A stretch of DNA of 64,000 bases, from NCBI RefSeq assembly GCF_003970695.1, contig NZ_CP034570.1, positions 3,100,001 through 3,164,000 of the forward strand. The letters are read 5' to 3'. The stretch is from Maribacter sp. MJ134. Its GTDB lineage: Bacteria > Bacteroidota > Bacteroidia > Flavobacteriales > Flavobacteriaceae. A program made the position numbers and the translations under genes. The notes under the pieces are model-generated. The model saw only the letters and a program-made list of their open reading frames with translations, was not told the origin of the DNA and did no database searches. Within the stretch, counting starts at the first letter, position 1. Each line of letters opens with the position of its first letter. This document shows positions 1 to 64,000 of the stretch, piece after piece.

Positions 1-88
1 TTGTTTCGCAACCATCAACTAAACATTTCCATGGTTTCTTTCTAACGTTAATTCTTATTTGGGCTATAATGTTTTGTGGCTTGGTCAT
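1..88 (-). CDS. Cassette 6 gene, 5' part only (HNH-like N-terminus?)
   Basis: An open frame begins with ATG at 88 and runs off the left window edge without a stop, giving 29 codons that start MTKPQNIIAQIRINVRKK and continue into PWKCLVDGC. It lies immediately downstream of a unit-start motif (GTTG-TGCAC-AAT, read on the minus strand at 101-90), so by position it is the gene of a sixth cassette. The KPWKCLVDGC stretch looks like the start of zinc-ribbon or HNH-like proteins in which a Cys pair precedes a conserved Ser-His, but too little is present to assign it. The start is chosen because it is the first ATG after the recombination site, as in the neighbouring units. Confidence 0.5.
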   Translation of the reverse strand, partial: MTKPQNIIAQIRINVRKKPWKCLVDGCET

Positions 89-89
89 A

Positions 90-232
90 ATTGTGCACAA
101 CGGTCTCGTATAACAGTCAGTTACGGGTTAATATGCGTTAATTTTCGGTTTAGCACAGACTTTAGCAATTCCTAGTGGATTCGGACGTAGTCGAATCCGC
201 CGTAATTGCGGTTATACACTGTTAGCTGTAGT
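90..232 (-). other. attC-like recombination site D (between cassettes 5 and 6)
   Basis: A 143-bp imperfect palindrome. The outer boxes are GTTAGCTGTAGT at 221-232 (end of cassette 5) and the reverse complement of GTTGTGCACAAT at 90-101 (start of cassette 6). Inside them GTATAAC...CAGTTACGG on the left pairs with CCGTAATTGCGGTTATAC on the right. A perfect 7-bp hairpin sits inside (GGATTCG at 177-183 with CGAATCC at 192-198). The box of cassette 5 is repeated in inverted orientation at that cassette's other end (1043-1054). The inner sequence is unrelated to sites A-C but the layout is the same. Confidence 0.7.
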
Positions 233-235
233 TTT

Positions 236-1030
236 TTATCCTTCATCTGGCACGTGTCTAGCTGGATTAATTTTGATTTTTATGCTTTCAGGAAACTCCT
301 TTAAATTAAATTTTTTATTTATAATTTCTTTTACCCTTTCGACTTGCCAATCACTTTCGACAATTACTCCGAGTAGATGGTCAATTGAAAAATCGACTCT
401 TAAGTCTTTTATCAATTCGTTAAAATCTGCTTTTTTGTCCATATCCTCACCAACAAGAAAGTAAGGTACTTTTTCCTGTTGAATTATTTTTCGCCACTCT
501 CTTTCCATACCATATGGATATTTTTCTGCCATCAAAGTATTATTACGAACTAAAATTCCATCATAATTTTTTGAGTGAGCGAAAATCTTTATTTGCTGTT
601 TAGTTAGCAAACTTTTGTGGTCAATCTTTACACCATTCAAGGCATTTTCTAATTCATCTTTAGATGTTGTGGTAATGTCTTTGAAATTACCAATTATATC
701 ATTGGTCAAATCTGATGTTCGTTCGAGGTATAAAACAGGATTGAAATCATTTTCTTCCCCCCATTTTTTGCTCAAAATTATACCTAGAGTACCGTACGAT
801 TTTTGATAAGAAATTGCAAAATCAGAGTCAACATTCGAAGTGCTAATCATAGGAAAACAAGCTCCTTTGTTTTCTTTGTTATTGGTTATATTCTCTTTAC
901 AATAACTTGGTTTCAGTCCTTCAGTTAAAATCAATTCTAAGATTTCCCAATTTTGGGTCATATGTATAAGTGGGAAACTATCTCTTTCCCCAGGCTCAAA
1001 AATTCTATCAGTATCTACCCAATAATCCAT
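236..1030 (-). CDS. Cassette 5: AbiGi-like phage-resistance protein
   Basis: 264 residues from the ATG at 1030; an upstream TTG at 1042 would add four residues. The pattern resembles the AbiGi family of abortive-infection proteins: a short opening with FPLIHMTQNWEILELIL, then FPMISTSNV, then a tract like YGTLGIILSKKWGE followed by NPVLYL, and an EREWR motif further on. The family link is from memory of this pattern and is moderate. AbiGi is described as the antitoxin-like partner in an Abi system, but no AbiGii partner is adjacent. The gene stands alone between two attC-like sites, and its stop lies 4 bp beyond its own end box. It has no promoter of its own that I can see, so it may be read from the leader near the integrase. 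Confidence 0.55.
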   Translation of the reverse strand: MDYWVDTDRIFEPGERDSFPLIHMTQNWEILELILTEGLKPSYCKENITNNKENKGACFPMISTSNVDSDFAISYQKSYGTLGIILSKKWGEENDFNPVLYLERTSDLTNDIIGNFKDITTTSKDELENALNGVKIDHKSLLTKQQIKIFAHSKNYDGILVRNNTLMAEKYPYGMEREWRKIIQQEKVPYFLVGEDMDKKADFNELIKDLRVDFSIDHLLGVIVESDWQVERVKEIINKKFNLKEFPESIKIKINPARHVPDEG

Positions 1031-1042
1031 ATGGTTTTTCAA

Positions 1043-1248
1043 ATTACAGCTAACGGTTGGGCTAAGCGTAGTGCGGAGACAAGTAAACTTTTCGTTTCCG
1101 TCTTAGCACGAAGCTAAAGCTTATTGTTTAGTTTTATTTTTTCTTGTCCAAAGCTAAATCCATAAGATTTAGCGACTTCATAAATATGCACAGACCTTTA
1201 GATTTAGACCTAAAGTCCGCATTACGTTTAGGCTGTGTTAGAGCAAGT
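1043..1248 (-). other. attC-like recombination site A (between cassettes 4 and 5)
   Basis: A 206-bp imperfect palindrome. The outer boxes are GTTAGAGCAAGT at 1237-1248 (end of cassette 4) and the complement of GTTAGCTGTAAT at 1043-1054 (start of cassette 5). The inner arms are 1059-1076 (GGCTAAGCGTAGTGCGGA) and 1215-1233 (GTCCGCATTACGTTTAGGC), which pair on the plus strand with G-T wobbles at two positions. A perfect hairpin GCTAAATC/GATTTAGC lies at 1153-1173. The site is nearly the same sequence as site C (5124-5330) inside the boxes, while the boxes differ. Confidence 0.75.
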
Positions 1249-1252
1249 TTTC

Positions 1253-1684
1253 TTACCAGTTTCTTGTGGCGATTAACTCTTCTACATCAGCGTCAAATCC
1301 ATAAGCTTCAGAAATATATGCAAAATTAGCTCCTAAACATTCTCTTGCTCCAGTTTCAATTTCGCTATTATTTTCAAAAAATTCGTCTTCCAAATCATTT
1401 AATTTATCAGTAGCACTTTGTGTTATTTTATAGAGTTCTTCTAAATTTTCAGGCGTTTCCGTTTCGATAGTCCCACACATATTTACTAGTATATTTTTAC
1501 ACTTGTCCACGAGAAATTTTGGAAAATAGGAGTCTCTATACATACAATCTAAAAATCCATAATCTTTTAGTTTTACATTAGTCAATTCGGTTTGTTTAAT
1601 CATTCCATTATTCGAATTTTGTGATTTTCCAAAGTTGCAGGCGGTAATCAATAGAATTAATAATATGTAAAGTGTTTTTTTCAT
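1253..1684 (-). CDS. Cassette 4: small secreted lipoprotein
   Basis: 143 residues. A type II signal peptide is plain: MKKTLYILLILLITAC with the lipidated Cys at position 16. The mature part is acidic and carries about four further Cys residues (in LDCMYRD, DKCKNI, NMCGT, RECLG), which could form disulfides in the periplasm. I do not recognise the family; small cysteine-containing exported proteins of this size include immunity proteins against secreted toxins, but nothing here proves that. It is the only gene between sites A and E, and its stop is 5 bp outside its end box, as expected for a compact cassette. Confidence 0.6.
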   Translation of the reverse strand: MKKTLYILLILLITACNFGKSQNSNNGMIKQTELTNVKLKDYGFLDCMYRDSYFPKFLVDKCKNILVNMCGTIETETPENLEELYKITQSATDKLNDLEDEFFENNSEIETGARECLGANFAYISEAYGFDADVEELIATRNW

Positions 1685-1692
1685 TTTTTTAA

Positions 1693-1829
1693 ATTTGCTC
1701 TAACGTGTTTGTGTATGATTTCGTTGCGTGTTTCAGCAACTAATTTAGCAAATACAAACCGAATAGAAAATCCGCGAGGATTTTCTTAAGTAGGCGAGTA
1801 CTAGCAATGAATTATACACGGTGTGCCTG
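1693..1829 (-). other. attC-like recombination site E, main part (split by IS)
   Basis: The start box of cassette 4 (complement of GTTAGAGCAAAT) is at 1693-1704. Next comes a palindrome whose left arm GTGTATGATTTCGTTGC pairs with GCAATGAATTATACAC near 1807-1820. A perfect hairpin GAAAATCC/GGATTTTC lies at 1766-1785. The other end box of this site (GTTGTACTTAGT, cassette 3) is found only beyond the insertion sequence, at 3575-3586. Joined without the element, the site would be about 160 bp. Confidence 0.65.
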
Positions 1830-3564
1830 TTGCACAAGTTAGGAAAAAAACGGGTCGTAATCATTGCCGATCGTGAGATGGATCGTAACTTTAGGTATGC
1901 AGGGAAAGAAGGACTACCAGGAAAAGCTGTTCGCGAGCTTCCAGCTCAGCGAACGTATACCAAAGGACAATTTTTATAGACGCTTAAGAGGTACAATCGA
2001 TCTGGATTTCCTCTATCGGTTGACCAAGGGATATTATGGGGAGAGCGGCCAGAAGAGCATCGACCCGGTGGTTTTCTTCAAGCTGTGTTTGGTGGGCTAT
2101 CTGGAGAACATCATCAGCGACCGCAAGCTTATCGACCATTGTTCTATGCGCTTGGACATCCTATTTTTCATTGGCTATGACATCGATGAGGAGCTGCCCT
2201 GGCACAGCACCATAAGCAGGACCCGTCAACTGTTCCCGGAGTCCGTTTTCGAGGAGGCGTTCACCAATATTCTGTCCATGTGCGTGGAGAGGGGTATGGT
2301 GAGCGGCCATACGCAGGCGATCGATTCGGCCCCTGTAAAGGCGAACGCAAGTATGGATACCTTGGAGCTGAAGGTGCCCGAAGAGGATTTGGAGGAGCAT
2401 CTGAAAAAGATACGTGCGATCAGTTCAATGGACAGAGAAGGACCCCACCGTAAATCCAAGAACGATAAATCGGATGAAGGTCAACGGGGTATTACTGCGA
2501 GCAAGAGGGAACTTGACGCGATAAAGGGCCGTAACAAGAGATGGGCAAAAGACCAAGATCAACGTCCCGGTGCCGGGAACAAGGGGTCGAAATACACGAG
2601 CAACAATGCCTTCCTCTCGCTTCGCTCGTCGGAGGCAAGACAGTCCCACGGATCCCGATGCCAGGATAAGCGTAAAGCCCGGTAAGGCGCGGAAGCTGAA
2701 CTACCTCTCCCAATTGAGCGTGGACACGGCGAACCACGTGATCACCGATATCAGGGCGTACCATGCGGACGGAAAGGACAATCAACAGCTACAGGATATC
2801 GTACACCGCTTACAAAGAAGGTTATGGCAACAGGGTATGGTTTTTGAAAACTGCGTAGCGGACACGGGCTACAGTTCGGGCGAGAACTATGCCTTTCTGG
2901 AACAGCAGGGGCTAAAGAGTTTCATTCCACCGCACGGCACCTACAAGGGCGGCCCCGATGGGTTCGAGTACATCGGGGAACATGACCATTATCTGTGTCC
3001 ACAAGGAAAGGTGATCCCTTTCACCAAGATGTTCAAGGACTACCGTACGGGAACGAAAAAGAAGGAATACAGGGCAAGGAAGCATGTCTGTACCGATTGT
3101 CCTATACGTAGCACGTGTCTGGGAAAGAGTGCACAGGAGAAGAAGTTCTCGGTGACCTATTATCGGGAAGAATACGAACGTAATAACGAAAGGGTCAACA
3201 GTCCACAGGGGAGGTACATGAAGGGCAAACGCCAGAGTACCGTGGAACCGGTCTTCGGTACCCTGACCCAGTTCATGGGCATGCGCAAGATTAACACCAT
3301 CGGCCTTGCACAGGCCAACAAGGTGATGCACCTCTCGGCCATCGCCTACAATTTGAAGAAGTACCTGAAATTCGAACGAAAACTGGCAGAAAGCGGGGCG
3401 GGACGGCTTGCTTTGAAGGCATTGGCCAAAAGTGTGCTCCAAAACCTGTTTCAAGCTTCCATGACGCATCGGAATTTGGACTTCCGTTTCTGAGCCGACA
3501 TGAAAAAAGCCCCTTAAAAAGGCTTAAACGGAGCTGTTTCATTCAGAATTTAAGCTTGTGCAAC
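1830..3564 (+). mobile_element. IS1182-like insertion sequence
   Basis: A single transposase gene (broken, see next entry) lies between perfect 10-bp terminal inverted repeats: GTTGCACAAG at 1830-1839 and CTTGTGCAAC at 3555-3564. The repeats may extend a little outward, because a few bases on each side are not explained by the recombination site. I cannot define a target duplication. The element is clearly GC-richer than the cassettes around it. A hairpin near 3503-3529 (AAGCC...GGCTT with A/T-rich flanks) probably ends the transposase transcript. It sits inside attC-like site E. Confidence 0.8.
1864..3493 (+). pseudogene. IS1182-family transposase, frameshifted
   Basis: Two overlapping open frames make up one DDE transposase. 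The 5' frame (1864-2685, TTG start, 273 residues) has the N-terminal DUF772-type region (DPVVFFKLCLVGYLENI, DHCSMRLDILFFIGYD) and AIDSAPVKANASMD. The 3' frame (entered by about 2640 and ending at 3493) has the catalytic half, with ENCVADTGYSSGENY, a Cys-rich CTDCPIRSTC segment and RQSTVEPVFGTLTQFMGMRK. The change of frame falls at 2608-2641. There a GC-rich, partly palindromic stretch (TGCCT...AGGCA at 2606-2637) appears to be inserted between the codons for KYTSNN and SPTDPDARIS. The gene is probably inactive, although ribosomal frameshifting cannot be excluded from sequence alone. Confidence 0.8.
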
Positions 3565-3574
3565 GGTTACCTTT

Positions 3575-3586
3575 GTTGTACTTAGT
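3575..3586 (-). other. End box of cassette 3 (orphaned half of site E)
   Basis: GTTGTACTTAGT on the plus strand matches, with the usual single A-to-G change, the start box of the same cassette (GTTGTACTTAAT, minus strand, 4472-4461). The rest of site E lies at 1693-1829 beyond the IS. The stop codon of the cassette 3 gene shares base 3586 with the box. Confidence 0.7.
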
Positions 3587-4455
3587 TATTTTCTACGCAA
3601 CAGTTTATCTATTATCTCAATATCTATTTCAACAATTTGCTCTAATCCATAAGCATTAAATAGTTGAAAAGCATATTCTGTAGGACTTACGGATTTGGGG
3701 AAATCAGGAATCGTATTAAGACCTGAAGTTGGGTCTAAAATGTGCTTAAAACCTAATTGAAAAAGGTTGCTTTTAAACATTACAACCTCTTCCGATTGCT
3801 CCAGTTCAGAATCTTCCATTAAAAGATTGTAGAAAGGCTTCAATCGTAAATTATCTGAGGTCTCGTTATTTCTTATTACCACCCATCTCAATATAAGAAG
3901 TTGACTAGTATTTAGTCCATTCAGTTCTGATAGGTAATGGGGAAGATTGATTTCCGAAACGTCGTTAAATTCAACTTTATGTAAAAGGTTAGTTACGCAT
4001 TGAAATCTAATTAGGTCTATGTTTGAAGTATTGATTATTTGAGTACAACTGATAAATGTGTTATAGGATAGTTTACTTAAGATGTTTAAACGAAAAAGTT
4101 TTCCAATAAGCGATGCAATTCTTGAATCTTCGGCTTTGTCAATCACGAAGAGCAACTTATCTCCAACACTTGATTCGTATTTCTCCGAACTGTTTATCTT
4201 TTTAATTTGTTTTTGTCTTTCCTCTAATGGAATGGTTTGCAGTTCGGTTAGAAAGTACAGAAGTTTTTTAGTTAATAACCTGTCTTTAATAGTAAAATAC
4301 CCTTTTGATAGTCCAACAATGGAGCCTATTAGGGGTATGTCCCTTAAAAGTCCATCATCAAGAGCAAGGTCCACGACTGATTCGGCTAAATCGATGGATA
4401 CGCTTTGAATTTCCTCCGTTTTTACGACGGTTTCTATTTTTTCTTGAAGTTTCAT
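3586..4455 (-). CDS. Cassette 3: uncharacterised 289-aa protein
   Basis: 289 residues and no signal peptide. A hydrophobic stretch at about residues 38-55 (LLRDIPLIGSIVGLSKGYFTI) is followed by a basic IKDRLLTKKLLYFL segment. The remainder is predicted mainly helical, and the C-terminal part (PTEYAFQLFNAYGLEQIVEID) resembles an amphipathic helical tail. Proteins with this DIPLIGSI/IKDR opening are familiar as hypothetical proteins of Bacteroidota, but I know no function. The amphipathic region could touch a membrane. The gene fills its cassette almost exactly: ATG 6 bp after the start box, stop at the end box. Confidence 0.55.
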   Translation of the reverse strand: MKLQEKIETVVKTEEIQSVSIDLAESVVDLALDDGLLRDIPLIGSIVGLSKGYFTIKDRLLTKKLLYFLTELQTIPLEERQKQIKKINSSEKYESSVGDKLLFVIDKAEDSRIASLIGKLFRLNILSKLSYNTFISCTQIINTSNIDLIRFQCVTNLLHKVEFNDVSEINLPHYLSELNGLNTSQLLILRWVVIRNNETSDNLRLKPFYNLLMEDSELEQSEEVVMFKSNLFQLGFKHILDPTSGLNTIPDFPKSVSPTEYAFQLFNAYGLEQIVEIDIEIIDKLLRRK

Positions 4456-4460
4456 TTATA

Positions 4461-4664
4461 ATTAAGTACAACGGTTGAGCTATGAACAGTACGGGGGCAA
4501 ACTAGCGTTTGCTTTCTGTCACGCACATAGCAAAATCTTTTTGTTTTTTTTTCTTTTCCTTGTTTAAAGCAAAATCAAAAAGATTTTGCGGACTTCATAA
4601 AATTACACAAACCTTTGCATAAAGCCCTAAGTCCGTATTGTTTATAGGTTGTGTTGTAGTTAGT
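4461..4664 (-). other. attC-like recombination site B (between cassettes 2 and 3)
   Basis: A 204-bp imperfect palindrome. The outer boxes are GTTGTAGTTAGT at 4653-4664 (end of cassette 2) and the complement of GTTGTACTTAAT at 4461-4472 (start of cassette 3). The inner arms are GCTATGAACAGTACGG on the left and CCGTATTGTTTATAGG on the right (about 4632-4648). The hairpin GCAAAATC/GATTTTGC is at 4569-4589. It has the same architecture and length as sites A and C but different bases in both stems, with pairing kept (compensatory changes). The 3' end of the cassette 2 reading frame runs into it. Confidence 0.75.
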
Positions 4665-5117
4665 GTTTTCTGCGTTTTCTAGATTTAAGTGTTTTTTTAC
4701 AGGTAAAAACACATTATTTAAATGGCTGCGTGATTCCAAATGTTTTACTATATCTGTCTTTGTATTTATAGAATTTATCACAGGCAGCAATAAATCGTTC
4801 ACAAAATACTCAGTATTTCGATTACGAACGGTCTTGTCCATTGAGTTTGTTAAATCCAATGTATCGAAAATCAACTTTCGTTCTTTCCGTTTTTTGGAAC
4901 CCAATCGATTCCAAATATGCATGCTAACCTCCTTATAATCCAAGTCCTTGAAATTATAACCGTAATTCAAATAGTAGCGATTGCTATAATCAGATTTTTG
5001 TAAGTAAATTACTTTTTCCAATTCCTCCGTTTCCGCGGTCCATTTGTTTCCTTTTTTCTTAAAACCATGAGGTTTTAAAAGTCGGTCTAACTCTTCTTTG
5101 AATTCCTGATTGGTCAT
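4575..5117 (-). CDS. Cassette 2: DUF4304-like protein, reading into its attC-like site
   Basis: 180 residues. The opening FKEELDRLLKPHGFKKKGNKWTAE, followed by the YYLNYGYNFKDLD segment, fits the DUF4304 family (function unknown; common in bacterial accessory regions and linked by context to toxin-immunity loci). The last 29 residues (from about TNYNTTYKQYG) are encoded inside recombination site B, and the TGA lies in that site's inner hairpin. The natural domain probably ends before this tail. Either the original stop has been lost or the site regularly supplies the tail. ATG is 6 bp after the start box. Confidence 0.65.
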   Translation of the reverse strand: MTNQEFKEELDRLLKPHGFKKKGNKWTAETEELEKVIYLQKSDYSNRYYLNYGYNFKDLDYKEVSMHIWNRLGSKKRKERKLIFDTLDLTNSMDKTVRNRNTEYFVNDLLLPVINSINTKTDIVKHLESRSHLNNVFLPVKKHLNLENAENTNYNTTYKQYGLRALCKGLCNFMKSAKSF

Positions 5118-5123
5118 TTTTAC

Positions 5124-5330
5124 ATTAACTACAACGGTTGGGCTAAGCGTAGTGCGGAGGCAAGGAAACTTTTCGTTTCCGTCTGTGCACGAAGCTAAAG
5201 CTTATTGTTTAGTTTTATTTTTTCTTATCCAAAGCTAAATCCATAAGATTTAGCGACATTATAAATATACACAGACCTTGGTGTTTTATCTCTAAGGTCC
5301 GCATTACGTTTAGGCTTTGTTGGCGTTAGT
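5124..5330 (-). other. attC-like recombination site C (between cassettes 1 and 2)
   Basis: A 207-bp imperfect palindrome. The boxes are GTTGGCGTTAGT at 5319-5330 (end of cassette 1) and the complement of GTTGTAGTTAAT at 5124-5135 (start of cassette 2). Inside, GGCTAAGCGTAGTGCGGA pairs with GTCCGCATTACGTTTAGGC, and GCTAAATC/GATTTAGC form a hairpin at 5234-5254. It is a close copy of site A apart from the boxes and a few internal bases. Confidence 0.75.
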
Positions 5331-5409
5331 TTTTTCCGTTCGAGTAAGCTGATTCTCTTGAATTTCGCTTTGCTTTTCCATTCGAATGAGAAGTCCATCT
5401 GAGCAACGG

Positions 5410-5937
5410 TTACGCTCGATTCCTATCCAAAAGCGTTTTGTTTCTTTGGTTCTGAGATGCTTTTACTTCCTTTGCAAGCTTTCTTAGTGTCCGATAATTT
5501 TCTGCATTATCTGGTAAAAAACCAAGAAATTTTTTCTCAATATCCATTACTATATAATTTTGAGTTTTGTTTACCGTGAGTATTGAATCCATAAATTTTC
5601 GCTCGATTTGAACTTTCAAAGTATTCTCTGTTTTCTCAAGAATTTTTAATTTCGTAAATGGATTTTTAATCAATTCATTTATTTCATTCCAGTTTTCGTT
5701 ACTGTTCTCGACGATTATAGAATGTTTTGATTCCAAAAAGTCCACGTACTCAATTTCGTCATACTTTTCATAATCAAATAGTTGCCAAAATACGATACCG
5801 AACGAGCCTACAAATCCTGCAATTACCGGAATAATCCATTGATTCAGGTCAAATCCGTTTGTAAGAGTCCAAAATCCAAACCCGATTGGGAATAGTAAAA
5901 TGGTTTTTAAAATAAATTTTGTTGTCTTGTTTTCCAT
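5410..5937 (-). CDS. Cassette 1: small membrane protein
   Basis: 175 residues from the ATG at 5937, which lies 10 bp inside the unit-start box. A longer frame extends to 6012 but would cross the box, so the shorter start is preferred. Two transmembrane helices follow a short basic N-terminus (about residues 7-26 FILKTILLFPIGFGFWTL and 33-54 WIIPVIAGFVGSFGIVFW). A soluble C-terminal domain of about 115 residues follows, with a beta-rich pattern (LKILEKTENTLKVQIERKF) like proteins that sense or bind at the membrane face. No family recognised. As the cassette nearest the recombinase it would be the newest insertion if this array behaves like an integron. Confidence 0.6.
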   Translation of the reverse strand: MENKTTKFILKTILLFPIGFGFWTLTNGFDLNQWIIPVIAGFVGSFGIVFWQLFDYEKYDEIEYVDFLESKHSIIVENSNENWNEINELIKNPFTKLKILEKTENTLKVQIERKFMDSILTVNKTQNYIVMDIEKKFLGFLPDNAENYRTLRKLAKEVKASQNQRNKTLLDRNRA

Positions 5938-5946
5938 TTTTTCAAA

Positions 5947-6109
5947 ATTAACGTCAACTCGTTTATAAGTCTGTATATCTAATAATTTCCCAAAAGGTAC
6001 AAAATATATCAAATAGCCCTTGAGTAATATACAAATACAAGATAAACGTACGGTTATTTTATATAAGTTTATAAGTATATTTAATGCACGATTTATATAA
6101 AATGAATGT
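5947..6109. promoter_or_regulatory. attI-like leader between cassette 1 and the integrase
   Basis: The array ends at the cassette 1 start box (complement of GTTGACGTTAAT, 5947-5958). The 150 bp from there to the integrase ATG is very AT-rich and carries no palindrome of the attC-like type. GTTTATAAGT occurs twice as a direct repeat, at 5961-5970 (2 bp from the box) and 6067-6076. Reading leftward there is a weak promoter-like TATATTTTG near 6005. In an integron this position holds attI and the cassette promoter; the assignment here is by position and these repeats only. Confidence 0.4.
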
Positions 6110-7177
6110 ATGAGGTTATCCGACTATACCTTACAACCCGATGAGCATAAGGGCAAAGATGTTATCCTAGTACAATTTCCGTTCAACACAGCGCTAAAAC
6201 TCGCTCTAAAAAAGCGGTTTCCCTCCGCTAGATGGAGCGCTAGTAAAAAATCATGGTACCTACCCGATCTACCAGCGGTAAGAAGGGAATTAGAATTAGA
6301 GGAAAAGAACACCTTAGAAAGTAAAGCGTTAAGGCTACACGAGGTAAACCGGGATGCTTACCGTGCACTAGATAAGCAGCTAACACTTAAAGACTATAGT
6401 AAGAGCACCATTACCATATATTTAGCGGAGTTTTACCATTTGCTCAAACTTTTAGACGATTATCCGGTCCAGGACTTGAACCCTAAGCGGCTTAAGGATT
6501 ATTTTTTATACTGTATCCGTGTAGAAAAAATGGGAGAACGCAAGCTTAACGGTAAAATCAACGCTGTAAAGTTCTATTTTGAACAGGTGTTGCATAGACC
6601 AAAGATGTTCTTTGATATACCCCGCCCTAAAAAGGCCGCTAGTTTACCAAAAATGCTGAGTAAGACCGAGGTAAAAAAACTTTTCAATGTCACCCAAAAT
6701 CTAAAACATAAAATAGCCCTTCAACTATGTTACGGTATGGGACTTCGGGTTTCTGAAGTGGTCAATTTAAAAATTGAGCATATAGACAGTAAAAGAATGG
6801 TGGTACATGTAGTTGGGGCAAAAGGAAAAAAAGACAGGTACCTGCCCTTGCCAAAATCTATTCTGCCCAAGTTGCGGGAGTACTATTTAACCTATAAACC
6901 TAAAACATACCTTCTAGAAGGTCAATATGGTGGGCCGTATGGAAAATCTAGCTTGCAGCAGATGTTTAGGCTCGCCATGAAAAAAGCGAACATTCGTAAA
7001 AAAATCGGTATTCATGGCCTACGCCACAGTTATGCAACACATTTATTGGAGGCCGGCGCGGATATGCGTTTTATTCAAGAGCTGTTAGGGCATAATAGCA
7101 TAAAGACCACACAGGTATATACCAAGGTATCTCCGCGTAGTCTATCTAAAGTACAAAGTCCGCTAGATACCATGTAA
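6110..7177 (+). CDS. Tyrosine recombinase next to the cassette array
   Basis: 355 residues. An N-terminal module of about 60 residues has the W-S-x-S-K-K-x-W-Y-x-P motif (W42, W49, P52) seen in many Bacteroidota recombinases. A SAM-like core-binding domain follows (about 85-165), then the catalytic domain. The visible catalytic set is R213 (GLRVSE), Lys in AKGKKDR (238-241), H302/R305 (HGLRH), H328 (LLGHNS) and Y337 (VYTKV). The C-terminus ends VQSPLDTM, close to the SPLD ending of IntI enzymes and their relatives. I do not see the extra helix region that IntI proteins carry before the second Arg box. The gene is transcribed away from six same-strand cassettes, which is the integron arrangement, so I infer it acts on the attC-like sites. 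A plain XerD-type phage integrase is the alternative. Confidence 0.8.
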   Translation: MRLSDYTLQPDEHKGKDVILVQFPFNTALKLALKKRFPSARWSASKKSWYLPDLPAVRRELELEEKNTLESKALRLHEVNRDAYRALDKQLTLKDYSKSTITIYLAEFYHLLKLLDDYPVQDLNPKRLKDYFLYCIRVEKMGERKLNGKINAVKFYFEQVLHRPKMFFDIPRPKKAASLPKMLSKTEVKKLFNVTQNLKHKIALQLCYGMGLRVSEVVNLKIEHIDSKRMVVHVVGAKGKKDRYLPLPKSILPKLREYYLTYKPKTYLLEGQYGGPYGKSSLQQMFRLAMKKANIRKKIGIHGLRHSYATHLLEAGADMRFIQELLGHNSIKTTQVYTKVSPRSLSKVQSPLDTM

Positions 7178-7192
7178 CATTAAAGGTGTTGT

Positions 7193-7807
7193 TTAGACCA
7201 ATCGTTTGGCAATGCCGTTGACCGTTAAAAAATCTAGTTTTAAGATAAGGTTTATGGGCTTTTCCGCTTTCTGCAGATTAGAAAAATAGAGATAGCCTTG
7301 CTTTTTAGCATGTAGTTGCGCTAGTGTTTGCTTGGCACTCTTACCCGGGTGCTTTTTTATTACTTGGTCCAATGACTGCCTTGTAATGCCTTTGGATGCT
7401 AAGAAAGCAAGTAACTTTTTTCGGTTCACCAAAGTAATTTTGCAAGAGGTAAAGGTATTGGGGCTATCCTCGTAAATTGCGGTGACCAGCGCATAGAAAT
7501 CGGTTTTCTTGGCAGTATCAAAAAGCCAACCCTCCCTTACCAGTTCTTTTTTTTGATATTCGATTTCAAAGGCAAAAGTGGGTAGGTCATCGTTAATATA
7601 ATCTAGCTGTGCCTTCTCATCAATGCTATACTTTTCGCCAGTGGTCTTATGGGTAAAAACAACATCAATGCCCTTTAATTGCTGGTCGTAAGCGGAAATA
7701 CGCTCAAAGCGGTAGTGCTTTAGGTGTAAGGTATACATGCGGTCTAGCAGCGGAAACAACTGCCGTTCCTTTTTTAAATCTGCCTTAAAAGTGCTTTTCA
7801 ACGCCAT
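7193..7807 (-). CDS. Candidate type II restriction endonuclease
   Basis: 204 residues, 39 bp downstream of a cytosine-5 DNA methyltransferase on the same strand. A PD-(D/E)xK-like arrangement is visible: D48 (KGIDVVFTH), then S-I-D63-E-K65, with another acidic strand FAFEIEY at 79-84. The order 'D, about 15 residues, D-x-K, Q' fits restriction nucleases that act on double-stranded DNA. I know no named enzyme with this sequence, and the recognition site cannot be read from it. The assignment depends mainly on the neighbour. It is convergent with the recombinase gene, only 15 bp away, so the pair may be part of the same accessory block. Confidence 0.6.
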   Translation of the reverse strand: MALKSTFKADLKKERQLFPLLDRMYTLHLKHYRFERISAYDQQLKGIDVVFTHKTTGEKYSIDEKAQLDYINDDLPTFAFEIEYQKKELVREGWLFDTAKKTDFYALVTAIYEDSPNTFTSCKITLVNRKKLLAFLASKGITRQSLDQVIKKHPGKSAKQTLAQLHAKKQGYLYFSNLQKAEKPINLILKLDFLTVNGIAKRLV

Positions 7808-7846
7808 GTTTTGAGTTTCCTGCCAAAGACTGTTATCGTATGAAGA

Positions 7847-9073
7847 CTATTGGACGATTTTTTCGTAGAGCGATTTTCCAAGTCGTTCCACGACCCCTAC
7901 CACAAGGGCATTGCCCATAAAGAAAGCCCGCTTTGCATCACTAATTCCTTCCAAACAGGTGTGATGGTCCGGAAACATGTTCGAGCGCTCCAGTTCCAAA
8001 GGGGTTAGTCTTCGCAATCCCTTTGACGTTTGCACCACATGTTTAAACCGTGAAGGGCTTTTACCCCCCTCTCCCGTTATAATGGTCCGTGATGGCCTGT
8101 CTAACGCGTCCGGAAACTGCATACTCCCTTCGCTGTAATTATAGGAGAATCCGTTTTTTGCGGTACGCACTTCTTTTTTGGACCCTTTTAAATAGGCCCA
8201 TTTTTCAATGTCTTCTGGAGCAATATAAAATTCTGTTGGCACTTGGTCACATGTTAAGATATCGGCCAGTACGGTATGTTCCCCATCAAATTCCGGAAAG
8301 GTTTTACCGGTAAAGACCTGTCCGTTGATGCAGATACCCGAATTTTGGAAAGGGGATAGTTTTTCACCGGCATTGAACTGCTCTGAAAGCTGTACCATGT
8401 CCGGCTCTAGCGTAAAGGTTTTTTGGTCTTCTATAACTGCACTAACAGGAAAAGCGCTGGCAACGGTACCCTCCGAGCTTAGCCATGCTTTGGGGTCCGT
8501 CTCTTGGAGGCGGTCGTAAACCGCACCGGTCTTGTAGTAACCCAGCAGAAAGACACGTCTTCTACGTTGGGGCATACCATAGTCCGCCGCATTGATTACG
8601 CGCCACTCTACTGCATAACCCAAGCTATCCAAACTCCGCAGCATTACGGCAAAATCCCTGCCCCGCTGGCTAGAGGGCGACTTTAGCAGGCGGTCTACAT
8701 TTTCCAGAAAAAGGTATTTAGGCATATGTTTTTTCTCGGACAGGATACGGTGTATGCTCCACCACAAGACCCCTTTTTTCCCCAAAAGCCCTTTGGAGTT
8801 CTGCAAGGTAGTGGCCACGGAATAGTCTTGGCAGGGAAAACCGCCTACCAGAACATCCGCATCCGGAATTTTGTCCGTGGGAACTTCTTCGATAGACGTA
8901 TTACTGTGGTTTTTGGGCCCGAACCTAGCTTCATAGACCATGGACGCATGCTGTGTTTTGGTGCTGGGTTCCCACTGGTTGCTCCATACCACCTCGTAAC
9001 CGCCGGTTTGTTCCAGACCCAACCGAAACCCACCAACACCCGCAAAAAGCTCTATGACCTTTAATTTTTTCAT
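7847..9073 (-). CDS. DNA (cytosine-5-)-methyltransferase
   Basis: 408 residues. It transfers a methyl group from S-adenosylmethionine to C5 of cytosine in DNA. The family motifs appear in order: ELFAGVGGFRLGLE (motif I, SAM binding), GGFPCQDYSVA with catalytic C81 (motif IV), FLENVDRLL (motif VI), GMPQRRRRVFLLG (motif VIII) and GNALVVGVVERLG (motif X) near the C-terminus. The variable target-recognition region lies roughly at 230-350. Length is normal for a type II enzyme. With the nuclease candidate downstream it forms a likely restriction-modification operon; the target sequence is unknown. About 130 bp separate it from the divergent NlpC/P60 gene, enough for promoters in both directions. 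Confidence 0.93.
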   Translation of the reverse strand: MKKLKVIELFAGVGGFRLGLEQTGGYEVVWSNQWEPSTKTQHASMVYEARFGPKNHSNTSIEEVPTDKIPDADVLVGGFPCQDYSVATTLQNSKGLLGKKGVLWWSIHRILSEKKHMPKYLFLENVDRLLKSPSSQRGRDFAVMLRSLDSLGYAVEWRVINAADYGMPQRRRRVFLLGYYKTGAVYDRLQETDPKAWLSSEGTVASAFPVSAVIEDQKTFTLEPDMVQLSEQFNAGEKLSPFQNSGICINGQVFTGKTFPEFDGEHTVLADILTCDQVPTEFYIAPEDIEKWAYLKGSKKEVRTAKNGFSYNYSEGSMQFPDALDRPSRTIITGEGGKSPSRFKHVVQTSKGLRRLTPLELERSNMFPDHHTCLEGISDAKRAFFMGNALVVGVVERLGKSLYEKIVQ

Positions 9074-9202
9074 GGAACGCTAATTTAGCTAAATTGGGTT
9101 TCATATCCCCTATAGCATCTTAAGGTAGCACTACCGTAAACTAATTATTATGACCAATGGCAGCTAACGGCCTATTACTTATTTTTACTAAAAATTTACG
9201 GC

Positions 9203-10387
9203 ATGTACTATAAATCGGTCTCACTGCTCTTAACGGTAATTTTTCTATTTGGATGTAATCCGGAACCAGAAAAGAACAATGTAGCGCAAGAACATATAGA
9301 AGCTATCAAAAATGAGGTAGCTCCAGATAAAAGAGTCGCCCTGTTCGCCGTGGAGGCCATAAAGAACAACGATAAGTATATTTTAAAAGGCGAAAGTAAC
9401 TTGCCCGAAGCGGTAAAAACACTTACCAATACCCTAACGGACAAGAATATTTCCTTCGTGGATAGCATCCGTCTACTTCCGTCAAAAGAATTGGGAGATA
9501 GCACAAGGGCCGTAATCAATATATCGGTCGCAAACTTACGGAGTAACCCAAAGCATTCGGCGGAATTGGCTACACAGGCTACCTTGGGTACGCCGGTAAA
9601 AGTGCTCAAAAAACAGGGAGATTGGTATTACATACAAACGCCGGACAATTATCTGTCATGGGTAGATAGGGGTGGCATTCGCTTAATGAACACAGAACGT
9701 TTTGCACAATGGAAAGCTACGGACAAGGTGGTCTATACCAAAACCTATGGTCATGCCTATAATGCTGTAGACGAGAAGGAAATTATTTCGGATTTGGTCG
9801 CAGGAAATATACTTGAATTCGTAAAGTTAATGGATGACTATTTTGTAGCGTCCTATCCTGATGGGCGTATTGCCCTGATTCGGTCAGATGAAGCCGAAAG
9901 TTATTTCGGGTGGATAAAGGACAGGGTGCCGGATGCCGATAAATTGGTGGCTACTTCTAAAACGCTCATGGGTGTTCCCTATTTGTGGGGCGGTACCTCT
10001 ACCAAAGGAATGGATTGCAGCGGCTTTACCAAAACCGTGTATTTTCTTAATGGCATGGTTATTCCACGAGATGCTTCCCAACAAGTACATACCGGAAAGC
10101 CCGTAGATTCGGTTCAGGATTTTAGTGCACTGCAACGGGGAGATTTATTGTTTTTTGGACGGAGAGCTACGGATACTACGGCAGAGAAAGTGGTACACGT
10201 AGGAATGTGGATTGGAAACAATGAGTTTATTCATGCGTCGGATATGGTACGCGTAAGTAGTATGGACCCCGAGGCTGATAATTTTGACGCACACAACAGA
10301 AACAGGTATTTGAGGACAAAGAGGCTGTTACGGGAAGAGGATGACGCCTTGGTTCGCTTGGCGCAGACGCCTCTGTTCAAAGACTGA
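9203..10387 (+). CDS. NlpC/P60 peptidoglycan endopeptidase lipoprotein with SH3-like domains
   Basis: 394 residues. The lipobox IFLFGC puts the lipid on C18. SH3-like segments follow (VANLRSNPKHSAELATQATLG..., about 113-165, and a second weaker one). The C-terminal NlpC/P60 domain has catalytic C272 in GMDCSGF, His in HVGMWIGN and a third polar residue in FIHAS. The family cleaves peptide stems of the cell wall, typically the D-Glu/diaminopimelate bond. The protein would be anchored in the outer or inner membrane and act in the periplasm. It is a single gene, with no operon partner downstream; the next gene is convergent. Confidence 0.9.
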   Translation: MYYKSVSLLLTVIFLFGCNPEPEKNNVAQEHIEAIKNEVAPDKRVALFAVEAIKNNDKYILKGESNLPEAVKTLTNTLTDKNISFVDSIRLLPSKELGDSTRAVINISVANLRSNPKHSAELATQATLGTPVKVLKKQGDWYYIQTPDNYLSWVDRGGIRLMNTERFAQWKATDKVVYTKTYGHAYNAVDEKEIISDLVAGNILEFVKLMDDYFVASYPDGRIALIRSDEAESYFGWIKDRVPDADKLVATSKTLMGVPYLWGGTSTKGMDCSGFTKTVYFLNGMVIPRDASQQVHTGKPVDSVQDFSALQRGDLLFFGRRATDTTAEKVVHVGMWIGNNEFIHASDMVRVSSMDPEADNFDAHNRNRYLRTKRLLREEDDALVRLAQTPLFKD

Positions 10388-10418
10388 TGCGGTTCATTTT
10401 CGTCGTTCTTTGGTTTAA

Positions 10419-11630
10419 CTAGCGCAAATAATCTTCGGGGGTGGTTTCTCTTATGAGTTCCCGGAGTGCTAAGCTATAGTTTTTCTGTTTTTCTTGTTCG
10501 TTAGGGTTTAGACTAGGAGAAGTACGCTCATAAAGGCTCGCGAAAAGTTTAAAACGGAGTCGCTGTATCATTCTTTTAATTTCAGGGCCTCCTTTCTCAA
10601 ATTGCTTGTTCAGTTTTTCTAATTGCTTTCTCCACCAACCCATGGCTGCGGTTTCAGGAGCTTTAAATTCGCTATTTATCCGTTCAAAATACAGAGTGGT
10701 CAGCTTTCTTTCCATGGCGAGTGCCATATTTCTCTCTTTTAGACCTTTTTTATAGGCCGGCAATCCCCGCACCTTGATAAGTTTTTGGGAAATACTATCC
10801 AGATGATAGCTGCTCCCAAAACTCTCCCGTATTCTATTGAAATCCTCAACAGCACCTAGAATATCTTCACCTTTTAATTTGTCCATAGCATTTTCATAAT
10901 TGGACAGGTATAGGTTTTTAAGGGTATCACCATCCAAAGCAACCGTACCTTTTTTGTGAAGCGCAACATAGAGCCAGTCAAAAGCTTCCACGATCTTTTC
11001 CTCTGGGGGCCAACGATGACCATCATCAAAAGTAAATAAGGTTTTGCTGAACTTTAGTCGCTCTAAAAGCGGCATTAGTTCTAGCATTTCTATATAATTC
11101 ATGTCACGGGTACCGCATATTCCTGCGTAAAGAAATTTTGTGTCGTAGGGCATGTTTCCCGGCTGCATGGATAATCCTGCACCGCAACCGATAACCCCGG
11201 TAATTTCGTTACTTAGAGAGGCTATGCTGGTAGCAAGCCTGGCCCCACCGGAAAAACCACTTAGAAAAACCTGTTCGGGGTTAATTGTAAACTGACTGAA
11301 GAGGTGTGTAAAGAGTCGGTTGGCTATACCAAAATTACGATTATAAGGGCCATTTCTGGAATCGTTGGAGCATACCAGTACGTGCCCATATTTTTCAGCA
11401 GCTTTTATAAAAGGGGAGAGTCCTACCTTGCCCCGTCCTGCAGGTTCAAATATAATAACGATAGGCGCTAGTTTTTCCGCAGAAAAGATAGTAGGCAGGT
11501 AAAGCGCAAAAGTTTCTTTCTCCGCACCAATTACGGCAATAGAATCTATAATCTCCCCCTTTGTATAGCTAGTTTGGCCATAAGTTACGGCAGCTAACAA
11601 AAGGAAAATGGATCGTATTATGTTTTTCAT
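10419..11630 (-). CDS. Secreted alpha/beta-hydrolase (esterase-like)
   Basis: 403 residues. The signal peptide ends near VTYGQTS. An alpha/beta-hydrolase fold is indicated by PIVIIFEPAGRG (oxyanion region), the nucleophile elbow GFSGGA with S127, and DDGHRWPP carrying the probable catalytic His near 205. The C-terminal 170 residues form a separate helical domain with many charged residues and no motif I recognise. PHB-depolymerase-like esterases are the nearest fit, but the substrate is unknown. Its start overlaps the stop of the PQQ dehydrogenase by one base, so the two are translated from one message. Confidence 0.7.
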   Translation of the reverse strand: MKNIIRSIFLLLAAVTYGQTSYTKGEIIDSIAVIGAEKETFALYLPTIFSAEKLAPIVIIFEPAGRGKVGLSPFIKAAEKYGHVLVCSNDSRNGPYNRNFGIANRLFTHLFSQFTINPEQVFLSGFSGGARLATSIASLSNEITGVIGCGAGLSMQPGNMPYDTKFLYAGICGTRDMNYIEMLELMPLLERLKFSKTLFTFDDGHRWPPEEKIVEAFDWLYVALHKKGTVALDGDTLKNLYLSNYENAMDKLKGEDILGAVEDFNRIRESFGSSYHLDSISQKLIKVRGLPAYKKGLKERNMALAMERKLTTLYFERINSEFKAPETAAMGWWRKQLEKLNKQFEKGGPEIKRMIQRLRFKLFASLYERTSPSLNPNEQEKQKNYSLALRELIRETTPEDYLR

Positions 11631-13840
11631 TATTCTAGGGCAAAGGCAATGATTTGGTTTCCTTTTTCAGTGCCCAGCTTTTCACCACCACAGGCAATGG
11701 CAATGTATTGTTTTCCATCAACTTCATACATGGCAGGAGTGGCAAAAGCGGCAGCGGGCAGTTTGTACTCCCATAACAGCGCTCCGTTTGCTTTGTCGAA
11801 AATCCGAAAATAACCGTCCCTGGTAGCTCCAATGAACAATAAACCGTTCGCTGTCACCACGGCTCCGCCATAATTTTCAGACCCCGTACCGATACCTTTC
11901 TCGCCTAGTTCCGGCGTATTTCCAAAGGGAATGGACCATAAATAATCGCCTGTGTTTAAATCGATAGCGTGCATAGTACCCCAAGGCGGACTAATTCCAG
12001 GCAGCCCGTTATTATCCAAGAATTTGGAATAGCCGGTATGCTTGTACAATACCTTTTCCTCCGTTGTTTCGGTTGTTTCCGATGCTACGGTATGTTTAAT
12101 TTCTTCATTGAATAAAAACCGAGTTAAAGCCTGTAACTCTTCTTTTGTAAGTTGAGGAAAACCGGTCATCATCCCTTTACCGTTGGTGATGATGTTCATA
12201 ATCTCGCGTTTGCTTTTGTTGAGGTTTACATCGATGAGTGACGGAAATCCGCTTGCGGCAACACCTTTTCTATCCGCCTGATGACAACTCATACAATTTC
12301 TTTGATAGGTGGCTTCCCCAAGAGGTGTTCCACTGGTGACCGCCGAGTTAGGGGCCATCTGTAAGTTCCATGCCATTTCGTTGGAATTTACGTATAGAAT
12401 ACCGTCCTCAGGGTCTGTTGCCGCACCTCCCCATTCCGCGGCGCCGTCATAACCTGGCAATAAGAATGTAGGTGTAGTACTTGGAGGAGCATACTGTCGC
12501 TTATCCGAAGTATTTAAAACAGCGCGTAATTCTTCTTGGTTCTCTGCAAATGGACTTATGTCGTTCCCCGTTAAATCCTGCGACATTCGCGCAAAGGGCT
12601 TCGGTTGCACAGGAATGGGCTGTGTAGGCCAAGTTTCCTCGCCTTCTAAAACGGATTTAGGCATGGGTCTTTCTTCAATATCGAACAAAGGTTCTCCCGT
12701 AATCCTATGAAACACATAGACGTAGCCCTGTTTAGTAACCTGGGCCACCGCCGGTATTTTTTTGCCATCCCTTTCTACCATCAAAAGATTGGGTGGCGCA
12801 GGCGGGTCCCTGTCCCAAACATCATGATGCGTAAACTGAAAATGCCACAAACGTTCTCCCGTATTGGCATTCAAGGCTACCAATGAGTTTGCGTAAAGAT
12901 TACTGCCTAAACGTACACCCCCGTAAAAATCGGGAGCCGCTGAGCCTGTGGGAACATATAGGATTTCCGCTTCCTCATCGACCGCCATCCCCGCCCAATT
13001 ATTGGCCGCACCGACCAACGGGCTTTTATATGCCGTACTATCCTGCCAAGTTTCAAAACCATTTTCTCCCGGATGTGGAATGGTATGAAAGACCCACTCC
13101 AAGTTACCCGTTACCACATTAAAGGCCATTACATCACCGGGCGCGGCGGCGATTCCTTCGGAAATTCGCAAGGGCATAACGATTAAATCCTTAAAAACGG
13201 TTCCTGGCGTATTGGAGATAACGAATTTATCCCTTGCACTTTCGGGCATGCCGGAACGCATATCTATTTTTCCGTTGTTCCCAAAGGAGGCAATGGGTTC
13301 CCCGGTAAGCGCGTTCAGGGCAAAGAGGGTAGATCCACGTGTACCAAAGATGCGTTTGTCATCATCCTTTTCCCAATAGGAAACACCTCTACTGGTAGAA
13401 TGCCAAACTTTTAAAGAATCCCCGAACTGCCAAATTTCTTTGCCCGTAGTGGCGTTGAGTGCTACGATTCTAAGGGCGGCCGTAACTCCATAAAGTATAG
13501 AATCTACAACGATAGGGTTCATTTGCATTTGACCCCAGTCGGCAGCTTCATAGGACCATGCTACATGAAGTTGATCCAGGTTTTCTTTGCTAATCTGGGA
13601 TAAGGTAGAATAATGGCTCCTACCGGCATCGCCAAGATAGGAAGACCATGTGCTATGTGCGGTATCAGAGGTAATCGGGTTCTCGTTTGTACAACTTTGC
13701 ACCAAGACCAGTACTCCTAAATAACAAAAGACTGTAACGATGAGGTTTTTAAACGAAGGTTTCAAGATAGGATGTGTTTTCCTAAAAATAAGAAAAATTC
13801 CCCTTGCCTTGACTGTTACGAGCGTCGGAGCATTTGCCAT
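11630..13840 (-). CDS. PQQ-dependent dehydrogenase with embedded cytochrome c domain
   Basis: 736 residues. The eight-bladed propeller repeats are visible (LDQLHVAWSYEAADWG, ALNALTGEPIASFGNNG, VVTGNLEWVFH, ALNANTGERLWHFQ, IDLNTGDYLWSIPFG), which bind pyrroloquinoline quinone. A cytochrome c insert is shown by CMSCH near residue 510 with an axial Met in GKGMMTGFP near 550. The enzyme would oxidise a sugar or alcohol in the periplasm and pass electrons through haem. Lipobox LVQSC lies about 45-50 residues into the annotated frame, so a later non-ATG start (TTG near 13766) may be the true one. It sits directly downstream of a PqqB-like gene. Confidence 0.88.
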   Translation of the reverse strand: MANAPTLVTVKARGIFLIFRKTHPILKPSFKNLIVTVFCYLGVLVLVQSCTNENPITSDTAHSTWSSYLGDAGRSHYSTLSQISKENLDQLHVAWSYEAADWGQMQMNPIVVDSILYGVTAALRIVALNATTGKEIWQFGDSLKVWHSTSRGVSYWEKDDDKRIFGTRGSTLFALNALTGEPIASFGNNGKIDMRSGMPESARDKFVISNTPGTVFKDLIVMPLRISEGIAAAPGDVMAFNVVTGNLEWVFHTIPHPGENGFETWQDSTAYKSPLVGAANNWAGMAVDEEAEILYVPTGSAAPDFYGGVRLGSNLYANSLVALNANTGERLWHFQFTHHDVWDRDPPAPPNLLMVERDGKKIPAVAQVTKQGYVYVFHRITGEPLFDIEERPMPKSVLEGEETWPTQPIPVQPKPFARMSQDLTGNDISPFAENQEELRAVLNTSDKRQYAPPSTTPTFLLPGYDGAAEWGGAATDPEDGILYVNSNEMAWNLQMAPNSAVTSGTPLGEATYQRNCMSCHQADRKGVAASGFPSLIDVNLNKSKREIMNIITNGKGMMTGFPQLTKEELQALTRFLFNEEIKHTVASETTETTEEKVLYKHTGYSKFLDNNGLPGISPPWGTMHAIDLNTGDYLWSIPFGNTPELGEKGIGTGSENYGGAVVTANGLLFIGATRDGYFRIFDKANGALLWEYKLPAAAFATPAMYEVDGKQYIAIACGGEKLGTEKGNQIIAFALE

Positions 13841-13857
13841 TTTGATTATCGAATAAA

Positions 13858-14838
13858 CTATAGCGGCAGGACCATACCTTTTCGGGCTACTTGGAAACCG
13901 CTTTGCAAAACCTCTTTGGTTTGCGGACTGTCTTCTCGCAGCAGCGGATTGGTGTGGTTAAAGTGGATAAAGAACACTTTCTTTTTATCCGAAGGGCTTA
14001 GGGACCGGAACAAATCCATACTTTCAATAACAAAAGGATGTGGAATCTCGGCGATGTCACGGGTATTGATTTCTTCTCCATCATAAAAAGTGGCATCCAA
14101 GAAAGCGTAGTCTACCTCAGCGATAAGTTTTTCTATTGGCGTTTCCCATACGGACCATTTATTAATATCCGGGATGAACAACGCAGTTTTGTTAGGGCCA
14201 ACTATCCTATATCCCACGGTTTCCGAATACTCATCTCTGTGCGGCACGGTAAAGGGAATCACTTTTAATTGCGGGGTCAAGGACACTTCCTCTTGATGCG
14301 TTAAGGTACTAATTGAAATATTCCCGTCTTTGACCAATTGACTCCACGGGCCGTTATTTTCCAGATAGGACTTCATTTTGGGCATCGCAAAAACAGGAAT
14401 TTGAGCCGCGTTCGTGGCTTCTTTTCCCAAGTACATAAGGCCTGTATAATGCCCAATATGTGCATGGGTCAAAAAAATACCGTTTGGAAGTTCAGGACTT
14501 GAAACATCCATAGCTGTTTTCAGTGCCTTGGTCTGTGTGGTAATATCCGGCGTAGCTTCAAAAAGATAGGTTTTTTCGTTGTCGTGATCTAAGACGCCTA
14601 GAGAAACCACCTTTCTTGAACTGTTCTCATTTTCGAAAAAAGCGGCACAACAGTCTTTTTTACAGGCAATATGTGGCGAGCCTGCATCCTGGGCAGTTCC
14701 TAGCACCATAACCGAAACACCTTCAACTTTAGTATTTTTTTCAGCTGGCGCATTTGTTGTTACAGCAGTGCTATTTTCTGAATCCTTACACGCATACAGA
14801 CAGAACAAGGCCAGTAATATCAAGGAGGCTAGTCGCAT
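13858..14838 (-). CDS. PqqB-like metallo-beta-lactamase-fold lipoprotein
   Basis: 326 residues. Lipobox LYAC gives a lipid-anchored C17. After a linker the domain begins VMVLGTAQDAGSPHIACKKDCC, a PqqB-type opening with a Cys cluster, and the MBL motif is THAHIGH (H125, H127, G129, H130). The usual Asp of HxHxDH is Gly. PqqB is a cytoplasmic iron hydroxylase in PQQ synthesis; this copy is exported and no other pqq gene is present here, so a different role is likely. It sits between an S10 peptidase (start/stop overlap TAATG at 14838) and the PQQ dehydrogenase, so the three are expressed together. Confidence 0.75.
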   Translation of the reverse strand: MRLASLILLALFCLYACKDSENSTAVTTNAPAEKNTKVEGVSVMVLGTAQDAGSPHIACKKDCCAAFFENENSSRKVVSLGVLDHDNEKTYLFEATPDITTQTKALKTAMDVSSPELPNGIFLTHAHIGHYTGLMYLGKEATNAAQIPVFAMPKMKSYLENNGPWSQLVKDGNISISTLTHQEEVSLTPQLKVIPFTVPHRDEYSETVGYRIVGPNKTALFIPDINKWSVWETPIEKLIAEVDYAFLDATFYDGEEINTRDIAEIPHPFVIESMDLFRSLSPSDKKKVFFIHFNHTNPLLREDSPQTKEVLQSGFQVARKGMVLPL

Positions 14839-16352
14839 TAGTCCTGGGTTAAAAATTTTCGGATGTCCTTGGCAAGCTTCTCCAAATCTGGCTGATGGGT
14901 ATACATCATATGACCTCCTTCGTAATAGGTCATTAGTACACGGTCACTGACAATACCGTTTCTGGAGAAGGTGTATTCCGCATCAAAAAACGGAGTGATC
15001 AAATCGTAATATCCACTCGCGACCAATACCTTTAAATCGGTGTTCCTGCGCATGGCCTCGCCCAAATCACTAGCGGTGTTTACTGGGGTAGGTTCCCAAT
15101 AACTCCCGTCCGGAACCGTTCTCCAGCGCCATTTCTGACCTATTTTTCCGTTAGAAGTAAGGTAGGGCCTGTCCATTGTTATATTTAAATCGGATGCATA
15201 ATAGTGGTTCAAAGCCGCAGTGTACGCCGCGCCAATCTGATAGCTTGCGGGATCCCCTAGCGTGGGCCTATCCGCCACCAAATCTGATTCTTCTCCCATA
15301 AAACGACCGTCTAACCTTCCAATGGTAAGTCCCTCATCGTATAACAATCGTTTCTGAAAACGGGGCATGAGAATCCTTAGGTTAGATTTTAGGATATAGG
15401 ACTTGTTCAGACCGGTGAAATACACCAACTTATCCGCTATGGTTTCCCGTTCCGTTTTCGATAATAGATTTCCTTTATAAAGGGCTGCAGCATAGCTATT
15501 GTACGTAAATTGCCGTGCTTCTTCAACAAATTGCTCCAAGCTTTTTCCCTGCCCCGCTTTCTTATGGTACCATGCCGTGGCCGCCATACTGGGGAGATAG
15601 GTAAGGTAGGATGTAATATTATGATGGTCAGATGTAGAGCCTGCATAGTCCAAGGCCTGTGAAATCAATATCAATCCGTTGAGGGCCATGTTTTGGCCAT
15701 TACCTTCCAGTTCTTTAGCAACGGCTGCCGCCCGGGTAGTGCCAAAACTTTCACCGGCAATATATTTTGGGGACATCCATCGTTTGTTGTCCGTTATCCA
15801 TTTGCGGATAAACTGGGTTACGGATTTAGCATCCTCCTTAAGACCCCAGTAGTCTTTTTCTTTACCCTTACCAATGACCCTACTATACCCTGTTCCCACA
15901 GGATCTATGAAAACGAGGTCGGTGAGGTCCAAGAGTCCGTTTTCATTATTTTTCAAAAGGTAAGGTGCCGCGCCATCATCTTCCTTTGCTTCGGAATCCA
16001 CGGACACCAATTTTGGACCAAAAAGCCCCATATGTAACCATACCGAGGCAGAACCAGGACCTCCGTTGAACACAAAAGTGACAGGACGTAAGGGGGCACT
16101 ATTTTTCAGTTCCTTTTGGGTATAGGCAACGGACCAAAAAGAGGCAACGGAATCTCCTTTTTCATTGGTCAGATACGTTTCTTTGGCAGTAGCTTTATAG
16201 GTAATGGACTTTCCTCCAAAGACCCCTTGGTGATTGGTGATAAACGATGCCGCTTTGGGAATGGGTTTTATGGGCTCCTCTTTTTTAGTTTGTTGTGAAA
16301 AAACAATAGTCGTAAAAAGAAGTAGATATAAAATAAGCGTACAATTTTTCAT
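14838..16352 (-). CDS. Serine carboxypeptidase, S10 family
   Basis: 504 residues with a signal peptide (cleavage near VFSQQT). S10 hallmarks: VFNGGPGSASVWLHMGLFGP for the oxyanion hole, GESFGT with nucleophile S202, the Asp in ASGYYDLITPF, and His in YEGGHMMYTH. It would remove C-terminal amino acids from peptides in the periplasm or outside the cell. It is the first gene of a four-gene run (S10, PqqB-like, PQQ dehydrogenase, esterase-like) on the minus strand. The 88-bp gap to the divergent acyltransferase gene should contain the promoter. Confidence 0.9.
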   Translation of the reverse strand: MKNCTLILYLLLFTTIVFSQQTKKEEPIKPIPKAASFITNHQGVFGGKSITYKATAKETYLTNEKGDSVASFWSVAYTQKELKNSAPLRPVTFVFNGGPGSASVWLHMGLFGPKLVSVDSEAKEDDGAAPYLLKNNENGLLDLTDLVFIDPVGTGYSRVIGKGKEKDYWGLKEDAKSVTQFIRKWITDNKRWMSPKYIAGESFGTTRAAAVAKELEGNGQNMALNGLILISQALDYAGSTSDHHNITSYLTYLPSMAATAWYHKKAGQGKSLEQFVEEARQFTYNSYAAALYKGNLLSKTERETIADKLVYFTGLNKSYILKSNLRILMPRFQKRLLYDEGLTIGRLDGRFMGEESDLVADRPTLGDPASYQIGAAYTAALNHYYASDLNITMDRPYLTSNGKIGQKWRWRTVPDGSYWEPTPVNTASDLGEAMRRNTDLKVLVASGYYDLITPFFDAEYTFSRNGIVSDRVLMTYYEGGHMMYTHQPDLEKLAKDIRKFLTQD

Positions 16353-16440
16353 TTTAAAGGTATTTAAGGCCTGCTAAGGCAAGGCTTAAAAGTAATGATT
16401 TATCAGTATATTTAGCGGAAACCAATAAACCATTAGTAGG

Positions 16441-17547
16441 GTGTCACAGTTTGCGGAGAACGTATCCAAACGATTATATTCTTTAGATGTTTTTCGAGGA
16501 ATGACCATGTTCTTGTTAATTGCCGAGGCTGCTGGCTTTCATGAGCATTTTTCAACGGTAACCGAAGGAACGGTATTTTCTGGAATTGCACTGCAACTAC
16601 ATCACCATCCTTGGAACGGCCTACGGTTTTGGGACCTGATACAACCGTTCTTTATGTTCATCGTAGGGGTGGCCATGCCATTCTCCCTCCGAAAAAGACT
16701 GGCCGCAGGAAACCAAAAAAAGGTAACCCTGCACATTCTCAGGCGTTGTGCGTTGCTTTTTTGTTTTGGGGTCTTATTGCATTGCGTCTATAACCAAGCT
16801 TTGGTCTGGGAGCTATGGAACGTATTGGTGCAACTGGCTTTCACCATTCTTATAGCGTATGCCTTGATGCGGTTATCCATGAAAACACAGCTACTGGTAT
16901 CGGTAGGGCTATTGGTCTTGACCGAGGTGCTTTACAGAATGTACAATCCGGCAGCACCTTACGTACAGGGGCACGATAGTTTTGGCGCTTTTATAGATAT
17001 TTTGGTTATGGGCAAAGTAGACAGTGGGTATTGGGTGTTCGTTAATTTTATACCCACGGCGGTACACACCATATGGGGCGTAGTATGCGGACAACTATTG
17101 CTTTCCCACAGGCCCATAAAAGAAAAACTAAAGCTGTTTTTGGTCTTCGGTACGATAGCGCTGGTTTTAGGATTTGCACTGGACATACTGCAGATAACAC
17201 CTATCGTTAAACGCATAGCAACCACATCCTTTATCTTGGCTTCAGGAGGTTTTGCCGTTTTGGTGCTTACCTTTTTCTATTGGATGATAGATGTGAAGCA
17301 TCGAAAGGGTAAATGGCTTTCTATTTTTTCTGTTGTTGGCACCAATGCTATCTTTATCTACCTATTTTCTGAAACTGTAGGCGTTCAGTGGTTTCGGGAT
17401 TTTGGAGCGATATGGACAGAGGGACTTTTGAGCCCCATAGGAGTTCCTACAGATTGGGTGGCCCTTATCAATGCCCTTCTGGTGTTATTCATTTTTTGGT
17501 ATATCACCTACTTTTTGGACAGGCACAAGATTTATTTTAAAGTTTGA
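16441..17547 (+). CDS. NagX/HGSNAT-like membrane acyltransferase (DUF5009)
   Basis: 368 residues, GTG start; about ten hydrophobic helices. The opening RLYSLDVFRGMTMFLLIAEAAG and the segment WDLIQPFFMFIVGVAMPFSLRKR are typical of the heparan-alpha-glucosaminide N-acetyltransferase/NagX group, which moves acetyl groups across the membrane to amino sugars. Substrate unknown in bacteria. The stop overlaps the ATG of the next gene (TGATG), so it is co-translated with a DUF1080 lipoprotein. A second family member lies at 61374-62459, also behind or beside sugar-related genes. Confidence 0.8.
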   Translation: MSQFAENVSKRLYSLDVFRGMTMFLLIAEAAGFHEHFSTVTEGTVFSGIALQLHHHPWNGLRFWDLIQPFFMFIVGVAMPFSLRKRLAAGNQKKVTLHILRRCALLFCFGVLLHCVYNQALVWELWNVLVQLAFTILIAYALMRLSMKTQLLVSVGLLVLTEVLYRMYNPAAPYVQGHDSFGAFIDILVMGKVDSGYWVFVNFIPTAVHTIWGVVCGQLLLSHRPIKEKLKLFLVFGTIALVLGFALDILQITPIVKRIATTSFILASGGFAVLVLTFFYWMIDVKHRKGKWLSIFSVVGTNAIFIYLFSETVGVQWFRDFGAIWTEGLLSPIGVPTDWVALINALLVLFIFWYITYFLDRHKIYFKV

Positions 17548-18419
17548 TGAACATGAGAACAAAGAAAATTATGGCTTGTTTGCTTTTAAGCATTCTGTTT
17601 TTAAGTTGTGGGTCTAGCAAGAAGTTGTATGTAGAACAGGATTGGAAATCACTTTTCAACGGAGAAAATCTAGAAGGTTGGACGACCAAGATTCAACATT
17701 ATGAGGTAGGCGATAATCATGGCAACACTTTTCGTGCGGAGGACGGTATTATCAAAGTGCGTTACGACGAATATGAGGGTAACTTTAATGATCGATTTGG
17801 TCATCTTTATTATGATGAGCCCTACGCCTATTTTCACTTGTCCATGGAATACCGCTTTGTAGGAGACGTACATCCTGGGGCTCCCGTATTTGTGAAGAAG
17901 AACAGTGGCGTTATGTTCCATTCCCAAGACCCAAGAACCATGCCTAAGGAACAGAATTGGCCCATATCGGTAGAAATGCAGTTTTTGGCGGGCTTGGATG
18001 ACGGAAAAGAACGACCCACAGGAAATATGTGTTCTCCAGGTACCGATGTGGTTTTTAAAGGAAAAATAGACGACAGACACTGCATAAGGTCCAGTTCTGC
18101 AACTTTCTATGGCAATGATTGGGTAAAAGCGGAACTTGTAGTTTTAGGCGATTCATTGGCGAGCCATTTTATAAATGGCAAGAAAGTACTAGAGTACACC
18201 CAGCCGCAGATAGGTGGTGAGGTGGTAGAAAGGCATGACCCTGATATGAAAAAGGACGGCACCTTATTAAAAAAAGGATTTATCGCATTGCAGAGCGAAG
18301 GTCAGCCTATAGATTTTAGGAACATCAAAATAAAGAACCTAGAAGGGTGCATGAATCCCAAAGCCAAGAACTATGGTCGGCACTATATCAAATCGAATGA
18401 AGACCGCTGTGTCTTTTAA
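17547..18419 (+). CDS. DUF1080 (3-keto-disaccharide hydrolase-like) lipoprotein
   Basis: 290 residues from the ATG that overlaps the previous stop. Lipobox ILFLSC. DUF1080 features are WKSLFNGENLEGW near the start, GNTFRAEDGIIKV, YEYEGNFNDRFGHLYYD-type strands, NSGVMFHS, and the closing GFIALQSEGQPIDFRNIKIKNL. The domain has a concanavalin-like fold; characterised members hydrolyse 3-keto-glycosides and others bind sugars. The last 25 residues (EGCMNPKAKNYGRHYIKSNEDRC) hold a Cys pair outside the core domain. It is coupled to an acyltransferase and followed by a DinB-like gene. Confidence 0.85.
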   Translation: MNMRTKKIMACLLLSILFLSCGSSKKLYVEQDWKSLFNGENLEGWTTKIQHYEVGDNHGNTFRAEDGIIKVRYDEYEGNFNDRFGHLYYDEPYAYFHLSMEYRFVGDVHPGAPVFVKKNSGVMFHSQDPRTMPKEQNWPISVEMQFLAGLDDGKERPTGNMCSPGTDVVFKGKIDDRHCIRSSSATFYGNDWVKAELVVLGDSLASHFINGKKVLEYTQPQIGGEVVERHDPDMKKDGTLLKKGFIALQSEGQPIDFRNIKIKNLEGCMNPKAKNYGRHYIKSNEDRCVF

Positions 18420-18438
18420 ACATCATAAAAGCAATACT

Positions 18439-18984
18439 ATGAAAAGAATAAGTGAGCTAATGATATGTGGCATTACCCTTTTACTCTGCCACACGGTCAT
18501 GGGACAGCAGGAGCAAGTGCCCAAAACTGCTTTTACCAAGATGTATCTTCCGGTATGGTTAGCGGCTAGATCGCACTGTCTAGAGGTGGCCCAGGCAATG
18601 CCAGAAGAGATGTACGGCTATCAACCTACGGGAGAAAGTAAAACCTTTGGCGAGCAAATAGTTCATATTGGTTATACGATCGAGTTACTGACAAGGAGGT
18701 ACGTACAAGGACAAGAAGTAAAACCCAATACGCCGGATGCCAGTAAAATGAGCAAGAAAGAAATAATAGCTCTTTTGGAACAAGGATTTGATTACACGGA
18801 AAATGTAGTACGTACAATTGAACAAGAAACGCTAGACGAGACCTGCAAAATGTACCATAGTGGCAATACGGTAAGTCGTGCTTTTGCTTTGTTCTACGTG
18901 CAGGACCATCTCACGAACCATAGGGCCAAAGCCAATCTCTATCTGAGAATGAACGGTATTGAACCTCCAGCATATACTTGGTAG
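18439..18984 (+). CDS. Exported DinB-like protein
   Basis: 181 residues from the ATG at 18439; an upstream in-frame ATG at 18373 is inside the preceding gene and would hide a good signal peptide (MKRISELMICGITLLLCHTVMGQ). The mature protein is a DinB four-helix domain. Probable metal ligands are His in GEQIVHIGYTIEL and in YVQDHLTNHRAKANLY. DinB-fold proteins include metal-dependent thiol transferases; the substrate here is unknown. The 3' end (from 18924) is repeated at 19633-19694 beyond a toxin-antitoxin module, so this end may have been rebuilt by the insertion. Confidence 0.75.
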   Translation: MKRISELMICGITLLLCHTVMGQQEQVPKTAFTKMYLPVWLAARSHCLEVAQAMPEEMYGYQPTGESKTFGEQIVHIGYTIELLTRRYVQGQEVKPNTPDASKMSKKEIIALLEQGFDYTENVVRTIEQETLDETCKMYHSGNTVSRAFALFYVQDHLTNHRAKANLYLRMNGIEPPAYTW

Positions 18985-18985
18985 T
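18924..18985 (+). repeat. 62-bp direct repeat, copy 1 (end of DinB-like gene)
   Basis: Matches 19633-19694 at 60 of 62 positions and includes the last 20 codons and stop of the DinB-like gene. The two copies enclose the toxin-antitoxin module. Confidence 0.9.
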
Positions 18986-19042
18986 TGTACAACATTATGC
19001 GAATTCATCAAATTTTAAGATATTTACATAAAGGGAAATTAA

Positions 19043-19285
19043 ATGGCAACTGTAGATAAAATACGGAATGGATTAATTGACAAAATCCTAACCATACGTA
19101 ACAAAGAGTTTTTAAAGGCACTTGATCAGATTATTTCTTCAAGTTCATCTGAGACTGAAATCGTTGAACTTTCGGATGAGCAAAAGCAAATGTTGGAAAT
19201 GAGTGAGGATGACATTGCAAACGGAAGACTGATTTCGCAGAACGAAATGGACAAACGGAATCTTGAATGGCTAAACGCAATGTAA
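19043..19285 (+). CDS. Antitoxin of a RelE/ParE-type module
   Basis: 80 residues, acidic at the C-terminus. The layout of N-terminal helices (VDKIRNGLIDKILTIRNKEFLKALDQII) and a tail with LSDEQKQMLEMSEDDIANGRLIS-type residues is that of the small antitoxins that pair with RelE/ParE toxins in Bacteroidota. The tail would wrap the toxin. The 3' end overlaps the toxin start by 19 bases, giving coupled translation. No DNA-binding motif is obvious. Confidence 0.75.
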   Translation: MATVDKIRNGLIDKILTIRNKEFLKALDQIISSSSSETEIVELSDEQKQMLEMSEDDIANGRLISQNEMDKRNLEWLNAM

Positions 19286-19581
19286 TCTGGACAAAAACAG
19301 CTGACCTTCAATTTGTTGGAATTCTTGAATATTGGGCAAAGAGAAATAAGTCCCCCATATATTCGAAGAAATTAATTCTATTGGTTGCTCAGCGCACAAA
19401 TCAAATCGCTAAATCACCTTTAACCTATAAATCTACTAACTTCAATGATATTAGGGTGGCCTCATTAGGTAATTTCAGTATCTATTACAAAATAACGGAA
19501 GAGTCAATTATAATAAGCGCTTTTTGGGATAATCGACAGGACCCAAAAAAATTATTGGAGATTCTACGTAGAGGAAAATAA
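19267..19581 (+). CDS. RelE/ParE-family toxin
   Basis: 104 residues, basic. The RelE/ParE fold is suggested by WTKTADLQFVGILEYWAKRN at the start, YSKKLILLVAQRTNQIAKSP, then the beta strands IRVASLGNFSIYYKIT and IIISAFWDNRQDPKKL at the end. Members either cut mRNA on the ribosome or poison gyrase; which one cannot be decided here. It overlaps the antitoxin gene, and the pair is bounded by direct repeats. Confidence 0.82.
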   Translation: MAKRNVIWTKTADLQFVGILEYWAKRNKSPIYSKKLILLVAQRTNQIAKSPLTYKSTNFNDIRVASLGNFSIYYKITEESIIISAFWDNRQDPKKLLEILRRGK

Positions 19582-19632
19582 CACTGCTAAACACAATCTA
19601 TAAACAAGACCAAAAGAATCTGCTAAGTGCGT

Positions 19633-19694
19633 GGCCGAAGCCAATCTCTATCTGATAATGAACGGTATTGAACCTCCAGCATATACTTGGTAGT
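19633..19694 (+). repeat. 62-bp direct repeat, copy 2 (DinB gene remnant)
   Basis: The second copy of 18924-18985, lacking the rest of the gene. It carries the last codons and the TAG but no start. It marks the right edge of the segment that brought in the toxin-antitoxin genes. Confidence 0.85.
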
Positions 19695-19702
19695 AAGCGG
19701 TA

Positions 19703-21331
19703 TCAGTTTAAAATTTCAGTGTATTTGCTCGTATTGTTCAGTAGTTCTGTAGCAGCGAGAATGGCATCATCATTATTCAGGTAATATTTGTAGAGTCCAT
19801 CTCTATAAAAATAACGCTTAACGATTTCATCCTCTAGATTCTTCTGTATCTCACCTTGGAATTTATCCAGGGCGTTTATTTTGCCCTTTTCAATATTTGC
19901 CAAAAGGGTTTTGTAACTATCCTTGACCTCCGCGCCCAAGAAGTCGTTTTCTTCTCCTGTAAGTGCTTTTTTAATCGCCTCTTCCGCTTTGGTCTCAAAA
20001 GAAAAGTCACTCTTCCTTACGTAGGCTTTAAAATCGTTAAAGTCAGCGTTGCTGAACTTAAAGTCCGATATATCACTCAGATTATGCTGGTAATGATAGT
20101 CCGTGGCGTAATCAAAAATCACATTGTTCTGAAGCAATGCCATGGTGAGGTCATTGGTTTTGACGGCGGCCACTTCTACATCTGGAAGTACACCGCCCCC
20201 ATCTTGCACCTTGCGGCCATTTCGGGTTCTAAAGTCATTGAATTTTGTGTTTCGCACCGCTAGTCCGTTATCGTCCCTGTTCCAATAGTCCAACGCTTGG
20301 ATACAACGTCCAGAAGATGTGTAATATCTAGAAATGGTTACTTTTAGCTGTGTTCCGTATGTAAGTTTTAACGGACGCTGAACCAGACCTTTTCCAAAAC
20401 TCCTGGCCCCCATGATTACCGCTCTGTCCAGATCTTGAAGACTACCGGATACGATTTCACTGGCAGAAGCACTGCTTCCGTTTACAAGAACAACCAAGGG
20501 TATTTCCGTATCTACCGCCTTGTTGGTGGCTCGGTATTCTCTGTTGAATTTTTTCACCTTGGATTTTGTAGTAACGACCAGCTCTCCCTTAGGCACAAAA
20601 AGATTGGTTACGTTAATGGCCTCTGATAGCAAGCCTCCCGGATTATCACGCAGATCAAGCACGATTTTTTCGGCACCTTTTCCCTTTAAATCCAACAAGG
20701 CAGATTTTGTCTGGGAAGAAGCTTTGGCGTTAAATTTGGCGAGCACAATGTAGCCTGTTTTGTCATCGATCATACTATAGAAAGGTACTGCGTCTACCGT
20801 TATACCCTCTCGTTCAATAGTGGTACTGCTTAGTTTTCCTTGTCTTTTATAGATAATGGAAACAGATGTGCCGTTGGCACCTTTTAAGAGTTCACTGGCG
20901 TTGTCATCAAAATCGGCCACTTTAATATCCCCGATCTGGATAATTTGGTCTCCTGCTTTTAGGCCAGCCTTATCCGCCGGATAACCCTCATGAGGTTCAA
21001 TGATGAGCAACTTGTCCTTGTAGGAACGAACCAAGGCACCAATACCCGAGTATTCCCCTGCATTGTTGATACGATAGGCCTCAACGTCCTGTTCATTTAA
21101 AAATTTGGTGTAGGGGTCCAGACCTTCGAGCATATTTTTAATGGCAGTATCCATTAATTCTGCAGGATTGGTCTCATCCACATAATTCATATTAAGCTCC
21201 TTAAAGAGCGTAGTAAAAATTTCTATTTGTTTGGCAATCTCAAAAAAGTCGCTTTTAAAACTACTTCCAAAAAAGAGAAAGGCGATGGCTATAACGGGAA
21301 TTATAACTTTTTTATGTAGTGCTTTTTTCAT
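19703..21331 (-). CDS. C-terminal processing peptidase, S41 family
   Basis: 542 residues with an N-terminal signal anchor (VIIPVIAIAFLFFGSS). A PDZ domain (EYSGIGALVRSYKDKLLIIEPHEG..., about 95-170) precedes the peptidase domain. The catalytic Ser is in VNGSSASASEIVSG and the Lys in RSFGKGLVQ. It degrades or trims periplasmic proteins from their C-termini. The gene start overlaps the rnpA stop by 20 bp, an order common in flavobacteria. The C-terminal 120 residues are a helical extension beyond the core family. Confidence 0.92.
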   Translation of the reverse strand: MKKALHKKVIIPVIAIAFLFFGSSFKSDFFEIAKQIEIFTTLFKELNMNYVDETNPAELMDTAIKNMLEGLDPYTKFLNEQDVEAYRINNAGEYSGIGALVRSYKDKLLIIEPHEGYPADKAGLKAGDQIIQIGDIKVADFDDNASELLKGANGTSVSIIYKRQGKLSSTTIEREGITVDAVPFYSMIDDKTGYIVLAKFNAKASSQTKSALLDLKGKGAEKIVLDLRDNPGGLLSEAINVTNLFVPKGELVVTTKSKVKKFNREYRATNKAVDTEIPLVVLVNGSSASASEIVSGSLQDLDRAVIMGARSFGKGLVQRPLKLTYGTQLKVTISRYYTSSGRCIQALDYWNRDDNGLAVRNTKFNDFRTRNGRKVQDGGGVLPDVEVAAVKTNDLTMALLQNNVIFDYATDYHYQHNLSDISDFKFSNADFNDFKAYVRKSDFSFETKAEEAIKKALTGEENDFLGAEVKDSYKTLLANIEKGKINALDKFQGEIQKNLEDEIVKRYFYRDGLYKYYLNNDDAILAATELLNNTSKYTEILN

Positions 21332-21704
21332 GATTTTGGACGTTAAAATTATTCAAAAGAAGCTCCATTCGCGGCGCTATTTGATCAAAAGAGGGCATTT
21401 CTTTCCCAAGGTATAAAAATAGAAACGCAAAGTTCCCCTGAGTATTGTTAAAAACGATGGCTTTATTGAGCCTATAGGCCTCCCGCATCAGTCTTTTGAT
21501 ACGATTCCGTTTTACCGCACTTTTAAAACTTCTTTTAGGAACGGCAACGCCTACTTTTATGGCCACCTCTTGTTCGTCAACACTTAAATAGATGAGCTTT
21601 AAGGGATAGGCCTTTAACGTTTTTCCTTCCTCGAACAATTGCGTAATACGCTCCTTGTTTTTTAGCTTTTCTTTTCTACCGAACGAGTGGGCCTGTTTGA
21701 TCAT
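21312..21704 (-). CDS. rnpA: Ribonuclease P protein component
   Basis: 130 residues, basic. It binds the RNase P RNA and helps mature tRNA 5' ends. The family's RNR motif is clear: FKSAVKRNRIKRLMREAYRL. The start HSFGRKEKLKNKERI and the VGVAVPKRSFK segment match as well. It directly follows the M1 peptidase gene (stop one base upstream of this ATG region) and overlaps the S41 gene, so it lies in a tight run of minus-strand genes. The usual rpmH neighbour is not here. Confidence 0.95.
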   Translation of the reverse strand: MIKQAHSFGRKEKLKNKERITQLFEEGKTLKAYPLKLIYLSVDEQEVAIKVGVAVPKRSFKSAVKRNRIKRLMREAYRLNKAIVFNNTQGNFAFLFLYLGKEMPSFDQIAPRMELLLNNFNVQNHEKSTT

Positions 21705-23576
21705 TTATTTCTGAAGCTGCCAAACATTGTTATCTATGTTCACATCGGCCATGAGCTGAGATGGGTCCAGGACTATTGCTTTGATACTAGAGAGCGGCTT
21801 GCCGATTCTAAACTCATAGGTCGGGAATGCCCAAGGCCAATCTGGCAACACGGTTCTTTGGATCGGGGCATAAGGATTGTCCTTTTCACCGCGCATCATC
21901 CGTAACGGGGCATAGAAGGTTTCCTGGGTATCATCATGATACACCACCAAAATATCCTGTGGCATAGGCATGAGCCCAATACGTTCCAAGGTTATTTTTG
22001 TTTCTTCCCCATCTGCCACAACTTCCTTAATGCCGTAGTCTATGGTATTCGTCGTTTGGGTCCAATCGGTAAGGTACCAATCCAGTTCCATGCCCGATAC
22101 CTTTTCCGCAGTACGCTTGATGTCATTTGGCACCGGGTGCTTGAATTTGAAATCGGCATAGTATTTTCTGAGAGTTTCCATTAGTTTATCTTGACCAATG
22201 AGATACCCTAGCTGTGCTAGAAAGACAGAACCTTTGCTGTAAGCGGATATACCATAGGCATAATTTAGCGCATAGCGGTCGGCGTGGGTAGTTTGCGGTT
22301 GTTCTTTCCCGGATAGCGCTAGATTAAAATAACCTTTGTAGGAATTTAAAAAAGGGTTGTCCTTGTTTTGGTCCATTATCTCGTTCATACATAGACTGGA
22401 GATAAAAGAAGTAAAACCCTCATCCATCCACTCGTGCTTGGCTTCATTGGTCGCCAGAATGTGCTGAAACCAAGAATGTGCCATCTCATGTGCCATCACA
22501 CCAACAAGGCTACTAAATTTTCGTTCTCCGGTAATTAAGGTGCTCATAGCGTATTCCATGCCGCCATCCCCGCCTTGTATAACGGAATACTGATCGTAGG
22601 GGTAAGCCCCTATATTCTTATTGAAAAACTGCATGGCCGCTGCCGTCTTAGGCTGAAGGTTTTTCCAGTTCTCAATGATCTCTGGATTGTTCTTGTAAAG
22701 GAAGTGAAGCATAGGTCCGTTTTCTACCTGTAAGGTATCATGTAGGTACTCGGGGTCTGCGGCCCACATGAAATCATGGACCATAGGGGCTTTAAAATGC
22801 CAAGTAAGTGTTTTTCCTTTCTGTTTTTTCACCTTGCTCCCGGGAGCTTCATAGCCATGCCCTATGTCTTGTGGATTTTGCAAATAGCCCGTACCTCCTA
22901 CCACATAGGTTTTGTCCAAGGTCAATTTTACATCAAAATCACCCCAGACACCATGAAATTCTCTTGCGATGTAGGGGTCTGCGTGCCAGCCTTCAAAATC
23001 GTATTCCGCTAATTTCGGATACCATTGGCTCATGGAAAGGGCTACCCCTTCGCTATTATTTCTTCCAGATCTTCTGATCTGTAAAGGAACCTGCCCATTG
23101 AAGGTCATTTCAAAGGTCGACTTAGTTCCAGGAGGTATGGGTTTTGCCAAATCTACGACCAGAACGGTACCTTCTTCGTTGAAGGTTACTTTTGAACCAT
23201 CTTGGGTCAATGCGGTAACATGTAGGTATCCCATTTCGCTTTCGGAAAGCGCGGCAATTCTGCTCGTTTTTTCGCTGGTCGTCATCCTATCATCGGGGTC
23301 GGCTATGTTCTGTAACCGCACATCCATCTCACTTCCAGGTTGAAAAGCATTGAAATAGAGATGATAAAAAACACGATTTAACGACTCTGGGGAATTATTG
23401 GTGTAGACTAATTTTTGGGTGCCACTATATTGGTAGTTTTCTACATCCATAGCTACCTCCATGGTGTAGTCCACGTGTTGTTGCCAATAGTTGGTTTGAT
23501 TTTGCGCTGATAAGGATAGTAATCCTACTTGGAAAAATAGCAGTGTTACCACTATGTTTATGTTTTTCATTTTCAT
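21705..23576 (-). CDS. M1-family metallopeptidase, exported
   Basis: 623 residues with a signal peptide (LLFFQVGLLSLSAQN). The gluzincin zinc site is VMAHEMAHSW (HExxH near residue 364), with the third ligand Glu in HEWMDEGFTSF. The aminopeptidase motif appears as GGDGGMEYAMSTLI. The N-terminal part is the beta-rich M1 domain. The C-terminal part has an all-beta tail and no large helical domain, typical of bacterial exported forms. It would act on peptides in the periplasm or outside. It is separated by 3 bp from the upstream subtilisin-like gene. Confidence 0.92.
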   Translation of the reverse strand: MKMKNINIVVTLLFFQVGLLSLSAQNQTNYWQQHVDYTMEVAMDVENYQYSGTQKLVYTNNSPESLNRVFYHLYFNAFQPGSEMDVRLQNIADPDDRMTTSEKTSRIAALSESEMGYLHVTALTQDGSKVTFNEEGTVLVVDLAKPIPPGTKSTFEMTFNGQVPLQIRRSGRNNSEGVALSMSQWYPKLAEYDFEGWHADPYIAREFHGVWGDFDVKLTLDKTYVVGGTGYLQNPQDIGHGYEAPGSKVKKQKGKTLTWHFKAPMVHDFMWAADPEYLHDTLQVENGPMLHFLYKNNPEIIENWKNLQPKTAAAMQFFNKNIGAYPYDQYSVIQGGDGGMEYAMSTLITGERKFSSLVGVMAHEMAHSWFQHILATNEAKHEWMDEGFTSFISSLCMNEIMDQNKDNPFLNSYKGYFNLALSGKEQPQTTHADRYALNYAYGISAYSKGSVFLAQLGYLIGQDKLMETLRKYYADFKFKHPVPNDIKRTAEKVSGMELDWYLTDWTQTTNTIDYGIKEVVADGEETKITLERIGLMPMPQDILVVYHDDTQETFYAPLRMMRGEKDNPYAPIQRTVLPDWPWAFPTYEFRIGKPLSSIKAIVLDPSQLMADVNIDNNVWQLQK

Positions 23577-23579
23577 TGG

Positions 23580-25214
23580 TTATAATTGAATTTGACCTTT
23601 ACTTACTTGACCAGCCATAATAAGGGCGTTATAGGCATTTGCAATTTTCCCCGAAGTGGAGATGTCCCTTAAGTTAGCACTTTTTGATGCGTCACCGCCC
23701 AAAATCACTTTTGCTTTAATCGGCAATCCGGATTTCAAAATGATTTTTTTGACCTGAGCTGCGGATAAGTTAGGATATTGGGAAAATAACAGAGCGGCCA
23801 ATCCCGCCACTGCAGGGGCTGCCATAGAAGTCCCTGGAGAGTACTCGTAAGTGTTATTGGGATAAGAAGAGTAAATATCCGTTCCGGGAGCGAAAATATC
23901 AACGTTTATTTTTCCGTAATTGGAATAAGAAGCTAACAATTCCGAACCGTATTTCGGGTCTAGGGCACCTACGGTTATAACGTTATCCGAGATTTCCGGA
24001 CCGTTGTTCACTTGATCGTTAGGGTAGTTTGGATTGGAAGGGTCATCTAGATTGGCACCATCGTTACCGGCGGCATGCACAAAGAGCACATCATTTTTTG
24101 CAGCGTATTTTATGGCATCGTAAACCCACGCTGCGTTTGGAGAAAACGACTTTCCAAAGCTGCCATTGATGACCTTGGCCCCATTATCCACCGCATAACG
24201 AATGCCAAGGGCAATGTCTTTGTCATACTCGTCCCCGTTGGGTACGGCACGTACACTCATTATGGCTACATTATTGGCAATACCGTTGGCACCTTTGTCA
24301 TTATTTCTTTCCGCCGCAATAATACCGGCTACATGGGTACCATGACTTTCATCTGCTACGCGATTGTTTGGATTACCATTACCGTATTTGGTATCGTTCC
24401 AGTTGTAAGGGTCGTCTCCGACTACTTTTCTACCATCAAAATCTTTGTTGAGGTTATAATTAAGCTGTTCCGTAAAATATTTCAACCCGTCACCAAGCTC
24501 TTCAAGTACTTCCGGAATCGTTTCTTTTATTGTGAACATCTGCGCAAGAATGGCTTTGTTGCGCTGCATAGTTTCGTCTTTGGCTTCAATTGCCGATACC
24601 TCGGCCTTGGTATAGCTTTCTTTACCCAAATGCTTTTTAACGGCGGCATCCGCTCCTTTTACGGCCTGTAAAATCTGCTCATATTGTTGTTTGTTCTGTA
24701 GGGCCTCATTGTATTCCTTGTCCAATTTTGCCTTTGCTTTGGCAAGCGTTGCTTGGTCTCCAATGTTTAAGCGGAGCATGCGAACATATTCTAGCTGTTC
24801 GTTATAGGATTCCCCTAGGAAATTATAACCGTGAATGTCATCTATGTATCCATTCCCATCATCATCTTTATTGTTCCCAGGTCTTTCCTTGGTATTGGTC
24901 CAAAGTACGCCATCTAAATCTTCGTGGTCTAAGTCTATTCCTGAATCCAATACTGCAACAATGACTTTACTACCTTTCTTATTTTTAATGATATCCTTAT
25001 AGGCCTTATCCACACTCATTCCAGGAATGGTGTCGGTTATTAAATCTAGATGTCCCCAATTTTGCTTTTCGGCTTTGGTAAGCTCAGCGATTTTAAGGGG
25101 TGTCGTATCAATATTTTCTACAGGGGTGAGAATCAAACCTCCGGTACTACCGCAACTCATCATTAGCGTTGTGGCAGCAATAAAGAAGACCGATTTAGAA
25201 AATGTTCGTTTCAT
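23580..25214 (-). CDS. Subtilisin-like serine protease lipoprotein (S8)
   Basis: 544 residues. Lipobox MMSC (C21). The catalytic triad lies at D90 (VIVAVLDSGIDLDHED), His near 292 (DESHGTHVAGIIAA) and Ser near 463 (YSPGTSMAAPAVAGL). Between the Asp and His motifs there is an insertion of more than 100 residues, mostly charged and helical (ATLAKAKAKLDKEYNEAL...), likely a coiled coil, which is unusual for classical subtilisins but known in Bacteroidota S8 lipoproteins. It is the head of the run S8, M1, rnpA, S41. Confidence 0.92.
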   Translation of the reverse strand: MKRTFSKSVFFIAATTLMMSCGSTGGLILTPVENIDTTPLKIAELTKAEKQNWGHLDLITDTIPGMSVDKAYKDIIKNKKGSKVIVAVLDSGIDLDHEDLDGVLWTNTKERPGNNKDDDGNGYIDDIHGYNFLGESYNEQLEYVRMLRLNIGDQATLAKAKAKLDKEYNEALQNKQQYEQILQAVKGADAAVKKHLGKESYTKAEVSAIEAKDETMQRNKAILAQMFTIKETIPEVLEELGDGLKYFTEQLNYNLNKDFDGRKVVGDDPYNWNDTKYGNGNPNNRVADESHGTHVAGIIAAERNNDKGANGIANNVAIMSVRAVPNGDEYDKDIALGIRYAVDNGAKVINGSFGKSFSPNAAWVYDAIKYAAKNDVLFVHAAGNDGANLDDPSNPNYPNDQVNNGPEISDNVITVGALDPKYGSELLASYSNYGKINVDIFAPGTDIYSSYPNNTYEYSPGTSMAAPAVAGLAALLFSQYPNLSAAQVKKIILKSGLPIKAKVILGGDASKSANLRDISTSGKIANAYNALIMAGQVSKGQIQL

Positions 25215-25258
25215 AAGATGTGTATTTTAATTAGTGTTTTTCTAGTTTATTATTGATG

Positions 25259-26140
25259 TTAATGGAAAATTTCTTCAAAGGTATAAGTGCTATCCAATCG
25301 CACACCTTTTTCCGTTTGTTTAAGGGTGCAGAGTTCATTATGGGCATCGTGTTCAAAGAACAGGTAAATCTCATTTTCCACGGCCTTATTTAGGAATAGT
25401 TCCTTCTCAGAAAGGGTTAATAAGGGGCGTGTATCGTAGCCGATGACGTAAGGTAATGGAATGTGTCCTACCGTTGGAATTAAATCCGCTACGAACACTA
25501 TGGTTTTTCCTTTGTATTTAATTTGAGGTAACATTTGCTTTTCGGTATGCCCATCTACAAATCGAATTCCAAAATTAAGTTCCGATTGTTCTTTAAAAGC
25601 TAGATCATTGTTTGTGTTTGGCAACCCGATAAATTTTAACTGGCCACTTTCCTCCATAGGTAAAAGGTTTTCCTTTAGAAAGGAAGCTTTTTCCCTAGCG
25701 TTGGGTTCTGTGGCCCATTTCCAATGATTTTCATTGGTCCAAAAATGTGCATTTTTAAAGGCAGGTTCATAACCCGTTCTGTTACTGTTCCACTGAATAC
25801 AACCGCCACAGTGATCAAAATGTAGATGTGTCATAAAAACATCGGTAATATCGTCTCTATGAAATCCAAGCTTTTTCAGGGAATTGTCCAATGAAAAATC
25901 GCCCCAGCGGTAATAATAGCTGAAAAATTTGTCAGATTGTTTGTTCCCCATACCGGTATCGATAAGAATAAGGCGGTTAGCATCTTCTATCAAAAGACTT
26001 CTTGCAGCGATATCGATAAGGTTATTAGTATCTGCAGGGTTAGTCTTTTGCCAAATGGTCTTAGGAACTACGCCGAACATAGCCCCACCGTCCAATTTAA
26101 AATTACCAGTTTCTACGGGAAAAATTTCCATGAAGGGCAA
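25259..26140 (-). CDS. MBL-fold metallohydrolase
   Basis: 293 residues (an alternative ATG at 26131 removes MPF). The metal site is THLHFDHCGG, followed by a distal His in VDGHTEKQ, an Asp in VFVADLIPT and a His in FEHDAH. The layout fits the lactonase/GLX2-like cytoplasmic hydrolases. No signal peptide. The substrate is unknown; quorum-quenching lactonases are one possibility but nothing proves this. It is divergent from the permease gene. Confidence 0.85.
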   Translation of the reverse strand: MPFMEIFPVETGNFKLDGGAMFGVVPKTIWQKTNPADTNNLIDIAARSLLIEDANRLILIDTGMGNKQSDKFFSYYYRWGDFSLDNSLKKLGFHRDDITDVFMTHLHFDHCGGCIQWNSNRTGYEPAFKNAHFWTNENHWKWATEPNAREKASFLKENLLPMEESGQLKFIGLPNTNNDLAFKEQSELNFGIRFVDGHTEKQMLPQIKYKGKTIVFVADLIPTVGHIPLPYVIGYDTRPLLTLSEKELFLNKAVENEIYLFFEHDAHNELCTLKQTEKGVRLDSTYTFEEIFH

Positions 26141-26240
26141 AATAATAAAACCTTATGAAAACCTAAGATTATTAAGAATATATTATCATTTAGCGTTTAC
26201 TTTAAAAAGGCTATTTTTATCCCCCAACCAACTAAAGGAT

Positions 26241-28445
26241 TTGAAAAAATTAGAACGTAGTTTATCGCTTACCTCTGTAATTGCCATTAGTATAGGAGGT
26301 ATGCTGGGTAGCGGAATTTTTGTGCTCCCAGGCTTGGCGGCCGCCAAAACAGGTTCTTCTGTATGGCTTGCCTATTTATTGGCAGCTGTCTGCATATTGC
26401 CTGCGGCACTATCAAAATCAGAGTTGGCCACTGCAATGCCTTCTTCAGGAGGCACATACGTATACATTGAACGAGCTTTTGGGCCACTTCTTGGCACCAT
26501 AGCCGGTATAGGGCTTTGGCTATCCCTCCTCTTTAAAAGTGCCTTTGCCTTGGTTGGTTTTGGAGCATATCTGTCCATATTAGTACATATAGCCCCGGGA
26601 TTAACAAAGTACATTGCCTTGATTTTTTTGGCGATAATTCTTTTTCTGAATATTCTGGGTGTTAAAAAGGTTGGCAAGGTTCAAATCGTTATTGTGACCA
26701 TTAGCCTTGTTACGCTAGCTCTAATTTTAATCTTTGGCCTACCAAAAACATCACCTGAACTTTTAGAGCCTTTTTTATTGGAAGGGAATATGGGTCTGTT
26801 TTCTACCGTAGCATTTGTCTACATCTCCTATGCCGGGGTCACCAAGGTCGCTGCGATTGCTGGTGAGATAAAGAATCCAAGCACAAATTTGCCTAGGGCA
26901 ATGATTCTCTCCTTACTTATCATGACTTCGATTTATGTGTTCATGGCCTTTGTTTTGGTAGGTAATATTCCTTTGGACTCCTTGGGTTCCGATATTAAAC
27001 CGATATACACCATATCTCATCTCTTAGGAGGAAAATATGTGGGTTATGCTGCGGCCATTATAGGTATTGTAACCTTAATTTCCATGGCAAATTCCGGGGT
27101 TTTGGCCTCATCTAGATTTCCCTTTGCGATGGCGATAGATAAGCTACTGCCAAGCTTTATGGCGAAGATTCATTCGCGTTACTTAACGCCGGTGGTAACG
27201 ATTGTCATGACCTGTTTTGCCATGGCCTTGGTCATCTTATTTTTAGACGTGGAGAAAATTGCAAAATTGGCCAGTGCATTTATGGTAATGATGTTCATAT
27301 TGGTCAACGCCTGTGTCATTGTCCTTAGGGAAACGGCCGCGCAATGGTATAATCCGCCTTATCGTTCGCCGTTTTATCCTGTGTTACAGCTTTTTGGAAT
27401 AGGCACGGGAATAGCTTTGCTCGTGTTTTTGGGATTGGGCCCAATGCTTGCTATAATCGCCATATTCGTTATCGGATTACTTATTTATTTCAAGTTTGGG
27501 AAAAATGCCACTCGTACAGGAATTTTAAGGAAATATGGACATCGACCCGCATTATATCTTTTTTACAAGCGAAAGAAGAGAGAACAGTTTGCCTACAGAA
27601 AAAATCAGCCCATAGCCGAACAAAATTTAGACGGACAATTGGTTTCCGATGCCGGTGTGGTAGTACCGCTCTTAGGGAATGAGAAATCTGCAGAGATGTT
27701 GGTGGAAATTGCGGCGGCCATCAATAAAAAGGAAAAAATACAGGCCGTAAATATCACTGAGGTACCGAACCAGACTTTTTTAGATGCTTTTGAGGAAGAA
27801 GAGAATCCGCAGGTAACCTCGCTAGACAGAAGAATTGCCAGTTTGGCGGTATCTAAGAATATCGAAATAGATTTTGAGGCCGTCGTTACCCATGAAATGT
27901 CAGATACCATACACGAACTTAGTAACCAGACACATTGCGATTGGTTGGTCATGGGTTGGAACGGCAGGGCGCACAGTGGTATTCTTGTGAGCAACCCTGT
28001 AGGGTGGCTGCTGACCCATATCAATTCTGATTTTGCCCTTTTCAAGGACAATGGTGTTCGGTACATTAGTAAAGTATTGTTGCCGCTAAGGCCAGGCCGA
28101 AAAGAGAAAAATTTTGTTGCTGTTGCCGATAGAATATGTAAGTTTTATGGCGCCTCGTTGACCCTATTGCACGTAGTGCCAGAAAATACCACAGAGGAAG
28201 CCATCACCGACATGAAGAAAAAATCTCAAAAACTTTTGACCAAGGTAGAAACGAAAGGTATGGTTTTCGTTCAAAAAAGTGATGACTCTATCGCTGCGAT
28301 ATCCAAAGCTTCGGCCAGTTTTGATTTACTGATTCTTGGCACCCCACAAAAGGACAATTGGATCAGTGTGCTGTTCGGAACAGGAAAAGATAAGTTTACG
28401 GAAAAGTCGGCCTGTTCGGTCTTACGTCTTACCATGCGTGACTAA
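26241..28445 (+). CDS. APC-family amino acid permease fused to universal stress domains
   Basis: 734 residues with TTG as start (KKLERSLSLTSVIAISIGGMLGSGIFVLP follows). A longer frame reaches ATG 26130 and beyond, but that would overlap the divergent MBL gene and add residues unlike a transporter. About twelve transmembrane helices cover residues 10-420, with the APC GSGIF motif at the first helix. The C-terminal 300 residues contain two Usp-type folds (VVVPLLGNEKSAEMLVEIAAA and KVLLPLRPGRKEKNFVAVADRI...LLILGTP). Such fusions are common in Bacteroidota; the Usp part is thought to regulate transport, perhaps by nucleotide binding. Confidence 0.85.
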   Translation: MKKLERSLSLTSVIAISIGGMLGSGIFVLPGLAAAKTGSSVWLAYLLAAVCILPAALSKSELATAMPSSGGTYVYIERAFGPLLGTIAGIGLWLSLLFKSAFALVGFGAYLSILVHIAPGLTKYIALIFLAIILFLNILGVKKVGKVQIVIVTISLVTLALILIFGLPKTSPELLEPFLLEGNMGLFSTVAFVYISYAGVTKVAAIAGEIKNPSTNLPRAMILSLLIMTSIYVFMAFVLVGNIPLDSLGSDIKPIYTISHLLGGKYVGYAAAIIGIVTLISMANSGVLASSRFPFAMAIDKLLPSFMAKIHSRYLTPVVTIVMTCFAMALVILFLDVEKIAKLASAFMVMMFILVNACVIVLRETAAQWYNPPYRSPFYPVLQLFGIGTGIALLVFLGLGPMLAIIAIFVIGLLIYFKFGKNATRTGILRKYGHRPALYLFYKRKKREQFAYRKNQPIAEQNLDGQLVSDAGVVVPLLGNEKSAEMLVEIAAAINKKEKIQAVNITEVPNQTFLDAFEEEENPQVTSLDRRIASLAVSKNIEIDFEAVVTHEMSDTIHELSNQTHCDWLVMGWNGRAHSGILVSNPVGWLLTHINSDFALFKDNGVRYISKVLLPLRPGRKEKNFVAVADRICKFYGASLTLLHVVPENTTEEAITDMKKKSQKLLTKVETKGMVFVQKSDDSIAAISKASASFDLLILGTPQKDNWISVLFGTGKDKFTEKSACSVLRLTMRD

Positions 28446-28548
28446 TGATTTTTAGTTTTGATTAAGATTGCAGCGTAGATGAAACGAGGCATACTCCATT
28501 TTAAGACAACTCTCTTTATATTTACTATTTTTACCAAAAACAGTTTTA

Positions 28549-30384
28549 ATGCTAGAACTAGCGGGAATCATAATTTTAGGTATTATAGCACAGTGGGTAG
28601 CTTGGCGCCTAAAATTACCGGCAATATTACCATTGATTTTAATAGGGCTCTTGGTAGGGCCGATAGCCACACTATTTACTGAAGACGGAGGTAAACTGAT
28701 AGAACCTATTTGGGATGGTGAAAAAGGTCTTTTCCCAGGCGAAGGGCTGTACTATTTTGTTTCGCTTGCCATTAGCATTATTCTTTTTGAGGGAGGTCTT
28801 ACGCTGAAACGTTCAGAAATTAGAAACGTAGGTCCTATGATTACCAAGTTGATTACCATAGGAAGTGTGGTAACTTTCTTTGGTGCCGGTGTTGCCGCCC
28901 ATTATATTTTTGGTCTTAATTGGCAGATTTCATTTTTGTTCTCTGCATTGATCATTGTGACTGGGCCAACGGTAATTACACCGATTTTAAGAAACATTCC
29001 ACTGAAAAAGGATGTTTCTGCGGTATTGAAGTGGGAAGGAATCCTTATTGACCCCATAGGCGCATTGGCCGCCGTTTTGGTCTTTGAATTTATAAGTGTT
29101 GGGGAGGGCCAAGGCTATACGTTGACCGCACTCATAGAATTTGGAAAAATACTCTTATTCGGATTCACTTTTGGATTCACCTTTGCGCACGCCTTGGCAT
29201 TTGCTATTAAAAAGAATTTTATTCCACATTATCTTTTGAATGTGGTATCACTTTCTGTGGTGCTTTTGGTCTTTGTAGAGTCCGATATTTTTGCTCATGA
29301 GTCCGGGCTTTTGGCCGTGGTAGTTATGGGAATGGTCATGGGTAATATGAATTTGCCTAACATCAAGGAACTTCTTTACTTCAAGGAGTCCTTGAGCGTT
29401 CTTTTGATATCCATACTTTTCATACTGTTAGCGGCCAATATCAACATATCCGATTTGGAGCTTATTTATAATTGGAAAACAGTAGCGCTTTTTGCGGTTA
29501 TTGTTTTCTTGATAAGGCCTATAGGAGTATTCCTCAGTGCCCAAGGCTCCAATCTAAAATTCAACGAAAAATTATTTATAAGTTGGGTGGGTCCCAGAGG
29601 TATTGTTGCGGCCGGTATAGCCTCACTTTTTGGGTCTAAGCTGTTATCAAGGGGAGAGCCAGGTGCGGAATACATCACCCCATTGGTATTTATGATTGTA
29701 CTGGGTACCGTTTTACTGAATGCAACTACAGCTAGGATATTTGCAAAATTAGTAGGTGTTTTTCTAAAGAAATCCGAAGGTATCTTAATTGTTGGGGCAT
29801 GCAAGGTTTCTCGTTTAATCGGTAGTTATTTACAACAGAATAACCGTCATGTAGTATTGATAGATAGTAACCGGGATAATATAGAAAAGGCAAAGAAAAA
29901 AGGATTGGAAGCCTTTAATGCCAATATTTATTCTGATTCGCTTTCCAATAATATAGAACTTAACGATGTTGGTTTTCTAATGGCACTAACGGGCAATGTG
30001 GATATCAATAAATTTGCTTTGAACAAGTTCAAAAATCAATTTGGTGAAAATGGCTCTTTTAGGTTAGTGACGCCAGATGAGATGAAAGATCCGGAAAATA
30101 ATCCCAAAGAGGGGCTTTTTTCTCATACGGATGATTATATACGTTTATCGCAAGCTGCCAGAAATAATCCTACCATTCATGAGATAGAATTAAAGGATGC
30201 TGAGCATTATAAAGAACTTATAGAGATTACCAAGGCGGATGACGCAATAATTCCTTTATTCTTAAGAAGCCCAGAAGGGGATATTGAAATTATACCGGCC
30301 TTTAGCGAAGATTTTACTGAAATTCAAGAAGGATTTAGATTGGCTTATTTAGGTAAGCTATTCCCTGTTGAGGAAGACAATTAA
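28549..30384 (+). CDS. Cation:proton antiporter with a C-terminal NAD-binding-type domain
   Basis: 611 residues. About twelve membrane helices with the CPA1/NhaP signature (ILFEGGLTLKRSEI, ALIIVTGPTVITPILR, GILIDPIGALAAVLVFE). From about residue 405 a Rossmann-type domain appears (GILIVGACKVSRLIGSYL, VVLIDSNRDNIEKAKKKG), as in KefC/TrkA-N-regulated antiporters. It exchanges Na+ or K+ for H+. The gene follows the APC permease by about 100 bp on the same strand. Confidence 0.88.
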   Translation: MLELAGIIILGIIAQWVAWRLKLPAILPLILIGLLVGPIATLFTEDGGKLIEPIWDGEKGLFPGEGLYYFVSLAISIILFEGGLTLKRSEIRNVGPMITKLITIGSVVTFFGAGVAAHYIFGLNWQISFLFSALIIVTGPTVITPILRNIPLKKDVSAVLKWEGILIDPIGALAAVLVFEFISVGEGQGYTLTALIEFGKILLFGFTFGFTFAHALAFAIKKNFIPHYLLNVVSLSVVLLVFVESDIFAHESGLLAVVVMGMVMGNMNLPNIKELLYFKESLSVLLISILFILLAANINISDLELIYNWKTVALFAVIVFLIRPIGVFLSAQGSNLKFNEKLFISWVGPRGIVAAGIASLFGSKLLSRGEPGAEYITPLVFMIVLGTVLLNATTARIFAKLVGVFLKKSEGILIVGACKVSRLIGSYLQQNNRHVVLIDSNRDNIEKAKKKGLEAFNANIYSDSLSNNIELNDVGFLMALTGNVDINKFALNKFKNQFGENGSFRLVTPDEMKDPENNPKEGLFSHTDDYIRLSQAARNNPTIHEIELKDAEHYKELIEITKADDAIIPLFLRSPEGDIEIIPAFSEDFTEIQEGFRLAYLGKLFPVEEDN

Positions 30385-30488
30385 GTTGACTTGGAATGAG
30401 CCTACGAGACATGCGAAAATAACTAAATATGACCTTGGAGCATTCGCAATCTCAAATATAAATTAAATATGCTAAATCGAAACTTCTG

Positions 30489-30647
30489 TTATTTTGTTGT
30501 TTTTCTGACTTTTCCTGTCAGAAGTAATCCTATTCCAGCACCAATAAATATTCCAGAAACGAAGTCAGTTGCATCATTTTGAATAACAAATTTTACTACA
30601 ATTCCCAGAACTAAAATTGTAAATCCAATAATTCTTACTTTAGTCAT
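30489..30647 (-). CDS. Small two-helix membrane protein
   Basis: 52 residues, too short for routine calling. It starts MTKVRIIGFTILVLGIVVKF and includes the soluble turn QNDATDFVSG, then a second glycine-rich helix IFIGAGIGLLLTG and a basic end KVRKTTK. Two transmembrane segments with a short acidic loop and a basic tail are convincing as a real product. Family unknown, although similar small proteins recur in flavobacteria. It occupies most of the 334-bp gap between the antiporter and lepA. Confidence 0.65.
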   Translation of the reverse strand: MTKVRIIGFTILVLGIVVKFVIQNDATDFVSGIFIGAGIGLLLTGKVRKTTK

Positions 30648-30718
30648 TAGTATATTAAGTTTTAATAGCTCTCCACAATGAAAAGCAACACTAGGTTGAA
30701 TTAATAATTAAGAAGCCC

Positions 30719-32515
30719 TTAATCATTTAGCTTAAGAACCGCCATAAAGGCTTCTTGTGGCACTTCTACGTTCCCCACTTGGCGCATACGTTTTTTACCT
30801 TTCTTTTGTTTCTCCAAAAGCTTTCTTTTTCTAGAAATATCACCACCGTAACATTTGGCGGTAACGTCTTTACGAAGTGCCTTCGTGGTTTCCCTAGAAA
30901 TAATTTTTGCCCCTATTGCTGCTTGAATGGGAATATCAAACTGTTGTCTAGGGATAAGCTCCTTCAGTTTTTCACACATCTTTTTACCTATGGTAACGGC
31001 GTTATCGGCATGTATAAGCGCAGATAGGGCATCTACGGGCTGTGCGTTCAATAAAATATCTACACGTACCAATTTGGAAGTTCGCATTCCTATTGGCGCA
31101 TAGTCAAATGAAGCGTACCCTTTGGAAACCGTTTTTAGACGGTCATAGAAATCAAACACTATTTCCGCCAGTGGCATATCAAAATTGAGCTCAACACGTT
31201 CGGTTGTTAAGTACGTTTGATTGGTAATCTGGCCTCTTTTTTCAATACAGAGCGACATTACATTACCCACAAAATCGGACTTTGTAATAATGGTTGCCTT
31301 GATATAAGGTTCTTCTACCCGGTCAATTGTGGAAGGGTCCGGCAAATCGGAAGGATTGTTAACGATGATAGGTTTGTCGGGGTCCCTGCGCGTAAAAGCA
31401 TTGTAACTAACATTGGGAACGGTCGTAATTACCGTCATATTAAATTCGCGCTCCAAGCGTTCCTGAATGATTTCCATATGAAGCATTCCCAAAAAGCCGC
31501 AACGGAAACCAAAACCTAGGGCGGCACTACTTTCCGGGGCAAAAACTAAGGAAGCATCATTTAATTGCAATTTTTCCATGGAAGTCCTGAGCTCCTCAAA
31601 ATCTTCGGTATCTACAGGGTAAATACCTGCAAAGACCATAGGCTTTACGTCCTCAAAACCGGCAATTGCATTTTCCGTTGGTTTTGCCGCATCCGTAATG
31701 GTATCTCCTACCTTTACTTCCCTTGCATCCTTGATGCCTGTAATCAAATACCCCACATCTCCTGCCTTTATACTTTTCTTGGGATGCTGTTCTAGTTTAA
31801 GCGTACCTACCTCGTCGGCAAAATAATCCTTATCGGTGGCAACAAATTTTATTTTTTGTCCTTTCTTAATTTCACCGTTGATAACCCTAAAATAGGTTTC
31901 TACGCCTCGGAACGGATTATAAACAGAGTCGAAGACCAATGCTTGTAACGACTCATCCAAGTTTCCTTCTGGAGCAGGAACCCGCTCAATAATAGCGGCA
32001 AGTATTTCCTCGATGCCAATTCCGGTCTTTGCACTCGCCGGGATAACCTCTTCGGCATCACAACCTAGAAGATCTACAATATCATCCGTAACTTCTTCCG
32101 GACTTGCACTGGGTAAGTCTACCTTATTGAGTACCGGAATAATTTCCAAGTCGTTTTCTAAGGCCAAGTATAAATTACTAATGGTTTGTGCTTGAATGCT
32201 TTGAGCGGCATCAACCACTAGTAATGCCCCTTCACAAGCGGCAATGGACCTGGAAACTTCGTAAGAGAAATCTACATGACCAGGAGTATCGATTAAATTC
32301 AGAATATACTCTTCTCCCTTATACGTGTATTCCATCTGAATAGCGTGACTCTTTATGGTAATACCACGTTCACGTTCCAAATCCATACTGTCTAGCAGCT
32401 GTTCTTTCTTCTCCCTCTCGGTAACGGAGCCGGTAAAGTCCAAAAGCCTATCGGCCAAGGTGCTTTTACCATGGTCTATATGGGCAATGATGCAAAAATT
32501 TCGAATGTTTTTCAT
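30719..32515 (-). CDS. lepA: Elongation factor 4 (LepA)
   Basis: 598 residues from the ATG at 32515; the longer frame up to 32581 adds residues that do not belong to the family. The GTPase boxes are AHIDHGKST, the RGITIKS switch, DTPGHVDF and NKVD. LepA-specific C-terminal parts follow, ending in [24 protein letters not shown]. It acts on stalled or misassembled ribosomes during translation and biogenesis at the membrane or in the cytoplasm. Single gene, normal length. Confidence 0.97.
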
Positions 32516-32698
32516 AGCGTATGAACAAGTGATGTCGCCACTAAAAACCGTGTTTGATGTAGTCTCTAGAAGCAATTGCAAATATAATCTAATTTAAGGC
32601 GAAACTTTAGCCTGAAACATGCAAAATACTATGTTGGCGAAGAATCACAAAAAGCCTATAGGATTACCTATTTTGAAAGAAAAGAGGTATTAATTTGT

Positions 32699-32706
32699 TA
32701 GCTTTG
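32699..32706 (+). promoter_or_regulatory. -7 promoter element, TonB-linked receptor 1
   Basis: TAGCTTTG matches the Bacteroidota -7 consensus TAnnTTTG, with TTTG 23 bp upstream (32672-32675) as a -33 candidate. It lies 21 bp before the GTG start at 32727. Confidence 0.5.
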
Positions 32707-32726
32707 ATATTCAACCCAAACATAAA

Positions 32727-35138
32727 GTGAAACTGCTACTACTTTTTCTTATGGTATTCCTTGGAGTTTCCCAAGGGGTTTTATCCCAAACGTATACCCT
32801 ATCGGGAGAAGTTAAGGATGACACTGCTGTTGCTGTTCCTTTTGCATCGGTCTTTTTATTGGCCACCACAGATTCTACTTTAGTCAAAGGCACATCCGCA
32901 GATGAGAGCGGTTTTTTTGCCATAGACGGAATAACCGAAGGCCTTTATTTTTTAAAGGCAAGTTATATTGGCCAAACTTCGGAAAATCTGGCTCTGGACA
33001 TTACCAAGGATGTTAAGATAGGTGCATTGATCATCGCGCAAAGTTCGCAGGTATTGGATGAGGTCGTGGTTACGGCAGGTAGGCCAGTGGTAGAGCGAAA
33101 AGTAGATAGGTTGGTGTTCAATGTAGAAAATACGGTATTATCCCAGAGCAGTTCTTGGGAAATTCTACAACAGACTCCAGGGGTAATCTCTATGCAAGAT
33201 GAACTTCAAATACGAAACCAGACCGCCACAATTTATATAAACGACCGAAAAGTGCAACTTAGCTCAGAGGAGGTTAGGAATTTATTGGAAAACTACCAGG
33301 GAGAAAATATAAAGTCGGTAGAGGTCCTTAGCAATCCACCGGCGAGATATGATGCAGAAGGTGGCCCAGTACTGAATATCGTTACCAGTAAGAATATTTC
33401 ATTGGGCTACAAGGGAAATATCAACACTAGGTACACCCAAGGAGTTTTTGCTAAATACAATATAGGCACATCGCACTTCTATAAGACCGAAAAACTGAAT
33501 TTAAACGCCAGTTATTCCTTTGCACCCAGAAAGGTTTTTAAAGATGTGGAAAGCATAACTAATTTTAACGATGACACGGGTATTTTTTCGCGCTGGGAGA
33601 CAGATTTTGACCAAACCAACCGGTTTGAAACGCATAACATTGGGCTGGTTTTGGACTACACTTTTGACGATAGAAATGAACTAAGCCTAACCTCCAATGC
33701 GCAATTATCCCCAGAGAGAACCTATGATTATTTTCAAGATACGCGTATTGAAAATGGGCAAGGGGCCCTGGATTCTACCTTTACCACTGCCAGTTTTTTA
33801 GACGAGACCAAGAACAATGTTTCCGCGGACCTTACATTTAAACATACTTTCGAAGAGAAAGGTTCCTTAACACTAAACGGGCATTATACCCATTTTGACC
33901 TGCAGCGGTCTCAAGAAGTGAACTCCGATTATTTTCTGCCCAGTGGCGATTTTATAAGGGATTTTGATTTTTTTACCAACGCACGGCAAGATATAGAGAT
34001 TGGTACGGCACAGTTGGATTATAGCACACTTTTTGGCACCGTCAGTTTTGAATCCGGTATTAAGGCATCTTTTATTGACTCCCAAAGCAAACTGGATTTT
34101 TTTGATTTGAACAACGGGCAGGTACCGGTCGCGGAGCTTTCCGACGATTACCTGTACGACGAACAAGTCTTTGCAGGTTATTTTAGCCTTTCCAAGGATT
34201 GGGAAAAATGGAGCTTAAAGGCCGGTCTAAGGGCAGAGCAAACGGAAAGTTCCGGTAATTCGGTGGCACTCTCCACCATTAATGAGTTATCGTATTTTGA
34301 GCTTTTCCCAACACTCTATGTGCTGCATAACGTGAACGAAAATCATAGCTTTGCTTTTGATTATTCCAGAAAACTGACCAGACCCCGATATGAGGATTTA
34401 AATCCGTTTAGAACATTTGTAAACGAGAATCTTTTTTTTGACGGGAATCCTAACCTGCTTCCAAACTTTAGCAACAATTTCAATTTAAATTATACGCTGA
34501 AACAAGAATTCTTTTTTGATTTTTACTATAGGGACAATGGTAATTATATTTCCACGCTTACTTTTCAGGATAATGAAAACCAGACCTTAAGAGATGTTAC
34601 CCAGAATGTTTTAGAAAGTACTTCGTACGGATTTGATTTTAACTACGGAAAATCCATTACGAACAACTGGTATCTCTATAGCTATATTTCCATTTTTCAT
34701 GAAGATGAGACGTTTTTAGCTCTGGAAAGTGACAACGTTCCCGCAAGGAATGAGTTTGACGGGTTTTATGCGGACCTTACCAATTATTTGACGCTATCCA
34801 AAGACGGAACGCTTAAAGGGGAATTGGGGCTTACCTATTTATCTGGCTTTCTGCAGGGGTCTAGCATACAGGCAGAGACTACGAATCTTACCTTTGGATT
34901 GCGAAAATCGTTTTGGAAGCGCAGGGCATTAGTAAGCCTTGCCGTTAACGATATTCTCGGAAAAGCCAACGGCAGGGTCACCTCAAAATACTTGAACCAG
35001 GACAATAATTTCCTGGCCATTCCTGAAACGCAGTATGTGCGTTTTGGCTTTACCTATAATTTTGGAAATTACAGATTAGAGGATAATGACAGGGAGATAG
35101 ACAAAATAGAACGGGAGCGCCTTAGTAGCGAGGAATGA
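32727..35138 (+). CDS. TonB-linked outer-membrane beta-barrel receptor (paralogue 1)
   Basis: 803 residues, GTG start. After the signal peptide (ending VLSQTYT) comes a carboxypeptidase-regulatory-like domain (LSGEVKDDTAVAVPFASVFLL..., about 22-105). A short plug follows (ILDEVVVTAGRPVVERKVDRLVF..., NNPPARYDAEG-type motif SNPPARYDAEGGPVLNI), then a barrel of the OMP_b-brl_3 type. This group lacks strong evidence for a fixed substrate; it is thought to import or handle peptides or metals. The neighbour (35224) is a paralogue on the same strand. Confidence 0.85.
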   Translation: MKLLLLFLMVFLGVSQGVLSQTYTLSGEVKDDTAVAVPFASVFLLATTDSTLVKGTSADESGFFAIDGITEGLYFLKASYIGQTSENLALDITKDVKIGALIIAQSSQVLDEVVVTAGRPVVERKVDRLVFNVENTVLSQSSSWEILQQTPGVISMQDELQIRNQTATIYINDRKVQLSSEEVRNLLENYQGENIKSVEVLSNPPARYDAEGGPVLNIVTSKNISLGYKGNINTRYTQGVFAKYNIGTSHFYKTEKLNLNASYSFAPRKVFKDVESITNFNDDTGIFSRWETDFDQTNRFETHNIGLVLDYTFDDRNELSLTSNAQLSPERTYDYFQDTRIENGQGALDSTFTTASFLDETKNNVSADLTFKHTFEEKGSLTLNGHYTHFDLQRSQEVNSDYFLPSGDFIRDFDFFTNARQDIEIGTAQLDYSTLFGTVSFESGIKASFIDSQSKLDFFDLNNGQVPVAELSDDYLYDEQVFAGYFSLSKDWEKWSLKAGLRAEQTESSGNSVALSTINELSYFELFPTLYVLHNVNENHSFAFDYSRKLTRPRYEDLNPFRTFVNENLFFDGNPNLLPNFSNNFNLNYTLKQEFFFDFYYRDNGNYISTLTFQDNENQTLRDVTQNVLESTSYGFDFNYGKSITNNWYLYSYISIFHEDETFLALESDNVPARNEFDGFYADLTNYLTLSKDGTLKGELGLTYLSGFLQGSSIQAETTNLTFGLRKSFWKRRALVSLAVNDILGKANGRVTSKYLNQDNNFLAIPETQYVRFGFTYNFGNYRLEDNDREIDKIERERLSSEE

Positions 35139-35196
35139 TATCCCGGTCTCATTTCAATATTCTTTTAACGCGTAGGATAATTCCGAATAACTTCAT

Positions 35197-35204
35197 TATA
35201 TTTG
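35197..35204 (+). promoter_or_regulatory. -7 promoter element, TonB-linked receptor 2
   Basis: TATATTTG matches TAnnTTTG, 19 bp before the ATG at 35224. It suggests the second receptor can be transcribed separately from the first. Confidence 0.45.
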
Positions 35205-35223
35205 AGATACACCTACACTATTA

Positions 35224-37629
35224 ATGAAGAGGGATTTTTATTTGCTTTCCATTTTTGTGTTACTTGTTTCCCTCACAAGTGCACAGGATTATAAAATTAG
35301 CGGCACCGTATTAGATGCGGAAGGCAATGCCTTAGTCTATGCCAACGTAGTTTTAGAGTCTAATGATGGCAACCCCATTAAAGGCACGGCTACGGATGAA
35401 AACGGTCAATTCCTTTTAGAGGGTATTGTTTCTGGAGACTACAGGTTATACGCCAGCTATATTAAGAGTACATCCGAAGTACGAGTACTCTCCGTAAAGT
35501 CGGATACGGATGTTGGAAATTTGCTCATCAATCAAAATACGCAGGAATTAGAAGAGGTCGTAGTTACTTACGAGAAGCCCACATTAGTGCAAAAAGCGGA
35601 CAGATATGTTTTTAATATAGAAAACAGTGCCTTGGCCGATAGTGATATTTGGGATGTGTTAAAAAATACTCCCGGCGTGGTTATCATCAATGATAAAATT
35701 ACCATTCAAAATACCGGCAACATTAGTGTTCTTATAAACGGACGTAGGGTAAATATACCCGAAAGCGATATCATAAACCTACTTTCTGGCAGTTCTGCGA
35801 GTAATGTAGAAGCGATTGAGGTCATTACCAATCCGCCAGCAAAATATAGTGCCGAAGGTGGACTTTTGATAGACATTAAAATGAAGAAAAATATTATTGC
35901 CGGGTATAACGGTTCTATCTATAACCGGTATTCCCAAGGTGTTTTTCCAAAGCATACCCTGGGGACGGACCACTTTTTTAAGGGTAAGCGAACGGATTTC
36001 TCAATGAACTATTCTTTTAGGAAGAACAAAAACCTAAGACGCTACACGGATATCACTAATTTTTTTGAAGAAAACAGTGTAGATGAGACCTGGCAAGCAG
36101 AACAGCAAAATATTTCAATGACAGAGCAGCACAACGTTAATCTATTTTTCGATTATCAACCAAACGACAAGAACACCCTAAGTTTTTCCTCTATTAATTC
36201 CTTAAGACCATTTGGCGATACATTTTTGAATTCTGAAACACAAATAACGGATACCCTAGGGCAACCGAACGCCAGCTTTAACACAATTAATAATTCGGAT
36301 GCCAATTACTACAACACTTCCTATTATTTAGACTGGAAACATGAGATAGATGAGGATGGCCAGCAGTTAGCGTTCAATACGCATTACACCTTCTACAACT
36401 ACACAAGAGAGCAGGATATTGCCACCGATTTCTTTGATAATGATAGGAACCTCACCGGTGAGAACGACTTTGTCACCCAGTCCGACCAACGAACAAACCT
36501 GTTCAGTCTTCAACTAGATTATACAAAGCCATTAGGAAAGACAACCACTTTTGAAACAGGGTTGCGCTATGCCACCATTAACAGCGATAATGCCATAGAA
36601 CAGTTGGGTTTTACCAGCGATCAGCCCGGTGTTAGCCCAACAGAAATCGGAAATTTTGTCTATGACGAACGTATTTCCGCAGGGTACCTGAGCATGGACC
36701 ATAGTTTGGAGCAATGGAAGCTCAAAGCAGGACTACGAACGGAATATACCGAAACGGTAGGAGATTTGGATGCCGGTGCCAACAGAACAAAAAACTCCTA
36801 TCTGGAATTTTTCCCCTCATTTTCCGCTTTGTATACCCCGAACAAGAAGAACTCCTTTAAACTTAATTACTACAGACGTATTACCCGACCTCGGTACGAT
36901 TGGCTCAATCCCTTTCAGTATTTCCAAAGTAACAATACTACGGTAGAAGGCAACCCCGATCTCATACCCTCCACAAGAAACTCCATATCGCTGGCCTACA
37001 CCTACGACAAGACCTATACCTTTACCGCATTTTATTATAGGCGTAAGAACGAGTTTCTGCAGCAGGTGTTTCAGGATAACGAGGCCAATCTCTTACGGTT
37101 TATCGCTACAAATCTAGATAGCAATAGAAATTACGGTGCAGATATTGTCTTTAACAAAAAACTGACAAGTTACTGGTCTTCCTACGCGCTTCTGAGCTAT
37201 TTTAATAGGGAAAACACTTTCCGTGATTTTGATACGGGAGAATTATTTGTGAATTCTATATGGTCTGGATTATTGCGTTTACGGAATAGCTTTACATTAT
37301 TGGAGGACAAATCACTTTTTGCTGATGTAAATTACAGTTATTACGCTCCAACATTTCAAGGAAACGCTAGGCAAGATGAAGTAAGCACTTTGGGATTGGC
37401 CTTTAGAAAAACTCTATGGGACAAAAATGCCAGTATTTCGTTGGCTGTTGAGGATATTTTTAACGGGGGAAATTATTTTTATACCAGAAGATTTGCAAAT
37501 CAAAATAACACCACTTCCTCGAGAAGGGAAACACGACTCTTTGTCTTTGGGTTTAGGTATAAGTTCGGTAACACTAGGATTAAGGACAACTATAAAAGAA
37601 AACGGGTGGACGAACGCAGTAGGATTTAA
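35224..37629 (+). CDS. TonB-linked outer-membrane beta-barrel receptor (paralogue 2)
   Basis: 801 residues. The plan is the same as the gene before it: signal peptide (LLVSLTSAQD), regulatory-like domain (ISGTVLDAEGNALVYANVVLE), plug with LEEVVVTYEKPTLVQKADRYVF and TNPPAKYSAEGGLLIDI, then the barrel, ending FGFRYKFGNTRIKDN. The shared architecture and neighbouring position suggest tandem duplication, now well diverged. An own promoter is present. Confidence 0.85.
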   Translation: MKRDFYLLSIFVLLVSLTSAQDYKISGTVLDAEGNALVYANVVLESNDGNPIKGTATDENGQFLLEGIVSGDYRLYASYIKSTSEVRVLSVKSDTDVGNLLINQNTQELEEVVVTYEKPTLVQKADRYVFNIENSALADSDIWDVLKNTPGVVIINDKITIQNTGNISVLINGRRVNIPESDIINLLSGSSASNVEAIEVITNPPAKYSAEGGLLIDIKMKKNIIAGYNGSIYNRYSQGVFPKHTLGTDHFFKGKRTDFSMNYSFRKNKNLRRYTDITNFFEENSVDETWQAEQQNISMTEQHNVNLFFDYQPNDKNTLSFSSINSLRPFGDTFLNSETQITDTLGQPNASFNTINNSDANYYNTSYYLDWKHEIDEDGQQLAFNTHYTFYNYTREQDIATDFFDNDRNLTGENDFVTQSDQRTNLFSLQLDYTKPLGKTTTFETGLRYATINSDNAIEQLGFTSDQPGVSPTEIGNFVYDERISAGYLSMDHSLEQWKLKAGLRTEYTETVGDLDAGANRTKNSYLEFFPSFSALYTPNKKNSFKLNYYRRITRPRYDWLNPFQYFQSNNTTVEGNPDLIPSTRNSISLAYTYDKTYTFTAFYYRRKNEFLQQVFQDNEANLLRFIATNLDSNRNYGADIVFNKKLTSYWSSYALLSYFNRENTFRDFDTGELFVNSIWSGLLRLRNSFTLLEDKSLFADVNYSYYAPTFQGNARQDEVSTLGLAFRKTLWDKNASISLAVEDIFNGGNYFYTRRFANQNNTTSSRRETRLFVFGFRYKFGNTRIKDNYKRKRVDERSRI

Positions 37630-37833
37630 TTAAAACCCGCCCATCATCGTTCCGCAAATACCAAAGCTCACCAGAAGGTAGACCCCAGCTAATATCAGCA
37701 GTATTTTTCCCGCTTTTTTCTTTCCTTTGGATAAAAGGATGATGCCAATAATACCTAAAACTAAGGCGGGCCCTAACAGGATCAAAAAAATCAAGGCTAC
37801 AAGGCCGTCTAAATTACCGACTTCTAAAAACAT
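37630..37833 (-). CDS. Small membrane protein, last gene of the radical SAM operon
   Basis: 67 residues with two hydrophobic helices (LVALIFLILLGPALVLGIIGIILL and ILLILAGVYLLVSFGICGTMMGG) and a basic linker KGKKKAGK between them. Function unknown. It lies 27 bp behind the radical SAM gene on the same strand, so it is probably the last member of that operon. The C-terminal stop abuts the convergent receptor gene. Confidence 0.7.
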   Translation of the reverse strand: MFLEVGNLDGLVALIFLILLGPALVLGIIGIILLSKGKKKAGKILLILAGVYLLVSFGICGTMMGGF

Positions 37834-37860
37834 GGGCTTTTTGAATTTTGATTAATGATG

Positions 37861-39255
37861 TTACACATATTCATTTTGAAGCTCTTTTAACCGCTCAACC
37901 TTATCGTCCCTGTAGAACAAGTTCATAGTCTCAAAAGGTATGATCTTATAATCCTTGTTTACGATATGCACACAAGACTTCTTTATGGCCCTAACATCAA
38001 AATTATGGGCATCTATAAATTGCATGATAATAATACGGAACAGGTTGTCATAGCCCAACTCGGGAGCATCTATTTCCGGAAGACAACACATAATGCTCTT
38101 TAAGTTCTCCGAAGCCTTCTCCACGGAATTACCGGTACTAAAAAGGTCTATCATCTTACCATGTAGCTGTTCGTCTTGCTCATAGATGATGGTGTTCTTG
38201 CCCTCGTTCAGCAAATCTTCAGGGTTAATGAACCGTGTAAGCGGACTCACGTCATCTCCCAATTTCAGGGCGTAGGCCATAACCAAGGCATCAGGATTAC
38301 AGGGAACGGGAATTAAATCGTCCGGTTCAAATATGGGAGATTGTTCCAATATTTTTCTTCGTACCTCGGTCAAGGTTATTCTGTTCTCATCCACCTCAAA
38401 ATTATCCAACCTACCAGCGATCTGCGTAGGCTGAAAGGTAACTCCGCGTATACATTTTTGCTTTAGGGCAAAATCTATTGTGGCCCCCATCTCGTGGTCG
38501 TTCAATCCTTTCTGTAGTGTAACGACCAAGGTTGTAGAGAGATTAAGTTGGTTCAAATGTTCAATGGCCTTTAATCGAATATCCGCCAAATCTGCTCCGC
38601 GCAAGGTTTGCAATACCTTGTTATCCAAGGAATCGAACTGAAGGTAAATCTCAAAATCCGGTGCGTAGCTGGCCAATCGCTTTGCAAAATCAAAATCCCT
38701 CGCAATTTTTATACCGTTGGTATTCAGCATTAAGTGACGGATAGGAAGCGTTTTGGCATAGTCCATTATTTCAAAAAACTGCGGATGTATGGTGGGCTCG
38801 CCACCGCTGAGTTGCACCACATCGGGTTCGCCTTCGTTCTTTACGATGACATCAAGCATTTTTTTGACTTCCTCCAAGGTCCTGTGCCGCCCATAGGAAG
38901 GGGAGGACCCTGCATAACAGGTAGGACAGGTAAGGTTGCAACGGTCCGTAAGCTCTACAACGGTAAGACAAGAATGTTGTTCATGGTCAGGGCAAAGTCC
39001 GCAGTCGTAAGGACACCCGTAATGGGTCTGGGTGTTAAAGGTTTTGGGGTATTCCGAAGCTTTGTTATAGTTGCGGATGTTTTTATAGTATTCAATATCA
39101 TCCGCAATAAGCACTTTAGAACGGCCGTGTTCTTTACAGTTTTTAAGCATGTAGACGTTTTCGTTCTCAAAAACGATCTTCGCATCTACCCTTCTCAGAC
39201 ATTCCGGACACAGGCTTAAGGTAAAATCATAATAGGTATAGTTTTTTTGCGACAT
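37861..39255 (-). CDS. Radical SAM enzyme of the Tes/MJ0619-like group
   Basis: 464 residues. The radical SAM cluster is CNLTCPTC (C106, C110, C113). Upstream lies a Cys-rich N-terminus (CPEC at 16-19, C40, then CPYDCGLC at 81-88) that could hold more Fe-S centres or zinc. SGGEP (about 149) and the later barrel motifs are present. This N-terminal pattern resembles the archaeal Tes enzymes that join lipid chains and related bacterial proteins; that is family resemblance, not proof. It overlaps by 29 bp with an Lgt homologue, so a role in modifying lipids or lipoproteins is plausible. Confidence 0.75.
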   Translation of the reverse strand: MSQKNYTYYDFTLSLCPECLRRVDAKIVFENENVYMLKNCKEHGRSKVLIADDIEYYKNIRNYNKASEYPKTFNTQTHYGCPYDCGLCPDHEQHSCLTVVELTDRCNLTCPTCYAGSSPSYGRHRTLEEVKKMLDVIVKNEGEPDVVQLSGGEPTIHPQFFEIMDYAKTLPIRHLMLNTNGIKIARDFDFAKRLASYAPDFEIYLQFDSLDNKVLQTLRGADLADIRLKAIEHLNQLNLSTTLVVTLQKGLNDHEMGATIDFALKQKCIRGVTFQPTQIAGRLDNFEVDENRITLTEVRRKILEQSPIFEPDDLIPVPCNPDALVMAYALKLGDDVSPLTRFINPEDLLNEGKNTIIYEQDEQLHGKMIDLFSTGNSVEKASENLKSIMCCLPEIDAPELGYDNLFRIIIMQFIDAHNFDVRAIKKSCVHIVNKDYKIIPFETMNLFYRDDKVERLKELQNEYV

Positions 39256-39997
39256 AGGAAATTCCTCTAAGGATAAATTTACGGTAGTACAATAGACAAA
39301 TTAAGCATAAATATTGGATGCTGCTCAAACCTAAAATGAAATAGGAATTAGGTTTTAAAAATTCCATGAAAAAGCGAAAGCTAAAATAGCTGACCATGAA
39401 CAGTTTAAAGAAGCTGCCCGTGGGCCAACATTTTTCACGCTGCTGTAACTGGCGTATAAGAAGGAACAACAGCAAAAGAAATACCATTTCATATAGTGCT
39501 ATAGGATGTCTGGGAACCCCATCCCCTAAATCAATACCCAAGAAAAAGGCAGTTTCTTTCCCATAGGTAAACTCCTTGGTTCCTGCTAAAAAACATCCCA
39601 AACGTCCAATGCCAATACCTAAAATTATGGGGAGCGTAAAAAGGTCTCCGGACGATTGCTTTTCGCCAATGATTTTCTTTGCCAGTTCTACCCCTAGCAG
39701 TCCACCGAAAAGCCCACCCATGATGGTTTTATTATTCAGGAGATACAACCAACCCTGTTCCGCGTGCAACACAGGGTTTTCTAAAAATGCTACGACCCTA
39801 GATAGTAGTAAAGCACCGAATATGGCACCGATGATAATGGAGAGTCGGTTGTTAGCCGAGATCGTATCCGTGCTTTTGTTCCGCAAATAAACGTAGTACC
39901 TAAAAGCGATAAAAAAAGCTAGGTATTCCAGCACTAAATGCGCATTAATTTTTATGCCGAATACAACAGGCTCATAGGGAATGGTCAGCAATAACAC
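39227..39997 (-). CDS. Prolipoprotein diacylglyceryl transferase homologue (Lgt-like)
   Basis: 256 residues from the GTG at 39997, just after the stop of the upstream gene; a longer ATG frame would overlap that gene. Seven or so membrane helices. Lgt traits are NKTIMGGLFGGLLGVELAKK, GIGIGRLGCFLAGTKEFTYG and RHPIALYEMVF. Lgt transfers diacylglycerol from phosphatidylglycerol to the lipobox Cys. An essential lgt would normally sit elsewhere, so this may be a second, specialised copy. It overlaps the radical SAM gene, pointing to a joint pathway. Confidence 0.78.
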   Translation of the reverse strand: MLLLTIPYEPVVFGIKINAHLVLEYLAFFIAFRYYVYLRNKSTDTISANNRLSIIIGAIFGALLLSRVVAFLENPVLHAEQGWLYLLNNKTIMGGLFGGLLGVELAKKIIGEKQSSGDLFTLPIILGIGIGRLGCFLAGTKEFTYGKETAFFLGIDLGDGVPRHPIALYEMVFLLLLFLLIRQLQQREKCWPTGSFFKLFMVSYFSFRFFMEFLKPNSYFILGLSSIQYLCLICLLYYRKFILRGISYVAKKLYLL

Positions 39998-39998
39998 C

Positions 39999-41135
39999 TT
40001 ATTTACTTCCTTTAGAGGACTCAGGGGAGGCCTCTTGCCACTCCGCAATAAACAGGTTGGTATCTCGTGTTCCCCCATTATTTCGGTTGCTGGAGAATGC
40101 TAAATACTTCCCGTCGTTAGAAAAGACGGGGAAAGCATCAAAGGTTTCCCCATGGGTAACGCGCTCCAAATTTTTACCGTCGATGTCGATAAAGTAGAGA
40201 TTGAAAGGGAAACCCTTTTCAGCCTCGAAATTGCTGGAAAACAGTATTTTTTTTCCAGAGGGATGAAAGAACGGACTCCAATTGGCATTACCAAGGAACG
40301 TTAATTGTTTTAGGTCGCTTCCATCGGCATTGCAGATAAACAGTTCCATTTCCGTAGGTTCCACTAAACCTTCCGCTAGTAGGTCTTTATATTTCTTGAT
40401 GGCTTCCGGTGTTTTAGGACGTGAGGCCCTAAATATTAATTGAGTCCCGTCCGGCGAGAAAAAGGCACCTCCGTCGTAGCCCAGTTCATTCGTTATCTGC
40501 TGTACGTCCGTGCCATCAATGTTCATGGTATAAAGCTCTAAATCGCCACTGCGGGTAGAGGTAAAGACAATTTTATCCCCCTTGGGAGAAACTGTGGCTT
40601 CCGCATCGTAACCAGGTTCGGCGGTAAGTTGTGCGGTAATATTTCCTTCCAAATCGGAAACGAAAATATCAAAGGAGTCATATACGGGCCACACATAATT
40701 TCCGTTTTTCCGTAAAGGCACTTCAGGGCATTCTTTGTTCGCCAAATGCGTAGAGCCATACACGAAATGTTTGTTGTCCGGCAGAAAATAGGCGCAGGTG
40801 GTACGTCCCATCCCGGTGCTTACCATAGGCGGAATAGTATCCTTGAAATTATCTTCAATATTCATAAGGAACATCTGGTCACAGTTCATGCCCCATCCTT
40901 TATTGTTCGACTGAAAAATCATTTGGGTATCGTCCCAGTTCCAGTAAGCCTCGGCATTGTCTCCGCCAAAGGTAATCTGTCGGATACTTTTAAAATATTT
41001 CTCTTCCGGATAGATAAGCGTATCGTTCCCGGCCATTAAGGAAATTGTTTTTTCGGCTTTGGACTGCGTTTCTTTCGGGTCTGGCTTACAACTACCCAAT
41101 AGGAATAGGAAACTCAAAACAAATAGAATTCTCAT
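39999..41135 (-). CDS. TolB-like beta-propeller lipoprotein (PD40 repeats)
   Basis: 378 residues from the ATG at 41135, with lipobox FLLGSC; the longer frame begins in the divergent gene. WD40-like PD40 blades recur: AEATVSPKGDKIVFTSTRSGDLELYTMNIDG, GGAFFSPDGTQLIFRASR, WSPFFHPSGKKILFSSNF and FPVFSNDGKYLAFSSNRN. The family binds proteins or envelope components in the periplasm. It is not in a pal/tol cluster. It heads a run with Lgt-like, radical SAM and small membrane genes, so it may supply a docking part for that pathway. Confidence 0.85.
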   Translation of the reverse strand: MRILFVLSFLFLLGSCKPDPKETQSKAEKTISLMAGNDTLIYPEEKYFKSIRQITFGGDNAEAYWNWDDTQMIFQSNNKGWGMNCDQMFLMNIEDNFKDTIPPMVSTGMGRTTCAYFLPDNKHFVYGSTHLANKECPEVPLRKNGNYVWPVYDSFDIFVSDLEGNITAQLTAEPGYDAEATVSPKGDKIVFTSTRSGDLELYTMNIDGTDVQQITNELGYDGGAFFSPDGTQLIFRASRPKTPEAIKKYKDLLAEGLVEPTEMELFICNADGSDLKQLTFLGNANWSPFFHPSGKKILFSSNFEAEKGFPFNLYFIDIDGKNLERVTHGETFDAFPVFSNDGKYLAFSSNRNNGGTRDTNLFIAEWQEASPESSKGSK

Positions 41136-41143
41136 AGGATGTG

Positions 41144-41160
41144 TATTTTTGTCAAAAATA
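41144..41160. promoter_or_regulatory. Back-to-back divergent promoters
   Basis: TATTTTTG on the plus strand (41144-41151) and the same motif on the minus strand (complement of 41153-41160) lie head to head, making the 17-bp palindrome TATTTTTGTCAAAAATA. Both match TAnnTTTG and sit 9-16 bp from the two divergent start codons (41135 minus, 41167 plus). Confidence 0.55.
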
Positions 41161-41166
41161 AACGCT

Positions 41167-42393
41167 ATGCTAGGTAAATGCTCCATTTTACTCTTGTTTT
41201 TTCTTGTTTTCGGCTCCTGTAAAAAAGAAATCCTGAAGACTGTAAGCCTGGAAGAAGATGTCGCTTTTCTGGCCTCGGACAGTTTAAAGGGCAGGGAAAC
41301 GGGCACGCCGGAGGAGTTGATAGCTGCAGATTACATAAGGACGCGTATGGAGAACATAGGATTGCAGCCCAAGGGGAATGCGGGCACCTATTTCCAGACC
41401 TTTACCTTTAAGCCCAAGACCGACCCACATTCTGAAGTACAGTTCGTTAACGGAGATAGCACTATTACGGGAACGAATGTAATAGGTTATATTGATAATA
41501 AGGCCGATAAAACGGTAATCATCGGCGCGCATTATGATCATTTGGGAATGGGTGGCGAAGGTTCGTTGTACGCAGAAGGAGAGGCCATCCATAATGGAGC
41601 GGACGATAATGCGAGTGGCGTTGGAATACTACTACGACTTGCCCAAAAATTAAGGGACACGCTTACGGGCAGTAACTATACCTTTATTGCTTTTTCGGGA
41701 GAGGAAATGGGCCTGTTGGGAAGCAACTACTTTTCAAAAAATCCCACTATCGATTTTACGAAAGCCAATTATATGATCAATATGGATATGGTGGGGAGGC
41801 TACGTGAGAATAAGACGCTTTCCATTAGTGGCACGGGAACCGCGCCTGTTTGGGGACAGGTGCTTAACGCCACCAATCCAGGATTTAAGCTGGTTTTGAA
41901 CGCATCTGGCGTTGGACCAAGCGACCACACTTCGTTCTATCTTCAGAATATTCCCGCACTTCATTTTTTTACGGGTCAGCATAAGGATTACCACAAGCCC
42001 TCCGATGATTCGGAGAAATTGAATTACGAGGGAATGGAAATGATCGGCGACTATATACTCGAGATAATTGCGGAGTTGGATGATGCTAGCAAATTGTCCT
42101 TTAGAACTACCAAGAACGAAAGTGAAGACGTGCCTCGGTTTAAGGTGGCCCTTGGCGTTATGCCAGATTATCTATTTGATGGAAAAGGGATGCGTATCGA
42201 TGGCGTTACCGAAGGAAGACCGGCGGCCAAGGCTGGACTTCTAAAAGGTGATGTGGTCATACAACTGGGTGATAGTACCGTGGTTGATATGATGAGTTAC
42301 ATGCGCGCACTGTCCGCCTTTGAAGAAGGAGATACGACCCAGGTTAGGGTCAATAGAAACGGTGAACAGAAGAAGGCGACCATCACTTTTTAA
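41167..42393 (+). CDS. M28-family zinc peptidase with C-terminal PDZ domain
   Basis: 408 residues from the ATG at 41167. Lipobox VFGSC. The co-catalytic zinc ligands are visible: GAHYDHLG, NGADDNASGVG, SGEEMGLLGS, MINMDMVGR and HKDYHKPSDD. A PDZ domain forms the C-terminus (YLFDGKGMRIDGVTEGRPAAKAG...). It would cleave N-terminal residues of peptides at the cell surface. The gene is divergent from the TolB-like one, and the two promoters overlap. Confidence 0.92.
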   Translation: MLGKCSILLLFFLVFGSCKKEILKTVSLEEDVAFLASDSLKGRETGTPEELIAADYIRTRMENIGLQPKGNAGTYFQTFTFKPKTDPHSEVQFVNGDSTITGTNVIGYIDNKADKTVIIGAHYDHLGMGGEGSLYAEGEAIHNGADDNASGVGILLRLAQKLRDTLTGSNYTFIAFSGEEMGLLGSNYFSKNPTIDFTKANYMINMDMVGRLRENKTLSISGTGTAPVWGQVLNATNPGFKLVLNASGVGPSDHTSFYLQNIPALHFFTGQHKDYHKPSDDSEKLNYEGMEMIGDYILEIIAELDDASKLSFRTTKNESEDVPRFKVALGVMPDYLFDGKGMRIDGVTEGRPAAKAGLLKGDVVIQLGDSTVVDMMSYMRALSAFEEGDTTQVRVNRNGEQKKATITF

Positions 42394-42401
42394 ATTTGAT
42401 G

Positions 42402-42409
42402 TAATTTTG
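42402..42409 (+). promoter_or_regulatory. -7 promoter element, dusB
   Basis: TAATTTTG matches TAnnTTTG, 19 bp before the dusB ATG. No good -33 is seen, so confidence is low. Confidence 0.35.
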
Positions 42410-42428
42410 CAGACCAAAGCACACGAAG

Positions 42429-43427
42429 ATGCCTAAAATAGGAGACATACAATTAACCGATTTTCCCTTGTTGCTTGCACCGATGGAAGATGTAAGCGAC
42501 CCGCCGTTCCGTGCGCTGTGCAAGGAGCAGGGAGCCGATGTGGTGTATACGGAATTCATCTCTTCGGAAGGTCTTATCAGGGACGCCGCCAAGAGCGTTA
42601 TGAAGCTGGATATCTATGAGAAGGAAAGACCTGTGGGCATTCAGATTTTCGGCGCCAATCTGGAGTCCATGTTACGGTCGGTAGAAATTGTAGAGAAATC
42701 CGGTCCGGATATTATTGACATTAATTTTGGCTGCCCCGTAAAAAAAGTGGTTTCTAAAGGTGCCGGTGCCGGTATTCTAAAGGATATTGATTTAATGGTA
42801 TCCTTGACCAAGGCCATGGTGGAACACACCAAACTTCCGGTAACGGTAAAGACCCGTTTGGGGTGGGACGAGGATTCCATAAAAATAGTTGAGGTGGCCG
42901 AACGTTTACAGGATGTAGGCTGCAAGGCCATAGCTATTCATGGCAGAACGCGGGCACAGATGTACAAAGGAAATGCCGATTGGCATCCCATTGCGGCGGT
43001 AAAGAACAACCCTAGGATGCACATACCCGTCTTTGGAAACGGTGACGTAGATTCTCCGGAGGCCGCGATGAAAATGCGCGATGAATTTGGTCTCGACGGT
43101 GCTATGATAGGCAGGGCCAGCATAGGATATCCATGGTTTTTCAGAGAGGTAAAACACTACTTTGAAACAGGTACACATTTGGCGCCGCCAACTATGCAAG
43201 AACGCGTAGATGCCGCTAGGAGACACTTGCAAATGTCCATTGCATGGAAAGGTGAAAAACTGGGCGTTTTTGAAACCCGTAGGCACTATACCAATTATTT
43301 TAAGGGCATTCCCAATTTTAAGGAGTACCGCATGAAGATGGTTACCAGTGACGAATCCGTAGATGTTTTCGCCGCTTTTGACGAGGTGTTACAGAAATTC
43401 GGAGACCACGAATTTAGTTTAGGCTGA
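42429..43427 (+). CDS. dusB: tRNA-dihydrouridine synthase B
   Basis: 332 residues. A flavoenzyme that reduces uridine in the tRNA D-loop. It has the family opening PLLLAPMEDVSDPPFRALCKEQGADVVYTE, the active-site Cys in INFGCPVKKVV (C102), the HGRTRAQMYKG motif and GNGDV plus GAMIGRASIGYPW in the FMN-binding half. Length is typical. The 3' end overlaps the convergent permease gene by 9 bp. Confidence 0.94.
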   Translation: MPKIGDIQLTDFPLLLAPMEDVSDPPFRALCKEQGADVVYTEFISSEGLIRDAAKSVMKLDIYEKERPVGIQIFGANLESMLRSVEIVEKSGPDIIDINFGCPVKKVVSKGAGAGILKDIDLMVSLTKAMVEHTKLPVTVKTRLGWDEDSIKIVEVAERLQDVGCKAIAIHGRTRAQMYKGNADWHPIAAVKNNPRMHIPVFGNGDVDSPEAAMKMRDEFGLDGAMIGRASIGYPWFFREVKHYFETGTHLAPPTMQERVDAARRHLQMSIAWKGEKLGVFETRRHYTNYFKGIPNFKEYRMKMVTSDESVDVFAAFDEVLQKFGDHEFSLG

Positions 43428-44624
43428 GATTAATTTCTTATTGATCCGACTACTGGCAATTTTTGAAGCGATGACCCCAAGAACCAATATGGTTCCTAGG
43501 ACTATAAAAACATTTAGGAGTCTATATTCTACCGGATAGGCCAGCGATGGGGTAATCCGGAGCCATCCAAAGAGCAGTTGCGACCATATCAGTAAGGAGC
43601 CTATTAAAACACCTATGATTCCGCCTAGGCCTGTGACCAAGACCCCTTGCACAAAATAGATGCGCCGAAGTTCTTTGATGGTAGTCCCTAAACTGAACAG
43701 GGTTTTGGAGTTCTGTTGTTTGTCCAGTATCATCATAATAATGGCGCCGACTACGTTAAAAAGGGCGATAATTAGTACAAGTGTAAAGATGAGGTAGGTG
43801 GCAACATTTTCTGTATTCAGCATTTTGTAGAGCGTGCTGTTCAGTTCTTCCCTGTTTTTTAGTGCTATATCATCACCTAAAATGCTATTTAAAGAGGCTC
43901 TAACCTCTTGAATATTCGCATCGTCATCAAGCTTAAAATTAATACCGGAATATTGGGTTTCGTCCTTTTCCAGCAAAGCCTGTGTAAGCGCTAGGTCGGC
44001 AAAGACATATTTATTGTCCAAATCCGCTTCCACGGCGTATACACCGGCAATGACCATTGGTGCCTGATTGTATAAAGAACGTATGCTCTGTTGGGAAATA
44101 GAGCCGGTTCCGGGTTTAAAGGCATAGATCTGCATGGGGCTGCGAAACTGGTTGATGGTAACCCCAAGAATATTCGCAATCCCGATACCGGATACCACCT
44201 GTTTTTCGTTTAGGGCCCAATCGCCGATGTAGAGCGTGCTATCAACTGGGATTACTTTGATGTAGTTGGAATCTATTCCTTTGATATAGGCGATATGGTT
44301 TTTGCCTTTATGCTCCAGATACACCTTTTCCTCGATTTCTTTTGCATAGTGTGCTAGCCCTTCTACGGCAGATAGTTTTTGTTCCTGTGCGGGTGTCAGC
44401 CTGAAAAATTTTCCGGTAACGGGCAGGGCTTTCAGTTCCGGGTCAAATGAATTGGTAAAGGAGAGACTAAAGGTCTTTAGTCCGGCAAAACCGGACAGCA
44501 CTATAAAAAGTGCGGCAGAACCGATGACTATAACTAAAAAAGTAATAAAGTTTATGATATTTACCGCATTCTGGCTGCTCTTGGAACGCACATATCGTTT
44601 GGCTATGTAGAGCGGAAAGTTCAA
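43419..44624 (-). CDS. LolC/LolE-like ABC transporter permease
   Basis: 401 residues with the FtsX/MacB-type plan: one N-terminal helix (INFITFLVIVIGSAALFIVLSGF), a large periplasmic domain (about 45-265) and three C-terminal helices beginning LIFTLVLIIALFNVVGAIIMMILD. It probably extracts lipoproteins from the inner membrane for transfer to the outer membrane. The ATPase partner is not adjacent. The gene is 3 bp downstream of rbfA and likely co-transcribed with it. Confidence 0.85.
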   Translation of the reverse strand: MNFPLYIAKRYVRSKSSQNAVNIINFITFLVIVIGSAALFIVLSGFAGLKTFSLSFTNSFDPELKALPVTGKFFRLTPAQEQKLSAVEGLAHYAKEIEEKVYLEHKGKNHIAYIKGIDSNYIKVIPVDSTLYIGDWALNEKQVVSGIGIANILGVTINQFRSPMQIYAFKPGTGSISQQSIRSLYNQAPMVIAGVYAVEADLDNKYVFADLALTQALLEKDETQYSGINFKLDDDANIQEVRASLNSILGDDIALKNREELNSTLYKMLNTENVATYLIFTLVLIIALFNVVGAIIMMILDKQQNSKTLFSLGTTIKELRRIYFVQGVLVTGLGGIIGVLIGSLLIWSQLLFGWLRITPSLAYPVEYRLLNVFIVLGTILVLGVIASKIASSRINKKLISA

Positions 44625-44627
44625 GGT

Positions 44628-45020
44628 CTAGGACTTTTTTCTTTTCTCCAGCAAATCTCTGTTCTCAATTGGGTTTTCATCCCCTTTTAAGGAATTTTCA
44701 ATCTTTTCAATATAGTCTAGGGAATCGTCCAAATAGAATAACAACTCCGGCACACGGCGCAGTTGGTTACGGGTACGTTGCGCCAGTTCGTGTTTTATAA
44801 GGGGTTGGTTAGATTTAATTCCTTCCAGAAGTTCCTGTGCTTGGGTATTCGGAAAAATACTGATGTACACCTTAGCGATAGACAGGTCCGTGGTAACCAC
44901 AACCTTAGAAACGGAGATCAAGGTGCCCTTTAATCCACCATCAATGGCCGCCTTCTGTAGAATATCTACGATATCCTTTTGGATTACTCCCCCTATCTTT
45001 CGCTGTCTTTGCGTTTCCAT
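44628..45020 (-). CDS. rbfA: Ribosome-binding factor A
   Basis: 130 residues. The KH-type fold is seen in RQRKIGGVIQKDIVDILQKA, then VSKVVVTTDLSIAKVYISIFP and LRRVPELLFYLDDSLDYIEKIENSL. It binds the 30S subunit during maturation and cold shock. The C-terminal tail is short and basic. It is followed at once by the permease gene. Confidence 0.94.
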   Translation of the reverse strand: METQRQRKIGGVIQKDIVDILQKAAIDGGLKGTLISVSKVVVTTDLSIAKVYISIFPNTQAQELLEGIKSNQPLIKHELAQRTRNQLRRVPELLFYLDDSLDYIEKIENSLKGDENPIENRDLLEKRKKS

Positions 45021-45084
45021 AGGGCAAAAGTACGTAGAATTATGTGTAATTTAGGTGTTTATAGTCTAGGTAAATAGCGAATCG

Positions 45085-45489
45085 TTGAAGAAAATAGAAC
45101 ATTTAGGAATTGCGGTAAAGGACTTGGCGGCCTCTAACCAGTTGTTTGAAAAATTACTCGGTGTGGGCCCCTATAAGGAAGAAGAAGTAGCTTCGGAAGG
45201 CGTACGCACTTCTTTTTTTAAGAACGGACCAAATAAAATAGAGCTTTTGGAGGCAATGACCGAGGATGGGCCTATAGCAAAATTCTTGGCGAAAAAGGGC
45301 GAAGGGGTGCACCACGTTGCTTTTGCAGTAGAAGATATCAAGGCAGAAATTAAGCGGCTTAAGAAAGAAGGTTTTACTATTTTGAACGAAACCCCAAAGC
45401 GGGGAGCAGATAATAAATGGGTGGCATTTGTACATCCTAAAACCACCAATGGGGTACTGGTAGAATTATGTCAAGAAATAGGGAAGTAG
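45085..45489 (+). CDS. mce: Methylmalonyl-CoA epimerase
   Basis: 134 residues, TTG start (KKIEHLGIAVKDL follows). VOC-superfamily fold with two halves and metal ligands in EHLGIAV, GVHHVAFAVEDI and VLVELCQ. It interconverts the D and L forms of methylmalonyl-CoA in the propionate/succinate route. Length and motifs are normal. It lies alone, upstream of a tRNA gene. Confidence 0.9.
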   Translation: MKKIEHLGIAVKDLAASNQLFEKLLGVGPYKEEEVASEGVRTSFFKNGPNKIELLEAMTEDGPIAKFLAKKGEGVHHVAFAVEDIKAEIKRLKKEGFTILNETPKRGADNKWVAFVHPKTTNGVLVELCQEIGK

Positions 45490-45547
45490 GTGTTATTTTG
45501 CTTGTGCCGATTAAAAATAAATGGTAATATTGCAACCGCAAATTGCG

Positions 45548-45621
45548 GGTCCTATAGCTCAGCTGGTTAGAGCACCTGACTCATAATCAGGGGGTCCATG
45601 GTTCGAGCCCATGTGGGACCA
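45548..45621 (+). tRNA. tRNA with CAU anticodon (Met, or Ile after lysidine modification)
   Basis: A full cloverleaf of 74 nt: acceptor GGTCCTA with TGGGACC (one G-U), D-arm GCTCAGCTGGTTAGAGC, anticodon arm CCTGACTCATAATCAGG with CAT in the loop, and T-arm CATGGTTCGAGCCCATG. The CCA end is not encoded. Elongator Met and Ile2 share this anticodon, and I cannot separate them here. Confidence 0.93.
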
Positions 45622-45631
45622 CAGGAATAGT

Positions 45632-45664
45632 AAAAAAGTCTTAGTGAAAGCTAGGACTTTTTTT
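45632..45664 (+). terminator. Rho-independent terminator after the tRNA
   Basis: The stem AGTCTTAG with CTAGGACT is flanked by A-run and T-run, and the loop is tgaaag. It lies 10 bp after the tRNA and should end its transcript. Confidence 0.8.
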
Positions 45665-45796
45665 GTGGAACAAACTTTAGGCGAGAAGCCTGTCCTGAGC
45701 AAAGCGAACTAACCAGTGTGGAGGTATTTTCCAAAAAATGGGGATAGGTTCGTTTTTATTCGAAGAAGTAGTACTTGTACTATATTAAAACCTATC

Positions 45797-45985
45797 GTGC
45801 ATTTTGGATAATTGACGTTTTAAATTGTCAGTTCGAGTGCTGTATTTTTCAATTTTTCATTGTAAAATACAGTGTATCGAGAACCTTGTTGGTCCAAAAG
45901 CTGTTCTCGATACATTTTTTCTCCAATACATTTCGAAAAAACACTCGAACTGACATCCATTTTTATTAATCAAATCAAAATGCAC
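45797..45985. repeat. REP-like nested palindrome (BIME-like)
   Basis: Three nested inverted repeats: GTGCATTTTG at 45797-45806 with CAAAATGCAC at 45976-45985; TGTCAGTTCGAGTG at 45826-45839 with CACTCGAACTGACA at 45942-45955; GTATCGAGAAC at 45874-45884 with GTTCTCGATAC at 45903-45913. A side hairpin CTGTATTTT/AAAATACAG sits at 45840-45872. The GTTCGAG/CGAGAAC cores resemble REP elements moved by RAYT enzymes in Bacteroidota. It occupies most of the 448-bp gap between the tRNA and the nuclease gene; the rest (45665-45796) shows nothing I can name. Confidence 0.7.
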
Positions 45986-46003
45986 AACGGGTTATTAAAG
46001 TAT

Positions 46004-46048
46004 TTACAGATTTACGTAAATCCGTAATCGTAACTTTCAATAGCTTTG
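46004..46048 (+). promoter_or_regulatory. Palindromic operator plus promoter of the nuclease gene
   Basis: A 24-bp near-perfect palindrome (46004-46027: TTACAGAT, TTACGTAA, ATCCGTAA in order) precedes TAGCTTTG (46041-46048), a TAnnTTTG -7 element, 21 bp before the ATG at 46070. Its outer half-sites are the same as those of the operators at 51003-51026 and 54136-54159. Confidence 0.6.
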
Positions 46049-46069
46049 TGTTCCACTGAATGTTCATAT

Positions 46070-46882
46070 ATGTTACGAAAAATACTAGTTCTTATTACGC
46101 TTCTTATTTCAATTGGAAGTTTTTCACAGCAGAAAGATTTTAGTCTTATTTCTTGGAACATTAAAGATTTTGGGAAGACTAAGAACAGTGAAGAATTAGA
46201 GCGAATAGCTGAAATAGTTAGGGTCGCTGATGTTGTGGCCATTCAGGAAGTGGTTGCAGGTTATGGAGGTGCGCAGGCGGTCGCAAAATTAGCGGATATC
46301 CTAAATCGGAAAGGAGCGCAATGGGATTATGTGGTGAGCGATCCCACCAACAGTTCCAAATATGTTACCGAACGTTACGCGGTTGTCTGGAAAACCACAT
46401 ACCTAAAAATTAAGAATAGGGGTAGGTTGATTATGGAACTAGATAAGGCGGTGGACAGGGAACCTTTTACAATTGACTTCTATATGAGGGATAAAAAATG
46501 GACCCTTGTCAATTTTCACTCCAGACCCTATAACAAAAATCCTGAGGCAGAGATTAAGGCTTTAACCACGTACATTACGAATACGGAACCCACACCCCTA
46601 ATACTGGCTGGTGATTTTAATGTTGATGAGGCCAAACCTGTGTTTGATACTTTTAAGACTAAAGGGTTTAACGCTGCGGTAAGCAACCAAAGAACGACAC
46701 TTAAGAAATCCTGTGATGGTTTTGAATACCGCAATCACCCTATTGACAACATTTTTTATTCTTCCCATTTTACCAAAACCGAAAGTGGGATATTAGATTT
46801 TGTACGGGTCTGTGACAACCTTGAAAAAGCCAGAAAATTATCTGACCATTTACCGGTTTATTTGAGGTTTGAGTTGGAATAA
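46070..46882 (+). CDS. Secreted endonuclease/exonuclease/phosphatase-family protein
   Basis: 270 residues from the ATG at 46070, chosen because it opens the signal peptide MLRKILVLITLLISIGSFSQQ. DNase I-like motifs: ISWNIKDFGKTK, VVAIQEVV, LVNFHSRP, LILAGDFNVDEA and LSDHLPVYLRF. It probably degrades nucleic acid or removes phosphates outside the cytoplasm. It has its own operator and promoter shared with the two operons to its right. Confidence 0.87.
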   Translation: MLRKILVLITLLISIGSFSQQKDFSLISWNIKDFGKTKNSEELERIAEIVRVADVVAIQEVVAGYGGAQAVAKLADILNRKGAQWDYVVSDPTNSSKYVTERYAVVWKTTYLKIKNRGRLIMELDKAVDREPFTIDFYMRDKKWTLVNFHSRPYNKNPEAEIKALTTYITNTEPTPLILAGDFNVDEAKPVFDTFKTKGFNAAVSNQRTTLKKSCDGFEYRNHPIDNIFYSSHFTKTESGILDFVRVCDNLEKARKLSDHLPVYLRFELE

Positions 46883-46885
46883 TAA

Positions 46886-47413
46886 CTAGCCACACTCGCA
46901 GCCCTCACCAACTACCCATCTGCAACAAGGGTCTGCTTGGCAAGGTGATTTATTTTTGTTTGAGCAGCCGCAATTTGAAGTTGTAGCACAGTTTTTTACA
47001 CTATTACCTGGCTCTTCACATGCAATTCCGTCATTGTCGGCATCCAAATCATTTCTACATTCAGGGTCAGCATCGTAGGCATTTTGGGCAGCACTTTGGG
47101 AGGTGTAATTGGCACAATTCGTATCCCTACACTCTTGTGAGTCAATTTCTTCCACTTTTCCACTTTCTATACTTTCACAGGAAATGGGGATACTAATTAA
47201 CAAAAGCGAAAATAAAACAACTAAACACCCACTATTCTTAGCTTTTGAAAAAATCTTCCGATAGCTCAAGCCAGGAATACCCGTTTTTACAGAATATCCT
47301 TTAGAGCTAAGACTTCCTTTTTTTGTTCTAAAGCTAGGCGCAATACCAGATTTACTAATATTAATCCCCAATCCTTTACCGAACTTAATTCTTTTATTAA
47401 ATCTAAACGCCAT
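46886..47413 (-). CDS. DUF4236 protein with Excalibur-like calcium-binding end
   Basis: 175 residues from the ATG at 47413 (a longer frame overlaps the upstream gene). DUF4236 fills about 1-55 (FRFNKRIKFGKGLGINISKSG...GTGIPGLSYRK-type ending). One membrane helix follows (CLVVLFSLLLISIPISC). Outside lies an Excalibur-like motif, CRDTNC...DADPECRNDLDADNDGIACE, with a DxDxDGxxCE calcium site, then a Cys-rich tail CSNKNKSPCQADPCCRW. The combination of a cytoplasmic DUF4236 and a surface calcium/cysteine region is unusual. It is the last gene of the seven-gene operon. Confidence 0.72.
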   Translation of the reverse strand: MAFRFNKRIKFGKGLGINISKSGIAPSFRTKKGSLSSKGYSVKTGIPGLSYRKIFSKAKNSGCLVVLFSLLLISIPISCESIESGKVEEIDSQECRDTNCANYTSQSAAQNAYDADPECRNDLDADNDGIACEEPGNSVKNCATTSNCGCSNKNKSPCQADPCCRWVVGEGCECG

Positions 47414-47427
47414 AAATGTTATTTCTA

Positions 47428-48357
47428 TTAGATGAAATCTGCAATGACTTTTTCCATATGAGATGGTAAATCTGCACTTTTGATTTTGTATTTTTTTACT
47501 CCCATTTTGGTGAGCCATTCACGCCAATAAGTTTCTAGGATTTCTTGGGCATAAGGATTTTTTAAGTTTTGGCTTTGAACACCAATAATCAAAACCTCCA
47601 AATTTTCTAATCCGCTTGTGGCGGCAATAAAACCTAAATTTCGATTTACAATTTCTTGATACCAGTTAGGGTTATTTAATTTAAGTTGAGTCAATAATCT
47701 AGGAGTCAAATATGAGGTCTGGTTTTCCTCTTCTCGCAAGTTCGCTTCATGGTATATATAGCCGTCGGTTAGTATAACTAGCACGTTCCTTCTACACTCT
47801 TCAATACAATAATCCTTTACATGGTTCTTAAAAAACCCCCAAGTGTCCGACCCTGGATATCCTTTCTTTTTTGATGCATTTCTAGCTAGCTCGTATATTT
47901 GTGAAGGGACGTTGCTATATCCTTCTAAGGTCATGGGTATCCATTTGGTTTTAGAAACACCTTTCACATAACTGACCTTTAATTCATTTGCAAGCTCGTT
48001 GATTTTAGTATTAACTGGGGCTGGTTCAAAGAACACTTCTATTTTATCGTATAACAGGCCCAGTTTCTTTTTGCGGATATGATTATTGAATTCTTTGGCC
48101 AAGGATAGAATATATGAAGAATCTTTAGCCTGTTGGCGAGGCAAATCTATTCTATCCGAAAGGTCCAACAGGATACTGATATTTAGATTATCATCCTTGC
48201 GTTTAAGTAAAAACGGCTCACATTCTGGAACAATTACCTTAACTTCTGTTTTTGTCATATCGTTTAAAACTTCGCTCTGATTTTTTAATGTTTTATCTGA
48301 CCGACAGCCACTGAAAACGAATAATGCGCAACCAGTTACAAGTATTATTTTTTTCAT
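47428..48357 (-). CDS. VWA-like lipoprotein
   Basis: 309 residues with lipobox FSGC (C18). The domain has ISILLDLSDRI (D65, S67, a MIDAS-like DxSxR) and RRNVLVILTDGYIY further on, as in von Willebrand A domains that bind metals and protein partners. It would face the periplasm. The gene lies between a coiled-coil membrane protein and the DUF4236 gene in a tight run, and the three likely work together. No enzyme motif is seen. Confidence 0.72.
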   Translation of the reverse strand: MKKIILVTGCALFVFSGCRSDKTLKNQSEVLNDMTKTEVKVIVPECEPFLLKRKDDNLNISILLDLSDRIDLPRQQAKDSSYILSLAKEFNNHIRKKKLGLLYDKIEVFFEPAPVNTKINELANELKVSYVKGVSKTKWIPMTLEGYSNVPSQIYELARNASKKKGYPGSDTWGFFKNHVKDYCIEECRRNVLVILTDGYIYHEANLREEENQTSYLTPRLLTQLKLNNPNWYQEIVNRNLGFIAATSGLENLEVLIIGVQSQNLKNPYAQEILETYWREWLTKMGVKKYKIKSADLPSHMEKVIADFI

Positions 48358-48358
48358 T

Positions 48359-49654
48359 TCAAAGGGTTTTAGTGAATACGGTATTATGGTAATCTTCTCG
48401 AACTCCTACTTTCTCCAGATGAAGTTTATTTATAGTCAAACATTCTGAAATTAAATTGTCATTTTCAGACCTCGAAATCATAAGTTTCTCATTAATGAAG
48501 GTTAGCCAGCCTTGTAAATATTCTGAAGCATATAATTTGTATTCTTTTGTAGGGATTATGGTGCCGTCAACAATACGTTGAAGTTCATTAATCCTACCCT
48601 TTGCTTTTGATATTTTTTCTTTAATCTCACGTATCAAAGTTTTGACTTCATCAATTTTAGACTTATTATCATGAATTTGTTCTTTGTGAATTATGATTTG
48701 CTCGTTCCGTTTACGAATAGCATTTTTAATCTTATCTTTTTCTTTATGTTCTTCCATTACGAAATCAAAAATGAAACCCCATATCAAATAGGCAATAAAC
48801 CCTAGAAAAATTATGAGCCAAAATTCTTGACTCTCTATTGCCTCAGCGAAACCGAATTTTGCATTTTCATCACTTACATTAAGCTCCCATAGTTTCTTTT
48901 CAACAAAAAATGCGAGTAGTATATCAAAAACTAAAGTCGCTATAATAATTGCGGTTAGTTTAAAATAGGAAGCTAATTTTTTCTTTTGGTAGAACATGTG
49001 GATTAAATAGCCTAGGCCTATAAAAATAAATGGAGCAAAGACAACCGTCGCCAAGGCCTGAAAACCATCTTCCCAGGCTCTAAAAATGGCATCGGGTACA
49101 TACCAGCGCTGATCTTCATAAGTAAACTGTTTTTCCATTGCGGAATAGACGACCGATGAGTAAAACATAAAAAGGTATACCGTAATTGGGGCTAAGACTA
49201 TCAATCCTATCCAAAATTTGGCAGAAGCACCCTTTTTGGCCGGCACTCCGTATAAGTGTGGATTTTGAGGGAGGTCGGTAATTTCAAATTTTAATTCTTT
49301 AATGGCACTCTCTATGTCATGGTTTTTATCTTCATTCTGTTTTATTTTTTCGTTTGCATTATCTATTGCTACTTGAAACCCCTTTATCTCCGATTCTTTT
49401 TCTAACTGTTCTTGGGAATATGGTTTTTTAAGTTCATCTTGCTTATGAAGTAATTCTTTTTCCTCGTTTTCAAATTTTGCGTATATGGCTTCCAAGCAAA
49501 TAGAAAGTGTTTGTGAATTCCCCATATTTCTTGAGCTATCGCGATAACCTGCTTCATGATAGGTGCGCTTTCTCACATCCTCTGATGGTTGTTCATCGGT
49601 AACCTTTAGTATTGTTTCTTTTGGTTTTAACTGTATTAAATTCTTTAATCCCAT
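48359..49654 (-). CDS. Membrane protein with two coiled coils
   Basis: 431 residues. A long charged helix at about 60-120 (KFENEEKELLHKQDELKKPYSQEQ...) is followed by four to five membrane helices (150-175, 205-225, 232-250, 285-305). A second coiled coil follows (EEHKEKDKIKNAIRKRNEQIIIHKEQI..., about 310-370). No family recognised. The design recalls membrane-anchored scaffold proteins. It lies 1 bp downstream of the VWA-like lipoprotein gene's region and 2 bp from the TerB-like gene, so translation is probably coupled. Confidence 0.6.
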   Translation of the reverse strand: MGLKNLIQLKPKETILKVTDEQPSEDVRKRTYHEAGYRDSSRNMGNSQTLSICLEAIYAKFENEEKELLHKQDELKKPYSQEQLEKESEIKGFQVAIDNANEKIKQNEDKNHDIESAIKELKFEITDLPQNPHLYGVPAKKGASAKFWIGLIVLAPITVYLFMFYSSVVYSAMEKQFTYEDQRWYVPDAIFRAWEDGFQALATVVFAPFIFIGLGYLIHMFYQKKKLASYFKLTAIIIATLVFDILLAFFVEKKLWELNVSDENAKFGFAEAIESQEFWLIIFLGFIAYLIWGFIFDFVMEEHKEKDKIKNAIRKRNEQIIIHKEQIHDNKSKIDEVKTLIREIKEKISKAKGRINELQRIVDGTIIPTKEYKLYASEYLQGWLTFINEKLMISRSENDNLISECLTINKLHLEKVGVREDYHNTVFTKTL

Positions 49655-49656
49655 GG

Positions 49657-50064
49657 TCAGTCGTTTAACTCTTTTATGATTGCTTCTTTGGTTTTATTGT
49701 TCTGTGCCGCTTTAATGAGGTATTGCGCTAAGGGGTCAATATTTTTATCCAAAAACCCAAAATGCTTAATGTATTTCTTTAAAGCGAAAAGTTCATCTTC
49801 GGTTACGACCTCGTCGGCCCAAATCATTGCAGCAAAATCATACAAAAAGCCTATTTTTTCATTGATATTTTCAGGGATAAGATTACTGGCATCTACTGGA
49901 TTGAGTAAAATGTCATCTAAGTGTTCTTTTGATATACCTCTTTCTTCCGCAAATTCATATAGCATTTTTAGTTCAAGTGCGCTGAATTCCCCATCTGCAA
50001 GTGCTATCTGATATAACCTCAAGAAATGACTTTTGATTATTGTTGGTATTTGTATATTATTCAT
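49657..50064 (-). CDS. TerB-like protein
   Basis: 135 residues, helical and acidic. FLRLYQIALADGEFSALELKMLYEFAEERGIS and the later AAMIWADEVVTEDELFALKKYIKHFGF are the paired ADG/ADE helix-loop-helix pattern of the TerB fold, which binds metals and sits in stress- and phage-resistance gene sets. In ter systems it bridges membrane and VWA proteins; both kinds are encoded next door. Full ter genes are absent, so this is only an analogy. Confidence 0.65.
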   Translation of the reverse strand: MNNIQIPTIIKSHFLRLYQIALADGEFSALELKMLYEFAEERGISKEHLDDILLNPVDASNLIPENINEKIGFLYDFAAMIWADEVVTEDELFALKKYIKHFGFLDKNIDPLAQYLIKAAQNNKTKEAIIKELND

Positions 50065-50076
50065 GGTTGTATTGAT

Positions 50077-50463
50077 TTATATAATTCTATCACGTTCGTA
50101 TGTTTTCACCTCTTGTTCAACTAACAAAGGTTTTGCCTTTTTGGGTCGGTCAAGGATAATTTCAATTAGGAAAAGAATCCCTGAAGCAATGTCTATTGGA
50201 ACCCATGGTACTTTCGTGTAAAAATGAATGGGAACTATTGGGTTAAACAATATCAATATCGCTCCAAAAAGAACTACCCAATACCCATTTGCGATATTCT
50301 TAAGAATAACTAGAATGGCTCCAATAGATACTATCACACGTAATACCGAATAATATTTTAATGGGTTTGGCAACACAGCTATGAACAATAGAAGTGCACA
50401 GCAAATGGACACAAACTGCATAAGCTTTACTGTTATTTTTTTATTTATTCTTAAGAATTTCAT
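50077..50463 (-). CDS. DUF6804-like membrane protein
   Basis: 128 residues with four membrane helices (MQFVSICCALLLFIAVLPNP, YYSVLRVIVSIGAILVILK, GYWVVLFGAILILFNPIVPIHF, IDIASGILFLIEIIL). The spacing and NPIVPIHF segment fit the DUF6804 group of unknown function. It overlaps the YidD-like gene's end by 23 bp and belongs to the same operon. Confidence 0.6.
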   Translation of the reverse strand: MKFLRINKKITVKLMQFVSICCALLLFIAVLPNPLKYYSVLRVIVSIGAILVILKNIANGYWVVLFGAILILFNPIVPIHFYTKVPWVPIDIASGILFLIEIILDRPKKAKPLLVEQEVKTYERDRII

Positions 50464-50722
50464 TTTTGATTTTTTTTGCCTTAAACACTTCGTTTCGAGC
50501 GGAAATCAATAGTTTACCTTCTTTATCATTTATAATATAGTAGCCTGGTCTGCAGTGTTTATATCGGTAGCGTAGTGCTTTCAGGCCTTGTCGCAGTCCG
50601 TCTTCTTTTGTGATGTCAAACACAAAGTGAGAACAGTTTTTTTTAAAAAGGCATTTGTTTCTTTTTTTAGGGGGAATTAAAAGCCAATAGCCCTTGATAA
50701 GCCATAAGAGTACTATGCTCAT
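50441..50722 (-). CDS. YidD-like protein (diverged)
   Basis: 93 residues. LIKGYWLLIPPKKRNKCLFKKNCSHFVFDITKEDGLRQGLKALRYRYKHCRPGY matches the order of YidD (basic helix, CxF.P.CS.Y segment, then G...G...R...C.P) but the first Cys region and the PSCS motif are altered. YidD assists membrane-protein insertion next to YidC; this is probably a specialised copy. It overlaps the DUF6804-like gene and the DUF4177-like gene. Confidence 0.6.
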   Translation of the reverse strand: MSIVLLWLIKGYWLLIPPKKRNKCLFKKNCSHFVFDITKEDGLRQGLKALRYRYKHCRPGYYIINDKEGKLLISARNEVFKAKKIKNEILKNK

Positions 50723-50952
50723 CTTTTTTGAAAAACGACCATTTGTTTATTAGTCGTATGACCTGGGGTCGCTCCCAAACCAAAACAACCGCTTTCACCA
50801 GAAACATAGGCTGAAATGACTTCGACTCGTATAAACTTCCAGCCTTGAACATCGTAATGATTTATAAATTTTTCAAGATAATCGGATGCATCTTTAGTGG
50901 AAGATGCCTTTAAATCTAAGTTTGGTTCTAACGGTACTACCTTGTATTTCAT
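50719..50952 (-). CDS. DUF4177-like small protein
   Basis: 77 residues. MKYKVVPLEPN, a helix DASDYLEKFINHYDVQGWKFIRVE and GCFGLGATPGHT follow the DUF4177 pattern (short alpha-beta protein of unknown role). It is the first gene of the seven-gene operon and has a TAGGTTTG promoter and palindrome upstream. Confidence 0.6.
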   Translation of the reverse strand: MKYKVVPLEPNLDLKASSTKDASDYLEKFINHYDVQGWKFIRVEVISAYVSGESGCFGLGATPGHTTNKQMVVFQKR

Positions 50953-50977
50953 TTTCAGTTGATTTTTGGTTCTGCAT

Positions 50978-51026
50978 CAAACCTAAACCCATTCAAAGAC
51001 AATTCCTTACAGATATCTGTAAGGAA
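50978..51026 (-). promoter_or_regulatory. Palindromic operator and promoter of the seven-gene operon
   Basis: A perfect 24-bp palindrome at 51003-51026 with core CCTTACAGATATCTGTAAGG lies 17 bp upstream of TAGGTTTG (minus strand, 50985-50978), a TAnnTTTG element. The ATG is at 50952. The whole block, including the sequence between operator and promoter, is repeated at 54111-54159. Confidence 0.75.
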
Positions 51027-51106
51027 GAATTGAACCGCAAATATTAGTGCTGATTCTCCAACTATCAAGCTTTGTTACCATGTTATAAATCGAAGAGTTT
51101 TGTTCG

Positions 51107-51829
51107 CTATTCTTCAAAAAAGAACTCATGCAATTCAATTAAACTATTGCGCTTTATCTGCACTAAATCTTTGGTGTCTTTCAAAAAAATACCCAAAGAG
51201 CGCTCGTTGTAAATAAACTTCATTTCATTGGAATAATCGGCAACCACATACATATCGCCAGATAGTTTGTAAAAGGGAATTTCCATTCTGCTATTCACCT
51301 TTACTCCTTTATTAACAATTTTGCCGTTCATTAGGGTTTCTTCCACACTTTGGTTTACCCATTCCCCTGAGGCTACTCTTACATAGGCCACCATCATTTT
51401 TGTCCACTCAGGTTGGTCTATTAAAAACCATTTTATCTTATTAAAGTCTATTCCATACTCATTAATCCAGCCATGACTGGTAAACCCCAATAACACTTGT
51501 TTTTTGCCATCTAATTCTGGATTGTCCATTGGCTCAAACTCTTGAATTTTAAAAGTAATTACTGAAGCGGAAGACATATCTTTTAACTTTTTCCCATTAA
51601 AATCTAAGGTCTTTAGGGAAAAGCTTGTCATTTCAGGGTTATTGGCTAGTAGATATTCTGTGGCAGTCAGCTCAGCACGTTCTTTCATTTGTTCAACTGC
51701 CGCTATTCCGGCACCAATAGCGGCTAATGCCCCGACTGCACCAGCAACTACTGCGCCGTCATTTTGCGCCTTTATTACATTAGGAACTAAAAACAAGAAT
51801 AGTACAAGCGTTAAGAAAGCTTTTTTCAT
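51107..51829 (-). CDS. Exported protein of unknown function
   Basis: 240 residues with a signal peptide (LVLFLFLVPNVIKAQN). A glycine/alanine-rich segment follows (VVAGAVGALAAIGAGIAAVEQ, about 26-46) that could insert in a membrane. The rest is beta-rich (FNGKKLKDMSSASVITFKIQEF...). Family not recognised. It follows the HsdR-like gene by 108 bp on the same strand and may be its own unit. Confidence 0.6.
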   Translation of the reverse strand: MKKAFLTLVLFLFLVPNVIKAQNDGAVVAGAVGALAAIGAGIAAVEQMKERAELTATEYLLANNPEMTSFSLKTLDFNGKKLKDMSSASVITFKIQEFEPMDNPELDGKKQVLLGFTSHGWINEYGIDFNKIKWFLIDQPEWTKMMVAYVRVASGEWVNQSVEETLMNGKIVNKGVKVNSRMEIPFYKLSGDMYVVADYSNEMKFIYNERSLGIFLKDTKDLVQIKRNSLIELHEFFFEE

Positions 51830-51937
51830 TTTAGAGTATAGTTAATGGTTAGTGTTTAGTGTTATTTTAAACAGGTGCAAACCCACCTTATTTGGTAGTA
51901 TGGTCTTTGAAATTACTTGATTCGGGATTATCTATTT

Positions 51938-52981
51938 TCAATAATAATCAACCGTTTTTAATATTTGTTCTTCGAACTCATATATGGAGTCTATGGAATC
52001 AATAGGATGTCTTGTTTCTTCTTTGTACTGGTTAATGATACCGAGGTATTTAGTACTTGCATTCAAATGCAATCGACAAAGAGGTTTACGGTTGTTATCG
52101 TCCAAAAGAATTCCGAAATACGATTGTGTATCTCTGTGAACAATGCGGTTAACCGCTAGTTTTCTTCTTAAAATGGCCACAATGATTCGGAAACCTTCCA
52201 GTTCTTCTTCGGTAGTTTCAATTTTATTTACTTCCTCAGGTTCTTGCGCCTCTTCTTGTTGTTGTTCCGCCTCCTTGTTCAAGGCCGAGTTTAAACGGTC
52301 GTTTACCTTGTCACTAATGGTCTGTGTAAAGGCCTTACTCACCAAATCGGTAAATTCCCCCATCACCTTTTCGGTAAGACGGCCTGAATACACATTACCT
52401 GCGAACAATTTCACAAAATCCGGTGTTGGATGTTGTAATTGTTCCGCTATCTGCTTTTTAATTTCTTTAGTATATTTTAGAGCACTGGCATTGTCCACTA
52501 TCTTTTCAATATCAAAATTGGATTTGTGGAATTTGGTGATTTCATGTACCGTATTTTCTTTTAAGTGGGTCATGTCAAACTCCAAAAAAGGTTTTTCGTC
52601 CATTTTATTGGTAGCGTCCAAATCTGTATAGAAGCGGTATTGTATGCCGTTGGTCAATAAGGCAAATCGGGTTTTAGTGGAATGAAAATAACGGAACAAT
52701 TGCGAGTTATGGGCATCGAGCTTTTGTTTCCAATTTTTACATTCGATGATGATAATGGGCTGGCCGTTCTGGAAAATGGCATAATCTACCTTTTCGCCTT
52801 TTTTAAGGCCAATATCGGCCGTAAACTCAGGTACTACTTCGGTAGGGTTAAATGTATCGTAACCCAACAGATTTATAAACGGTAGCACAAAGGCATGTTT
52901 GGTAGATTCTTCGGTATCTATCTTGTCTTTAAGCTTTACGATTTTTTCGGCCAGGGCTTTTAATTGTGGTTGGAGTTGCAT
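51938..52981 (-). CDS. HsdR-N-like nuclease (type I restriction-related, solitary)
   Basis: 347 residues. The N-terminal 150 form a PD-(D/E)xK nuclease: TADIGLKKGEKVDYAIFQNGQPIIIIECKNW with D66, E80 and K82, as in the N-terminal domain of type I restriction subunits. No helicase or methylase is next to it. A glutamine/glutamate-rich stretch (KEAEQQQEEAQEPEEVNK, about 228-245) divides it from a C-terminal domain of about 100 residues that may recognise a ligand. Such stand-alone forms are common in accessory loci, and their role is unknown. Confidence 0.78.
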   Translation of the reverse strand: MQLQPQLKALAEKIVKLKDKIDTEESTKHAFVLPFINLLGYDTFNPTEVVPEFTADIGLKKGEKVDYAIFQNGQPIIIIECKNWKQKLDAHNSQLFRYFHSTKTRFALLTNGIQYRFYTDLDATNKMDEKPFLEFDMTHLKENTVHEITKFHKSNFDIEKIVDNASALKYTKEIKKQIAEQLQHPTPDFVKLFAGNVYSGRLTEKVMGEFTDLVSKAFTQTISDKVNDRLNSALNKEAEQQQEEAQEPEEVNKIETTEEELEGFRIIVAILRRKLAVNRIVHRDTQSYFGILLDDNNRKPLCRLHLNASTKYLGIINQYKEETRHPIDSIDSIYEFEEQILKTVDYY

Positions 52982-52998
52982 TTTGATTTGATTTTTTA

Positions 52999-53187
52999 TT
53001 ATCTACCACAACAGGAACAAGCATTACTGTCCAATGGTCCGACACTTTCACTTAAAGCTTTTATAATTATTTTTTTACCATCTATGCCCGTATTGTCCAA
53101 TCGTTGGATGTGTTTTTTCAAAATTGCTTTTTCCTCTAAAGAAAGCTTAGAGTAACCTTTAAGTACATCAAGTATTTTTTTGTTCAT
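52999..53187 (-). CDS. Small Cys-tailed protein
   Basis: 62 residues. Helices (ILDVLKGYSKLSLEEKAILKKHIQRL) and a short end with SNACSCCGR. The CSCC could bind metal or form disulfides. Family unknown. It lies 17 bp upstream of the nuclease gene and 23 bp after the SLATT-like gene, so it is likely in that operon. Confidence 0.5.
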   Translation of the reverse strand: MNKKILDVLKGYSKLSLEEKAILKKHIQRLDNTGIDGKKIIIKALSESVGPLDSNACSCCGR

Positions 53188-53210
53188 TTTTTTGAGATTT
53201 TATGCATTTT

Positions 53211-53813
53211 TTAAAATTTACCGCAAACATGACAGTCACTAGACTTCATAGAATTTGGTATTTCTTTACAACCAATACATTTTCTTTGAAATTCCCTTAG
53301 ACCATATCTCATGCCTTTTCTTAATTCCTTTTCTGAAATATTATACTTAGTATTTTGTTGACTTCTACTCTTAAACCTCGTGTTTAGAACTTCAAACTTT
53401 TGATCCAATTCGGAATAATCTTCTGGAGGTAAATTCCCTAATTTTCTGAATTCATCAGAAAGTAAAGACAAGTCTTGAGAAGCTTCATATGAATAAGCTA
53501 ATACATCATCCCATTTATAAACAACCGCAAAAACAGAAAAAATAAGTTGAAAAATTGTTAGAGGGATAGCTAGTGTTATAATAAGTTTTAATGTGTTCGA
53601 GTCTAAATCATATCCCATTGCAGTTGCTCCAACTGTTATTGGAACCACTATTCCAAAAACTTTTAAAAGATTTGTGTTAAAACTATTTTTTTTTGCTTTT
53701 TTATCAAAAATATAGGACAGCGCAAATGAATGAAGAGCATTATTCCAACACTCCAGTCTTAACTTATTATACTTTTCTTTTTGTGTTTCAACATGTTCAG
53801 TATTACTTACCAT
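53211..53813 (-). CDS. Mobilome CxxCx(11)CxxC membrane protein (SLATT-like)
   Basis: 200 residues. Two membrane helices (LLKVFGIVVPITVGATAMGY and LKLIITLAIPLTIFQLIFSVFAVVY) follow a soluble helical start. The C-terminus is CIGCKEIPNSMKSSDCHVC, which has exactly 11 residues between the CxxC pairs, the mark of the family named for it. The helices and flanking pattern resemble SLATT domains, suggested membrane effectors in nucleotide-triggered defence. No nucleotide synthase is here. Confidence 0.78.
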   Translation of the reverse strand: MVSNTEHVETQKEKYNKLRLECWNNALHSFALSYIFDKKAKKNSFNTNLLKVFGIVVPITVGATAMGYDLDSNTLKLIITLAIPLTIFQLIFSVFAVVYKWDDVLAYSYEASQDLSLLSDEFRKLGNLPPEDYSELDQKFEVLNTRFKSRSQQNTKYNISEKELRKGMRYGLREFQRKCIGCKEIPNSMKSSDCHVCGKF

Positions 53814-53840
53814 AACAAATCATCAATTAGATATTAAAAC

Positions 53841-54083
53841 TTAATGCTTCGTATCTTTTGAAGATTTTGGGTCGTTACCTGGGAATACTGTATCGGAATC
53901 ACGAATTTTACCGTTTAGACCATGAATTCGGACTTCTCCTCCGCCGGAATTAGCTGACAATTCTTTTGCTCTTTTCTCAGCCTCCTTTTGAGTTTCAGCA
54001 TAGCCACTTACTTTTTCACCGCCTTCTTTTTGAATTCTCCATTTGTTTTTATTCTTATCTTTTGAAATATGATAATTAGCCAT
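53841..54083 (-). CDS. DUF2188 protein
   Basis: 80 residues. YHISKDKNKNKWRIQKEGGEKVSGYAETQKEAEKRAKELSANSGGGEVRIHGLNGKIRDSDT fits the DUF2188 fold (beta-sheet plus helix, small, of unknown role). It is often found beside the CxxCx(11)CxxC proteins. It is the first gene of its operon, with promoter and operator directly upstream. Confidence 0.8.
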   Translation of the reverse strand: MANYHISKDKNKNKWRIQKEGGEKVSGYAETQKEAEKRAKELSANSGGGEVRIHGLNGKIRDSDTVFPGNDPKSSKDTKH

Positions 54084-54110
54084 TTTTTTGTTTTAGAATT
54101 AATAACACCC

Positions 54111-54159
54111 CAAACCTAAACCCATTAAAAGACAATCCCTTACAGATATCCGTAAGGGA
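54111..54159 (-). promoter_or_regulatory. Palindromic operator and promoter of the DUF2188 operon
   Basis: A near-perfect palindrome at 54136-54159 with core CCTTACAGATATCCGTAAGG lies 17 bp upstream of TAGGTTTG (minus strand, 54118-54111). The spacing equals that at 50978-51026, and the intervening sequence is almost the same. Confidence 0.75.
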
Positions 54160-54203
54160 GGTAAGTTTTTTATTTCGTGGTGTTAGCGACGGAATAGGAA
54201 AGT

Positions 54204-54869
54204 TTAAATCCTACCTTCCTTTGCCAGTTTAAATAGGAGATTGGTGGTATTCTTGGCTTCGAACTCATCATAAAGCCTGCTTATTCTCTTATCGATGGTG
54301 CTTTCACTATTAGGGGTCCTATTTTCCTTTTTAAATTTATCGGAGACTTCTTTTTTGGTAAGGCCCTTAGCGAGTTCCTTTAAGATGGCCCGGTCAAAAT
54401 CGTCTAGCTCCACAATATTACTCGCAGCGGTTAAATTAAGTTGCGGGGAGACATAGGTTCTGTTATGGTACACTTCTTTGATAGCGTTGATCAGTTCTAG
54501 CATTCCTTTACGTCCCTTGCTTACATAACCATTAATTTTCTGCTCCTTAAAGAGTGTGTTAATGTGCAGGGGATTGTTTTCCATGGAGTGGACAATAATC
54601 TTTAAGTTGGGCTGCAATGCTCTTGCTGCTTTAATAAGCTCGCTGCCAGAAGTTAATTTTCTCGGCACATGGTCTTCTTCAAAAAACAGATCTGTAATCA
54701 ACAATTCATAGGGAGCGTTATTTTTTAGAGCTACTTTTAAACGGGTAAACGCTTTATCGCAGTACAACTCGTTTTGTAAATCTTCAATAGCTAATTTTTC
54801 ACGCAAGGCTTCGGCGATACCTTGGTTTTCTCCTTGAAAATCCTCTGCTAAGATTATTTTTTTGAACAT
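54204..54869 (-). CDS. Response regulator with HTH output
   Basis: 221 residues. The receiver has acidic residues near 9-10, phospho-acceptor D60 in LLITDLFFEED, Thr/Ser and a Lys in GYVSKGRKG near 115. The output part (FDRAILKELAKGLTKKEVSDKFKKENRTPNSESTIDKRISRLYDEF) is a HTH of the LuxR/NarL kind with a longer loop before the recognition helix. It lies 8 bp after the sensor kinase gene, so the two form a pair. It is the best candidate for the factor that binds the nearby palindromes. Confidence 0.85.
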   Translation of the reverse strand: MFKKIILAEDFQGENQGIAEALREKLAIEDLQNELYCDKAFTRLKVALKNNAPYELLITDLFFEEDHVPRKLTSGSELIKAARALQPNLKIIVHSMENNPLHINTLFKEQKINGYVSKGRKGMLELINAIKEVYHNRTYVSPQLNLTAASNIVELDDFDRAILKELAKGLTKKEVSDKFKKENRTPNSESTIDKRISRLYDEFEAKNTTNLLFKLAKEGRI

Positions 54870-54877
54870 GGTGCGCT

Positions 54878-56830
54878 TTATTGTTTAGGAACCCGGATTT
54901 CTGCACGAAATCCTTTGCCTTCTTCGGAATCAAAAATAATGCTTCCGCCCAAAGCATTAATACGCTTTTCTGTATTCCGCAGGCCATTTTTTCGTAATAA
55001 AGCTTCTTTAGAGGCTCCCACCCCGTCATCTTCGTAATAGATAAAGAGCGCTTTGTTTTGGTCTTTGAACAAAATTACGCTCTGTGCCGCCTTACTGTGC
55101 CTTGCCATATTAATGACTAATTCCTGCAGTACCTTAAAAAGTATGGTTTTGGTTTGTTGCCCCACCGAAGACCAATCTAGTTCCTTACCACCGTCAAAAA
55201 CCATTTCAATTTCAGCAGGTTTGGCATATTCCAAAGTGCTTTTAAGGCTTTTCCAATAGTTAGGCCCCGTATCTACGGTATTGATTTCACGAGAGAAATT
55301 TCGAATCTGATTATAGACTAATTCTAGTTTATCCAGAATTGTGGATTTATCTACATCGCGCTGCACCATTAACATCACCTGGTTTAGTATACCACCGTGG
55401 TCATCGTGCAACTTTCGCGAGAGTTCTGCTTCCGTATCATTGATGGCCGCCAGTTTTTCCGTTTTACTTTTTTGTTTTAATCGTTTGGTACGTTGTCTAA
55501 ACCCATAGAAAGAAAGCCCTAAAACCGTGGTAATAAAGACAAAGCCTCCTAAGTATATGATTTTTTGGTCGCGTTGTTGAATGGCTTCCAGTTCTTTTTC
55601 GGCATTTTCTTTTTCCAAACGTGCGTTTTCTTCTTGAGTTACCTTATCGTCGTATTTGTACTTAGCGAACTGAGTTTTAACCTTTAGCTCCTGTTCGTAA
55701 AGACTATCCTGTAAAAACACATATCGGTCGCGTAAGACAATGTTCTTAGGCTTAAGTTTCATTAAGAATTTGAGAGCGTCTTTTTCTGCTCGTGGTATTT
55801 TTAGAGTTCTGGAAAGTTGAATAACAGAATCAAAATACGACCTTGCTCTGTTTGGGTTGGTTTTACTATAGAATTCTCCCAGATGGGTATAGCTGGCGAT
55901 TTGGCCTCTTTGATCGTTCTTTTGTTTTCGTAGTTGTAAAGGAGCTTGAAAGTCTTTTTCTTCTATTTTTTTACCGGATAGCCATTTGGCATAGGCCAGA
56001 TTATCGAGTACTCTGGCGTATTCTTTTTGATTAGTTACAGGTATTGGAATACTAGATATAGAATCCAATAGACTTATAGCCATTTTTAATTGTTGATTAT
56101 CAATATAAGTTGCTGCTAAGTTATTTTGATAAATAAACTTGTCACTTGATGAATCAGTCATATTAATAGCTTTAGCATAATATGCTAAGGCATCTTCAAA
56201 ATTCAAAAGTTTTCTATGATTCGTAGCTAAAAGATTATAACATTGAACAATATGAGTAATGTCATTATTCAAGTTTAAATAGTTCAGTGCTTCTGTTAGG
56301 GTCTCTTTGCTTCCAAAAAAATCATTTTGGTCTTTTTGAATGGTTCCCATATTCAATAGGCTTCTACCCACCCAACTGCTATCCAATTCTTTAAGGAAAT
56401 ATCTTTTCGATAGATTATAATTTAAAAATGCGCTATCTTTTCTTTTGATAACCTTGTCATAATAGTAAGCCATTAAATAATATTGCGTTGCAGCATAAAA
56501 AACGTTTTCATTATTTATCGCATTATTTATTAGTTTTTTATGATAAATTTTGAGGCTGTCATACTTGCCCAAATCAAAAAGAATTAAATTTTTCTGATAC
56601 TCTAATTGTTCATTAATAGGTTGCCATTCAAATTTACTTGATATGTGTATTGCCTTGTTGATTGCCTTAAGCCTTTTTCCTTCTGTAAGATTTAAATTTT
56701 GAGACTTAAGAAAATAAAAGCTCGTACTATCATTCAAATTTTTAGAATCAAAGCGATTTTTCTTTTCTATCTCACAAGAAAACAAGGTTACAATTAGAAC
56801 AATAAATAGGGTTTTTCTCAAAAAATTCAA
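54878..56830 (-). CDS. TPR-containing sensor histidine kinase
   Basis: 650 residues. Lipoprotein-like N-terminus (LIVTLFSCEI). TPR repeats fill about 50-400 and face the periplasm (ALNYLNLNNDITHIVQCYNLLATNHRKLLNFEDALAYYAKAINM is one). A coiled segment and membrane helix (IIYLGGFVFITTVLGLSFYG, about 425-445) follow. The HisKA_3 motif AELSRKLHDDHGGILNQV gives the phospho-His, and the C-terminal ATPase (ELVINMARHSKA, YEDDGVGAS, GLRNTEKRINALGG) completes the kinase. It would sense an external signal through the TPR domain. Confidence 0.87.
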   Translation of the reverse strand: MNFLRKTLFIVLIVTLFSCEIEKKNRFDSKNLNDSTSFYFLKSQNLNLTEGKRLKAINKAIHISSKFEWQPINEQLEYQKNLILFDLGKYDSLKIYHKKLINNAINNENVFYAATQYYLMAYYYDKVIKRKDSAFLNYNLSKRYFLKELDSSWVGRSLLNMGTIQKDQNDFFGSKETLTEALNYLNLNNDITHIVQCYNLLATNHRKLLNFEDALAYYAKAINMTDSSSDKFIYQNNLAATYIDNQQLKMAISLLDSISSIPIPVTNQKEYARVLDNLAYAKWLSGKKIEEKDFQAPLQLRKQKNDQRGQIASYTHLGEFYSKTNPNRARSYFDSVIQLSRTLKIPRAEKDALKFLMKLKPKNIVLRDRYVFLQDSLYEQELKVKTQFAKYKYDDKVTQEENARLEKENAEKELEAIQQRDQKIIYLGGFVFITTVLGLSFYGFRQRTKRLKQKSKTEKLAAINDTEAELSRKLHDDHGGILNQVMLMVQRDVDKSTILDKLELVYNQIRNFSREINTVDTGPNYWKSLKSTLEYAKPAEIEMVFDGGKELDWSSVGQQTKTILFKVLQELVINMARHSKAAQSVILFKDQNKALFIYYEDDGVGASKEALLRKNGLRNTEKRINALGGSIIFDSEEGKGFRAEIRVPKQ

Positions 56831-56897
56831 TTAAATAGAGCTGTGCTATAGTTAATATGCACAGCTCAAGTTAAATAAATAATTTAGACTAGCTAGT

Positions 56898-57059
56898 TCA
56901 TTTCGCAGGCGGCGGGGGTGGTGGTGGGGGATTTCCGTCATCTCCTTCTGTAGCTTGAATATTCAACAATTCATCCGCTTCAGCTAGGGATTCCGTGGTA
57001 CACGAAATCATCATGGTATTAAGAACTAGTGCCATTACGGCTATAAAAACTTTTTTCAT
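56898..57059 (-). CDS. Small lipoprotein with polyproline tail
   Basis: 53 residues: MKKVFIAVMALVLNTMMISC, then TTESLAEADELLNIQATEGDDGN and a run of eight prolines ending PAK. Lipobox MISC with the lipidated Cys at 20. Too short for routine gene calls, but the signal peptide and lipobox are clear. It lies 67 bp upstream of the histidine kinase on the same strand, so it could share its promoter or be a ligand-like partner. Confidence 0.62.
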   Translation of the reverse strand: MKKVFIAVMALVLNTMMISCTTESLAEADELLNIQATEGDDGNPPPPPPPPAK

Positions 57060-57396
57060 CTTTTTAAATTTTTGGACATACCTGTGGCTGTCCGAGTTAT
57101 TACTCAGTGACTTTTGCGATGCTTCATCGCCTTAAAATGTGAAGAGACGTCTCCCTTTTTTGGAAAGAGGAAATCTTATGCGGCAGCGTTCAGCTACTTT
57201 CCAATTGGCCAAATACTGGCCGCATTATAGATTTCCGTAAGAATGATTTTTCTAGAAATACTATGTTAGCAATGCACAGCGGTAATCATTCCTGTGAACA
57301 AATTTATTTGAGGTAAAATGTTATTTTTATAAGTGATTCCAAGAATTCCAATAGTTCCCGAGAATTCCATAGAAATTCCAAAAATTCCAACCAAAC
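57060..57396. promoter_or_regulatory. Intergenic region with short palindromes and repeated ATTCC
   Basis: 337 bp without a gene. It contains GAGACGTCTC (near 57150), a hairpin ATGCGG/CCGCAT around 57179-57226, and half of the regulon palindrome (TCCGTAAG near 57234). Before the next ATG, ATTCC (GTTCC once) recurs at 57336, 57345, 57354, 57364, 57375 and 57384, roughly every 9-11 bp. A role in transcription of the 57397 gene is possible. Confidence 0.4.
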
Positions 57397-58341
57397 ATGG
57401 GAATAAAGACAAGTCAGAGTTATCAAAAAGAGGTTTTAGAGAAGTATAAAAGCGAAAAGGGTCGCGAAATGAGTTTCTATTTGGCACAACCTACACCAAG
57501 TCAAATTAGAGAAGCGTGTTTAGTCCTATTAGAAAAAAGAAAATCAAAAAACGACCAGAAAATTCTTAATCGTTTCTTTCAATTTCGCAATGAGGAAGAT
57601 AGAATAAAGGAAATACAAAACTTTGATGGAGATAAATTCAAACCAATTGTCAATTTTTTAAAAGGTGGAGTCAAAAAAACACATGTAAAGAACATAGAAC
57701 TTATTAGTTGGTTGATTGATTTTCAACCAAGACCATTACAGGAATATTTAAAGTCTGATAGTTCAATTTCGGAAGAAGAACCAGAGAAGCTTGAAATTTT
57801 TGATGAGCCCAATGATGAGAAAGAAAAGAAGAAACAAGAGGAAAAAAAAAGAAGATTTGAGAAGCTCAATAGAAAGGAAGAAGAGAAGGAAAAACGAACT
57901 AAGCGTTGGCGAAATATTATAATTTCTATCGGCGTAGCGTTTGGAATTACAATGCTAATTTTAGGAGTTCAAAGATGGTCTTCATATTTTCCAAAAAACA
58001 ATTCTGGTGATTTTGGCTGTATGACTTGGGCTGATTCGCTTTATGTAGTAGTGTCGTGCGATAAAAGTCCATTATCTAAATACGGAACTCAAGTAAAACC
58101 ATTGGATAAGAGAGAATTAAAAAATATGCGAAGAGTAGAGGTAACAGCGGCTTATGATTTTTTTACAGTTACAGGCAAACCTCGGATTTGGTATTATAAA
58201 AATGATGAGGACCTTTACGAGTACTTCACCGCCCCTGGTCTACATCCCATAAACGGAGAAACACTAAAAAAAATAACCCCATATATTATTCATAAATATG
58301 TGCCTGTACATACCAATAAAAAGAGCTCTTTTGCTCAATAA
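57397..58341 (+). CDS. Single-pass membrane protein of unknown function
   Basis: 314 residues. The cytoplasmic part (1-165) is charged and has a KEKKKQEEKKRRFEKLNR-type helix just before one membrane helix (IIISIGVAFGITMLILGV). The outer part (about 190-314) has MTWADSLYVVVSC, then a motif LYEYFTAPGLHPINGETLKKITPYIIHKYV known from hypothetical Bacteroidota proteins. I know no function for it. The region upstream has repeated ATTCC units. Confidence 0.6.
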   Translation: MGIKTSQSYQKEVLEKYKSEKGREMSFYLAQPTPSQIREACLVLLEKRKSKNDQKILNRFFQFRNEEDRIKEIQNFDGDKFKPIVNFLKGGVKKTHVKNIELISWLIDFQPRPLQEYLKSDSSISEEEPEKLEIFDEPNDEKEKKKQEEKKRRFEKLNRKEEEKEKRTKRWRNIIISIGVAFGITMLILGVQRWSSYFPKNNSGDFGCMTWADSLYVVVSCDKSPLSKYGTQVKPLDKRELKNMRRVEVTAAYDFFTVTGKPRIWYYKNDEDLYEYFTAPGLHPINGETLKKITPYIIHKYVPVHTNKKSSFAQ

Positions 58342-58442
58342 TCATGTACAAAGCTATTTATAGAAGCAATATTAATCGTAAAGAGTGGAAGTTGTTAGGA
58401 CAACTTCAGAGAGGGCATATAGCCCTTTCGCAAAATGACTCT

Positions 58443-58622
58443 TTATTTAGAACTGGCAACACTCGTATTCATATCCTCTAGTGATTTGGATACGATCGTA
58501 GCGACCTCATTAGATATTTCACCTGAATATTCCATGAATACGAATAGGGTAATGAGTAGGCCTACAACAACGATAATATCGTTCCAAATTCCTGAGTCAA
58601 GTACGTTCTCTTTTGATTTCAT
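58443..58622 (-). CDS. Small membrane protein
   Basis: 59 residues from the ATG at 58622, with one helix (DIIVVVGLLITLFVFMEYSGEI) after a polar start and a polar end (SKSLEDMNTSVASSK). A frame on the other strand covers the same place but has no plausible product. Family unknown. Confidence 0.45.
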   Translation of the reverse strand: MKSKENVLDSGIWNDIIVVVGLLITLFVFMEYSGEISNEVATIVSKSLEDMNTSVASSK

Positions 58623-58712
58623 GATCACTAAAGGGTTGGTTTCTAGCGGAAAAGTAACTAAAAAAATAGAAATTAACAATTTTTTAAGAAAAGAACTGTT
58701 TCAAGAATCGGT

Positions 58713-59450
58713 CTATTGAAAGAGAATCAATAGGGCACCAAGCGCCGTAAGCACTAAAATCATTTTTCTGAAGAAGGCTTCCTTGATCAATTTTATAATA
58801 CGGATACCTACAAAAAAACCGATAAAGATACCTGGTAACAGCTTTAAGTTCAAGACTAATGTTTCTTCCGAAATGGTGTCCCAAACAAAAATATGAAAGG
58901 GGAGTTTAACAATATTGATGATTAGAAACAACCAAGCCGCCGTGCCTATAAAGTGATTTTTAGGCAGGCGCATGGCCAGAAAATAAATATTGGAAAATGC
59001 GCCGGCAAGATTGCCCACCATAGTGGTAATCCCCGCGATGATTCCTATGGAACTGGAAAACGCCCAATGTTTAGGTACGGTTTTCACCTTTTTCCTATCC
59101 CACCAGTACATCATGAATACGGTAATGATGATGATGATGGCCATACCAATTTTAAACAAGGATTCGGGCAGGTCCTTCCCCACATAAACTCCGATAAGAA
59201 CTCCCAAAATCATCCATGGCAATACTTTAAAGACATAGTTCCATTGGGTGTGCCTGTTGTAGTAGATGACGGCAAAAATATCCGCCAAAACAAGTAGCGG
59301 CACTACCAATCCCGTAGATTCCTTTGCCCCGAAGGCCAAGGCCATAAAAGTAACGTTGATCACTGCAATTCCCTTAATCCCCGCTTTGGATAGTCCTATC
59401 ACAAAAGCCGCTGCTGTTGCTAGAATCCATGAGGTTAGTGAAATTTCCAT
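58713..59450 (-). CDS. TSUP-family permease (TauE/SafE-like)
   Basis: 245 residues and seven to eight membrane helices. The family features are GLSKAGIKGIAVINVTFMAL in the first half and GIIAGITTMVGNLAGAFSNIYFLAM in the second. TSUP proteins move sulfur-containing or other organic anions, often as exporters. The substrate here is unknown. It is divergent from the sodium symporter gene; the 93-bp gap holds both start regions. Confidence 0.85.
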   Translation of the reverse strand: MEISLTSWILATAAAFVIGLSKAGIKGIAVINVTFMALAFGAKESTGLVVPLLVLADIFAVIYYNRHTQWNYVFKVLPWMILGVLIGVYVGKDLPESLFKIGMAIIIIITVFMMYWWDRKKVKTVPKHWAFSSSIGIIAGITTMVGNLAGAFSNIYFLAMRLPKNHFIGTAAWLFLIINIVKLPFHIFVWDTISEETLVLNLKLLPGIFIGFFVGIRIIKLIKEAFFRKMILVLTALGALLILFQ

Positions 59451-59543
59451 AGTCGTTGGTATAGGCCCGCCAGACGTTTAGCGAACAATGTGCAAAAGTA
59501 TCTCAAATTATTTTATCTTTAAACGTTAACCAACAACCGACTT

Positions 59544-61355
59544 ATGGAATTAAGCACACTAGACTATAGTTTTATCATAGTCTTCTTCACCGTAGTATTA
59601 GGAATAGGAATTTATGTCTCTAAAAAGTCGGGGAAAAACTCATCGGAGTTTTTTCTTTCTGGCCGTACCATGCCTTGGTGGCTTTTGGGACTTTCCATGG
59701 TGGCTACTACATTTTCTACGGATACGCCCAATCTGGTAACCGATTTGGTACGGACTACAGGAGTCTCGGGAAACTGGGGCTGGTGGTGTTTTCTCCTCAC
59801 GGGAATGTTAACGGTCTTCGTTTATGCCAAGCTCTGGCGTAAGTCCGATGTAAAGACCGATTTGGAATTTTACGAACTCCGCTACGGAGGAAAGCCGGCT
59901 AGTTTTTTAAGAAAGTTCAGGGCCGTTTATCTGGGCGTTCTGTTCAATGTTATTACTATGTCCGCCGTTACCTTGGCAGCTATAAAGATCGGGGGTATTA
60001 TGCTTGGTCTGGAACCTTGGCAGACCGTTGTGGGAGCCGGTTTAATTACGGTGGTATTTAGCGCCCTAGGAGGGTTTAAAGGAGTGGTATATACCGATTT
60101 CTTATTGTTCTTTGTAGCCATGGCAGGAGCTATTGGCGCTGCAATTTATTTGGTGAATATCCCAGAGGTAGGAGGATTACAGGCAATAATCGATAACGAT
60201 TTGGTAAAGTCTAAAATGGATATTCTACCGGATTTTAGTGATAAAAAAGCACTGATTACTATTTTGGTCATTCCGTTGGCCGTACAGTGGTGGAGCTCTT
60301 GGTACCCTGGCGGTGAGCCTGGCGGTGGTGGCTACATTGCACAACGAATGTTGGCTGCAAAAGATGAGAACCATGCTATAGGTGCCACATTCTTTTTTAA
60401 TATTATGCACTACGCTTTACGGCCTTGGCCATGGATTTTGGTAGCCTTGGCCTCGTTGGTGGTGTATCCGGATATTGCGAGTATTTCGGAAGCATTCCCC
60501 AATGTGCCAGCAGATAAACTGGGGCATGATTTGGCCTATTCCGCCATGCTGACAAAATTACCAAGCGGACTTTTAGGCGTGGTGTTGGCCTCTTTGATCG
60601 CCGCCTATATGAGTACCATTTCCACCCAATTGAACTGGGGCTCTTCATATCTGGTTTTCGATTTCTACAAGCAACAGGTAAATCCCGATGCCACGGAGAA
60701 GCAGATGGTTAATTTTGGTAGGTTATCTACCGTATTGTTGATGGTCTTAAGTGCACTTTTGGCCTTGGCCATGCAAAATGCCATGGGCGTATTCAACCTA
60801 TTGTTATCCTTCGGTGCCGGAACGGGTTTAATTTTTATATTACGTTGGTTCTGGTGGCGGATCAATGCTTGGAGTGAGATTTCTGCGATGTTCGCCTCCG
60901 GAATTTTATCCATCTTAATAGCGACGACTTCGTTAAAAGAGCTACTTTTTGGAGCGGAGAACGGACTGTTGCCCGACTGGAGCGAGCTTCCGTTCATTAT
61001 GGTCGTGACCACCATAATTTGGTTAATTGCAACCTTCGTGACGCAACCGGAATCGGACGAGGTGCTCCGTAGTTTTTACAGGAAGATACAACCGGGCGGG
61101 CCAGGTTGGTCTAAAGTGGTCAGCGAGGCAAAGGCGGATAATGTTGAGGTAATTACCACCAATGAAAAATGGAGTGTTCCTTCGGGAATCGTGGCGATGC
61201 TATTAGGCGTAGCTCTTATTTATTCCTTGATGTTCGCTACAGGATATTGGATTTATGGAAGAACCACTTCTGCAATGGTATTGAGCGTTGTAGCTTTGGT
61301 ATCGGGTCTTTTATTGATAAAGGCTTGGGGTAAAATGAAGAACAATATTCTATAA
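59544..61355 (+). CDS. Sodium:solute symporter (SSS family)
   Basis: 603 residues with about 13-14 helices. YFVSKKSGKNSSEFFLSGRTMPWWLLGLSMVATTFSTDTPN-type start, GGFKGVVYTDFLLFFVAMAGA and the later symporter segments are characteristic. Sugars are a possible substrate because of the neighbouring acyltransferase, but the sequence does not decide. It is followed 18 bp later by the acyltransferase gene and is likely co-transcribed. Confidence 0.88.
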   Translation: MELSTLDYSFIIVFFTVVLGIGIYVSKKSGKNSSEFFLSGRTMPWWLLGLSMVATTFSTDTPNLVTDLVRTTGVSGNWGWWCFLLTGMLTVFVYAKLWRKSDVKTDLEFYELRYGGKPASFLRKFRAVYLGVLFNVITMSAVTLAAIKIGGIMLGLEPWQTVVGAGLITVVFSALGGFKGVVYTDFLLFFVAMAGAIGAAIYLVNIPEVGGLQAIIDNDLVKSKMDILPDFSDKKALITILVIPLAVQWWSSWYPGGEPGGGGYIAQRMLAAKDENHAIGATFFFNIMHYALRPWPWILVALASLVVYPDIASISEAFPNVPADKLGHDLAYSAMLTKLPSGLLGVVLASLIAAYMSTISTQLNWGSSYLVFDFYKQQVNPDATEKQMVNFGRLSTVLLMVLSALLALAMQNAMGVFNLLLSFGAGTGLIFILRWFWWRINAWSEISAMFASGILSILIATTSLKELLFGAENGLLPDWSELPFIMVVTTIIWLIATFVTQPESDEVLRSFYRKIQPGGPGWSKVVSEAKADNVEVITTNEKWSVPSGIVAMLLGVALIYSLMFATGYWIYGRTTSAMVLSVVALVSGLLLIKAWGKMKNNIL

Positions 61356-61373
61356 TCCTAATGAATCCGTAAG

Positions 61374-62459
61374 ATGAAAGATAGAATCCTTTCCGTTGAT
61401 ATTTTTAGAGGCGCCACGATTATCTTAATGGTGCTGGTGAATACGCCGGGCACCTGGTCTAATGTGTATGCGCCTTTCTTACATGCAAAATGGCATGGTT
61501 ACACCCCAACGGACTTGGTTTTTCCGTTCTTTTTGTTCATCGTAGGAACGTCCATCGTGTTCTCGTACAAGAACAAGAAAATTGATGGAGGAGTCTATAA
61601 GAAAATTACTATTAGGACATTGAAACTTATCGGTTTGGGTCTTTTTCTGGGTGCTTTTCTAATAAGCTTTCCTTTTATAAAGGATTGGGCGGACATTCGC
61701 TTTCCCGGGGTTTTGCAACGTATCGGCGTCGTTTTCTTTTTCGCGGCCATACTCTTTATAAATTGTAACTGGAAAACCCTGATCGGAATAACCGTGGCAA
61801 TGCTTATTGGGTATTGGTTGTTGATGACCTTGGTGCCTGTGAACGGAATTGAATCTACGCTGGATAGGGCACCTAATAATTTGGCCAATTGGTTGGATGT
61901 AAAAGTGTTTGGAACACATAATTACAAGGCAGATTATGATCCAGAAGGATTATTGAGTACCATACCTTCTATTGCCAGTGCATTACTGGGAATTTTCACC
62001 GGCCTAATACTCACTTCCAAACAAGAGAAAAAAGCAACGCTTTTAATGGGAATAGGCGGTAGCTTGCTCATTATCGGACATCTCTGGGATATCATATTCC
62101 CTATCAATAAAGCCTTATGGACCAGCAGTTTTGTGCTGGTTACCGCTGGATGGGCCAATTTGGTACTGGCTTTAATTTATTACCTGACGGATATAAAAAA
62201 GCTAAAGTTCGGGAGCATATTCAGATATGCGGGAGCCAATGCCATTGTAGTGTATTTTCTATCGAGTTTTATCGCTAAAATCATGGGTCAGATAAAAGTG
62301 GGCGATACGTCATTGCACGGCTGGCTTTTTCAAAATATATATGTACACGATTTCATATCGATGGAATTTTCTTCGCTCCTATACGGATTATCGGTCGTTG
62401 CTTTTTACTGCTTTCTGGCATATTTCTTGTACCGGAAGAAGATATTCATAAAGGTATGA
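61374..62459 (+). CDS. NagX/HGSNAT-like membrane acyltransferase, second copy
   Basis: 361 residues with about ten helices. ILSVDIFRGATIILMVLVNTPG, WHGYTPTDLVFPFFLFIVGTSIVFSYKNK and RIGVVFFFAAILF are the conserved parts. It shares the fold and opening with the gene at 16441-17547 but is only distantly alike. It follows a sodium symporter, as in uptake gene sets for amino sugars (NagX). Overlaps the next gene by 4 bp (ATGA). Confidence 0.85.
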   Translation: MKDRILSVDIFRGATIILMVLVNTPGTWSNVYAPFLHAKWHGYTPTDLVFPFFLFIVGTSIVFSYKNKKIDGGVYKKITIRTLKLIGLGLFLGAFLISFPFIKDWADIRFPGVLQRIGVVFFFAAILFINCNWKTLIGITVAMLIGYWLLMTLVPVNGIESTLDRAPNNLANWLDVKVFGTHNYKADYDPEGLLSTIPSIASALLGIFTGLILTSKQEKKATLLMGIGGSLLIIGHLWDIIFPINKALWTSSFVLVTAGWANLVLALIYYLTDIKKLKFGSIFRYAGANAIVVYFLSSFIAKIMGQIKVGDTSLHGWLFQNIYVHDFISMEFSSLLYGLSVVAFYCFLAYFLYRKKIFIKV

Positions 62460-63037
62460 TGGTAAAAACAAGATTTTCCCCACCGGTTATTGTATTTCTT
62501 TTTTTAACATCGCTGAGCGGCATACATACCGTCACTTCTCAAGAAGATTATCAAGAAGGCTATGTGATTACCCTTAAAAATGACACCTTGTACGGCACTG
62601 TGAGCGACCGTAAGCTTGGACCCTTTGGCGGAATACACGAGAAGGTAAAGCTGAAAGGGAAAGGATTGAAAAAGCGTTTTGCCCCAAAGAAAATTAGAGG
62701 GTACCGCAAAGGGGGCACTACTTATAGGACAATGTTTTTGGACGGGGAATATGAATTTATGCGCGTAGAAACGGAAGGTCAGGTTTCACATTACGTATAT
62801 GAACTTCAAGAACAGGGCGAAGAAATGATTATTGACGTAGATTACTTTGCAAAAGGAAATAGCTCCGATCTGGTGCGGGTGACCCAGGGTATATTTGGTA
62901 TTAAACGCAAACGAATGATTGCGTTTTTTAGCGACTGCCCACCGTTAGTAGAAAAAATTAAAAATAAGGAGTTTAAATATGCTTTTGAACTGGTAGCTTT
63001 TTATAACGAATGGAAGAAAAACCCAAAAACGTCTTAG
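62456..63037 (+). CDS. Exported protein of unknown function
   Basis: 193 residues with a signal peptide (VIVFLFLTSLSGIHTVTSQ). The mature part opens EGYVITLKNDTLYGTVSDRK, a pattern common in secreted Bacteroidota proteins that begin with a small beta domain, and is basic (KGKGLKKRFAPKKIRGYRKG). Function unknown. Start overlaps the acyltransferase stop and the end overlaps the DUF2237 gene by 28 bp. Confidence 0.6.
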   Translation: MMVKTRFSPPVIVFLFLTSLSGIHTVTSQEDYQEGYVITLKNDTLYGTVSDRKLGPFGGIHEKVKLKGKGLKKRFAPKKIRGYRKGGTTYRTMFLDGEYEFMRVETEGQVSHYVYELQEQGEEMIIDVDYFAKGNSSDLVRVTQGIFGIKRKRMIAFFSDCPPLVEKIKNKEFKYAFELVAFYNEWKKNPKTS

Positions 63038-63375
63038 GAACGGACTTATGTTCTTGTTGCTTTGAACCCAAAACAGGCTTTTATAGAGATGGTTTCTGTA
63101 AAACGGGAGCCGAGGATTATGGTACCCATGTGGTCTGTGCGGTTATCACGGATGCGTTCCTATCCTTTACAAAATCGAAAGGAAACGATTTATCCACTCC
63201 TATACCCCAATGGTCTTTCCCGGGATTAAAGGCCGGGGATAAGTGGTGTCTCTGTATTATGCGCTGGTTGGAAGCAGAAAAAGCGGGGAAGGCACCAAAA
63301 ATTGTTTTGGAAGCAACCCATGAAAAAGCCCTAGAGTATACATCGATAGCTGTCTTAAAGCAATATCAAGCCTAA
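63010..63375 (+). CDS. DUF2237 protein
   Basis: 121 residues. NVLGTDLCSCCFEPKTGFYRDGFCKTGAEDYGTHVVCAVITDAFL and IPQWSFPGLKAGDKWCLC are the DUF2237 core, a small cytoplasmic family of unknown role. Overlaps the preceding frame by 28 bp, so its ATG at 63010 is inside that gene. Confidence 0.88.
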   Translation: MEEKPKNVLGTDLCSCCFEPKTGFYRDGFCKTGAEDYGTHVVCAVITDAFLSFTKSKGNDLSTPIPQWSFPGLKAGDKWCLCIMRWLEAEKAGKAPKIVLEATHEKALEYTSIAVLKQYQA

Positions 63376-63505
63376 AAGGCACCTAGACCACCTTTATCTT
63401 TGTGGGAATAGACAGTTTTTAACAGATTTTTAATGCTGCAAGTGCCGTCCCACATTATTTTTTGTTTAATATTTGAACATAATTACTAAACAAAAAATAA
63501 TCGCC

Positions 63506-64000
63506 TTGAAATCAGTCGCTATCATTTTTGGAAAAACCTTCGGCATCTTCCTTTTCCTATGTTTATTTAGGGCGAACGTCCTAAGTGCCCAAGTAGCCGG
63601 AACACTTACAGGAGCAGTTTCCGATATTACCGGACAACCTATAATGGGAGCTTCGGTTTTTCTGAACGGTACTCAAAAAGGAACCATAACCAACGAAAAC
63701 GGAACGTATATCCTAGAGGATATTCCCCCGGCATCCTACAATCTAACGGTAAGTTATTTAGGCTTTGAAACACAGACCAAGTTCAATATTTTGGTAAAAT
63801 CCAAAGGCAATCCTGCTTACAACTTTAAACTTGTAGAGGCTACGGAAAATTTGGAGGAAGTGGTGGTCACTAATTCAAAAATTGGTAGGCCAAAAGAAAC
63901 CCCTTTATCTACCCAAAGTTTGTCCGCCGTAGAAATAGCGACCTACCCGGGCAGTAATAACGACGTGGTGCAGGTGGCACAGACCCTTCCGGGAGTTTCT
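63506..64000 (+). CDS. TonB-dependent receptor, 5' part
   Basis: Open from a TTG at 63506 to the window end (165 codons). A signal peptide (IFGKTFGIFLFLCLFRANVLSAQ) is followed by a carboxypeptidase-regulatory-like domain (GAVSDITGQPIMGASVFLNGTQKGTITNENGTY...). The start of the plug follows, with LEEVVVTNSKIGRPKETPLSTQSLS and the phrase VVQVAQTLPGVS. This is the SusC/receptor N-terminus; the barrel lies beyond the window. Confidence 0.85.
   Translation, partial: MKSVAIIFGKTFGIFLFLCLFRANVLSAQVAGTLTGAVSDITGQPIMGASVFLNGTQKGTITNENGTYILEDIPPASYNLTVSYLGFETQTKFNILVKSKGNPAYNFKLVEATENLEEVVVTNSKIGRPKETPLSTQSLSAVEIATYPGSNNDVVQVAQTLPGVS

Follow-up and report, generated by a model that had tools for sequence, protein, structure and literature searches.

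The stretch analysed here, which we call the window, comprises 64,000 nucleotides of the genome of the flavobacterium Maribacter sp. MJ134 (NZ_CP034570.1, positions 3,100,001 to 3,164,000). At its left end lie a tyrosine recombinase gene on the plus strand and, to the left of that gene, a series of units on the minus strand, an arrangement that the first-pass annotation had read from the sequence and that both open reading frames and inverted-repeat pairs confirm (Table 1). The window takes in the recombinase end of an array of about 17 kb, which continues for about 11 kb past the left edge. Six one-gene units had been proposed; five of them are complete, but only the start of the sixth (~101 bases) falls within the window. 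Similarly, the palindrome said to follow every unit at its 3' end is intact after units 1, 2, 4 and 5, whereas an insertion sequence, which we take to be IS1182-like, interrupts that of unit 3. Eight of the nine genome copies of this element with a locatable end sit just after an R'' box (defined below). No Rfam family scored above its gathering threshold in a scan of window positions 1-9000.

Table 1. Features of the array in the window (positions are those of the window)
Feature	Position	Strand	Remarks
Insert-less integron-type tyrosine recombinase, 355 aa	6110..7177	+	Catalytic residues present
attI-like region, recombinase start to first cassette	5959..6109	-	92%-identical copy elsewhere in genome
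Cassette 1	5136..5958	-	Gene 5410-5937, no Pfam match; attC-like hairpin ~5122-5333
Cassette 2	4473..5135	-	DUF4304 gene (ORF 4575-5117); attC-like hairpin ~4459-4666
Cassette 3	3572..4472	-	Gene 3586-4455, no Pfam match; hairpin split by insertion sequence
Insertion sequence inside cassette 3 hairpin	~1820..3571	.	Plus-strand transposase, two overlapping frames
Right half of cassette 3 split hairpin	~1691-1819		
Cassette 4	1055..1704	-	DUF5713 gene 1253-1684; attC-like hairpin ~1041-1250
Cassette 5	102..1054	-	AbiGi-family gene 236-1042; attC-like hairpin ~88-234
Cassette 6, start (~101 bases)	1..101	-	323-aa ORF running off left window edge, no Pfam match

The start and end of a unit are complementary, as seen in the inverted-repeat pairs I10, I16, I19 and I25, which correspond to units 5, 3, 4 and 2. 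A relaxed pair test found 10 pairs in the 14.1 kb to the left of the recombinase against 0.8 expected, two of the ten being terminal repeats of insertion sequences, and a strict test found 9 pairs in 44 kb at the window locus. Unit 1 fails the strict test because its start (GTTGACG) and end (GTTGGCG) differ by one extra mismatch. The end boxes in the window, when reverse-complemented, agree with the end motif GTTR-N5-AGT named in the first-pass annotation.

We extended the analysis of these boundaries to related loci, for some sets of which the loci were hand-picked from match lists (mostly top-scoring matches or long contigs) and are not random samples. A cassette starts with GTTRN6AT and ends with ACN6YAAC, and the two N6 blocks of one cassette are complementary, as expected of circular cassettes that bear an attC-like site. 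An initial scan for cassettes that demanded 11 exact complementary letters detected no array, owing to a conserved mismatch at position 11; arrays appeared once that mismatch was allowed. At 54 related loci, a count that leaves out eight loci repeating other contigs and three homologues below 48% identity, the strict signature occurs 99 times upstream of the recombinase on the opposite strand, and not once on the other strand or in Markov controls. Downstream it occurs six times, always in locus L114. The array side extends beyond 5 kb in 21 close-homologue loci, of which 18 have at least one strict pair there; the other three are L114, with its array downstream, L115, which has none, and L124, a match of only 65 amino acids. 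For a second group of recombinases (group B), 169 pairs lie downstream on the recombinase strand and none on the opposite strand, with 18 of 20 loci contributing, and upstream there is a single stray pair. Three members of this set (L161, L162 and L163) are loci L070, L068 and L069 with more downstream sequence. Homologues of 38-47% identity (L065-L071) had been considered as array-free controls; strict pairs turned up on the other side in five of the seven, and these homologues are therefore not controls. The longest open reading frame runs forward in 239 of 283 cassettes and in reverse in 17, and 27 contain none of 60 amino acids. The arrays are thus composed mostly of single-gene cassettes in one direction, as in integrons.

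The sites at cassette ends have a common layout: an R'' box (ACN6YAAC), a short spacer, an L stem of ~14 bp, a variable inner part, a spacer that is 2-3 nt longer, and an R' box (GTTRN6AT). The sequence types into which the palindromes had been sorted do share this plan, with common R and L boxes and differing inner parts. Site length inside the R boxes is mostly 110-129 or 170-189 nt. The GTT and R are kept and are followed by a variable N6 block (119 distinct sequences in 283 cassettes, the commonest GCAATA and TAAAAC) and by A/G at position 11 in 296 of at least 336 instances; the R box does not follow the GTTRRRY consensus of canonical integrons. In 165 sites bounded by two cassettes, the L boxes pair at 7.93 of 9 positions, compared with 6.34 when partners are shuffled. 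After removal of sites that were identical or shorter than 100 nt, the ten strongest covarying pairs all fall on the -2/-3 diagonals, and the L stem covaries over ~14 positions. The bottom strand folds more stably in 156 of 158 sites (identical sites dropped), and a coding control shows the reverse. What is a conserved A-C mismatch on the top strand becomes, on the bottom strand, a G-T wobble, which makes the bottom-strand hairpin the more stable one. Within an array, a site takes its R'' box from one cassette and its R' box from another; the two do not have to be complementary, and a lack of pairing would make the folded site weaker. In these array forms the bottom strand is more stable in 139 of 158 sites and the top strand in 18. 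The 3' ends of cassettes therefore bear an attC-type hairpin in which R and L boxes are accompanied by unpaired spacers.

For two of the array's cassettes, the genome contains a further, identical copy at another position, and identity stops at GTT. An 873-nt stretch recurs unchanged in another array of this genome, where it belongs to the first cassette (43108-43980), 47 nt after the stop codon of that array's recombinase; the identity begins at GTT and ends just past the next GTT. Cassette 4 (window 1052-1704, 653 nt) is identical from GTT to GTT to genome positions 3924067-3924719, where a further copy of the attI-like sequence directly adjoins it. A cluster of cassettes with no adjoining recombinase occupies positions 3918591-3924719 of this genome. 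In comparisons of orthologous loci, all from different species, downstream flanks align over 64-93% in six of nine pairs and the array sides share 0-414 nt; as the first-pass annotation would lead one to expect, array contents differ while flanks persist. For the right-hand flank of the window itself, no nucleotide match to the flanks of the compared relatives was found. These comparisons place the probable crossover at GTT and indicate that cassettes are gained, lost and moved, as in integrons. The palindromes could instead be transposon-like repeats (MITEs) that lie between genes by chance: they are repeated and intergenic, and one 163-nt pair reaches 91% identity. However, the outer letters vary, as the diversity of N6 blocks attests, and match the other end of their own unit, and whole gene units are repeated with GTT boundaries, so that we give the MITE explanation virtually no credence.

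A site of the attI type appears to lie beside the recombinase, where new cassettes would enter. The attI-like sequence at window 5930-6119 is 92% identical to genome positions ~3924690-3924880, and the first cassette, joined at GTT, differs between the two copies. In group A, to which the window locus belongs, the first strict cassette lies 147-220 nt from the recombinase start in 18 of 28 loci (151 nt in the window), and in group B it lies 47-113 nt after the recombinase stop in 17 of 23; these distances were itemised for first cassettes closer than 300 nt (group A) or 130 nt (group B), and at the other loci the first detected cassette is farther off. Of 19 group A regions, 12, that of the window among them, have a TANNTT box at -41/-40 ahead of the first cassette, against a background of 0.018 per position, which may reflect a promoter.

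The near-fixed distance of the first cassette also bears on whether the units might be moved by an unlinked recombinase, such as the host XerC/XerD, much as happens with the pdif modules of Acinetobacter, with the adjoining gene a mere passenger. The cassette cluster that has no recombinase next to it and the existence of insert-less homologues without arrays would fit such a scheme. Against it stand this fixed spacing, the confinement of pairs to one strand in groups A and B, and the nature of the sites, which are long hairpins and not short dif-like sequences; we regard the passenger hypothesis as very improbable. A more serious alternative is that the recombinase acts on double-stranded sites in the manner of Xer, the palindrome serving as binding arms and not as a folded single strand. 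Inverted repeats do lie beside the first cassette, with exact arms averaging 9.1 in group B (4.5 in the Markov control, n=17) and 5.6 in group A (4.2, n=18), and the recombinase lacks the insert whose helix docks extra-helical bases in IntI (PMC7790495). However, neither the covariation of the L stem nor the consistent bottom-strand preference would be needed by such a mechanism, and we consider action on double-stranded sites unlikely, if far less so than the passenger hypothesis.

The absence of the insert, already suspected in the first-pass annotation, is borne out by alignment: column runs of 16, 15 and 11 are filled in more than 80% of 19 IntI sequences and in fewer than 20% of groups A and B (group C was judged from example rows). 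The window recombinase thus lacks the IntI-specific additional domain (I2 helix region). It has an N-terminal extension of ~80 aa and ends in SPLD. The protein matches TIGR02249 at 180.9 bits in two stretches (cut-off 265) and is below the cut-offs of the XerC (168.4 of 335.15 bits) and XerD (163.6 of 329.6 bits) profiles. It also scores below the cut-off of NF040815 (site-specific tyrosine recombinase/integron integrase), with 194.3 bits against 220, and a paralogue at 44 kb reaches 237.7. The best PDB fold match is the IntI structure 2A3V (E 1.4e-14), closely followed by an archaeal Xer (1.5e-13), which by sequence comes ahead of IntI. Two trees group IntI and the insert-less recombinases against Xer, with support of 99/97 (L135, L143, L223 and L018, short or without an open reading frame, being dropped here and from the insert alignment) and 100/100. 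In the first the insert-less group is one clade (94/90); in the second IntI falls among the insert-less sequences with weak support (87/85), and a test of a single origin of the insert-less group against IntI gives p-AU 0.279. The recombinase therefore looks like a sister or paraphyletic branch to IntI, and the earlier suggestion of a separately evolved system, in the sense of an independent origin, finds no support.

At E 1e-60, homologues are present in 84 of 299 genomes of the family and in 26 of 36 of the genus, counting that of the window. Canonical IntI, thought on first reading to be rare in Bacteroidota, is so in the class, where 1 of 149 genomes has a protein above the TIGR02249 cut-off, but not in the wide GTDB phylum (46 of 148). 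The expected association of recombinase and array likewise holds for the close homologues but not for more distant insert-less ones: no arrays were found beside five class-level loci with 7.6-18 kb of downstream sequence, and copies on plasmids likewise lack them. Homologues on plasmids and phages are distant; a strict scan of four plasmid regions gave 1, 0, 1 and 0 pairs, and viral contigs yielded 14 matches to the pattern, none encoding a relative. Cassette cargo includes AbiGi and DarT/DarG defence and toxin-antitoxin genes, and six PADLOC families are represented by one member each among 76 cassette proteins.

At the sequence level, the analysis shows cassette boundaries, copies at several places, turnover, conserved hairpins, strand asymmetry and kinship with IntI, together with the missing insert. 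The first-pass proposal of an integron-like array with an insert-less recombinase is upheld by the agreement of signature specificity, copies, turnover, hairpin covariation, the missing insert and phylogeny, and we consider it highly probable that the locus is an integron of an unrecognised type, in which an insert-less IntI-related recombinase handles one-gene cassettes. We propose that this tyrosine recombinase, encoded beside the array, captures, moves and loses cassettes without an I2 helix region. The R' box GTT would be where recombination occurs, either with the attI-like site or between two attC-like sites, so that a cassette would have R' at its start and R'' at its end. As in canonical integrons, the folded bottom strand would be the recombining form, and transcription of the cassettes would start from a promoter within the attI region. 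The IntI insert has been reported to be necessary for cassette capture (Messier and Roy 2001, cited in PMC7790495), and therefore either a substitute for it exists or insert-less enzymes work differently.

Canonical integrons, including reverse-oriented ones, share with this system a recombinase beside attI, one-directional one-gene cassettes, 3' hairpins, a GTT crossover (here by sequence comparison), a favoured bottom strand and IntI as the nearest solved fold. Two true IntI arrays (L196 and L198) also show complementarity of cassette start and end, although the strict signature is absent from both. The differences lie in the insert and the N-terminal extension of the enzyme and in the R box, which has a conserved mismatch at position 11. 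XerC/XerD dimer resolution involves the same superfamily and catalytic residues and also lacks the IntI insert, but Xer forms a separate branch in both trees and the window system has linked arrays; genome G000 contains its own XerD above the cut-off and the Xer-branch homologue L008. The pdif modules of Acinetobacter are mobile gene units between short dif-like sites on which the host XerC/XerD act. They too are bounded by tyrosine recombinase sites, whereas here there are long hairpins and an adjoining recombinase. An 'integron-like' subgroup of simple tyrosine recombinases in which the insertion is 'not fully conserved' has been described (Smyshlyaev et al. 2021, PMC8138268); insert-less IntI relatives are thus known at the enzyme level, and the passages on this subgroup tie no arrays to them. 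The insertion is there called essential for integron function.

Among the matches listed for open-licence PMC articles (preprints not included), no title or abstract opening describes an insert-less integron in Bacteroidota. IntegronFinder requires a match to the IntI insert (PMC9668308), a 2008 survey kept only insert-bearing proteins (PMC2426708), and a 2022 survey listed one complete integron in Bacteroidetes, that of Salinibacter ruber M1, besides those of Chlorobi and Ignavibacteriae (PMC9024848). Because such surveys define integrons by the insert, insert-less arrays would be missed, at least as complete integrons, and, given the frequency of homologues in the family and genus, a large pool of cassettes may have escaped notice. 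The question of how I2 and attC arose has been called a chicken-and-egg paradox (Nat Commun 2016, PMC4792948), and a lack of intermediates has been noted (eLife 2020, PMC7790495). We tentatively suggest, as quite possible though less than probable, that hairpin sites came first or need no I2, that integrons without I2 existed in the past and are still widespread in Bacteroidia, that IntI may derive from an insert-less, array-bearing lineage by gaining the insert, and that the extra N-terminal domain may replace I2. If so, the evolution of integrases would gain its missing intermediate. With an enzyme that comes with hairpin sites but no I2, the origin of I2 and attC becomes a testable question, and many Bacteroidota appear to carry a branch of a major gene-shuffling system that has been overlooked.

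The genome is a single contig of 4,016,247 bases, of which base 3,100,001 is the first of the window. The recombinase, an insert-less protein (that is, without the inserted domain specific to IntI), faces away from a minus-strand cassette array. Five complete cassettes and the beginning of a sixth lie within the window, and the array extends to about genome position 3,089,100, making roughly 17 kb in total. The genes carried include AbiGi, DUF5713, DUF4304 and a DarT/DarG toxin-antitoxin pair, the cassette of which (L021) also has a transposase gene inserted in it; in the outer part of the array, five of the seven proteins scanned had no Pfam match. Directly beside the recombinase, a 204-aa protein without a family match adjoins a cytosine-5 DNA methyltransferase, and the two are possibly a restriction-modification pair.

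Coordinates of the array, its mobile elements and related features
Feature	Window	Genome	Remark
Recombinase	6110-7177 (+)		
204-aa protein and methyltransferase	7193-9073		
Cassette 4, stretch identical to its copy	1052-1704		653 nt
Copy of cassette 4		3924067-3924719	
DarT/DarG cassette		about 3094236-3097235	
Cassette shared with the 44-kb array		3093178-3094050	873 nt
Cassette cluster with attI-region copy (L263)		3918591-3924719	
Insertion sequence	1820-3571		inside array
Insertion sequence, further copies		ends near 3099118, 3092419, 21343-21539, 456270-456465	recognisable end
Insertion sequence, further copies		ends near 3918591, 3923550, 3977343, 158096	recognisable end
Paired tyrosine recombinases		4-15 kb and 3.98-4.01 Mb	repeated

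Cassettes start with GTTRN6AT and end with ACN6YAAC, the R and N6 being complementary between both ends of one cassette. We applied a strict test (10 letters exact, pair spacing 150-5000 nt) to 54 loci whose homologue is at least 48% identical, covering 319 kb upstream and 379 kb downstream. Upstream, 99 strict pairs lie on the strand opposite the recombinase, with none on the other strand and none in Markov sequences; the six downstream pairs all come from L114. At least one upstream pair is present at 28 of the 54 loci; of the 26 loci without one, 23 offer less than 3.8 kb of array-side sequence. Of 47 loci (L074-L120, counted from the table), 33 have a contig end no more than 10 kb away on the array side and 8 on the opposite side, as would follow if repeat-rich arrays break assemblies. 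The remaining 56.8 kb of the window hold no strict pair on either strand.

More distant homologues (37-47% identity; group B) have the same signature downstream, on the strand that encodes the recombinase. A first set of seven loci gave 10 pairs, with at least one at five loci, and 20 loci gave 169 downstream pairs on the recombinase strand versus none opposite, 18 of the 20 having at least one; a single additional upstream pair occurs in L159. The window's genome itself has one such array, of 10 strict cassettes, near 44 kb. Eight of a further 20 loci, chosen from the class hit list and not at random, have one or more strict pairs, of which 15 lie downstream on the same strand, two lie upstream on the opposite strand (L193) and none falls in the two remaining combinations of position and strand. 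Seven of the other 12 loci have under 1.7 kb of contig downstream. The last five have 7.6-18 kb yet no strict pair, and a relaxed test shows no clear excess (for example, 4 pairs versus 2.8 expected at L178 and 3 versus 1.6 at L179). Thus, arrays are absent at some insert-less homologues.

The attC-like sites between two detected cassettes (n=165) have an inner length of 110-129 nt in 125 cases and 170-189 nt in 33. Mutual information over positions counted from both ends of 156 distinct sites, the relatedness of which was uncontrolled, peaks on the -2 and -3 diagonals (10 of the 10 strongest pairs, 14 of the 28 listed). The covarying positions, 5-18 after YAAC and 8-20 before GTTR, each show two or more standard pair types; the standard-pair share at a single register is 38-73%, which we attribute to the two spacer lengths. 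At position 11, the cassette start has A and the cassette end, read as its reverse complement, has G in 296 of at least 336 pairs from a search that did not require this, giving an A-C mismatch on the top strand and a G-T wobble on the bottom. When 158 circle-junction sites were folded with DNA parameters, 156 were more stable as the bottom strand (mean -30.6) and 2 as the top strand (mean -26.3); Markov controls gave means of -14.3 (bottom) and -13.4 (top). Coding segments lean the opposite way (83 bottom versus 172 top, n=261). With R'' and R' taken from different cassettes, as they are in the array, the bottom strand is favoured in 139 sites and the top strand in 18.

Exact copies of whole cassettes occur within the genome. 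One cassette of this array equals the first cassette of the 44-kb array over 873 nt; the identity opens at GTT and stops just past the next GTT, and the following cassettes differ. Cassette 4 is identical, GTT to GTT, to a copy that abuts another copy of this window's attI region, 190 nt long and 92% identical, with an exact match over the 56 nt preceding GTT; the 20 kb examined there contain no recombinase match. One attI sequence therefore precedes two different first cassettes, and the junction falls on the same base in each. The surrounding cluster, without a recombinase match and with the attI-region copy at its head, resembles a CALIN with attI. Within-array exact repeats in L147, L152, L157 and L160 have boundaries at GTT or a few letters off; no clean boundary is seen for L148, L150 or the L160 449/13013 pair, where identity overruns the cassette or stops inside it. 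Three cross-genus cassette pairs are 87-92% identical. L160 also contains six dispersed 184-nt cassettes, 95-100% identical and without an ORF of 60 aa, in one array. Nine locus pairs have related flanks. Downstream, the alignable share of the flank is 64-93% for six of these pairs and 27-38% for the other three; the array side shares 0-414 nt, over a comparable stretch that is short for several pairs (9,841 nt for one, 126 to 2,010 nt for the eight others). Most shared array-side patches are site-sized; the longest, measuring 251 nt (L084/L090), stops at the start of a cassette at both loci.

The insertion sequence in the array is presumably IS1182-like. Eight of its nine copies with a recognisable end sit just past an R'' box, the exception being the 158096 copy, so this element seems to target attC-like sites, resembling the IS1111-attC elements that target attC sites in canonical integrons. 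One of 76 cassette proteins scanned is a Mutator-family transposase (Transposase_mut, E 1.5e-110) lying inside a cassette, which indicates that mobile elements also ride in, or invade, cassette arrays. Elsewhere in the genome are repeated adjoining pairs of other tyrosine recombinases (L004-L007, L009-L016, L018, L019), with open frames of about 315 and 333 aa, several of which score equally; these are probably a transposon. A TANNTT box, which we take to resemble the Bacteroidota -7 promoter element, stands at -41/-40 in 12 of 19 attI regions of group A, the close homologues.

The recombinase has a PF00589 catalytic domain (129.3 bits) and matches TIGR02249 in two stretches (180.9 bits, below the cut-off of 265). 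In an alignment with 19 true IntI proteins, the columns specific to IntI (runs of 16, 15 and 11) are empty in groups A and B and in the example rows inspected for group C. For the AlphaFold model (mean pLDDT 82.7, pTM 0.67, with weak stretches at 171-179 and 329-345), the top three PDB hits are all to integron integrase 2A3V (lowest E 1.4e-14, TM about 0.53-0.64), with XerA close behind (1.5e-13); by sequence search, an archaeal Xer scores slightly above IntI. Ahead of the catalytic arginine, insert-less proteins are longer than IntI and Xer by about 65-95 residues (group medians 210-230 versus 135 and 146, taking the first Met that follows a stop as residue 1). A tree of 111 proteins separates IntI plus insert-less proteins from Xer and two other recombinases (99/97), with IntI as a single group (100/100) and insert-less proteins as another (94/90). 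A second tree, built from 62 proteins among which are IntI1, E. coli XerC and XerD and several plasmid/phage rows, again sets IntI plus insert-less rows (plasmid/phage rows among them) against Xer (100/100); it puts IntI inside the insert-less rows, at a weakly supported node (87/85), and forcing one insert-less group was not rejected (p-AU 0.279).

Among 14 canonical IntI control loci, two carry three or more core pairs to one side, L196 (3, two sharing one end) and L198 (4). Their cassettes show the start-end complementarity of the insert-less arrays, with GTTRRRY cores where GTTRN6AT is found here; neither has a strict pair, and the 14 loci hold two stray ones (one each in L199 and L206). 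The array logic is thus shared with integrons and the R box is distinct. A homologue at E 1e-60 is present in 84 of 299 family and 26 of 36 genus genomes (the window's own counted), and at E 1e-90 in 3 of 395 of a phylum sample. Canonical IntI scores above cut-off in 46 of 148 genomes of another sample of the GTDB phylum, 45 of them outside the class, and in 1 of 149 class genomes.

In the parts of the sources seen, IntI is defined by presence of the insert (PMC9668308, PMC2426708, PMC7790495), and an integron-like subgroup is described in which the insertion is not fully conserved (PMC8138268); on that statement, insert-less IntI relatives as such were already known. Among the matches listed from open-licence PMC literature, preprints excluded, we found no mention of cassette arrays of such relatives. 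What stands here is comparative, and from it we infer catalysis, strand choice and expression. On these comparisons, the system would behave like an integron and is related to integrons, yet it lacks the integrase domain that defines them; we interpret it as an insert-less branch of the integron system, a new variant.

Follow-up and report, generated by a model that had tools for sequence, protein, structure and literature searches.

A putative integron-like gene-capture system in Bacteroidota with a tyrosine recombinase outside IntI

The R boxes of classical integron cassettes pair when the cassette is circularized. Integron searches with IntegronFinder 2.0 require the IntI-specific domain, and the program reported one complete integron in Bacteroidetes, that of Salinibacter (PMC9024848; method, PMC9668308). 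The IntI-specific additional domain (I2) and attC have been described as posing a 'chicken-egg paradox' (PMC4792948). An integron-like subgroup of tyrosine recombinases was defined by Smyshlyaev 2021, and the consulted part of that paper reports neither arrays nor attachment sites for members that lack the insertion (PMC8138268). Clusters of gut Bacteroidales termed rAID (recombinase-associated acquired interbacterial defence) consist of co-oriented short genes with conserved intergenic motifs, and the mechanism by which they acquire genes was termed not yet clear (PMC12247911). No paper naming acquired interbacterial defence and integrons together was found in the open literature, a set mostly without preprints.

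The window analyzed here is a 64,000-nucleotide stretch of the Maribacter sp. MJ134 chromosome, and the recombinase encoded at 6110-7177 is very probably the integrase of an integron-like gene-capture system in Bacteroidota. Measured against open-access papers, the system is judged from its sequence to be a new integron variant, with a recombinase outside IntI. The initial annotation covered the gene alone; the array system reaches left to window position 1 and further. The recombinase reading frame is intact and matches Pfam Phage_integrase (1.7e-37), and its candidate catalytic residues (R213, K240, H302, R305, H328, and Y337) are kept in an alignment of relatives. In hmmscan with the whole protein, XerA_Arch reached 194.3 bits, below its cut-off of 220, and the integron integrase model TIGR02249 reached 180.9 bits, below its cut-off of 265; the protein thus falls under every curated cut-off for XerA, XerC, XerD, and integron integrase. 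The TIGR02249 cut-off was exceeded in none of 60 Flavobacteriaceae genomes. An AlphaFold2 model (mean pLDDT 83.8) matched, as its top Foldseek structure, the V. cholerae integron integrase-DNA complex (2a3v, E 2.5e-15).

The span from the K-box to the HxLRHS motif was 58-65 residues in all 72 Bacteroidota relatives and 60-66 in the measured Xer rows, versus 98-101 in IntI. This short span indicates that the IntI insertion (about 40 residues), through which extrahelical bases are read, is absent from the Bacteroidota relatives, and I2 was found neither in the window recombinase nor in any of the 72. The initial annotation, which had held the IntI helix insertion to be missing, is borne out on this point, as it is on the extra N-terminal segment of about 60 residues and the IntI-like SPLD end, both of which are present; S350, P351, and D353 of this end are invariant among 34 relatives, as are W49 and Y50. 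Its proposal of a lineage sister to IntI, to be checked by an IntI/Xer phylogeny, also agrees with a maximum-likelihood tree, in which the 72 Bacteroidota relatives formed one clade (98/94), IntI another (100/100), and the two stood together apart from Xer with 99/91 support, obtained with a small Xer sample and long branches.

A one-way array, divergent from the recombinase and on the opposite strand, begins 150 bp from the start codon and spans about 18 kb; it crosses window position 1 and goes on for about 11 kb to the left in the scanned locus (L080). Along the array strand, the recombinase (pointing away) is followed by the attI-like site, after which cassettes and elements alternate, beginning with cassette 1; the window elements, of about 130-200 bp with inverted-repeat ends, lie between co-oriented cassettes (Table 1). 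Pfam assigned DUF4304, DUF5713, and AbiGi cargo to window cassettes, left two without match, and gave no orphan T6SS immunity cargo, as would mark rAID, among them. Near-identical insertion-sequence copies occur inside attC-like elements of the window and of loci L080, L082, L084, L086, and L087, with the junction context GGTAACC/GTTGCACAAG identical in at least five copies; the insertion sequence appears to target attC-like sites in the way that IS1111-attC elements do classical attC. The DNA that immediately follows the recombinase, at window 7193-9073, holds a cytosine-methyltransferase-like gene and an adjoining 204-aa ORF, possibly, when read by eye, a restriction-modification pair. Toward the ends of the chromosome record, at about 5-14 kb and at 3.98, 3.99, 4.005, and 4.013 Mb, other tyrosine recombinases (315- and 333-aa frames) recur in several near-identical pairs, which resemble a multi-recombinase transposon.

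Table 1. Positions of the features described; L numbers denote other analyzed loci, and all other positions refer to the window.
Feature	Position	Strand	Basis
Tyrosine recombinase (integron-like integrase), 355 aa	6110..7177	+	ORF; Pfam Phage_integrase; fold match 2a3v
Extra N-terminal module, residues 1-60, W-x6-W-x2-P	6110..6289	+	alignments and models
Inverted repeat ATTTTATATAA...TTATATAAAAT just before recombinase start codon	6058..6104		upstream-region comparison
attI-like site, conserved segment ending ...ATATACAGACTTATAAACGA/GTT, crossover GTT 5956-5958	5956..6005	-	conservation in relatives; 3.924 Mb copy
Cassette 1, ORF 5410-5937, no Pfam match	5136..5958	-	GTT-GACGTTA vs own TAACGCC-AAC, 9/10
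attC-like element 1	5133..5328	-	repeat; hairpin
Cassette 2, ORF 4575-5117, DUF4304	4473..5135	-	10/10 complementarity; Pfam
attC-like element 2	4470..4662	-	pair/hairpin and folding
Cassette 3, ORF 3586-4455, element interrupted by insertion sequence	1705..4472	-	10/10 complementarity
Insertion sequence, ORFs 273 and 307 aa, within attC-like element	1828..3562	+	ORFs; near-identical copies elsewhere
Cassette 4, ORF 1253-1684, DUF5713, 650 bp	1055..1704	-	100% identical copy at 3.924 Mb; Pfam
attC-like element 4	1052..1246	-	pair/hairpin and folding
Cassette 5, ORF 236-1042, AbiGi family	102..1054	-	10/10 complementarity; Pfam
attC-like element 5	99..230	-	pair/hairpin and folding
Cassette 6 start	1..101	-	array continues left of window
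Bacteroidales rAID clusters, cassette complementarity, TTA triplet, much shorter elements	L226 8810-16182; L228 8810-13950		
tet(X5) / M. lacus first cassette	L224 5353-6537 / L061 upstream region (array orientation) 175-1501		

Each cassette starts with GTT-N7, and the element at its own far end starts with rc(N7)-AAC, the N7 varying between cassettes. In the window array, eight cassettes matched their own element at 10/10 and the ninth at 9/10 (nine of nine at 9-10 of 10 bases); against the elements of other cassettes, the mean was 6.6/10, and 9 was reached in 4 of 72 comparisons. DNA flanking the recombinases was scanned with a finder that required the N7 relation plus a hairpin extending as far as the following GTT, a chain link being counted where the GTT closing one element opens the next cassette. 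The finder returned 38 links upstream in close relatives; in wider relatives, 21 lay upstream and 13 downstream. Replacing the N7 rule by its reverse, complement, or direct copy gave no chain links in the same DNA, and 20 random 20-kb regions gave none (two in one control mode). Partial mirror hits on the opposite strand, which arise because the pairing rule is symmetric, were left out of the evidence. An earlier pair finder, lacking direction and hairpin, had shown little in the wider relatives; the addition of the hairpin and of a downstream search revealed their arrays.

The GTT is invariant by construction of the finder. Positions 12-14, which lie outside the selected seven, match in 73-89%, and position 11 is a near-fixed mismatch, with A in 107/111. 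The sequences do not follow the R box GTTRRRY: 107/111 have G/A at position 4, but 49/111 have T at position 5. The longest ORF runs in the array direction in 106/111 cassettes. When cassette ends were joined, folding with DNA energy parameters favored the bottom strand over the top in 39 of 40 elements, by a mean of 3.3 kcal/mol, because A.C mismatches of the top strand are G.T pairs in the bottom strand; G.T pairs numbered 200 in the bottom strand versus 36 in the top, a difference partly biased by the finder's scoring. Elements range from 56 to 205 nt, and the 59-nt element of locus L047 forms an almost unbroken bottom-strand hairpin. In the most frequent form of spacer asymmetry, one arm has 3 nt and the crossover arm 6, and the extra bases of the latter, we infer, may act like the extrahelical bases of IntI. 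Tandem, co-oriented cassettes with hairpin sites that favor the bottom strand, a hallmark of integrons, were thus found.

So too was an attI beside the integrase gene, as read from the sequence. The attI-like site lies at about +150 from the recombinase start codon, a position kept in relatives of the same arrangement (type i, below), and a 92% identical copy of the attI region at 3.924 Mb has another first cassette joined at the same GTT. A candidate Pc motif, TAnnTTnG, points in the array direction in 13 of 22 attI regions (nine of them at -41) and in the opposite direction in none of the 22. The inverted repeat before the recombinase start codon has a counterpart, TTGTATATCA...TGATATACAA, in upstream regions of relatives (L029-L074), and this conserved repeat is possibly a putative operator. 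For SOS control, the LexA motifs described in Bacteroidetes are GGA-N5-TCC and CTAA-N5-TTAG (PMC8565304).

For two array cassettes (650 and 868 bp), copies with 100% identity lie elsewhere in the same 4.0-Mb genome. The identity starts exactly at GTT on the left and ends 3 and 5 nt past the right-hand GTT, and the flanks are unrelated. The 650-bp copy lies beside the attI region at 3.924 Mb (L086 12070-12880), where the recombinase is truncated at its 5' end, yet a recently inserted, fully identical cassette is present. At 44 kb, a second integron carries the 868-bp copy in first position; its recombinase belongs to the same family as the window recombinase and has 37-43% identity to it. Both copies thus adjoin an attI. 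Such exact-unit copies in first position are as insertion at attI predicts, and constitute indirect evidence that the recombinase may carry out attI x attC recombination.

Relatives of the recombinase at E<=1e-40, some of them Xer-like, were detected in 115 of 296 Bacteroidota genomes. Among 40 wider loci examined, about 20 had an attI-adjacent or chained cassette, and about half had no array by the GTT finder. Chained arrays occur in at least eight Bacteroidota families, against the single Bacteroidetes integron reported by IntegronFinder 2.0. Loci of type i, such as the window, have the N-terminal module and a divergent array upstream; in type ii, mostly with the module, a co-oriented array starts 44-147 bp past the stop codon; in type iii, the protein has about 280 residues, the module is absent, and the array lies upstream. 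Of 51 relative contigs, 34 stop no more than 8 kb upstream of the recombinase gene and 11 downstream, as would be expected of repeat arrays.

The N-terminal module carries W42-x6-W49-x2-P52 (RWSASKKSWYLP), of which W42 varies among the 34 relatives and is Tyr in some. Residues 7-60 are predicted by AlphaFold2, with high confidence, to fold as beta-beta-alpha-beta-beta-alpha, and no clear match to this fold was found in the PDB (best Foldseek E 0.24, best VIA-align Z 3.9). A HARP-like resemblance was considered for the module, and Pfam gave no such match. The initial annotation envisaged a sister lineage that uses this different module on folded attC-like DNA. The sister lineage and the adjoining attC-like array hold, but the module does not generally stand in for the IntI insertion, since the module-less clade of about 280 residues bears chained arrays, those of L152, L156, L161, and L181 being equally clear. 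The same loci rule the module out as a necessary attC grip, and it is, judging from them, dispensable for having arrays.

Members of the recombinase clade were also found in two described settings. In a Bacteroides ovatus plasmid record, a clade member is followed by co-oriented T6SS immunity genes, as in rAID clusters. The cassette start and the cassette's own element are complementary at 8/9 or better in 10 of 11 cassettes, against 3 of 110 comparisons with other elements; the triplet there is TTA, which is why the GTT finder misses rAID. A Parabacteroides rAID cluster has the same within-cassette complementarity, by eye. The second setting is an Acinetobacter plasmid on which a clade member truncated at its 5' end precedes tet(X5), tet(X) being a tigecycline-resistance gene. 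The tet(X5) region is 91.7% identical over 1179 bp (BLAST) to the first cassette of a Moheibacter lacus integron, the homology being 100% over the first 300 bases from GTT, with exact identity starting one base left of GTT. The region is cassette-like at its left boundary only, and the two copies adjoin different recombinases of the Bacteroidota clade.

By the mechanism that we propose, a circular single-gene cassette would carry an attC-like site, whose bottom strand would fold into a long hairpin. Circularization would bring the GTT-N7 box of the other cassette end to the rc(N7)-AAC box that opens the hairpin, and the two boxes would pair. The recombinase would join the folded site, at GTT, with the attI-like site next to the recombinase gene. 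New cassettes would land first and push older ones outward, and attC x attC recombination would excise cassettes. We infer that the window recombinase acts on the array with the folded bottom strand as substrate, and that cassettes circulate.

The catalytic domain is Xer-like, and the N-terminal module might serve in arm binding, so that a housekeeping Xer or the integrase of a phage or conjugative element might lie beside a repeat-rich region by chance. Several findings make this extremely improbable: the attI stands at a fixed distance in many relatives, arrays occur in three gene arrangements, further Xer-like genes are encoded separately in the same genome, and the clade excludes Xer. The initial annotation would have abandoned its reading for a phage or conjugative-element integrase with no array; here the array adjoins the recombinase, and phage matches are remote (best matches at most 37% identical, in alignments starting at residue 82 or later). 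Just as improbable is a shuffling of repeats and genes by homologous recombination between the repeats or by insertion sequences. The elements are 70-90% alike, and several hold near-identical insertion sequences; however, the identical copies end exactly at GTT, have unrelated left flanks, and adjoin attI sites, and homologous recombination cannot create the N7 complementarity within cassettes.

It is also very unlikely that the array is integron-like but moved in trans by a different recombinase, with the gene beside it being a relic or a regulator. The family member at 44 kb does have cassettes in common with the window array, but the window gene is intact, its catalytic residues are conserved, and attI is conserved beside the gene in relatives; moreover, the 44-kb enzyme is of the same family, so that the mechanism would stand.

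Bacteroidota probably hold a second phylum-wide integron branch, sister to IntI, whose hairpin cassette sites would be recombined without I2 and of which rAID clusters and the tet(X) region would be parts; folded attC-like sites may precede I2 in evolution. This reading supplies a possible route of gene acquisition for rAID clusters and sets tet(X) at the edge of a cassette; it also touches on the I2/attC paradox, as hairpin cassettes could exist without I2.

The system resembles IntI integrons, such as the Vibrio superintegron and those of class 1, in having an integrase beside attI, co-oriented single-gene cassettes, a folded attC with a favored bottom strand, a crossover GTT, cassette ends that are complementary in the circle, and, as the copies suggest, first-position insertion. 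It differs from them in lacking the IntI insertion; in having GTT-N7 rather than GTTRRRY; in boxes complementary over 10-15 bp with a conserved A/C mismatch at position 11; in its spacer asymmetry of 3 nt versus 6 nt on the crossover side; and in arrays that are upstream and divergent or downstream and co-oriented. The Bacteroidota family may belong to the integron-like subgroup, as far as the consulted part of its description allows (PMC8138268). Core-binding and catalytic domains are common to Xer and the window recombinase, whereas the N-terminal module, the SPLD tail, and the cassette array set the latter apart from XerA, XerC, and XerD. With rAID clusters, the window system shares a recombinase of the same clade, co-oriented short genes, and within-cassette complementarity; rAID clusters differ in their TTA triplet in place of GTT, their shorter elements, and their T6SS immunity cargo.
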